32,243 nucleotides of DNA, from NCBI GenBank assembly GCA_025362195.1, contig JANYHV010000308.1, forward strand, positions 1 to 32,243, in the 5' to 3' direction. The notes beneath the pieces are model-generated. The model had not been told where the DNA came from. It was given only the letters and a program-made list of their open reading frames with translations, and did not search any database. Positions 1-32,243 of the stretch are shown here, piece after piece; the first letter of the stretch is position 1; the number at the start of each line of letters is the position of its first letter. A program made the position numbers and the translations under genes. This DNA is from Fimbriiglobus sp. (lineage in GTDB: Bacteria > Planctomycetota > Planctomycetia > Gemmatales > Gemmataceae).

Positions 1-870
1 CGTCTTCAAGTACACCACCAGGTCCTGGACGAACAGGTCGGCCCCGAAGACCAACTCGACGCCCATGTGCCGGGCCAGGAAGCTGTGCTCGAAATACGCC
101 GAGTTGTACTGCCCGGGCGACAGCACCACGACGCACGGCGACTCGCCGGCCCCGGCCGGGGCGACCGACGCCAGGGCGTCCCGCAGGCGGCGCGGGTAGT
201 CCTCGACCCGCTTGACGCGGATGTCCGCGAACAGGTGCGGGAAGACCTTCTTCATGACCGCGCGGTTTTCGAGGACGTAGCTGACCCCGCTCGGCGTCCG
301 GCCGTTGTCTTCGAGGACGAGGAACCGGCCGTCGGTGTCGCGGATCAGGTCGGTCCCGCAGATGTGGACGTAGACCCCGCCCGGCGGCGTGAACCCGACC
401 ATCTCCGGCCGGAAGCCCTTCGACCCCAGCACCAACTCGGCCGGGATCACGCCCTCGCGCAAGATGCGCTGGTCGTGGTACACGTCGTGGAGGAACAGGT
501 TGAGGGCCTTGACCCGCTGGACGAGGCCGACTTCGAGGCCGGCCCACTCGGCCGCCGGGATCGTCCGCGGCATCAGGTCGAACGGGAAGATTTTCTCGAC
601 CCCGCGGCGGTCCGAGTAGACGCTGAACGTGATACCCTGGTTGACGAACGCCAGGTCGGCACTGGTCCGCCGGGACTGAAACTCGAGGGCGTGCAGTTTA
701 CCGAGGCGTTCGACCAGCGCGGCGCAGTGGGCGTGCGGGGTGCCGTGCCGGTCGAAGAGTTCGTCCCAGGCGGTCGGGTGGGCGGCGTACCCGTCGAACA
801 GGCGGGGTTTCGCGGCCGGCGTACCGTTGAGGCTCGGCCCGGGCCGGGCTAACGCCTTGAGGGTGGACAT
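1..870 (-). CDS. Circularly permuted type 2 ATP-grasp protein (DUF404/DUF407 type), N-terminal part, cut by window edge
   Basis: The minus-strand frame stays open from ATG at 870 to base 1, giving 290 codons with no stop, so the C-terminus lies outside the window. GAGGAG (877-882) sits 6 bases before the ATG. The N-terminal part carries HDVYHDQRILREGVIP, then VHICGTDLIRDTDGRF, the ATP-grasp-like VLEDNGRTPSGVSYVLENR, and MGVELVFGADLFVQD near the edge. These are hallmarks of the circularly permuted type 2 ATP-grasp family. Members usually sit with an alpha-E protein and transglutaminase-like genes and are thought to form peptide-like amide bonds from an amino acid or peptide using ATP. The substrate is unknown. 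No signal peptide is seen, so it should be cytoplasmic. Partner genes would lie downstream, to the left of the window. The family assignment is firm; the reaction is inferred. Confidence 0.9.
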   Translation of the reverse strand, partial: MSTLKALARPGPSLNGTPAAKPRLFDGYAAHPTAWDELFDRHGTPHAHCAALVERLGKLHALEFQSRRTSADLAFVNQGITFSVYSDRRGVEKIFPFDLMPRTIPAAEWAGLEVGLVQRVKALNLFLHDVYHDQRILREGVIPAELVLGSKGFRPEMVGFTPPGGVYVHICGTDLIRDTDGRFLVLEDNGRTPSGVSYVLENRAVMKKVFPHLFADIRVKRVEDYPRRLRDALASVAPAGAGESPCVVVLSPGQYNSAYFEHSFLARHMGVELVFGADLFVQDLVVYLKT

Positions 871-883
871 CGGCAACTCCTCG

Positions 884-900
884 TGCCACAGGTTGTGGCA
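884..900 (-). promoter_or_regulatory. Perfect hairpin abutting the ATP-grasp ribosome binding site
   Basis: TGCCACA-GGT-TGTGGCA forms a 7-bp perfect inverted repeat. It ends one base upstream of the GAGGAG ribosome binding site of the ATP-grasp gene, read on the minus strand. A hairpin here could modulate translation or be an operator. Only the symmetry and position are seen; the role is inferred. Confidence 0.35.
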
Positions 901-1058
901 ACGGTTGCATGGGGAGAGGGCACCGGGCGTCGCTTTCGCGGTCGAAGCGTGCGAGATTCACGACCGCAAGCAAAAGAACGCAAGTGCGATGCCAGAACAT
1001 CCGGCACCCGCCGATTGCGGGTGCCGGCCGAGACGTGAAGTGGACGGAAGTGGCGACA

Positions 1059-1856
1059 CTATTTGCTGACGATCACCTGCCCGTTCACCGGCCGACCCTG
1101 CGGGTTGATGCCGCCGATGCCGAGGATCATCGTCTTGCCCAGCACAACCCCCTCGAAGCTCAGTGCCCCCGTCTTCCCCTGAATCTGCCTGGTGCTGACG
1201 CCCTTGACCCAGAGGCCGTCGATCGACCCGGCGATCTCGTAGATCGGGTGCTTGGCGACGGGGAAGTTCTGCGCCGCCCGGGCCTTGAAAACATCGCCCG
1301 TCACTTCGCCGACGCGCAGCCGGAAGACGACCGCGTCGTTGCCGTCGTACCGCGACCCGTTCCAGACGACGTCCTTGACGAACTCGCGCCGCCCGCTGAA
1401 GTGCGTCTCGTCGAACGTTTGCTTCTCGTCGCGCAACTCGCCGGCGAACACGGCCTCTTTCGCGTTCAAGGCGGCCTTCATGAGGGCGTCGTATTTCTTC
1501 GACACCGGCTTGTACTTGTCGTGAATCTTGAGGCCGTACTGCAACCCCGTCGGGGCCAGGTCGGCGTCCGCCGAGAGTTCGTCGTACTTCAGGAACCGCT
1601 CCTTTTCGTCGGCCCACTTCTTGGCCAGGCTGACCCGCTCCGCGCCGCTCAACTTGGCCCTGGACGCGACGGCCGTGATGAGCGCGTCGAACTTGTCGGC
1701 GGTCTGTTTCTGGACGGCCTTCTTGTCGTCGGCGAACTTGACTTTCAAGTCGCCGAGTTCTTTGACGCCACGTTTCAACTCGGCGGCCTGTTGGGCGGTC
1801 GCCGTGCCGGCAGTCCAGGCCAGCGCGCAAACAATGAAGCAGGGGCGGGCGAGCAC
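1059..1856 (-). CDS. Secreted hypothetical protein, 265 aa
   Basis: GTG start at 1856 is chosen because GAGGAG lies about 6 bases upstream and the frame begins directly with a signal peptide: a short positive start, a hydrophobic core FIVCALAWTAG, and a likely cleavage after ATA before QQAAELK. The next ~120 residues are rich in Lys, Asp, Glu and Ala and probably alpha-helical. The C-terminal half has beta-like stretches such as EFVKDVVWNGSRYDGN and ends PQGRPVNGQVIVSK. I recognise no catalytic motif or named family. The protein should be exported to the periplasm or cell surface. It is separated from the ATP-grasp gene by 188 bases and from the next gene upstream by over 470 bases, so it is probably transcribed alone. 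Function unknown. Confidence 0.75.
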   Translation of the reverse strand: MLARPCFIVCALAWTAGTATAQQAAELKRGVKELGDLKVKFADDKKAVQKQTADKFDALITAVASRAKLSGAERVSLAKKWADEKERFLKYDELSADADLAPTGLQYGLKIHDKYKPVSKKYDALMKAALNAKEAVFAGELRDEKQTFDETHFSGRREFVKDVVWNGSRYDGNDAVVFRLRVGEVTGDVFKARAAQNFPVAKHPIYEIAGSIDGLWVKGVSTRQIQGKTGALSFEGVVLGKTMILGIGGINPQGRPVNGQVIVSK

Positions 1857-2002
1857 AATCGTCTCCTCGAAACGGGGGCGGACGGGCGAGACGACGATCC
1901 TCCGTCGCTCGTCGCACGTTCGACCATGATAATCCCCCGGCCGAGTCGCGGCAATCCTCTCTCGAATATCGGGTCAGACGGGTGGGAAAGGTGGCTGCCC
2001 GG

Positions 2003-2021
2003 AACCGGCCTCTGCCCGGTT
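2003..2021. repeat. Hairpin repeat, copy 1
   Basis: AACCGG-CCTCTGC-CCGGTT is an inverted repeat. Its core pattern ACCGG-N-CT-N-TG-Y-CCGGT-Y-GC recurs at 4541-4559, also in a gene-free stretch. The pair resembles a small dispersed intergenic palindrome family of the REP type. Two copies in one window is limited evidence. Confidence 0.45.
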
Positions 2022-2248
2022 GCGCACCGCGCTTCGCACTCGGGGGGTTTCGGCGGGGTCGTTCAGCACGGCGGGCGCGGGAGGGGTGTGAGAATTGGTG
2101 GCGGTGGCGGGAAAGTCGGCGCGGAAATGGTCGTTTGTCGGGAAGTCGGGCGCGTTGTGGGGAGTTTGGCACCGGGCGTGCTTCAGAATCCGACATCAGG
2201 CGGCATGCGAGTCCCGCCCGACCGACGAGCTTCACACCCATCGAACAA

Positions 2249-2294
2249 GGCCTGAGTGGTGCGGGGAATGCGAGTCCCCCGCGCCACTCGGGCC
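2249..2294 (-). terminator. Long GC-rich stem-loop 3' of the 2330-2758 gene
   Basis: An 18-base left arm (2249-2266) pairs with 2277-2294 with only two non-Watson-Crick positions, around a ~10-base loop. It starts about 35 bases beyond the stop of the minus-strand gene that ends at 2330. The run of T expected of an intrinsic terminator is weak, so it may be a transcript-end stabiliser or a repeat element instead. Confidence 0.45.
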
Positions 2295-2329
2295 TCACTT
2301 CTTTCCCGACCTGCGAGCGCGTGCCGGGG

Positions 2330-2758
2330 TTAGTCGGCCTTTTTGATTTTGTAGTCGCCTTCGACGATCGCTTTGACCTCGTCCTTGTTCTCGGCGTCGT
2401 AGTCGCTGAGCTTGGCCGCGTCTTTCTCGACCTTGAAGGCGAACTTCATTTTGTACCCCTTGGGCGGCTTGGCGGGGAACTCGCCTTCCTCCTTCACGTC
2501 GGTGATCTCGGCGCTGACGACGCCCTTCTCGACGGTGTACTTGCACGTCGCCGTCATGCCGTTGTCGCCGGCCTTCGCCTTGAGGATCAGTTCGTCCTTG
2601 GTCTTGAAGTTGAACGACAACTCGATGCCGTCGGCGTCCTTGACCCAGACGCCCTTGAGCGGGTGATCGTCCTTCTTGTCGTCGGCCGGGGCGGCGGTCA
2701 GGGCCAGGGAGGTCATGAGGGCGGACAGGGCCAGCAGGGTCGTCAAAAGTCGCGTCAC
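2330..2758 (-). CDS. Small secreted hypothetical protein, 142 aa
   Basis: Start placed at GTG 2758 because AAGGAG lies about 7 bases upstream. A longer version from ATG 2788 would put that Shine-Dalgarno sequence inside the coding region and add ten Pro/Arg-rich residues. The protein opens TRLLTTLLALSALMTSLALTAAPA, a signal peptide with a likely cut after TAAPA. The mature part, about 115 residues, is Lys/Asp-rich. It begins with DDKKDDHPLKGVW and alternates beta-like segments (GIELSFNFKTKDELILK, MTATCKYTVEKGVVSAEI), suggesting a small beta-barrel or sandwich similar to the short 'what-is-the-weight-of-this-term' type domains abundant in planctomycetes. I cannot name the family. Exported; function unknown. 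A stem-loop follows its stop. Confidence 0.75.
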   Translation of the reverse strand: MTRLLTTLLALSALMTSLALTAAPADDKKDDHPLKGVWVKDADGIELSFNFKTKDELILKAKAGDNGMTATCKYTVEKGVVSAEITDVKEEGEFPAKPPKGYKMKFAFKVEKDAAKLSDYDAENKDEVKAIVEGDYKIKKAD

Positions 2759-2845
2759 GGTCGGTCTCCTTCGGGGGGGGTTCGGCACGCGACCATGTTA
2801 CGCCGGCCGGCCGGCGGCGGCAGCCGGGGCACGCGAAAACTTCAT

Positions 2846-3952
2846 TCAGTCCAGGACCGACGTGACCCACCGGTTGCGGCCGCGGCTCTTGGCCGTCGAC
2901 AGGGCCGCCGCGGCGTGCTTTCGCAACGCCTCGTAGTTCGCCGGCGTGCCCGCCGGGCAGACGGCGAAGCCGACGCTGATGGTCAGGGGGATCGGCGTGC
3001 CCTGGTAGACCGTCGGCTGGTCGGCCACGGCCGCCCGGAGGCGCTCGGCCAGGACCTCGACGCCGGCCAGTTCGGTCGCCGGGGCGACGACCATGAACTC
3101 CTCCCCGCCGACCCGGCCGAGGGCGTCGGTCGCGCGGAGGGAGGCCTGCAGGGTCTGCCCGAGCCAGACGAGGACGTGGTCCCCGCCGCAGTGCAGGTGG
3201 GCCGTGTTGACGGCCCGGAAGTGGTCGGCGTCGATCAGGCCGAAGGCGATCGGGGCGGGCGTGCGGGCCCGCCGCAACAGCTCCTTGCGGGCGATCAGCT
3301 CGATGGCCCGGCGGTTGGGCAGGTTGGTCAGGGGGTCGGTCAGGGCCATCGTTTCGAGAATCTGGTTCTTCACCTGGAGCTGCTGGAGCGCGACTTCGAG
3401 TTCGCACGTGCGGACCCGGACGTGGTCTTCGAGCTTGTCGTGCGAGGCCCGGAGTTGGTCCAGCAACTGGTCGTTCCGCCGCTCCAACAGGACCGTCCGG
3501 GCGACGCCGCGCATGGTGGCGACGAGGTCTTCGCCGCGCCACGGCTTGAGCAACATGCGGTGGATCCGCGACCCGTTGACCGCGGCCACCGCGTCCTCGA
3601 TGCGGGCGGTGCCGGTGAGCAGCACGCGGGCCGTGCCGGGGGACGACTGGTGGACCCAGTCGAGGAGTTGGATGCCGTTGCCGTCGGGCAACTGGAGGTC
3701 GGTTAACACGATGTCGGTGGGCCGGTCGCGCAGGCTCCGGCGGGCCTGCTCGGCGGTGCAGGCGGTCGCCACGTCGAACTCGGGGCTGAGTTGATCGACG
3801 AGGAGTGCGAGGATCGCCGGCTCGTCGTCCACGAGCAACAGGGTGCACCGGGCCGGGGGGGCGGGGGGCGGCGTCGCCGGCGAACGGCCGGCGGCCTCGA
3901 CTAAACCGACGCCGCCGACCGACCGGGGCACCGCGTGGACGTTTCGATTCAA
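2846..3952 (-). CDS. Response regulator with C-terminal GGEEF domain, putative diguanylate cyclase
   Basis: Receiver domain at about residues 36-150: acidic pair D42/D43, phospho-acceptor D85 (VLTDLQLPDG), T113 (LLTGT) and K136 (LLKPW) are all present. A signalling coiled coil covers about 155-203, followed by TDPLTNLPNRR and a GGDEF domain with GGEEF at 282-286. The inhibitory site RATD lies five residues upstream, so product inhibition by cyclic di-GMP is expected. The substrate loop reads DADHFRAVNTAH, with R for the usual K and T after the N, but the base-contacting N and the D of GGD are kept. Predicted to make cyclic di-GMP when phosphorylated, in the cytoplasm. TTG at 3952 is preferred because AAGGAAGG lies 10 bases upstream. 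The frame opens to ATG 4099, but that extension is low-complexity. No sensor kinase is nearby. Confidence 0.9.
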   Translation of the reverse strand: MNRNVHAVPRSVGGVGLVEAAGRSPATPPPAPPARCTLLLVDDEPAILALLVDQLSPEFDVATACTAEQARRSLRDRPTDIVLTDLQLPDGNGIQLLDWVHQSSPGTARVLLTGTARIEDAVAAVNGSRIHRMLLKPWRGEDLVATMRGVARTVLLERRNDQLLDQLRASHDKLEDHVRVRTCELEVALQQLQVKNQILETMALTDPLTNLPNRRAIELIARKELLRRARTPAPIAFGLIDADHFRAVNTAHLHCGGDHVLVWLGQTLQASLRATDALGRVGGEEFMVVAPATELAGVEVLAERLRAAVADQPTVYQGTPIPLTISVGFAVCPAGTPANYEALRKHAAAALSTAKSRGRNRWVTSVLD

Positions 3953-4262
3953 GGGGACCCTACCTTCCTTAGTGTGGTCGCTGTTCCGCTCGTCATGGTC
4001 TGGCCGTGGCCGTTCGCCGAGATTGGGGGAAAGAAGCACGCGCCGCGCCGGAGCGGGACGGCTGCAATCTAACTCGCGGCCGGCGGGGAAGCCGGGCAAA
4101 ATCGGAACTTCCCTTAAAACCCGCTGAGATTAACGGGTTACGCCGCCGAATTTCCCAGTTCGCGGCGGAGGACCAAGATTCAGCCGGCGGCAAGGCGACC
4201 TTGCCGGCCGGGGGCTTCGGACGGGCTGGGCGAAAAATTCAGTCGATTTCGGGAACGCATGC

Positions 4263-4291
4263 TTGATGTGCCGCGCGGGGGCAATTACAAT
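4263..4291 (+). promoter_or_regulatory. Candidate sigma-70 type promoter for the sigma factor gene
   Basis: TTGATG at 4263-4268, a 17-base spacer, then TACAAT at 4286-4291. The spacing is ideal and the -10 differs from TATAAT at one base. If used, the transcript would have a leader of about 460 bases before the ATG at 4761. Pattern match only. Confidence 0.4.
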
Positions 4292-4540
4292 CCTGTTGCT
4301 TCGATGACCCGGGAGCAAATCGGGCTTTCCGGCGACGTGGTCCGCACGACCGAACCGCTCCAGTTCGCGCCGTCACCACCGCCACCGCCGCCTCGTTCGG
4401 CCACTGCCCTTGCCCCACCGTCCGAGCGAAAGTTTTGAAGACCCGACGCGGGACCGCCCACCGACCCGGGGACTTCGAGGATTGTTTGCGAAGGCCGCCC
4501 ACCCCGTTCTGGTCGTGAACCAGTCGCGGCGCGCGGCCCG

Positions 4541-4559
4541 GACCGGACTGTGTCCGGTC
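4541..4559. repeat. Hairpin repeat, copy 2
   Basis: GACCGGAC-TGT-GTCCGGTC is a perfect 8-bp stem with a 3-base loop. It shares the core pattern of the copy at 2003-2021. If the sigma-factor transcript begins near 4300, this hairpin lies in its leader. Confidence 0.5.
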
Positions 4560-4760
4560 GCTCCGAATGCGGGGATACTGTCGGCGAGAACGGACCCTGC
4601 GGGCGTCCACTTCTCGCGGGAGCGCGGTTTCGACTCCGGCCGTGGACTGACCCACCGGCTCGTGCCGAAACCAACGACTCGGACGGTGGTCGCCCCGCGA
4701 TTCCGGGCCGCCGGCTCCATCCAGACTTTTGCCCACATTCCCTGTAGGGGGGGACCCACA

Positions 4761-5771
4761 ATGACGATTGCCAGCAGGCCCATGCGTCCGACACCGTCGG
4801 TCAAAATGGTGGAGTTCGAGGCCCACGCGACCTTCTCCTCCGACCTGCTCACCCCCGAAGAGGAGCGCGAACTGCTCACCAGTTTCTGGGAGTGCAAAAC
4901 CGACCTCGTCCGCGTGCTGACCCGCCACTTCCCCGACCTCCGCGCGGTGAAGCCGCCCCTCGAACCCTGGCCGATGGCCCAGTTCATCCGCGACAACTGC
5001 AACGCCGCCACCCGCGAAGTCCTCGCCGTCCGCCGCCTGCACGACCGGTACGTCCATTACAAGCACCGCCTCGCCTCCGCGAACATCCGCCTCGCCGCCC
5101 ACGTCGCCAAGCGGTTCCGCCACCACAGCCTCAGCTACTCGGACCTGCTCCAGGAGGCCGTCTGCGGGCTGATGCAGGCCATCGACCGCTTCGACGTGTC
5201 CCACGGCACCCGCCTGGCCACCTACGCCACCTGGTGGATCCGCCAGACGCTGCAAATTGCGGTCGCCCGGCAGAGCCACCTCGTCAGCCTCAGCCCCCAC
5301 CACCTGCAAGAACTGGGCCTCCTCCAGCAAGAGAGCGAAGCCCTCGCGCACGGCGGCAAGCACCTGCCCAGCCCGCAAGAACTCGCCGCCCGCACCGGGT
5401 CGAGCCTCGAGCACCTGAACCACCTGCAGACCGCCACCCGCACCCCGGTCAGCCTGAACGCCGTCCTCGACGACGACAGCGACTTCAAGCTCACCGAGGC
5501 GATGCCGGACACGCAGACGCTGACCCTGCAAGAGAACAACGAGCGGCAAGAAGCCCTGCGCTTCCTGATGGACAACCTCCGCCCCCGCGAGAAGAAGGTC
5601 CTCGACCTGCGGTTCGGCCTGACCGGCAGCGGCACCCACAGCCTCCGCCAGATCGGCCACCTGCTGCGGATCAGCAAGGAGCGCGTCCGCCAGATCCAGA
5701 ACCGCGCCCTCGAAAAGCTCCGCGCCAACGCCGAACGCGTCGGCTGGGAGCCGACCCTGCTCCTCGAGTAG
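4761..5771 (+). CDS. Sigma-70 family RNA polymerase sigma factor, 336 aa
   Basis: Region 2 spans about residues 103-172: LASANIRLAAHVAKRF, then DLLQEAVCGLMQAIDRFD and LATYATWWIRQ, the core-binding and -10-recognition block of RpoD-like factors. Region 3 is compressed (about 175-255). Region 4 (266-323) has LRPREKKVLDLRFGL and the helix-turn-helix SLRQIGHLLRISKERVRQIQ. The WWIRQ signature places it with group 1-3 sigma factors, not ECF factors. It lacks region 1.1 and is much shorter than a housekeeping RpoD, so it is probably an alternative sigma factor; its regulon is unknown. The start at 4761 is preferred because AGGGGGGG lies about 7 bases upstream. A start at 4410 is possible but adds a low-complexity 117-residue extension. 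Confidence 0.92.
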   Translation: MTIASRPMRPTPSVKMVEFEAHATFSSDLLTPEEERELLTSFWECKTDLVRVLTRHFPDLRAVKPPLEPWPMAQFIRDNCNAATREVLAVRRLHDRYVHYKHRLASANIRLAAHVAKRFRHHSLSYSDLLQEAVCGLMQAIDRFDVSHGTRLATYATWWIRQTLQIAVARQSHLVSLSPHHLQELGLLQQESEALAHGGKHLPSPQELAARTGSSLEHLNHLQTATRTPVSLNAVLDDDSDFKLTEAMPDTQTLTLQENNERQEALRFLMDNLRPREKKVLDLRFGLTGSGTHSLRQIGHLLRISKERVRQIQNRALEKLRANAERVGWEPTLLLE

Positions 5772-5950
5772 TCGCCGCCACCCGCGACGCGAAACCCCTG
5801 GCCGCCGACACTTCGCAAGAATGTGCCGGCGGCATTTTCGTTCACCTCGGCGATCCCAAACGGGGTCGGGTTTTGCGCTTGCAATCGGCGTGGCCACTGG
5901 TCACGATATTACACTCGCAAACTCGACCACGCTTGCCCGGATTCGTCGCC

Positions 5951-6541
5951 ATGCCGCAAGACGATGACGACCTGCCCGCGACCCCGAAGTGCCTGTTCTG
6001 CGCCCAGCGGCGCGACGGGCAGCGGTACAAGTTCTTCGGCGGCGAGCACATGTCCACGAAGACGAAGCGGGCGTTCCTCTCGGACGTGACGACGACGACT
6101 TCGGAATACCGCAAGATGAAGCCGGTCGGGGTCTACGCCTGTCGCTCGTGCGCCAAGCGGGCCGTCCTCCGCGGGTCGGTGTGGATCATCGCCGTCGCGG
6201 CGCTCGTCGCGGTCGGGTGCGGTGTCGCGGCCGTCGTCGTCCCGTTCGCCAAGCCGCTGCCCCAGTACCTTTTGCTCGGCACGGCGGCGATCGCCGGGCT
6301 GACCGCCCTCGCCTACCTGGCCATGTCCCTGGGGGCCAACCTCGACTCGGAGACCTCCGCGGCGATGATCCGCGACCGCGCCACGCCGTGGCTCAAAGGC
6401 AAAGGCAAGGGGGACACGTTCTTCACGCAGTGGGAGTACGACATCTTCTTCACGAAGAAGCCCGCCGACCGCCCGGACACCGCGGCCGAACTCCTCGAAG
6501 GCCTCGACGACGACCGGCCGGCCCGCCGGCGGCGGAAGTGA
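5951..6541 (+). CDS. Membrane protein with two CxxC motifs, 196 aa
   Basis: C14-LF-C17 and C64-RS-C67 could together form a four-cysteine zinc ribbon in the N-terminal cytoplasmic part. Two strongly hydrophobic segments follow at about 75-100 and 105-130, then a charged tail with KGKGKGDTFFTQWEYDIFF and a basic end RRRRK. The first Cys pair follows an acidic start (QDDDDLP). I do not recognise the family. It resembles the many zinc-ribbon-plus-membrane hypotheticals of planctomycetes. The ATG at 5951 has no clear Shine-Dalgarno sequence, but upstream the frame passes through the sigma factor gene and is not credible. It is 43 bases from the next gene, also a two-helix membrane protein, so they are probably co-transcribed. 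Confidence 0.75.
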   Translation: MPQDDDDLPATPKCLFCAQRRDGQRYKFFGGEHMSTKTKRAFLSDVTTTTSEYRKMKPVGVYACRSCAKRAVLRGSVWIIAVAALVAVGCGVAAVVVPFAKPLPQYLLLGTAAIAGLTALAYLAMSLGANLDSETSAAMIRDRATPWLKGKGKGDTFFTQWEYDIFFTKKPADRPDTAAELLEGLDDDRPARRRRK

Positions 6542-6584
6542 ATCGACACGTCCCATTGAACTCAACACGAAACGGAGCGGCATC

Positions 6585-7148
6585 GTGGCCGAGATCTCGC
6601 GCGGCGATTCGGACGGAGACCCCCTGGGCAAGCCTTACGCCGTGTACGACGCCCGCAACCGGGCCGTCGCCTACCTGGTCATCGGCGTCGTCGCCCTGGT
6701 CGTCGGGGTCGCCGGCCTCATTTACGGCCTGCCGCGCGGCGACGACGGGCTGATGGCCACCCTGATCGGCGGGCTGTTCGCGGCCGCCGCCCCGGTGTTC
6801 ATCGGGGTCGCGGGGTACAACCTGCGGCGCGGCTTCGAGGTCCGCCGGAAGGGGGTCCGGTACCGCTCGTGGGGCGGCACGGTCGAACTCCTGTGGGGCG
6901 ACATCAAGCGGATCGACGTGACCAAGCTCGTCGATAGTGCGGCCGCCGAAGCCCCGGACGCCCGGCTCGGAATGCACGGGTCGCACAGCCGCTGGGAGGT
7001 CGAGATTACCGGCCGCAAGAAGGTGAAAATCGTCCTGGGCTACAACTTCACGGCCCTCGTCAAAAGCCCGTCCACGCTCGTCAACCTCCTCAAGATGCAC
7101 AGCAAACTCGACATCGACGACAGCGCCATCTCGTCCCGGCGCGGGTAG
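6585..7148 (+). CDS. Membrane protein with a PH-like C-terminal domain (inferred), 187 aa
   Basis: GTG start with CGGAG about 8 bases upstream. Residues 12-24 (DPLGKPYAVYDAR) precede two membrane helices at about 26-48 and 57-79. The soluble part runs FEVRRKGVRYRSWGGT, then ELLWGDIKRIDV and SRWEVEITGRKKVKIVLGYNF. That layout, strand-rich with 'W-x-DI' after a 'G-V-x-Y' strand, resembles bacterial PH-like domains (YcxB/DUF6585-like) in which the domain sits on the inner face of the membrane. The assignment is by pattern only. Its partner is probably the preceding CxxC membrane protein. Function unknown. Confidence 0.7.
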   Translation: MAEISRGDSDGDPLGKPYAVYDARNRAVAYLVIGVVALVVGVAGLIYGLPRGDDGLMATLIGGLFAAAAPVFIGVAGYNLRRGFEVRRKGVRYRSWGGTVELLWGDIKRIDVTKLVDSAAAEAPDARLGMHGSHSRWEVEITGRKKVKIVLGYNFTALVKSPSTLVNLLKMHSKLDIDDSAISSRRG

Positions 7149-7252
7149 CCGCGCCCTCCCGGGGCCGCATCGCGCGGTTCCGCGTTCATCGTCGCCTCAT
7201 CGGCCGGTGCGCAAGGTACGCCGGGTACGATCTCTCCTCGGGGTGTCCCGCG

Positions 7253-7756
7253 ATGACGACGAACTGGCCGACGACCGGCGGACGACGACCCATTGAAGCG
7301 GTGGCGCGGAGACTCCTGGGCGTGGCCGCGGTCGGGCTACTTCTGGCGGGGTGCGGCAAGCCGGTCCCGAGTACCGGCCCCGGCACGCCGCCGCCGACCG
7401 GTCCCGGCCCCGGCCCGTCGTCCGCCGGTGGGGACGTGCTGAGCAAGTTGCCCGGGGGCGACGAGTTCGCCGCCGGCAAGAAGGTGTACGCGGACAACAA
7501 CTGCGCCCGCTGCCACAAGCTGGGCGACACCGGCGGCGGCGGGCCGATGGGGGCGAAGGGCGGGCCGGGCGGCATGAACGGGCCGGACCTGAGTTCGGTC
7601 GGCGCGGACGCGGCGCACACGCCCCGGTGGCTGGCCGACCACGTCCGCGACCCGAAGGCCCACAAGCCGCAGTCCCGGATGCCGGCCAGCGGCCCGGACA
7701 AGATCGCCGACGCCGACCTGACCGCACTGTCCGCGTACCTCGCCAGCCGCAAGTAG
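7253..7756 (+). CDS. Lipoprotein c-type cytochrome, 167 aa
   Basis: A signal peptide with arginines (RRLLGVAAVGLLLAGC) ends in a lipobox with lipidated C34. A Pro/Gly/Ser-rich linker to about residue 60 leads to a class I cytochrome c domain. The single haem site is C84-AR-C87-H88, and M143 in SRMPAS is the probable sixth ligand. GPDLSSVG and WLADHVRDP are typical of the small cytochromes in planctomycete and oxidase-like chains. It should be anchored to a membrane on the non-cytoplasmic side and shuttle electrons; the redox partner is not in the window. ATG 7253 is used, with GTG at codon 17 the alternative. It is about 100 bases from the previous gene and 206 from the next. Confidence 0.9.
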   Translation: MTTNWPTTGGRRPIEAVARRLLGVAAVGLLLAGCGKPVPSTGPGTPPPTGPGPGPSSAGGDVLSKLPGGDEFAAGKKVYADNNCARCHKLGDTGGGGPMGAKGGPGGMNGPDLSSVGADAAHTPRWLADHVRDPKAHKPQSRMPASGPDKIADADLTALSAYLASRK

Positions 7757-7776
7757 CCGGCCCGTCGGTTTGGAGA

Positions 7777-7811
7777 GCACTTCCGTCCCCCTCCGACTTC
7801 GCACGAAGTGC
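7777..7811 (+). terminator. Candidate hairpin after the cytochrome gene
   Basis: GCACTTC (7777-7783) pairs with GAAGTGC (7805-7811). An alternative tighter hairpin ACTTCG-CA-CGAAGT lies inside it (7796-7809). It is 20 bases after the cytochrome stop and before the cassette at 7963. T-rich stretches follow about 30-50 bases later (7839-7843, 7859-7864), not immediately, so termination is uncertain. Confidence 0.35.
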
Positions 7812-7962
7812 CAGAAAACGCGCGAAATTGTCGTGCGCTTTTTCGTCAGAAATACCGATTTTTTGGTTGCGTCGGAAGAACTGGAAGGAGTAGTCTGGTA
7901 ATTGTTTCAGGGACTGAACTGTCATCGTGGCCTCGACGGTACGCGACGATCAGGAGAATGAG

Positions 7963-9261
7963 ATGCCCGTTACGGCAGCCTTGGCTTTCCCGAACGGCAA
8001 AGCCTACCTGTTTCAGGGGACCACCTACTCCCGGTTCGATTTCCGCACCGGGGCCGTCGAGGCGACGGGGGTCGCGATCGCCGCCAACTGGGCCAACCTC
8101 CCCGCGAACGCGCCCGACGCCGCCTTGCACTGGGGTTTCGGCAAGTCGTACTTCTTCTACGCCGACGAGTACGTCCGGTACGACGTCCGCGCGGACGCGG
8201 TCGATCCCGAGTACCTGCCGCCGAACCCGCGGCCGAAGACCGCCCCCGCCTGGGGCGGGCTGCCGGCACGCTTCGACGCGATCGTGAACTGGGGGAACGG
8301 CAAGCTCTACGCCTTCGCCGGGCCGCTCTACTTCCGCTACGACATCCCGTCGGAGCGGGTGGACGCCGGCTACCCCCTGCCCATCGTCGGCAACTGGGCG
8401 GGGGTCTGGGCCACGGGCATCGACGACGTGCTTTACCAGGGCGGGCAGTTCGCCTACTTCTTCAAGGCCGACGAGTTCGTCCGGTACGACGTCTACGCCG
8501 AAACGGCCGACCCGCCGCGACCGCTCGCGGGGCTGACGCTCGACCCGGTGCCCTCCGGCATGGTCACGGCCGCCCGGGACCTCACCCTGGATCAAGCGCG
8601 GGAGGTCATGGGGTACTTGATCGACCACGGGAAACTGGCCCTCAGCCCGACGCGGACGCCGTACCACGGCCCCTGGAACGCGATCGCCACGCCGGCGGCC
8701 ACGACCCACGTCGTGATCGAGCCTCCGGCCATCGACGGGGTCACGTTCGAGAACGTCCTCGGGCCGGCGACCCTCATCGACAACGTCGATCAGCGGATGG
8801 TCGTGGCCCTGTACCGGTTCGCCCGGTGGATGAACGCCTCGGAACCGACGGTCACGAAGGTCACGCACCTCGGCATCGGCCACGGCGTCGGCCCGCCGAA
8901 CGACTGCCACAACCAGGGCCGCGCGCTCGACTTCGCGGGGGTCGTCGGCACGAGCCTCGGCGTGGCGTTCAGTAAGCGAGTCCTGGCCGACTGGGGCAAC
9001 CGCCCCGCCAACGGCACCCCCCTGCGGCTCGACCCCGTCGCCGACCCGCTGTCGCACCGACTGTTCCTGACGGCCTTCCGCTTCGGCACGTTCGAGTGCG
9101 AGTGCAACGGCATCGGGGCCGGCAACGCGTGGCCGGCCAAAAACGTCGGCGACTCGGGCGGGTTCGTCGTCCACCCCGACTACGTCGATGTGCCGCCCGA
9201 TGTTCTGAAGCCCGCCCACCAGAACCACGTCCACATGCAGGTCGGCGTGACGCGGGCGTAG
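7963..9261 (+). CDS. Hemopexin-like propeller fused to M15-type zinc peptidase domain, 432 aa
   Basis: Residues 1-195 contain four hemopexin-like repeats, each ending in a strand such as YSRFDF (22-27), YVRYDV (70-75), YFRYDI (123-128) or FVRYDV (172-177). This predicts a four-bladed propeller, as in photopexins. The C-terminal ~190 residues have H316 and D323 in CHNQGRALDF and the HxH pair H422/H424 near the end, the zinc-site pattern of M15 (VanY/D-Ala-D-Ala carboxypeptidase-like) enzymes. It may cleave peptidoglycan stems, with the propeller giving binding. No signal peptide is seen. ATG 7963 is chosen for AGGAG 7 bases upstream; a GTG at 7927 is in frame but lacks a good site. It is the first gene of the cassette, 51 bases before a peptidoglycan-binding-like gene. 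Confidence 0.8.
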   Translation: MPVTAALAFPNGKAYLFQGTTYSRFDFRTGAVEATGVAIAANWANLPANAPDAALHWGFGKSYFFYADEYVRYDVRADAVDPEYLPPNPRPKTAPAWGGLPARFDAIVNWGNGKLYAFAGPLYFRYDIPSERVDAGYPLPIVGNWAGVWATGIDDVLYQGGQFAYFFKADEFVRYDVYAETADPPRPLAGLTLDPVPSGMVTAARDLTLDQAREVMGYLIDHGKLALSPTRTPYHGPWNAIATPAATTHVVIEPPAIDGVTFENVLGPATLIDNVDQRMVVALYRFARWMNASEPTVTKVTHLGIGHGVGPPNDCHNQGRALDFAGVVGTSLGVAFSKRVLADWGNRPANGTPLRLDPVADPLSHRLFLTAFRFGTFECECNGIGAGNAWPAKNVGDSGGFVVHPDYVDVPPDVLKPAHQNHVHMQVGVTRA

Positions 9262-9312
9262 GGTCGGCGGACGGGCCGGGAGCACTTCACCTCACCCGAC
9301 GGGGTATCGGCG

Positions 9313-9642
9313 ATGGGACTTCGAGCACACCGCTTCGCGAACGACCCGACTCTGGAGGCGTGCCTCGCCGGGACGCACCGCATGCAGGCCGGCGAGCCTT
9401 CGCACGCGGCGGTCCGCGAGGTCCAGCAGGCGCTCATCGACGCCGGCTTCGGGCTGCCCCTCTTCGGCCCGGACGGCGTCGGGCCGGGAGCGATGGCCGC
9501 ACTCGACACCCAGTTCCAGGGCGAAGGCCGGCCGCTCCCGCCCGCGGCGCTGGGGCCGGGCGAACTCGCCGTGGAGACCTACCTCGACGCCGTCCGCGAG
9601 GCGGGCGTTGGGCACCCCGTCCGCCGCGGCAGCATCTACTGA
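9313..9642 (+). CDS. Peptidoglycan-binding-like small protein, 109 aa
   Basis: The N-terminus has FANDPTLEACLAGTHRM, a phrase seen before peptidoglycan-binding type 1 domains. Then AVREVQQALIDAGFGLPLFGPDGV fits the three-helix fold, in which a repeating helix ends in a 'GxDGxxG' turn, here weakened to GPDGVGPG. The C-terminal 30 residues hold a short helix and end RRGSIY. It probably binds cell-wall glycan or serves as an adaptor for the neighbouring M15 and papain-like proteins. No signal peptide. It starts 51 bases after the hemopexin gene and ends 34 bases before the next gene, so they share a transcript. The family assignment is by sequence pattern. Confidence 0.65.
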   Translation: MGLRAHRFANDPTLEACLAGTHRMQAGEPSHAAVREVQQALIDAGFGLPLFGPDGVGPGAMAALDTQFQGEGRPLPPAALGPGELAVETYLDAVREAGVGHPVRRGSIY

Positions 9643-9676
9643 GAGTCGCGCTGCAATCCATTTTCAAGGAGAACCG

Positions 9677-10261
9677 ATGGCAAGTCGAGATCGCGTTGTG
9701 GTCGTCGTCTACCCGCACGTCACGATCCAAGTCCCGGGGGTGGGTTTGGTGCCGGAAATCGGGCACGCGGGGGTGCTGCTGATCAACGGAACGTCGGGGC
9801 TGACGAAGTACTTCGAGTACGGCCGGTACAACAATATCCAACTCGGGATCGTGCTGAACAAGGTCGTCCCGAACGTGACAATGGATCCGGCCGGTGAGCC
9901 GACGCTGGCCTCGTTCAAGGCCGTCCTCCGTTCCCTCTCGCTGCAGTCCGGGAAGATGACGACGGTCGAGGTCGTGAGCTACTTGGCCGAGGACGCGTTC
10001 GCCGCCGGCCTCGCGTACTGTCAAGGTCGCCTCGCGCTCAACAACGACCCGAATCGCACGCCGTACAGCGTGGTCACGAACAACTGCGTGAGTTTCGCGG
10101 ACTCGACGGCCAAGACGATGGTCAGCGCCTGGTCGGTGCTGAACATGCCCGTTTTTAACCCGGTGCCGCACACGTACATTCTCGGGGCGCAACTCGCTTC
10201 CCTGCTGCTGCCGGACGCCCACAAGTACAGCTACGAGTACACCACCGATTCGATCGTGTAA
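9677..10261 (+). CDS. Putative permuted papain-like (NlpC/P60-type) peptidase or amidase, 194 aa
   Basis: AAGGAGAACCG precedes ATG 9677, which is preferred over an upstream in-frame ATG at 9608 that overlaps the previous gene. The layout is H30 in EIGHAGVLLI, followed ~105 residues later by C137 in VVTNNCVSFADS. A histidine early and 'N-C' late is the order in circularly permuted papain-like folds, which include peptidoglycan amidase effectors. The 'GHAG...YGRY' opening fits that group. The catalytic roles of H30 and C137 are inferred. There is no signal peptide, so it needs a delivery route or acts inside the cell. It is third in the cassette, and with its two upstream neighbours makes a wall-active trio. 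Confidence 0.55.
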   Translation: MASRDRVVVVVYPHVTIQVPGVGLVPEIGHAGVLLINGTSGLTKYFEYGRYNNIQLGIVLNKVVPNVTMDPAGEPTLASFKAVLRSLSLQSGKMTTVEVVSYLAEDAFAAGLAYCQGRLALNNDPNRTPYSVVTNNCVSFADSTAKTMVSAWSVLNMPVFNPVPHTYILGAQLASLLLPDAHKYSYEYTTDSIV

Positions 10262-10332
10262 CCTGCCGGGATGCCGCCCGTGATCGACCTCGACGACGAC
10301 GCCCCGAGACTGTCCGCCCCGGGAGACTTCGG

Positions 10333-13300
10333 ATGGCCAACGCACTCCAGTTCCTCGCCGACCGGCTCAAAGAACTCCTCTCGGACGCGGTCTACCCCGT
10401 GCCCGAGGCGATCGCGGCCGTCCAAGCTAAACTCGACGCGCTCGCCGACGTGTCGGTGTCCAGTTTCGCCGACGTGCAGACGTGGCTCGACACGTTCGAG
10501 TCCCTGGGCGACGAGGCGGTCCGGGACACGCTGCTCGTGCGGGTCGTGCAAATTCACCTGCCGCGGGTCGCCCAGGCGCTGACGCTCGTGGGCGTCTTCC
10601 GGGTCGTCTTTTCCGCCGGCCCCGCCGGCCTCGCCCGGTTCGAGATCGACTGGGACCGCGCGCGGGGTCTGCTCAAGCCGGCGGGCGGCGCACTCGGCAA
10701 CCCGTGGACGGCGGCCCTCCTGGAGAAGGCGAACAAGCTCGACGACCTCAAGGCCCTCCAGGCGCTCGCGGCCCTGGCGGTCGTCGCGCCGGTCGAGGCG
10801 GTCAAACTCGAGTACGCGCGGCAGGGGTTCGGGGCGCTCCCCCTGACCGGCACCCCGGGCGTCACGCTCGCCGACCTGATCGGCCTGGTCCACTCGCCGG
10901 TCGGCGTGTCGCTGCCGAGCGGGGCGGCGCTGTCGCTCGCCGACTTCCTGGCGAAGGCGCGCGAGGCCACCGGCCCCAAGGGCAGCCTGGCGGTCGCCGG
11001 CCCCGATGCGTTCGACCCGCTCTTGCCCTTCCCGTTCAACGGCTTCGGCGTCAGCGCGGCGTTGACGCCGGTCGAGTTCTTCACGCGGGCCGCGCAGCTC
11101 GACCTCGGGGCCGGGTGGTCGGCCAAGCTGGGGTCGTCGCGGACCGGACCCCTCGGCGTGTCGGCCGTCGCCGCGGGCGACACCGTCGCCGTGACGGGGA
11201 CGCTTCCCGACCTGTCGCTCGTGCTGGCGAAGGGCCAGGTCGGCGGTGCGGCGGCGCTCACGTTGGGCGCGACCGACGGCACCCGCCTGGAGGTCGGCGG
11301 GGTGTCGGCGGGGCTGACCCTCTCCCCGGGGTCGGCGTCCCCGTTCGGCTTCCGCGTCGGCCTCGACCGGCTCGCCGTCGTCGTCCGCGCGTCGGACCTG
11401 TCGCTGGGCCTGCTCGGCGGCGTCGGCGGGGCGGACGCGGTCCGGGCCGGGGGGGACTTCGCGCTGGCGTACTCCTCGGACCAGGGGTGGAAGGCGGCCG
11501 CGGGCGGCGGCGGCGGCGCGCTCGGCGTGCGGGCGACGATTCCCGTCAACCGCACCCTCGGGGCGGCCGGCGCGGGGGTCACGGTCGAGCGGATCGTCGT
11601 CGCCCTGGAAGCCGACCTGGCCGCCGGGCCGTTCCGGGTCCGCTTGAAGGCGGTGGCGAGCGCGCGGGCCGAGATCGGGCCGGTCCGCGTGACCGCGGAC
11701 GGGGCCGGCGTCTCGTTCGTCGTCGCCGGCGGCCCGCCGGAATTCCGCGCCGAGCCGCCGACCGGCGTCGGCCTGGCCGTCGATGCCGGGCTGGTCTCCG
11801 GCGGCGGGTTCCTCGACCGCCTGGGGCCGGACGAGTACGCCGGGGCACTCGAACTCAAACTCCTCGGCCTCGGCGCGTTCGCCTACGGGGTGTACAAGAA
11901 GCTGCCCGGGGGTGCCCCGTCGGTCATCGCCTTGATCGGCGTCCGCTTCCCGTTCCCCGGCGTGCAACTGAGCTGGGGGTTCGCCCTGACCGGCCTGGGC
12001 GGCCTGGTCGGCGTCAACCGCCGGGCCGACACCGACTTGCTCCGGGACCGCCTGGCCAGTGGGGCGGCCGGCAACGTGCTGTTCAACGAGGACCCGGCCC
12101 GGAACGCCCCGACGCTCCTCGCCGACCTCCGCGAGTTCTTCCCCGAGAAGCCCGGGACGTTCCTGGTCGGGCCGACGCTACAACTGAACTGGCTGGTCCT
12201 GGTCCGGCTGGACGTCGGCCTGTTCGTCGAACTCGGCGGCCCGGGCCAGGTCTTCCTCGCCGGGTCGGCCCGCATCGTGATCGGGGCGTCGGAGGACGTG
12301 GCCCTCGTCTTCCTGCGCCTGGACTTCATCGGCGGCGTGGACCTGGGGGCGAGCCTGATTTACTTCGACGCCGCGCTGGTGAACTCGCACGTCCTCCAGG
12401 TGTTCCGCGTCACCGGCGGGTGCGCCCTGCGGCTGTGCTACGGGCCGGCCGGGTACTTCCTCCTGAGCGTCGGCGGGTTCCACCCGGCGTTCAACCCCGG
12501 CACCCTCAAGTTGCCCAAGCTCGACCGGTGCGGGGCGACGATGTCGGCCGACGCGGGCGTCGCGTCCGCCTGGCTGAAGATGGGCATGTACTTCGCCGTC
12601 ACGCCGAACACCCTGCAAATCGGGTCGTCGGTCGAGGCCGGCCTGTCGATCGGCCCGATCGACGCGCACGGCTGGTTCCGGTTCGACGCGATGGTCCAGT
12701 TCCACCCGTTCTACTTTCAGGCCGTCGTGGACGCCGGGTTCGACGTGGAAGTCGAGGGCGTGTCGCTGTGCGGCGTCCGCGTGGTCGGGGCGCTCGCCGG
12801 GCCGGGGCCGGTCGTCGTCCACGGCGAGGCGAGCGTCAAGATTCTGTTCGTCCGCATCTCGGGGAGTATCACCGTCCGGTTCGGGACCGACGCGGCCGAC
12901 CGGCCCGAGGCGATCGCCGACCTGCTCGCGCGACTCCGGCCCGAGTTGAGCGACGCGAAGAACCTGCGGGCCTCCGGCGACGACCCCCTGGTCGCGCTGC
13001 GGCCGCGCCCCGCGCCGGGCGGGCTGCCCCTGGTCACCCCGGTCGGCGGCCTCGTCTGGGAGCAGAAGCGAGTCCCGCTCCAGCGCGACATCACCCGGCT
13101 CGACGGCGTGCCGTTGGCCGGGCCGCCGCACAAGCTGTCGGTCGCGGCCGGCCTGCCGACGACCGACGAGGACGACTGGTTCGGGCTGGGCACGTTCACG
13201 ACCCTGACCGGGCCGGAGGCTCTGAACAACGCCGGGTTCGTCCGCGACGTGTCGGGCGTCCGGGTCGGCGCGGGCGACCCGGTCCGCGCGAACCCCGTCG

Positions 13301-13605
13301 TCTGCCCGCAGACGACGGACCTCAAGATCGTCCCCGAGTTCCGCAAGGTGTCGAAGTTGAACGCCGTCGCGTACGCCGGCGTCGGGCTGTCGGCCGCGTC
13401 CGGGGATCGGTCGCAGTCCCTGGCCGCGAAGGCCGGGGCGGCGATGGTGACGCTGGCCCCGGAGCGGTGGACGGCGCTCGACGCGGCGGGCCGGGTCGTG
13501 CCCGGTGGCGGCACCGCCGCCGGGCAGGCGTTCATGGCCGCCCGGGGCCGGGGCGGCGTGTCGGTCTGTGCGACCGACCGGCCCGTGAACCTGGCCGGGG
13601 TCTAG
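10333..13605 (+). CDS. DUF6603-type giant protein, 1090 aa
   Basis: ATG with GGGAGAC about 7 bases upstream. The N-terminal ~100 residues are helical (FLADRLKELLSDAVYPVPEAI). Residues ~215-520 are long Gly/Ala/Val-rich beta repeats. The core at about 540-650, with FALTGLGGLVGVNRR, LFNEDPARNAPTLLADL and FFPEKPGTFLVGPTLQL, matches DUF6603, a family of large bacterial proteins of unknown function. Residues ~650-870 are more beta strands, and the tail is less ordered. No membrane helix or signal peptide is evident, although the strand pattern could fold as a large beta structure. It is the first giant of the cassette, 71 bases after the papain-like gene and 37 before the 918-aa gene. The family call is good; the function is unknown. 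Confidence 0.8.
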   Translation: MANALQFLADRLKELLSDAVYPVPEAIAAVQAKLDALADVSVSSFADVQTWLDTFESLGDEAVRDTLLVRVVQIHLPRVAQALTLVGVFRVVFSAGPAGLARFEIDWDRARGLLKPAGGALGNPWTAALLEKANKLDDLKALQALAALAVVAPVEAVKLEYARQGFGALPLTGTPGVTLADLIGLVHSPVGVSLPSGAALSLADFLAKAREATGPKGSLAVAGPDAFDPLLPFPFNGFGVSAALTPVEFFTRAAQLDLGAGWSAKLGSSRTGPLGVSAVAAGDTVAVTGTLPDLSLVLAKGQVGGAAALTLGATDGTRLEVGGVSAGLTLSPGSASPFGFRVGLDRLAVVVRASDLSLGLLGGVGGADAVRAGGDFALAYSSDQGWKAAAGGGGGALGVRATIPVNRTLGAAGAGVTVERIVVALEADLAAGPFRVRLKAVASARAEIGPVRVTADGAGVSFVVAGGPPEFRAEPPTGVGLAVDAGLVSGGGFLDRLGPDEYAGALELKLLGLGAFAYGVYKKLPGGAPSVIALIGVRFPFPGVQLSWGFALTGLGGLVGVNRRADTDLLRDRLASGAAGNVLFNEDPARNAPTLLADLREFFPEKPGTFLVGPTLQLNWLVLVRLDVGLFVELGGPGQVFLAGSARIVIGASEDVALVFLRLDFIGGVDLGASLIYFDAALVNSHVLQVFRVTGGCALRLCYGPAGYFLLSVGGFHPAFNPGTLKLPKLDRCGATMSADAGVASAWLKMGMYFAVTPNTLQIGSSVEAGLSIGPIDAHGWFRFDAMVQFHPFYFQAVVDAGFDVEVEGVSLCGVRVVGALAGPGPVVVHGEASVKILFVRISGSITVRFGTDAADRPEAIADLLARLRPELSDAKNLRASGDDPLVALRPRPAPGGLPLVTPVGGLVWEQKRVPLQRDITRLDGVPLAGPPHKLSVAAGLPTTDEDDWFGLGTFTTLTGPEALNNAGFVRDVSGVRVGAGDPVRANPVVCPQTTDLKIVPEFRKVSKLNAVAYAGVGLSAASGDRSQSLAAKAGAAMVTLAPERWTALDAAGRVVPGGGTAAGQAFMAARGRGGVSVCATDRPVNLAGV

Positions 13606-13642
13606 GCCGGCGGCGGGTGAGTCCACTCCTGGGGGGGTTGCG

Positions 13643-16399
13643 ATGGCGGACGCGCTCACGTTCTTCGACCCGGTCCGGCCGCAGTTGCTCGCCACCGTGG
13701 CCGGCCAGGCGGGCGGGCGCGAGGGCGGCCGGCTGAAGGGCCGCCTCGACCTGACGCTGACCGACGCGGCCGGCGGCGCGAGCGTGACCGGCGGCGCGCC
13801 GTTCGCCCTGCTCGCGGCGGCCGACGTGGCCGGGCTGCGGGCCGGCGCGGTCGTCCGCGTCCTGCCGCCGCGCGACTCGCACGACGCCGAGACGACCAAG
13901 GCCGTCCACGTCGATTTCGCCGACCCGGACTTCCCCTGGCGGTACACACCGGTCGCCCCCGATGCCACCGGCCGGCTCAAGCCGTGGCTGGTCGTGATCG
14001 TCGGCAAGGCCGACGCCCTTCAAGTCGGCGGCGGCGTCGCCACCCGGCTCGCCGACTCGGTGCTAATCGAACACCGCCTCGACCGCTCGCACCTCTGGGC
14101 GCACGCCCAGGACGACAACCGGCGGCCGATCTCGCGGCTGCTGTCGCCGTGCGTCCTCGCCGAGTTCTCGGAGTACGTCGCCGCGGTCGTCCCGGCCTTC
14201 AACGACGCCGGCGACCCCGCGTGGCTGGTGGGCAACGACGGGACCGTGACCAAGCAGTTCGGTCCGGGCGGTCCGGGCGGCCCGTTGCGGGTGTTCGACT
14301 GGTGGCGGTTCTGGACCGGCGAGAAGGGCGACTTCGAGACGCTCGCCGAGGCCCTCCGCGTCCGCAAGACGGGCGGCACGGGCACGGTGTCGCTGCGGTA
14401 CCGCCGCCCGGTGGCGGGCGTGGACGTCGCGCTCCAGCTGCGCGGGGCGATCACCGCGCTCGCGGCGGAGCCGGACCAGCCGGCGGCCGTGGCGGCGGCC
14501 CGCGCCGACCTCGACCGCCTCAACGACCCGGTGCCCGACACCGCCCTCGACCGGCACCTCGGGCTGCCCGCCTACGGCCGCCCGTGGGTCGCGGACGCCG
14601 ACGCGGCGGCGTGGTCGAAAGCCCTGAACGACGACCCGCGGTACCGGGCGACCGCCGGCCTCGGGACGCGGCTGGGCGTCGAGGCGCAGGACGAGCTGAT
14701 GGACGCGGCCGTCGCGCAGGCGGGGGCGCTGGACGCGGCGGCGGGCCGGGTCCGGGACCTCGCCCTCGGCCTGGAAGCCGCCGGCCGGCTCTGGGGCCGC
14801 AGGCTCCCGGCCGACCCGGTCCGCCGACTGGCGGTGTTCGGGCCGGCGCTCGGCCGGCTACCCGCGGCCGGCGGGGGGACCGTCCTGGACCGCGTCACCG
14901 GGCCGGACCGGACCCTGCCCCCGGCGGCCTTCTCGAGCGCCGCCGCCCGGGTCTTGCGCGGGGGGACGGCCCGCGCCCGCCACTCGGCCGCCCCGGTCCG
15001 GCGGGCCGACGCGCTCGGCCTGGCCAACGCCGCCCTCCCGCCGGTCGGCCGCCGATTGGCCGGCCTGCCCCACGCCGACGACGTGGCCCGGCTGGCCGGC
15101 GACAAGCCGCTCGAAGTGAAGCTCGGGCTGGCCGGCGGCGACTTGCCGCCCGAACTCCGCGACCTGGTCGAGAAGTTCGCCGGCCGCCGGGTCGATGCCG
15201 CCTTCGTCGCGGACTTCACGGCCGCCCTGCGCGCCCTGGGCCACGACTGCGGGCCGGGGCCGGCCCAGACGCTGCGGGACGCCAACGTCGGCGTCGCCGA
15301 GCGCGACGTGCTCGTCCGCGCCGTCCGCCGCTGCGTCGCCAGTCGGGCGCGGCCGAACGTCGAGGGCGGCCAGGACATTCTGGACGCCGGCATCGACGGC
15401 TCGCCCTTGCCCGACCCCGACACCGAACGGCCCGTCGACTTGGGCGGACTCGGCACGGCCGTCGCCGGGGCGATCGACCCGACGGCCGACACCGCCCCGG
15501 CACTCGGCCGCGTGCGGGCGACGATCAACACGGCCGAGCCGGTCACGCTCCGCCCCCTCGAACTCCCGCTCGGCCTCGACTTCCCGACCTGGCAACTCGT
15601 CAACAAGCGGCACCCGGACTGGCTCCTCCCGGGCGGGTCGGGCATTCCGGGCGACTCGATCCTTTCGCTCAAGACGAACCCCACCTTCACGGACGCGTTC
15701 CTGGTCGGCCTCAACGCGCAATTCCTGGCCGAGATGCGCTGGCGGGGGCTGGCCGCCCGCCGGACGTTCACCCCCCTGCGCATGTTCTGGGGGTACGTCA
15801 ACCACGCGACCGGCCGGCGCGAGGCGGACATCCTGCCGATCTCGGCGTGGGCCGACACGCCCGCGGGCGGGCTGGGCGACCTGTCGCACCAGGCGGTCAA
15901 GCCGGGCGACGTGACCGGGAAGGAAGACCTCGTCCTGCTCTTCAAAACCGACCTGTTCCGCCGGTACCCGGCCACGCTGGTCTACCTCGTCAAGCCCGAC
16001 CCCGCGGCGGCGGCGGCCCAGGCGCTGGCGGTGGCGGGCAACCCGACGGCGACGGCCCCCGAGGTGGAGGCGCTCTTGAAGGAGTCGCCCGACTTTTCGG
16101 CGAACGCCGCCGACCGCGCCAAGCGGACGTGCCTGGGGCCGATCTTCATGGGCACGCTGGCGGCCGACCTCGTGTTCTTCGCGTTCGACGTGGCCCCGGC
16201 CACGCTCGACGAGTACTGGCTCGTGATCGACGAGCCGCCGGCCGACTTGCGCTTCCGCAACCCGGACAAGCCCGGGGCCGTCGAGACACCGGCCGCCGTG
16301 ATCCGGACGAGCGCCGCGGCCTTCGCGACGACGACCATCGACCGGCCGACCCGGGTCGCCATCAGCGGCCGGTACCTGGAAGAGAGGGGGCTTTCCTGA
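13643..16399 (+). CDS. Large uncharacterised cassette protein, 918 aa
   Basis: I cannot assign a named domain. GGGGGGG precedes ATG 13643. The N-terminal 110 residues are beta-like, ending in FPWRYTPVAPDATGRLKPWL; a mixed helical region rich in Ala and Arg runs to about 630. The most conserved-looking part is about 645-790: WQLVNKRHPDWLLPG, then IPGDSILSLKTNPTFTDAFL and FLAEMRWRGL. That 'NP-x-F-x-AF-x-VG-x-N' block resembles orphan families co-encoded with DUF6603-like and 'PYGLLP' proteins in other bacteria; that link is from memory. The tail has a helical stretch (KESPDFSANAADRAKR) and ends in beta strands. No signal peptide or membrane helix. The stop is one base before the next ATG, indicating tight coupling. 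Confidence 0.75.
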   Translation: MADALTFFDPVRPQLLATVAGQAGGREGGRLKGRLDLTLTDAAGGASVTGGAPFALLAAADVAGLRAGAVVRVLPPRDSHDAETTKAVHVDFADPDFPWRYTPVAPDATGRLKPWLVVIVGKADALQVGGGVATRLADSVLIEHRLDRSHLWAHAQDDNRRPISRLLSPCVLAEFSEYVAAVVPAFNDAGDPAWLVGNDGTVTKQFGPGGPGGPLRVFDWWRFWTGEKGDFETLAEALRVRKTGGTGTVSLRYRRPVAGVDVALQLRGAITALAAEPDQPAAVAAARADLDRLNDPVPDTALDRHLGLPAYGRPWVADADAAAWSKALNDDPRYRATAGLGTRLGVEAQDELMDAAVAQAGALDAAAGRVRDLALGLEAAGRLWGRRLPADPVRRLAVFGPALGRLPAAGGGTVLDRVTGPDRTLPPAAFSSAAARVLRGGTARARHSAAPVRRADALGLANAALPPVGRRLAGLPHADDVARLAGDKPLEVKLGLAGGDLPPELRDLVEKFAGRRVDAAFVADFTAALRALGHDCGPGPAQTLRDANVGVAERDVLVRAVRRCVASRARPNVEGGQDILDAGIDGSPLPDPDTERPVDLGGLGTAVAGAIDPTADTAPALGRVRATINTAEPVTLRPLELPLGLDFPTWQLVNKRHPDWLLPGGSGIPGDSILSLKTNPTFTDAFLVGLNAQFLAEMRWRGLAARRTFTPLRMFWGYVNHATGRREADILPISAWADTPAGGLGDLSHQAVKPGDVTGKEDLVLLFKTDLFRRYPATLVYLVKPDPAAAAAQALAVAGNPTATAPEVEALLKESPDFSANAADRAKRTCLGPIFMGTLAADLVFFAFDVAPATLDEYWLVIDEPPADLRFRNPDKPGAVETPAAVIRTSAAAFATTTIDRPTRVAISGRYLEERGLS

Positions 16400-16400
16400 C

Positions 16401-19400
16401 ATGACCACCCCGACCCGCTACCGCGACTTGCGCCGCCCGCGCGTCGCCGCCGCCCGCGCGGCGGTCGCGGCCCTGCGCGCCGAGGCCGCCGCCCGCCAGG
16501 CGGTTCTGCTGGCCGGGCCGAACCCGGACGCCGGCGAACTGGCCGCGGCCGCCCAGGCGCTCGCCGGCCTCGACGCGCGGCTCGCCCCACTGGCGCGGGA
16601 AGCCGACGCCCTGGCCGCCGCCGACTGGACCGTGGCCGACCCGACTTTCGAGTTGGTCGCGCGGCTCCGCGTCTGGGAGGGCGGGCCGGCCCTCGCGCCC
16701 GAGGTCGAGGGCGACCCCGTGCGCCTGGCCCTGGGCGAACCGCCGGGCCTCACGCCGGCGGCGCGCGGCTGGCTCGCCGGACTCGCGCGGACGCCGGGCG
16801 ACCCGCCGGGCGACCTCCTCGACCAGGCCCGGGCGGCGACCGGCGGGGACGCGGCGGCCGTCGAAGAACTCGTGTTCGCCGGCTTCCGCGCGTGGATCGG
16901 CCGCGGCCGCCCGTACCCGTTCGAGGACGTGGCCGTTTTGCTGCCGGCCCGCCTGGAAACCCTGTTCGACGCGACGCCGCGGGGCGAAGTGTTGTCGCTC
17001 CGGGTGCTGCCCGACGAGGCGTCGATCCTCCGGGACAACCCGACCGTGGCCGCCGCGGAAGCCGCCGCACTGACGCGGTTCTGGGCGGACGCGAAGCCGG
17101 CGTCGCCCCCGCCGGCGGCGTTCCCGGCCTCCTGGCTCGACGCCGCCGAAGGGCGGGTCGCCTGGGAGGTGTTCGCCGCCGCCGTCGGCCCGCGCCGCGC
17201 CGCCTGGCTCGTCGCCTCGTTCCCGCCGACCCTCGCCGGCGGAGACGCGGTCGTCGCCGTCGCCGCCGACCCCGGCCCGCCCCTGTCGAACCGCGTCTCG
17301 GGGCTGCCGGCGGTTCTGGCGGTGTTCGCCGTCGATCGGGCCGGCGCGACGCGCGAGGTCGGTCGCCTGACGCGGTCGGCCGCACTCCCGCCCGGCCCGA
17401 TCCCGGTGCCCTTGCCCGGGGCGAGCGTGGCGGAGATCACCGAGAGCTGGTGGGGGGACTTCGGGAAGGCGAAAGACCTCGGCCTGGCCGGCGAGTTCCT
17501 CCTCCCCGCCGGGCTGACGCGGGAGACGATCGAGGCCCTGTACGTCGTCGGCGTCGGGGACGAGGCCCCGGGGCCGCACGTCCGCGCGCTGGCCGACGCC
17601 GGCGACCTCGGGTTCCTCCGGCCCGGGGCGGCGACGAACAGCGTCCGGGGTGCCCAGGCGGCCGAACTCGCCCGCGACCCCGAGACCTGGCGGGTCGTCG
17701 CCGCGCGGCGGCTCACGGGGGTGAGTGCCATCGACGCGGGGCAACGGGACGCCGTCCGGGCACTGGTCGGGTCGGGGGCGGCCGTGCCGTTCGTCCCCGG
17801 GTCTTCGGCCGACCTCGCGGACTCGCGGACGTTCGTCCGCGCCCTCTGGCCGGCCCTCTGGGGCCACCACCTCCGCGACATCTGGGGCATCGGCGACGCG
17901 GCGCACGCGGTCGGGCTGTGGGCGAGCGAACACCTCGCCCCCGAAGGACCACTCTTGCCCGTGCGGGTCGCCGACCAGCCCTACGGCCTGTTGCCCGCGA
18001 CCTCCCTCGCGGCGTGGCGGCCGGCCGACGCCTCGCCCGAGGCGGGCCTGGAAGTCGAAATGGTCCGCCGGCTCGGCCCCCTCCGCGACGCCTGGCGGGA
18101 CGCCGCCCGCGCGCGGGGCACCGCCGTGGGGGCGGACGCCGGCAAGTTCCTCGACCTGCTCGGCCGGGACGGGGTCACGTCCCGGTACGTCGCCCGGCAG
18201 TTCCTGCCGACGAAGGTGTTATCGCTGCTCCACCCCGCCGCGCCGGCCGCCGCCATTGAAGACCTGGCCAAGCGCGCCTACGACCGGGCGAGCCGGGTCT
18301 ACGACCGCCCCCCGGTGCGCTTCCACTTCCCTTCGGGCGACCCGCGCCGCCTGCGCCTGCCCCTGATTGCGGCGACCCGCCGGCCGTTCCGGGACGGCAC
18401 CGGACCGGTCAAGATCGGCGAGGCCCTCGACAAGCTCGCCGGCGGCCTGAGCGCGTCGAACTTCTATCAGGAACTGTTGGACTTCGTCGTCCCCGACAGT
18501 TTGCTGATCCGCCTGATGTTCGAGTCGTCGGTCTTGACGCAGGCGTGGTACGTGCAATCGGTCACCAACGACCCCACGCCCCTTCTGGACGACCCAATCT
18601 GGGCCGCGGCCGAATCGGTCGTCGAGCGGACTCGCAAGGGCTTCGCCGGCGCGCTGGCGGCCGGCACGGGGTCGCCGGCGATGAACCGGCTGTGGAAAGT
18701 CGTCTTCGAGGCCCACCGGGAGATCGCCCGCGAACTCGACGACGCGTCGGGCGGCCGCCTGGAAAAGGTCGCCGACCCGTTCCGACCCGGGAAGGTCGTC
18801 GCCACCATGCGGGTTCCGCCCGAGCGGCTGGCGCGGTGGGAGCGGGCGCTGCGGGCGACCCTGGACGCGGCCTCGCACCGCCTCGACCCGTGGGCCGTCG
18901 GGGTCGCGTACCGGCGGCTCGCGGGCACGGTCGGGGGCAGCCGCGGGCGGCACCGGCTCGGGGTGTACGGGTGGGTGGACGGGCCGTTCCTGGGCACGCC
19001 CGGGCCGACCCCGGCCGGGTTGCTGCACGCGCCGTCGCACCCCCAGGCGGTGACGGCGGCGATCCTCCGCGACAAGTTCCTCTCGTCGGCCGCCGACGCG
19101 GACCCGGCCCGGCCGCGGAACCTGTGGGAGATGACGGTCGATTCGCGGCGGGCGCGGGCGGCCCGCCACCTCGCCGAGGACGCCGCCCTCGGCGTCCACC
19201 TGATGGAGTCCGTCGGCCGGCAGGTCGAGGGCGTGTTGGGCACCTTCCAGGCCGTCGAGGCGGTTCGTCTGCTCGTGCCGATGGCGGCCGACCGGCCGGA
19301 CCGCCACGCCGTTTGCCAGGGGCTGGCGGCGCTGGCCGCGCTCCGCACCGGCACCGCCCCGGGGCTACCCCTGGACCCGGCGAAGGTCGCGGCCCTCCGC

Positions 19401-21038
19401 GCGGGGCTGTCGGCCGCGCAGAAGGACGCGCTCGACGGGATCGACGCGGCCCTGGACGCCTACGGCGACTTGCTAGTCGCGGACGCCGTCCACGCGGTCG
19501 TCACGGGCCACCCCGACCTGGCGTCGCAGATCATGGACGCGGCCGCGGGGCTGGGCCGCCCGCCGACGTTCGAGTCGCTCGACACGCCCCCGTCCGGGTA
19601 CATCCTCTCGACGACCGTGCTCAGTGCGGTCCCGGCCGTGGCCCCGGCCGGCGCGGCCGACGCCGACGCCCACCCGTGCCGGATCGCCGAGCCGTCGCTG
19701 GCCGCGTACCTCGACCGCCAGTTCGCCGCCGAGGCCGACCGTACCTGGACGATCCGGTACACCGCCGCCGGGCCGGTCGAAACAATTGACGCGGTGTCGA
19801 TCGCCGTCCTCGGGCTGACGCCGGCGGAAGCGGCCCTGACCTCGCCCGAGTTGATCGGCGCGGCGATGGTCGCCCTCCGCGGCGGGGTCCGCCTGTTGGA
19901 GGCGACCCCGCCGCCGGGCGACGGCGTGGCCCGGACGATGTGGGCCGACCTCGGGGGCCAGCCGACCACGGCCCGGGTGCTGACCGGGGCCGGCCCGGCG
20001 GCCCCCGGCGGGGCCGCGCTCGACGCCGCCGCCCGGGCCGACCTGGGCGACCGCTTCACCCTCTTGCGAACGGCGTGCGAAAAGGTCGCGGCCGACCTGC
20101 GCGTCCCCGGTGCCCCGCGGCCGGCCGCGCTCCGCCGCGCGCTGCGGTTCGGCGTCGCCCCGGCCCTGGACCCGGCCGACCAGGGGGCGTACTTCCGGGC
20201 CGTCTTCGGCGACCCGGCGGCGGTGCCGGCCGCGGACGGGCCGCTGCTCGACCGGCTGGCCCTGGCCGCCGCGGGGTCGCTCGCCGGGCGTCTCGAGAAA
20301 GTGCCGGCGGCCCCGCCGCGGCCCGTCCCCGACCTCGCCCGGGCGATCGCCGAATTGACCACGGCCGACGGCAAGCTCAGCGTCCTGACGACCTGGGACA
20401 CCGGTCAACTCCTGGCGGTCACGGGCCTCCGGGCGGAGGCCGAAGCCCCGGCCCTCGACCGCGACTGGCTGCCCGTCGTCGCGGCCGTCCGCCCCGGCGT
20501 CGCCCGGCTGGAGGCGCTGCAACTCGCGGGGCGGCACCTGCGGACGCACACCCCGTTGCGGCCGTTCTCGAACGCCGCCGACCCGGGCGACCCGTGGCGG
20601 GCGGGGGCCGTCGGCCGCAACCGGGCGGCCCGCGACGGCGGGGCCTTCAAGCCCGCCCGGTTCGAGACGCCCGCGCTCGTGGCGGCCTACGGCGAGGCCG
20701 GCGTCTGGCAGTCCGCCCGCGTGGCCGTCGGCCTGATCGACGAGTTCGGCGAGCACGTGCCGATGGAGCACCGGACCGGGTACGCCGCGTTCGGGTTCAA
20801 CGCCCCGGCGGCCCGCCCGCCGCAGGCGATCCTGTTGGCCGTGCCCGGGGTCCCCCGGACGCTCCTGGACGAAGAGGCGGTCCAGGCGATCGTCGCCGAG
20901 ACGCGGGCCTTGGCCCACGCCCGGGCCGCCCGCCCCGAGGACCTGGGCCCGTACCAGTTGCTCGCGCCCAACCTGTGGTTCCGGGCGACCGGGCTGGACC
21001 GGGTCCGCCTGGACGCCGGCAGTCAGTTCACGCCGTAA
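16401..21038 (+). CDS. Giant uncharacterised cassette protein, 1545 aa
   Basis: The longest gene of the window. Its ATG follows the stop of the 918-aa gene after one base. The first ~80 residues are an Ala/Arg-rich helix, likely coiled. A recognisable block sits at about 515-540 (GPLLPVRVADQPYGLLPATS), preceded by LWGHHLRDIWGIGDAAHAVGLW. This 'DQPYGLLP' phrase marks orphan large proteins found beside the 519-aa and 918-aa types elsewhere (recalled, not searched). Further helical and mixed regions follow, with a C-terminal part containing AAFGFNAPAARPPQAILLAVPG. No signal peptide, transmembrane helix or catalytic triad is apparent. The partner is probably the 918-aa product, given the coupled starts. 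Function unknown; a structural scaffold is one possibility. Confidence 0.75.
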   Translation: MTTPTRYRDLRRPRVAAARAAVAALRAEAAARQAVLLAGPNPDAGELAAAAQALAGLDARLAPLAREADALAAADWTVADPTFELVARLRVWEGGPALAPEVEGDPVRLALGEPPGLTPAARGWLAGLARTPGDPPGDLLDQARAATGGDAAAVEELVFAGFRAWIGRGRPYPFEDVAVLLPARLETLFDATPRGEVLSLRVLPDEASILRDNPTVAAAEAAALTRFWADAKPASPPPAAFPASWLDAAEGRVAWEVFAAAVGPRRAAWLVASFPPTLAGGDAVVAVAADPGPPLSNRVSGLPAVLAVFAVDRAGATREVGRLTRSAALPPGPIPVPLPGASVAEITESWWGDFGKAKDLGLAGEFLLPAGLTRETIEALYVVGVGDEAPGPHVRALADAGDLGFLRPGAATNSVRGAQAAELARDPETWRVVAARRLTGVSAIDAGQRDAVRALVGSGAAVPFVPGSSADLADSRTFVRALWPALWGHHLRDIWGIGDAAHAVGLWASEHLAPEGPLLPVRVADQPYGLLPATSLAAWRPADASPEAGLEVEMVRRLGPLRDAWRDAARARGTAVGADAGKFLDLLGRDGVTSRYVARQFLPTKVLSLLHPAAPAAAIEDLAKRAYDRASRVYDRPPVRFHFPSGDPRRLRLPLIAATRRPFRDGTGPVKIGEALDKLAGGLSASNFYQELLDFVVPDSLLIRLMFESSVLTQAWYVQSVTNDPTPLLDDPIWAAAESVVERTRKGFAGALAAGTGSPAMNRLWKVVFEAHREIARELDDASGGRLEKVADPFRPGKVVATMRVPPERLARWERALRATLDAASHRLDPWAVGVAYRRLAGTVGGSRGRHRLGVYGWVDGPFLGTPGPTPAGLLHAPSHPQAVTAAILRDKFLSSAADADPARPRNLWEMTVDSRRARAARHLAEDAALGVHLMESVGRQVEGVLGTFQAVEAVRLLVPMAADRPDRHAVCQGLAALAALRTGTAPGLPLDPAKVAALRAGLSAAQKDALDGIDAALDAYGDLLVADAVHAVVTGHPDLASQIMDAAAGLGRPPTFESLDTPPSGYILSTTVLSAVPAVAPAGAADADAHPCRIAEPSLAAYLDRQFAAEADRTWTIRYTAAGPVETIDAVSIAVLGLTPAEAALTSPELIGAAMVALRGGVRLLEATPPPGDGVARTMWADLGGQPTTARVLTGAGPAAPGGAALDAAARADLGDRFTLLRTACEKVAADLRVPGAPRPAALRRALRFGVAPALDPADQGAYFRAVFGDPAAVPAADGPLLDRLALAAAGSLAGRLEKVPAAPPRPVPDLARAIAELTTADGKLSVLTTWDTGQLLAVTGLRAEAEAPALDRDWLPVVAAVRPGVARLEALQLAGRHLRTHTPLRPFSNAADPGDPWRAGAVGRNRAARDGGAFKPARFETPALVAAYGEAGVWQSARVAVGLIDEFGEHVPMEHRTGYAAFGFNAPAARPPQAILLAVPGVPRTLLDEEAVQAIVAETRALAHARAARPEDLGPYQLLAPNLWFRATGLDRVRLDAGSQFTP

Positions 21039-21064
21039 CCGCACCCCCGATCCGAGGTGGAACG

Positions 21065-22624
21065 ATGACCCGGTACGACGCCTACGCGCGGCTGGAACCC
21101 CGGCCCGGCGACCGCGACCTGCAGCGCGGCTTCGAGGCCGCGGTCCACGACCCGTGTTGGTTCCTCGCCCGCCAGTGGCAGATGGGGGAACACCAGGGGG
21201 AGAACGCTTCGACGCCGCTCGTCGTGAACTACCGGCTCGACGCCGCCCGCATCGGCGCGCCGGCCGGCTGGGCGGGGTTCGACCCGACCCTGTCCCCCGC
21301 CGAGGCGGCCGTCGAGGCGGAGCGGGACGACTGGTGGACGATGGGCCGCCGCGTCGAGGCCGGGCAGCGGGTCGGGGACTCCGCCCGGGCCGATGCCCGG
21401 GCCGCGGCCGCCGACCCGCGCGCCCGCTTCCAGTCCCCCCCGCCCCCCTACGGACGGTTCGCCGGCCGGCCGGACGGTCTTGCCCTCTGGCACCTCCGGA
21501 CGGCCCTCGGCCTGACGCCGGCGGACTTCGGCCCCGACGCCCCGCCCGCCGACCGGCCGGCGGCGTGGCAGCCCGACCGCCTCGTGTACGACCAGGATTA
21601 CCCGGTCGGCGGCGCGACCCTGAGCGTCCGCGACCACCGGGGCGACGCCCTCGACTGGTACTCGGCCGACGCCTCGGCGGACTTCACCCCGGACGAGGTC
21701 GGCGCACCGCGGGCCGTCCTGCCCGCCCCCCTGGAGTACCCGGGCGCGCCGAACCCGCGGTGGTGGCAGATCGAGGACCACGCCACCGATGTCGGCGGCT
21801 ACCCCCCGGACCCGGCCCACTTCCCGACGATGCTCTTGATCGACCTGATCTCGTCCCACGGCGACGACTGGTTCCTCGTCCCGGTCTCGGCCCGGGCCGG
21901 GCGGGCCGTCGTCCTCGCCGACGTGTCCGTGACGGACTCGTTCGGCCGCACCTTCCGGCAATCCGACCCGGGCGGCGAGGGGCTGCGGCCGCCGGCCGAC
22001 TGGCACCTGTTCCGTTGCCGCGGCGCGGCCCCCGGGGCACTGGTCCTCTGGAACGTCGCCGAACTGCCGCTCGAAGGGCCGGTCCTGGAGCGCGTGCAGT
22101 TCGGCACCGACGAGGCCGCGAACCTGCTCTGGGCGGTCGAGCGGGTCGTCGGCGGCCGCGAGTTCGCGGCCCGCGAGGTGCCCCCGGTCGATCCGGTCGC
22201 CCACCCCGCGTACCCGCCCGCGGCCGCGTCCGGCGACGCCACGCGGGAGCGGCGGTGGGCTTACGTTCCCGGCGAGAGTGCGCCCCCCGGGTGGCACCCC
22301 TACGCCCTCGACGAGGCGGCCGCGGGCGACCGCTCGTTCGTCCAGCACCGGCTCGTCGATTACTCGCGGCAGGTCGCCTTCGCCGCGCCGAAGCCGGCCG
22401 CCGAAGTCCTCCGGGCCGGCCCCCCGGAGTCGCCCGCCCTGCACCGCCTCGCCCCGGCCGCGGTCCCGTCCGGCGGCGTCGAAATCGAGCGGCGGCGGGT
22501 GCTCGCCCGGGACTGCCTCGGCAACCCGTTCCTGTGGACGCAGAAGCAGCGCCGGCCCCTCCGCGCCCCGCCGGCCCGCACCCTCCGGTACGACGGCGTG
22601 GCCGAAACGGCCGACCCCGAGTGA
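21065..22624 (+). CDS. Uncharacterised cassette protein, 519 aa
   Basis: ATG 21065 has GAGGTGG about 5 bases upstream; the frame stays open further left, but only through the 1545-aa gene. The N-terminus is diagnostic of its group: RDLQRGFEAAVHDPCWFLAR then QWQMGEHQGENASTPL at residues ~18-52. A second motif, GAPNPRWWQIEDHATDVGGY, lies at about 227-246, followed by LLIDLISSHGDDWFLVPV and VTDSFGRTF. The rest has scattered Trp/Tyr and Pro-rich loops. These phrases recur in orphan proteins co-encoded with large 'PYGLLP' proteins (recalled). No signal peptide or membrane segment. It lies 26 bases after the giant and 27 bases before the 30-codon stump. Function unknown. Confidence 0.75.
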   Translation: MTRYDAYARLEPRPGDRDLQRGFEAAVHDPCWFLARQWQMGEHQGENASTPLVVNYRLDAARIGAPAGWAGFDPTLSPAEAAVEAERDDWWTMGRRVEAGQRVGDSARADARAAAADPRARFQSPPPPYGRFAGRPDGLALWHLRTALGLTPADFGPDAPPADRPAAWQPDRLVYDQDYPVGGATLSVRDHRGDALDWYSADASADFTPDEVGAPRAVLPAPLEYPGAPNPRWWQIEDHATDVGGYPPDPAHFPTMLLIDLISSHGDDWFLVPVSARAGRAVVLADVSVTDSFGRTFRQSDPGGEGLRPPADWHLFRCRGAAPGALVLWNVAELPLEGPVLERVQFGTDEAANLLWAVERVVGGREFAAREVPPVDPVAHPAYPPAAASGDATRERRWAYVPGESAPPGWHPYALDEAAAGDRSFVQHRLVDYSRQVAFAAPKPAAEVLRAGPPESPALHRLAPAAVPSGGVEIERRRVLARDCLGNPFLWTQKQRRPLRAPPARTLRYDGVAETADPE

Positions 22625-22651
22625 CCCCCGCCCCCAGCCCAGGAGTCCACC

Positions 22652-22744
22652 GTGCCCAGTCCCCGCGACGTCCGCCTCGACGCGTTCTTCGAGGCCAGCG
22701 GGCGAGTTCGGATGGGAGTTTTTATTAAATTGACACGCGGGTGA
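22652..22744 (+). pseudogene. 30-codon apparent gene stump after the 519-aa gene
   Basis: AGGAG (22641-22645) sits 6 bases before GTG 22652, a normal start in this cassette. The frame encodes MPSPRDVRLDAFFEASG, with GC-rich codons like its neighbours, then RVRMGVFIKLTRG and a TGA at 22742-22744. From about 22711 the base composition turns abruptly AT-rich (a run of TTTTTATTAAATTGACA). The start looks real and the ending looks accidental, so I read it as the 5' end of a further cassette gene whose rest was replaced by other DNA. A genuine 30-aa peptide cannot be excluded. Confidence 0.5.
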
Positions 22745-22758
22745 AACCCTGTTGAAAT
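22730..22758 (+). promoter_or_regulatory. Candidate promoter for the tyrosinase pair
   Basis: A perfect TTGACA (22730-22735), a 17-base spacer, and TGAAAT (22753-22758, four of six bases of TATAAT). It lies in the short AT-rich junction upstream of the MelC1-like gene, so the pair may be transcribed independently of the cassette. Initiation would be near 22765, which favours the ATG at 22821. Confidence 0.45.
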
Positions 22759-22820
22759 TCGATCGTGCCGGCATCGGCCCGATTGCCCTGCCGGACTATT
22801 CTCCCCAGAGGATTGCCGAA

Positions 22821-23243
22821 ATGGACCGAAAAGACCTGGCCGCGGCCGCCGACCCGGCGGTCATGGGCCGCTACCTCGCGGGCCTCCCGCACGGCGGGCA
22901 CGCCCACGCGGTGCCCTCGGAGAGCGTCCGCGCCGACGACTACTCGGGGCACCAGATCGTCGTCAAATCGACCTACGAAGTGAGCATCGACGGGACCGTT
23001 TTGCCGCTACACTTGAGCATCGCCAACGACGGGACCGTCCACTGCCACAGTCTGCCGAACTACACCTCCGGCTCGCTGATGGACGTGCTCCGCCGGTTGA
23101 TCGACGCCTTCCCGAACGACTTCCCCCCCGGCGGCCCGAAGGGCGGCGGGGCGGGCGGCACGCCCGGGGGCGGGCACGGCGGGCACGGCGGACACGGCAC
23201 GGGCGGTACGACTCCCTCGGGCACCACCGGCGGGGGGAAGTGA
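22821..23243 (+). CDS. MelC1-like tyrosinase helper (caddie) protein, 140 aa
   Basis: Residues ~51-97 read TYEVSIDGTVLPLHLSIAND, then VHCHSLPNYTSGSLMDVL. This matches the 'YEV-x-IDG-x-L-x-V' core and following histidine/tyrosine stretch of MelC1 (tyrosinase co-factor) proteins, which deliver copper to apo-tyrosinase and dissociate afterwards. The N-terminal part has HGGHAHAV (24-31), and the tail has GGGHGGHGGHG, potential copper-holding histidines. There is no signal peptide with this start, unlike Streptomyces MelC1. ATG 22821 follows AGAGGA at about 9 bases and lies downstream of the candidate promoter; a TTG at 22752 would add 23 residues. The gene ends one base before the tyrosinase ATG, consistent with a helper/enzyme pair. 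Homology is inferred from pattern. Confidence 0.65.
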   Translation: MDRKDLAAAADPAVMGRYLAGLPHGGHAHAVPSESVRADDYSGHQIVVKSTYEVSIDGTVLPLHLSIANDGTVHCHSLPNYTSGSLMDVLRRLIDAFPNDFPPGGPKGGGAGGTPGGGHGGHGGHGTGGTTPSGTTGGGK

Positions 23244-23244
23244 C

Positions 23245-24237
23245 ATGGCCGTAACGCGGACCAACGTCCTGCTCGACCTCGCCGCCCGGGACGCCTTCCT
23301 GCGCGGGGTGATGCTGCTCAAGAACGAAACCTCGGCGGTGACGACGGCCGCCTTCGGCATCCCCGGCCCGCCGACCCCCATCCGGGCGTACGACTTGTTC
23401 GTGATCTGGCACCACACGGCCATGACCACGATGACGCCGAACCCGGACGGCACGAACCCGAACGGCCGGAACGCCGCGCACCGCGGGCCGATCTTCCTCC
23501 CCTGGCACCGCGTCTTCCTGTTGTTCTTCGAGCAGAACCTGCAGCGGGTCTTGGGCGACCCGAACTTCGGCCTGCCGTACTGGGACTGGTCGGCGGACGG
23601 GACGGCCCCCCCGGCCTTGCAGCCGAACAGCCCGATCTGGTCGCCGGACTGGCTCGGCGGCGGCGGTAACCCGGTCTCGACCGGCCGGTTCGCGTTCAAC
23701 CCCGCCGACCCCGCCGGCTTCCGGGTGCGCCTGGAGTCCGGCCCGTCCGGGAAGCTCCGCCAGGTGAACCTGGGCCTGTGGCGGGCGTTCGGTGCCTCCG
23801 CGGCTTCGCTGCCCAACGTCGCCGAAGTCGGGTTGTTGTTCGACCTGTTCGACTCGTCCCTCGACGCCGCCAGCGCGTTCCCGTGGGACGCCGCCTGCAC
23901 CGGGTTGTCCAACCGGCTGGAGGGGACCGCCCCCGGCGGCACGAACCTGCACAACCAGGTCCACCGGTGGGTCGGCGGGGCCATGCTCCCGCAGTCGTCC
24001 CCGAACGACCCGGTCTTCTTCCTGCACCACTGCAACGTCGATCGCATCTGGCAGGGCTGGCTGAACCGCCACGGGCCGGTCTACCAGCCGGACATGGCCG
24101 CCCCCGGAGGCCCGGTCGGCCACCGGATTCACGACCCGATTCTGTCGCCGTTCCTGCCCGGTCTGCCCGGGCCGACTCCCGCGATGACCCTCGACGTTTC
24201 CGCCGCGTACACGTACGACGTGGTCCCGCCGCCGTAA
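23245..24237 (+). CDS. Tyrosinase family type 3 copper protein, 330 aa
   Basis: CuA ligands: H56/H57 (IWHHT), H79 (AAHRGP) and H88 (LPWHR). CuB ligands: H236 and H240 (NLHNQVH) and H262 in FFLHHCNVDRIW. The H79-H88 spacing of 9 and the H236-H262 spacing of 26 equal those of Streptomyces tyrosinase. The protein should bind two coppers and oxidise phenols to quinones with oxygen, or act as a catechol oxidase; substrate preference cannot be read from sequence. The PYWDW motif (111-115) is present. No signal peptide or Tat motif, so it may act in the cytoplasm or travel with other proteins. It lacks a long C-terminal lid domain. The start follows the helper stop by one base. Confidence 0.93.
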   Translation: MAVTRTNVLLDLAARDAFLRGVMLLKNETSAVTTAAFGIPGPPTPIRAYDLFVIWHHTAMTTMTPNPDGTNPNGRNAAHRGPIFLPWHRVFLLFFEQNLQRVLGDPNFGLPYWDWSADGTAPPALQPNSPIWSPDWLGGGGNPVSTGRFAFNPADPAGFRVRLESGPSGKLRQVNLGLWRAFGASAASLPNVAEVGLLFDLFDSSLDAASAFPWDAACTGLSNRLEGTAPGGTNLHNQVHRWVGGAMLPQSSPNDPVFFLHHCNVDRIWQGWLNRHGPVYQPDMAAPGGPVGHRIHDPILSPFLPGLPGPTPAMTLDVSAAYTYDVVPPP

Positions 24238-24614
24238 GCTCGACGGCTTGCGAGTGCGCGCCGGTGGGCCGCCGAAACCCGTCGGGCCGCTCCGAACCGT
24301 AACCCCGAGGAACTCGTGTTGCCCGGCCGCCCGGGCACGCGGTTCCGGAACCTGATGGCGCGGCGTCGAGCGGTCATTTTCGCCCCCGCGTTCGCCGCCG
24401 GTCTCGACCGGCCAACCGAGAGCGTCGTCGGTCGGGTCCGGGGTGCGATCGGTACTCCGGACCGATTTTACGGCCACGACTCCCGTTCGGTGCATAACAA
24501 CTCCTCGGGCGGGGCCGTTCACGTCGGCCGGGTACGCGACTTGCTGCACCGTGCTCGCACGCGAACTTCCGCCGGTCCCGGCGAACGATTCATCGACCCA
24601 GGGAGTCACTCGTC
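24238..24614. other. Gene-free stretch upstream of clpB
   Basis: 377 bases. It contains a hairpin TGCCCGG-CCGC-CCGGGCA (24320-24337), possibly terminating the tyrosinase transcript although no T run follows. It also has an inverted repeat GGTCCGG/CCGGACC (24435-24441 and 24457-24463) about 150 bases before clpB. No CIRCE element is visible. A 102-codon frame starting at GTG 24316 with a GAGGA site is Arg-rich and overlaps clpB; I do not accept it as a gene. clpB's promoter must be here, but I cannot place it. Confidence 0.5.
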
Positions 24615-27233
<2,619 letters not shown>

Positions 27234-27309
27234 ACGCCGCCATAGCGGTGGGCGCGGACGCGAATCCGCTGTACTTCCGCGGCACGCGGGGATTGGCCGG
27301 GTGAGGGGA

Positions 27310-27321
27310 CTACAGCTGTAG
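27310..27321. promoter_or_regulatory. 12-bp perfect palindrome near the island promoter
   Basis: CTACAGCTGTAG is a perfect palindrome lying 18 bases upstream of the -35 of the candidate island promoter. It could be a regulator site controlling the defence-like gene, or chance. Only symmetry and position are seen. Confidence 0.25.
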
Positions 27322-27339
27322 GGGTTGCAGCGGGGGTCC

Positions 27340-27368
27340 TTGACTTGTGGTGCCCAAACTTTTAGAAC
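27340..27368 (+). promoter_or_regulatory. Candidate promoter for the defence-like gene
   Basis: TTGACT (27340-27345), a 17-base spacer and TAGAAC (27363-27368). Five of six and four of six bases match the sigma-70 consensus. Transcription would start near 27375, about 47 bases before ATG 27422. It lies inside the AT-rich island, so the gene may carry its own promoter. Confidence 0.45.
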
Positions 27369-27421
27369 TGCCTCGCGCGATTCTCCGATGCGGTACACCC
27401 ATGTAATTGTGAATAACTAGC

Positions 27422-29033
27422 ATGTCATTCTCGTTATTAATTCCGACTACCTTGTCGAATGCCCATATAAATATTACCGTAGTTGTCGGGGAGATACTGT
27501 TTATTCTCGGTGCAAACGGCACCGGCAAGTCTAGTCTGATGCAGGCATTCGCTTCTGCAGGCGGTAGTAACACTCGTCGGATCACAGCGCACCGCCAAAC
27601 GTGGTTTCGATCAGGATACCCTGAGTTTGCTGGGAAACAGCGAACCGATTACGAGTCAAGTGTAATTGGCCATGATCAGCAGACGAGCGCGCGTTGGATG
27701 GACAGCTACTCAGATCAACGACCTCAGATGGCAATATATGATTTAGTCAACTCCGAGAATGTGCGCCAGAGCAATAGCCCGCGCTGTCGATGCAAAAATG
27801 CCCGGTGAGGTTCTTGAATGTGCTGCTAAAGATGGCGCATTAGCGATTTTGAACCGTCTACTCAGACTCTCGAATATCGCCATCATCATATCAATAGAGA
27901 CAAGCGGCGAAATCACTGCGATTCGGAATAATAGTAAGCCTTACAGCATTGCAAAACTCTCTGACGGGGAGAGAAACGCGATCCTAATCGCGGCAAACGT
28001 GTTGACCGTAGCAGCGGGAACTCTTCTCCTCATTGATGAACCCGAACGACATCTCCATAGATTGATCGTATCACCACTTCTGTCGCTTTTACTGAAGGAG
28101 CGGCCGGACTGTGCGTTTGTTGTATCTACGCACGAGCCGATGCTTCCAGTCGATAATCCGCAATCCAAGGTTTTATTGACGAGAGCTTGCATCTACGAAG
28201 GTGACACGGTGATATCCTACGACATCGATTTGCTGAATAAAACCGATACGATTGATGACGACTTGAAGCGAACTATTCTGGGCGAGCGGCGGAAGATCGT
28301 ATTCGTCGAGGGCGTCGAACACAGCCTCGACAAACCGCTTTACAGCCTCCTTTTCCCGAATGCTTCGATAGTCGCTGAATCCAACTGCCGCGAGGTCGAG
28401 AATGCGGTTGTTGGAATTAGAAGCGCGGCTGAGTTGCACTGGGCCAAGCCGTTTGGCTTGGTGGACAACGATTCATCCGATCCAGCGCGGATCGCGGATT
28501 TGCATGCCAAAAGCGTAACCGCGCTCAGCGTCTATTCGGTTGAATCAATTTACTATCGCCCAGCTGTGCAGAGACTGGTGGGCGAGAAGATATCAGCGGT
28601 AACGGGCGGAGATCTAGAGGAGATGTTGCAGACGTCAAAAACTGACGCCATTAAGTGGATTCGTAAAAATACCAAGCATCTGAGTGACTGTATCGCCGAC
28701 AAGATGGCACGCGCTCAGGTCTGCTCGCTTTTGCCAAAAAAGGGCGAGATCGCGAACGGTGGGGAGCGTACTGTGACGATCGACTTTACAAAGATTGCCC
28801 ATGACGAAGGGTCACGTCTCGCACAGTTAGTCAGCGCATCCGATTTTATCGGCGTGTTGCAGAGGTATCCTATTCGGGAATCTTCCGCGCTCGATGCCAT
28901 TGCCAAGGCGCTCAACTTCCCCAATCGCCATCTCTATGAAGCAGCTGTTCGCAAACTCTTAATTGACGATCCGAAGGCGGTAAAGCTCGTCCGGTCCTTG
29001 CTTGGCTCGCTACCCGCTGATCTGCTTGCGTAA
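27422..29033 (+). pseudogene. Frameshifted ABC-type ATPase fused to DUF4435 (TOPRIM-like), PARIS-like defence gene
   Basis: Two overlapping frames make one protein of about 540 aa. The first (27422-27808) has Walker A GANGTGKSSL and RITAHRQTWF. The second (open from 27759) has ARAIARAVDAK, the ABC signature LSDGERNAI, Walker B TLLLIDEPERHLH, the H-loop STHEP, then KIVFVEGVEHSLD, LYSLLFPNASIV and FGLVDND. The last block is the DUF4435 domain; E184, D236 and D238 (second frame) are likely TOPRIM metal residues. In PARIS, AriA (ATPase) and AriB (DUF4435 nuclease) trigger abortive infection; fused versions exist. The frame change lies at about 27763-27766, where GTGCGCC looks like GTGCGCGCC minus one GC. 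It may be inactivated, rescued by frameshifting, or a sequencing error. Composition differs sharply from the host. Confidence 0.8.
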
Positions 29034-29044
29034 GCCTGCGACAA

Positions 29045-29257
29045 GTGGCCATAAGCGTACACACCGGATACCACGCGGGTCGGCTGCTGTGTCGCTACGC
29101 CGACGAGTTCCCCGACGGCAAGTTCCAGGTCTTCAAGGCGTTGGTCGCGAGCTGGGCGGCCGGACGATTCGCCTGGCCGACATCGGGGCACGCAGTCGCG
29201 AAGCCCGGGTTTGTCGAGGTGCCGGAGAAGGACATCCCCAAGCCCGCAACCAAATAG
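29045..29257 (+). CDS. Small hypothetical, 70 aa, probably a gene remnant
   Basis: GTG 29045 opens just after the island gene stop. The first codons lie in island-like DNA and the rest (HAGRLLCRYADEFPDG, FKALVASWAAGRFAW) in host-like DNA. It ends PEKDIPKPATK and TAG. I recognise no domain. The change in composition within the first ten codons suggests the 3' end of an older gene cut by the island. No clear Shine-Dalgarno sequence is seen. It stops 13 bases before the next ATG, so the two were probably once co-transcribed. Confidence 0.4.
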   Translation: MAISVHTGYHAGRLLCRYADEFPDGKFQVFKALVASWAAGRFAWPTSGHAVAKPGFVEVPEKDIPKPATK

Positions 29258-29270
29258 GCGAGGACTGACG

Positions 29271-29735
29271 ATGGCGAACACCTGGGCGATCCTGCCGGTC
29301 GTCCCCGGCCCCAACGACTTGCCGGGCCGGATCGAAAACGTTCTCACCGCAGCGGCGGCCTTGGCCGTGGTCGAGCGCGTGGAGCGGGCCGCTGCGGGTC
29401 AGCCGTTTTTGGTCCGGATCGAAGACCAACACGACCCGATGAAATGGATCGACGTCGGGGTGTGCCCGTGGGGCTGGGCGATGTTGTGTACCGACGACTA
29501 CGAACCCAACACCAGCGACAACTTCGTCACCCGCGGCGATAGTCACGGCCAAGAAGTGTGGGAATTCGATCAGCCGGGGGGACAGACGATGGGGTTGTCG
29601 AAGAAGTCCTTCGTCGATCCCAAGAGACTCAAGCGCGCCCTCGGCGTTTACCTTTCCACGCGGAAACTCTGGCGCGGGATGAGTTGGGAGCCGACTCCCA
29701 GCCCGCTGCTGCTGGCCGACGAACCGGACGCTTAG
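29271..29735 (+). CDS. Hypothetical protein, 154 aa
   Basis: GAGG about 7 bases before ATG 29271 supports the start. The sequence begins NTWAILPVVPGPNDLPGRIE, has a helix AAAALAVVERVERAA, then KWIDVGVCPWGWAMLCTDDY and a helix DPKRLKRALGVYLST near the end, with MSWEPTPSPLLLADEPDA as its tail. The Trp-rich strands followed by a helix and a final 'W-x-P' loosely recall small immunity-type proteins of toxin/immunity pairs, but I cannot assign it. Soluble, no signal peptide. Composition is host-like. It converges on gyrA, and the 70-aa frame is immediately upstream. Confidence 0.65.
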   Translation: MANTWAILPVVPGPNDLPGRIENVLTAAAALAVVERVERAAAGQPFLVRIEDQHDPMKWIDVGVCPWGWAMLCTDDYEPNTSDNFVTRGDSHGQEVWEFDQPGGQTMGLSKKSFVDPKRLKRALGVYLSTRKLWRGMSWEPTPSPLLLADEPDA

Positions 29736-29774
29736 GTGGCATCACCAGCCCGTGAGTCGGCCGGACGATTCGCG

Positions 29775-29789
29775 GGCGGACGCTCCGCC
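29775..29789. terminator. Short GC hairpin between convergent genes
   Basis: GGCGGA-CGC-TCCGCC, a 6-bp perfect stem, lies in the 62 bases between the 154-aa gene and gyrA, which converge here. The position suits a shared terminator for both strands. There is no T run, so support is modest. Confidence 0.35.
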
Positions 29790-29797
29790 GCTCGCCG

Positions 29798-32243
29798 TCA
29801 CTCCTCGCGCTTCGCGGCGATGTCGCTGACGGTTTCGCCGGCCAGCTTGGCGAAAGTGACGATGCGGTCGCCGTCGGCCAGGTTCATCACCCGGACGCCC
29901 TGGGTGTTGCGGCCGACGATGCGGATCTCGTCCACCTTCGACCGGGTCACCATGCCCTGCAGCGTCATGATGATGACCTCGTCGCCGTTGCGGACGGCCG
30001 CGATACCGACGACCGGGCCGTTCTTGTCGGTCACCTTCACGTCCTTCGTGCCCTTGCCGCCGCGGCGCTGCAAGCGGTAGCGGGCCGTGCCGCGCTCGAC
30101 CGCCTCGTCGCCCTCCTCGGCCTCCCCGTCGTCGGCGACTTCCTCGACCGGCTCCTCGGCCGGGTCGGCGGTGGCGTCGGGGTCGCCCTCGACGTCGGCC
30201 AGCACGACCGGGCTGTTGACGCCGAACGGGGTCCGCTTGCCGTACCCGAGTTCGCACACGGTCAGCAGGAAGCCGTCGGGGTCGGCGACGACCATGCCGA
30301 CGAGGTAGTCGTCCTTGCCCAGGCGGATGCCGCGGACGCCCTTGGTGTTGCGGCCCATCTCGCGGGCGTCGGACTCCTGGAAGCGGATGGCCATGCCCTT
30401 GCGGGTGCTCAGCACGACCTCGTCGCCCGGCTTGGTCAGGGCCACGTCGATGAGCGCGTCGCCGTCTTCGAGGTTGATGCCGATGATCCCGCCTGACCGC
30501 GGCCGGCCGTAGTCGGTCAGCGCCGTCTTCTTGACGACGCCCTTGCGGGTGGCCATCACGAGGTGGGACCCGGCGACGAACTCGCGGACCGGGATGACGC
30601 TCGAAATCTTCTCGTCGGCCTTGAGCGACAGGACGTTGGCGATCGACCGCCCGGCCGAGGTCCGCGTCGCCACCGGCACCTTGTACACCTTGAGCCAGTA
30701 GACCTGGCCGCGGTCGGTGAAGACGAGCAGGTAGCTCTTCAGCGTCGTGGTGAAAAAGTGCGCGACGAAGTCGTTGTCCCGGGTGCCCCCGGCGACGCCC
30801 TTGCCGCCGCGGTTCTGCACGCGGAAGGTGTCGATCGCCATCCGCTTCAGGAAGCCCTCGTGGCTGATCGTCACGACCGTCGGGTCGTCGGAAATCAACT
30901 CCTCGAAGTCCACGTCGCCGCCGTCGTCGGTGATCTCGGTCTTGCGCGGGTTGTCGAACCGGGTGCGGATCTCTTCGAGGTCGGCGCGGATGACGGCCTT
31001 GACCTTGGCGTCGTCCGCGAGCAGTTCCTCGTAGCCGATGATGAGGTCGCGGAGCTGGCGGTACTCCTTCAAAATCTCGTCGCTCTCGAGCGCGGCGAGC
31101 TGGCCGAGTTGCATCCGCACGACGGCCTCGGCCTGGGCCTCGGTCATGCGGTACACGTCGGTCTTGCCGAGTTCGCCCTGCAGCGCCGAGAAGGCCTCGA
31201 CGCCGATGGCGCGTTCGAGCACGGCCGCGGCCACTTCCATCGCCTGCAAGCGGATTTTCGTCTCGGTCCGCGACGGCGAGGTGCGGCAGATGCGGATGAC
31301 CTCGTCCAGGGACGAGATGGCGATGAGCTGGCCTTCGAGCACGTGCCCGCGGCGCTTGGCCTCGCGCAAGAGGTACTGGGTGCGGCGGCGGATGACCTGG
31401 TTGCGGTGGTCCAGGAAGTATTGCATCATCTCCTTGAGGGAGAGGAACTTCGGCCGGCCGTCCACGAGCGCGAGCAGGCCGATGCTGACCGTCTTTTGCA
31501 GCGGGCTGAACTGGTACAGTTGGTTCAGGATCAGGTGCGGGTCGGCCCCACGCTTCAACTCGATGACGAGCCGGACCGGCTCGCCGTTGCGGGCCGACGA
31601 CTCGTCGCGGATGCCGCTGACGCCGGCGATCTTCTCTTCCTTGACCAGCCGGCCGATGTCCTCGGCGAGCTTGTTCCGCGTCACCTGGAACGGCACCTCG
31701 CGGATCAAAATACTCGGCGTCTTGCCCTTGCCCTCTTCGACGATCTCGGCCCGCGCCCGCAGGGTCATGCGGCTGCGCTCGCCCATGTACCCGCGGATGA
31801 TGCCGGCCCGGCCCATGACGATGCCGCCGGTCGGGAAGTCCGGCCCGGGGATGATCTCCAGGATTTCTTGCAGCGACAGGTCCGGGTCTTCGATCATCCG
31901 AATCAGCGCGGTGCAAATCTCGCCGACGTTGTGCGGCGGGATGTCGGTCGCCATGCCGACGGCGATGCCGTCCGACCCGTTGACGAGCAGGTTGGGGAAC
32001 TTGCTCGGGAGGACGAGCGGCTCCTGGTACTTGCCGTCGTAGTTGTCGATGAAATCGACCGTCTCCTGGTCGAGGTCGGCGAGCATCTCGGCGGCGACGG
32101 GCGTCAGCTTGGCCTCGGTGTACCGGTGCGCGGCGGCGGGCAGGCCGGCGACGCTGCCGAAGTTGCCCTGGCCGTGGATGAGCTTCGACCGCATCACCCA
32201 GTCCTGGGCCATGCGCACCAGCGTGTCGTAGATGGACGAGTCG
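29798..32243 (-). CDS. gyrA: DNA gyrase subunit A, 5' end cut by window edge
   Basis: Breaking-rejoining subunit of gyrase, which with GyrB introduces negative supercoils. The protein runs off the right edge; the first residues seen are [15 protein letters not shown], equal to E. coli GyrA from D82, so about 80 codons are missing. The S83 and D87 positions are Ser and Asp, the quinolone-sensitive type. The active-site tyrosine is in [11 protein letters not shown]. The C-terminal beta-pinwheel has a near-canonical GyrA box QNRGGKG at the expected first-blade position and a perfect QRRGGKG in the last blade. Just before the latter is an acidic insert of about 30 residues (about 30090-30200). 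Two boxes favour gyrase over topoisomerase IV ParC. The protein ends DIAAKREE at 29798. The C-terminal gene boundary is clear; the start is unseen. Confidence 0.96.

Follow-up and report, generated by a model that had tools for sequence, protein, structure and literature searches.

A low-GC gene between clpB and gyrA

The window (the whole stretch of DNA analysed, 32,243 nucleotides) carries a PARIS-like gene of the fused AriAB type in the interval between clpB and gyrA, where the following features were located:

24615-27233, plus strand: clpB (TIGR03346, 1388 bits)
27396-27421, plus strand: short 5' flank of the PARIS-like gene (AATTGT..GAATAACTAGC ahead of the ATG), which resembles the flank of the Pseudomonas copies in nucleotide alignment
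27422-29033, plus strand: PARIS-like gene of the fused AriAB type, frameshifted, 1612 nt long (537 aa if the two lost bases are restored)
27422-27808, plus strand: first ORF, 128 aa (115 residues in the native frame, followed by 13 codons out of frame and a stop), the start of the ATPase with its Walker A motif
27759-29033, plus strand: second ORF, 424 aa, the remainder of the ATPase (signature, Walker B, His switch) and the TOPRIM/AriB-like C-terminal domain
27764-27766, plus strand: 2-nt deletion, GTGC--GCC versus GTGCGCGCC or GTGCGTGCC in relatives
ending near 29798, minus strand: gyrA

The AT-rich stretch between clpB and gyrA is sharply bounded. The GC content of the gene is 0.508, compared with 0.718 +/- 0.042 (minimum 0.64) for stretches of the same length elsewhere in the window, its GC3 is 0.55 (0.95 in both clpB and gyrA), and in codon usage it is 0.29-0.32 distant from four other genes of the window, about three times the 0.06-0.13 that separates those four from one another. 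By these contrasts, the low-GC island proposed in the first-pass annotation is real and far from chance; its location at 27335-29060 was correct, and its extent slightly wide relative to the tight borders at 27422-29033. As was also proposed, there is no mobility gene between clpB and gyrA. No tRNA that could serve as an insertion site lies within the window, the sequence around the gene contains no convincing target-site duplications or terminal repeats (just short repeats at chance level), promoter and terminator signals are no more frequent than in shuffled sequences, and an Rfam search gave nothing above threshold. An integron-type cassette was considered on account of the AACTAAC immediately before the ATG, and was rejected because no attC-like site was visible by eye.

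Several neighbours of the island were noted in passing. A 70-aa ORF directly past it (29045-29257), which may be a gene remnant, has no relative in the 102 genomes of the order. Farther toward gyrA, an ORF of 174 aa (29211-29735) matches the immunity protein Imm1 weakly and below threshold (17.8 bits against a cut-off of 22.4); 41 related genomes contain no relative of it. Upstream of clpB is a gene with a tyrosinase domain (23245-24237; PF00264, 149 bits).

In complete genomes of relatives, clpB and gyrA are separated (at 6.19 and 0.48 Mb in G003, and at 0.83 and 4.63 Mb in G010), in the same-genus genome G002 they are on different contigs, and none of the clpB loci checked in other genomes has gyrA within 1.5 kb, which places the island at a junction that only the present genome has and leaves no empty clpB-gyrA site for the comparison that had been advised. 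The clpB-island-gyrA junction is either a rearrangement or the product of a chimeric contig, the latter being ranked as less likely. A contig that joins two unrelated pieces, one with clpB and one with gyrA, would fit both the separation of these genes in the relatives checked and the lack of relatives of the two small ORFs beside the island, but is unlikely, because clpB has a 98% match in the same-genus genome G001 and gyrA a 77% match in G002, which places both sides in this lineage, and because gene order is only loosely kept in these genomes.

Domain architecture and its resemblance to PARIS and OLD proteins

The first-pass annotation described a single gene in which an ABC-type ATPase is fused to a TOPRIM-like domain, and had already spoken of a "joined protein", which implied two reading frames that its use of the word "gene" concealed. 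The domain make-up stands; the intact fusion does not, a 2-nt deletion having split the frame in the assembly. When the joined protein was searched against PADLOC models, as had been advised, the best match was the fused AriAB model PDLC02982 (8.5e-46, 154.7 bits), about 100 bits ahead of the next models, which were separate AriA (55.2 bits, 2.5e-15), a second AriAB model (50.6 bits) and PtuA (48.7 bits); this assignment to AriAB follows the ranking of profile scores. No other ATPase family is a better match, the best other system being PtuA. The relatives match PDLC02982 over almost its entire length; in L061, for example, residues 3-517 align with positions 27-551 of the 570 in the model. 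In Pfam, AAA_21 scores 61.9 bits on the joined protein (cut-off 27) and DUF4435 scores 14.1 bits on the window protein, under its cut-off of 27, which is passed by the more distant relatives L063, L064 and L057. In the published definition (PMC9122126), a single-gene PARIS fusion has to exceed a score of 20 with the AAA_21+DUF4435 profile that Rousset et al. used. The two-gene form, with separate ATPase and DUF4435 genes and at least 27 bits for DUF4435, was not found: the relatives have one gene of 537 codons.

The joined protein possesses the motifs of an ABC ATPase (Walker A GANGTGKS at 30-37, signature LSDGE at 180, Walker B LLIDEPE at 203, and the His switch STHE at 236) and of a TOPRIM domain (the glutamate of FVEG at 295 and the DxD of VDND at 348, as well as ESIYY). 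The ATPase motifs and the TOPRIM glutamate and DxD are nearly or fully invariant across 12 relatives.

A structural model was made for an intact relative 73% identical to the window protein (L004), standing in for it. The full model has a mean pLDDT of 86. Its residues 1-260 align with AriA (8v46_B) at Z 14.9 over 239 residues, and equally well with PtuA (Z about 15). Only about 240 aligned residues span AriA residues 4-444, so the ATPase part lacks some 200 residues of AriA (464 aa in E. coli, versus about 260 aa in the fused gene); with an ATPase shorter by that much, sensing of the trigger may differ from that of AriA. Folded alone, the C-terminal part reached a pLDDT of 90 and a pTM of 0.83, and aligned in VIA-align 2 with AriB at Z 8.8 (8ux9_A) and 8.5 (8v46_D), over 207 of 262 residues with an rmsd of 6.7-7.0. 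The AriB matches rank above every unrelated row, although the Z scores are modest and the rmsd is high; the TOPRIM domains of OLD proteins gave Z 5.3-6.0 over 118-158 residues, and GajA gave Z 5.0. AriB surfaced with VIA-align 2 only, a Foldseek search with the C-terminal domain alone having returned no PDB match at E <= 0.001, and a PDB sequence search with a C-terminal profile gave nothing meaningful. Together, the PADLOC ranking, the motifs and the AriB-like predicted fold of the relative support the fused AriA/AriB (PARIS-like) domain make-up proposed at first.

The closest known system is the PARIS fusion AriAB (PDLC02982; Rousset et al. 2022), in which an ABC ATPase and a C-terminal domain of the TOPRIM/DUF4435 type likewise form one chain. 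The resemblance extends to the best profile match, to a C-terminal fold nearest to AriB and to carriage on mobile elements; the window copy departs from it in being frameshifted and in having a DUF4435 score under the Pfam cut-off. Two-gene PARIS (ariA and ariB of E. coli B185) has the same ATPase and nuclease domains and catalytic motifs, in two genes as opposed to the one reading unit here. Septu/retron PtuA has an ATPase fold as similar as that of AriA, but its partner is the HNH nuclease PtuB, whereas here a TOPRIM domain is in the same gene; neither a PtuB HNH gene nor a retron was found among the ORFs between clpB and gyrA.

Class 1 OLD nucleases (P2 Old, Thermus scotoductus OLD), which act on DNA, share with the gene an identical domain order, N-terminal ABC ATPase and C-terminal TOPRIM, in a single-gene layout. 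OLD (6p74) was also the top Foldseek match of the whole L004 model (E 5.3e-7, but with a TM of 0.22), and, according to a review (PMC10568477), fused AriAB and class 1 OLD are not clearly delimited from each other. Nevertheless, it is quite improbable that the gene encodes a class 1 OLD nuclease instead of a PARIS protein, given that the modelled C-terminal domain of L004 aligns less well with OLD than with AriB, that no OLD profile matches as strongly as the leading AriAB model, and that DUF4435 exceeds its cut-off in the three more distant relatives. As to where such fusions should be grouped, with PARIS or with class 1 OLD, the best available evidence is the AriB-like predicted fold of the C-terminal domain.

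The interrupted reading frame

The assembled gene lacks an uninterrupted reading frame. In a nucleotide alignment with four intact relatives, the 2-nt deletion near 27765 is the sole indel over 1612 nt; apart from it, the start, the stop and all motifs are in register and there is no premature stop. The ATG of the first ORF occupies the start position of all four relatives. The overlap of the two ORFs measures 50 nt, and a short GC repeat contains the break. The gene differs from L004 with a dN of 0.18, similar to the 0.155 of the intact L003, synonymous sites being near saturation, and so gives no sign of long decay.

The 2-nt gap is either a young knock-out or an error of sequencing or assembly, and the balance leans slightly toward the former. 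The alternative, serious if somewhat less probable, is that the living cell has an intact, functional gene and that the gap was introduced during sequencing or assembly: the rest of the gene is fully colinear with its relatives, it has diverged from L004 about as far as an intact relative has, and the draft genome from which it comes (G000) is in 509 contigs at 87.46% completeness. However, losing two bases from GCGC is what replication slippage typically does, and a young knock-out would present the same picture. It is highly improbable that the full protein is made part of the time, through programmed +1 frameshifting or through phase variation at the GC repeat. The 50-nt overlap and the position of the break could suggest it, but the four relatives read through the site in one frame, the repeat consists of no more than two or three units, and the junction showed no classical slippery site on inspection by eye.

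If the knock-out is genuine, the frameshifted copy would produce an ATPase fragment cut short and, possibly, a C-terminal fragment with a start of its own and without Walker A. Unless the gap is an artefact, a PARIS-type system reduced to such fragments is most likely dead, and the window gene is probably inactive.

Relatives, foreign origin and probable function

A scan of 84,980 species genomes with six short peptide patterns found at least four close relatives, a lower bound given the brevity of the patterns, in Pseudomonas laurentiana, P. tumuqii (L003), P. subflava and one Phycisphaeraceae metagenome-assembled genome; each is a single ORF of 537 codons, 69-73% identical to the joined window protein. 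Rather than being present in all relatives of the host with adapted composition, the island is nearly absent from the order: among its 102 genomes, a close match occurs in the window's own genome alone, with one further relative of 30% identity (G055), and 392 genomes of the phylum yielded just one more match (28%). Seven of 399 Pseudomonas genomes have a match at 1e-60 or better. Phage records contained nothing beyond one distant match (25%) in an Oenococcus phage; viral contigs gave no match to a single-sequence query, and 13 loci when an alignment was the query.

All relatives, Pseudomonas copies included, have a GC content of 50-53%. This shows that the low GC travels with the gene family and that the gene is foreign to its present host, and that composition does not give the date of its arrival, since relatives from other hosts have the same GC content. 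The recent transfer that had been read from composition and codon use is thus supported as to foreign origin, while its recency is not shown by composition.

Relatives are carried as mobile cargo: the P. tumuqii copy adjoins an integrase-bearing element (ORFs inspected by eye), and others are on small mobilizable plasmids of E. coli and Salmonella and on a viral contig. Two of the E. coli plasmids (L062 and L063), 5-6 kb and mobilizable, have a full-length relative about 31-33% identical, and L062 also has a gene for a toxin of the ToxN/AbiQ type; both look like tiny defence plasmids. On a Kocuria plasmid (L064:2268-8847), a relative is flanked by a TIR-domain gene on one side and an N-6 DNA methylase on the other, in a small defence island. 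A 50%-identical relative at the end of a viral contig (L065:341-2110) is beside ORFs that by eye resemble structural portal and protease genes, and was regarded as prophage cargo.

From these observations, the gene is quite likely a horizontally acquired single-gene defence gene of the PARIS type, now frameshifted and most likely inactive. PARIS of E. coli senses a trigger, cleaves tRNA and causes abortive infection (PMC9122126, PMC12409363), and by analogy the same steps may be expected of the fused branch. In the intact relatives, the AriB-like TOPRIM nuclease at the C terminus would be held in check by the N-terminal ABC ATPase, which would act as the sensor. Triggered by a phage protein (an anti-restriction protein, for example), the ATPase would free or activate the nuclease, which would then cut host tRNA and halt growth ahead of phage multiplication. 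A more tentative proposal, with perhaps a modest chance of being correct, is that the compact fused AriAB constitutes a distinct branch of PARIS with different triggers, its nuclease being activated in cis and not released, of which the window copy is a broken member.

Being broken in the assembly, the window copy is of little use for study, and the intact relatives L003 and L005 (both from Pseudomonas) and L004 are better objects, usable for testing whether fused AriAB functions as two-gene PARIS does or as class 1 OLD does. The family was already known; PARIS-type genes were known to be patchily spread, and the window gene adds a further lineage. The occurrence of a near-identical gene structure in Pseudomonas and in a Phycisphaeraceae genome indicates that these genes move between distant bacteria and keep their own base composition.
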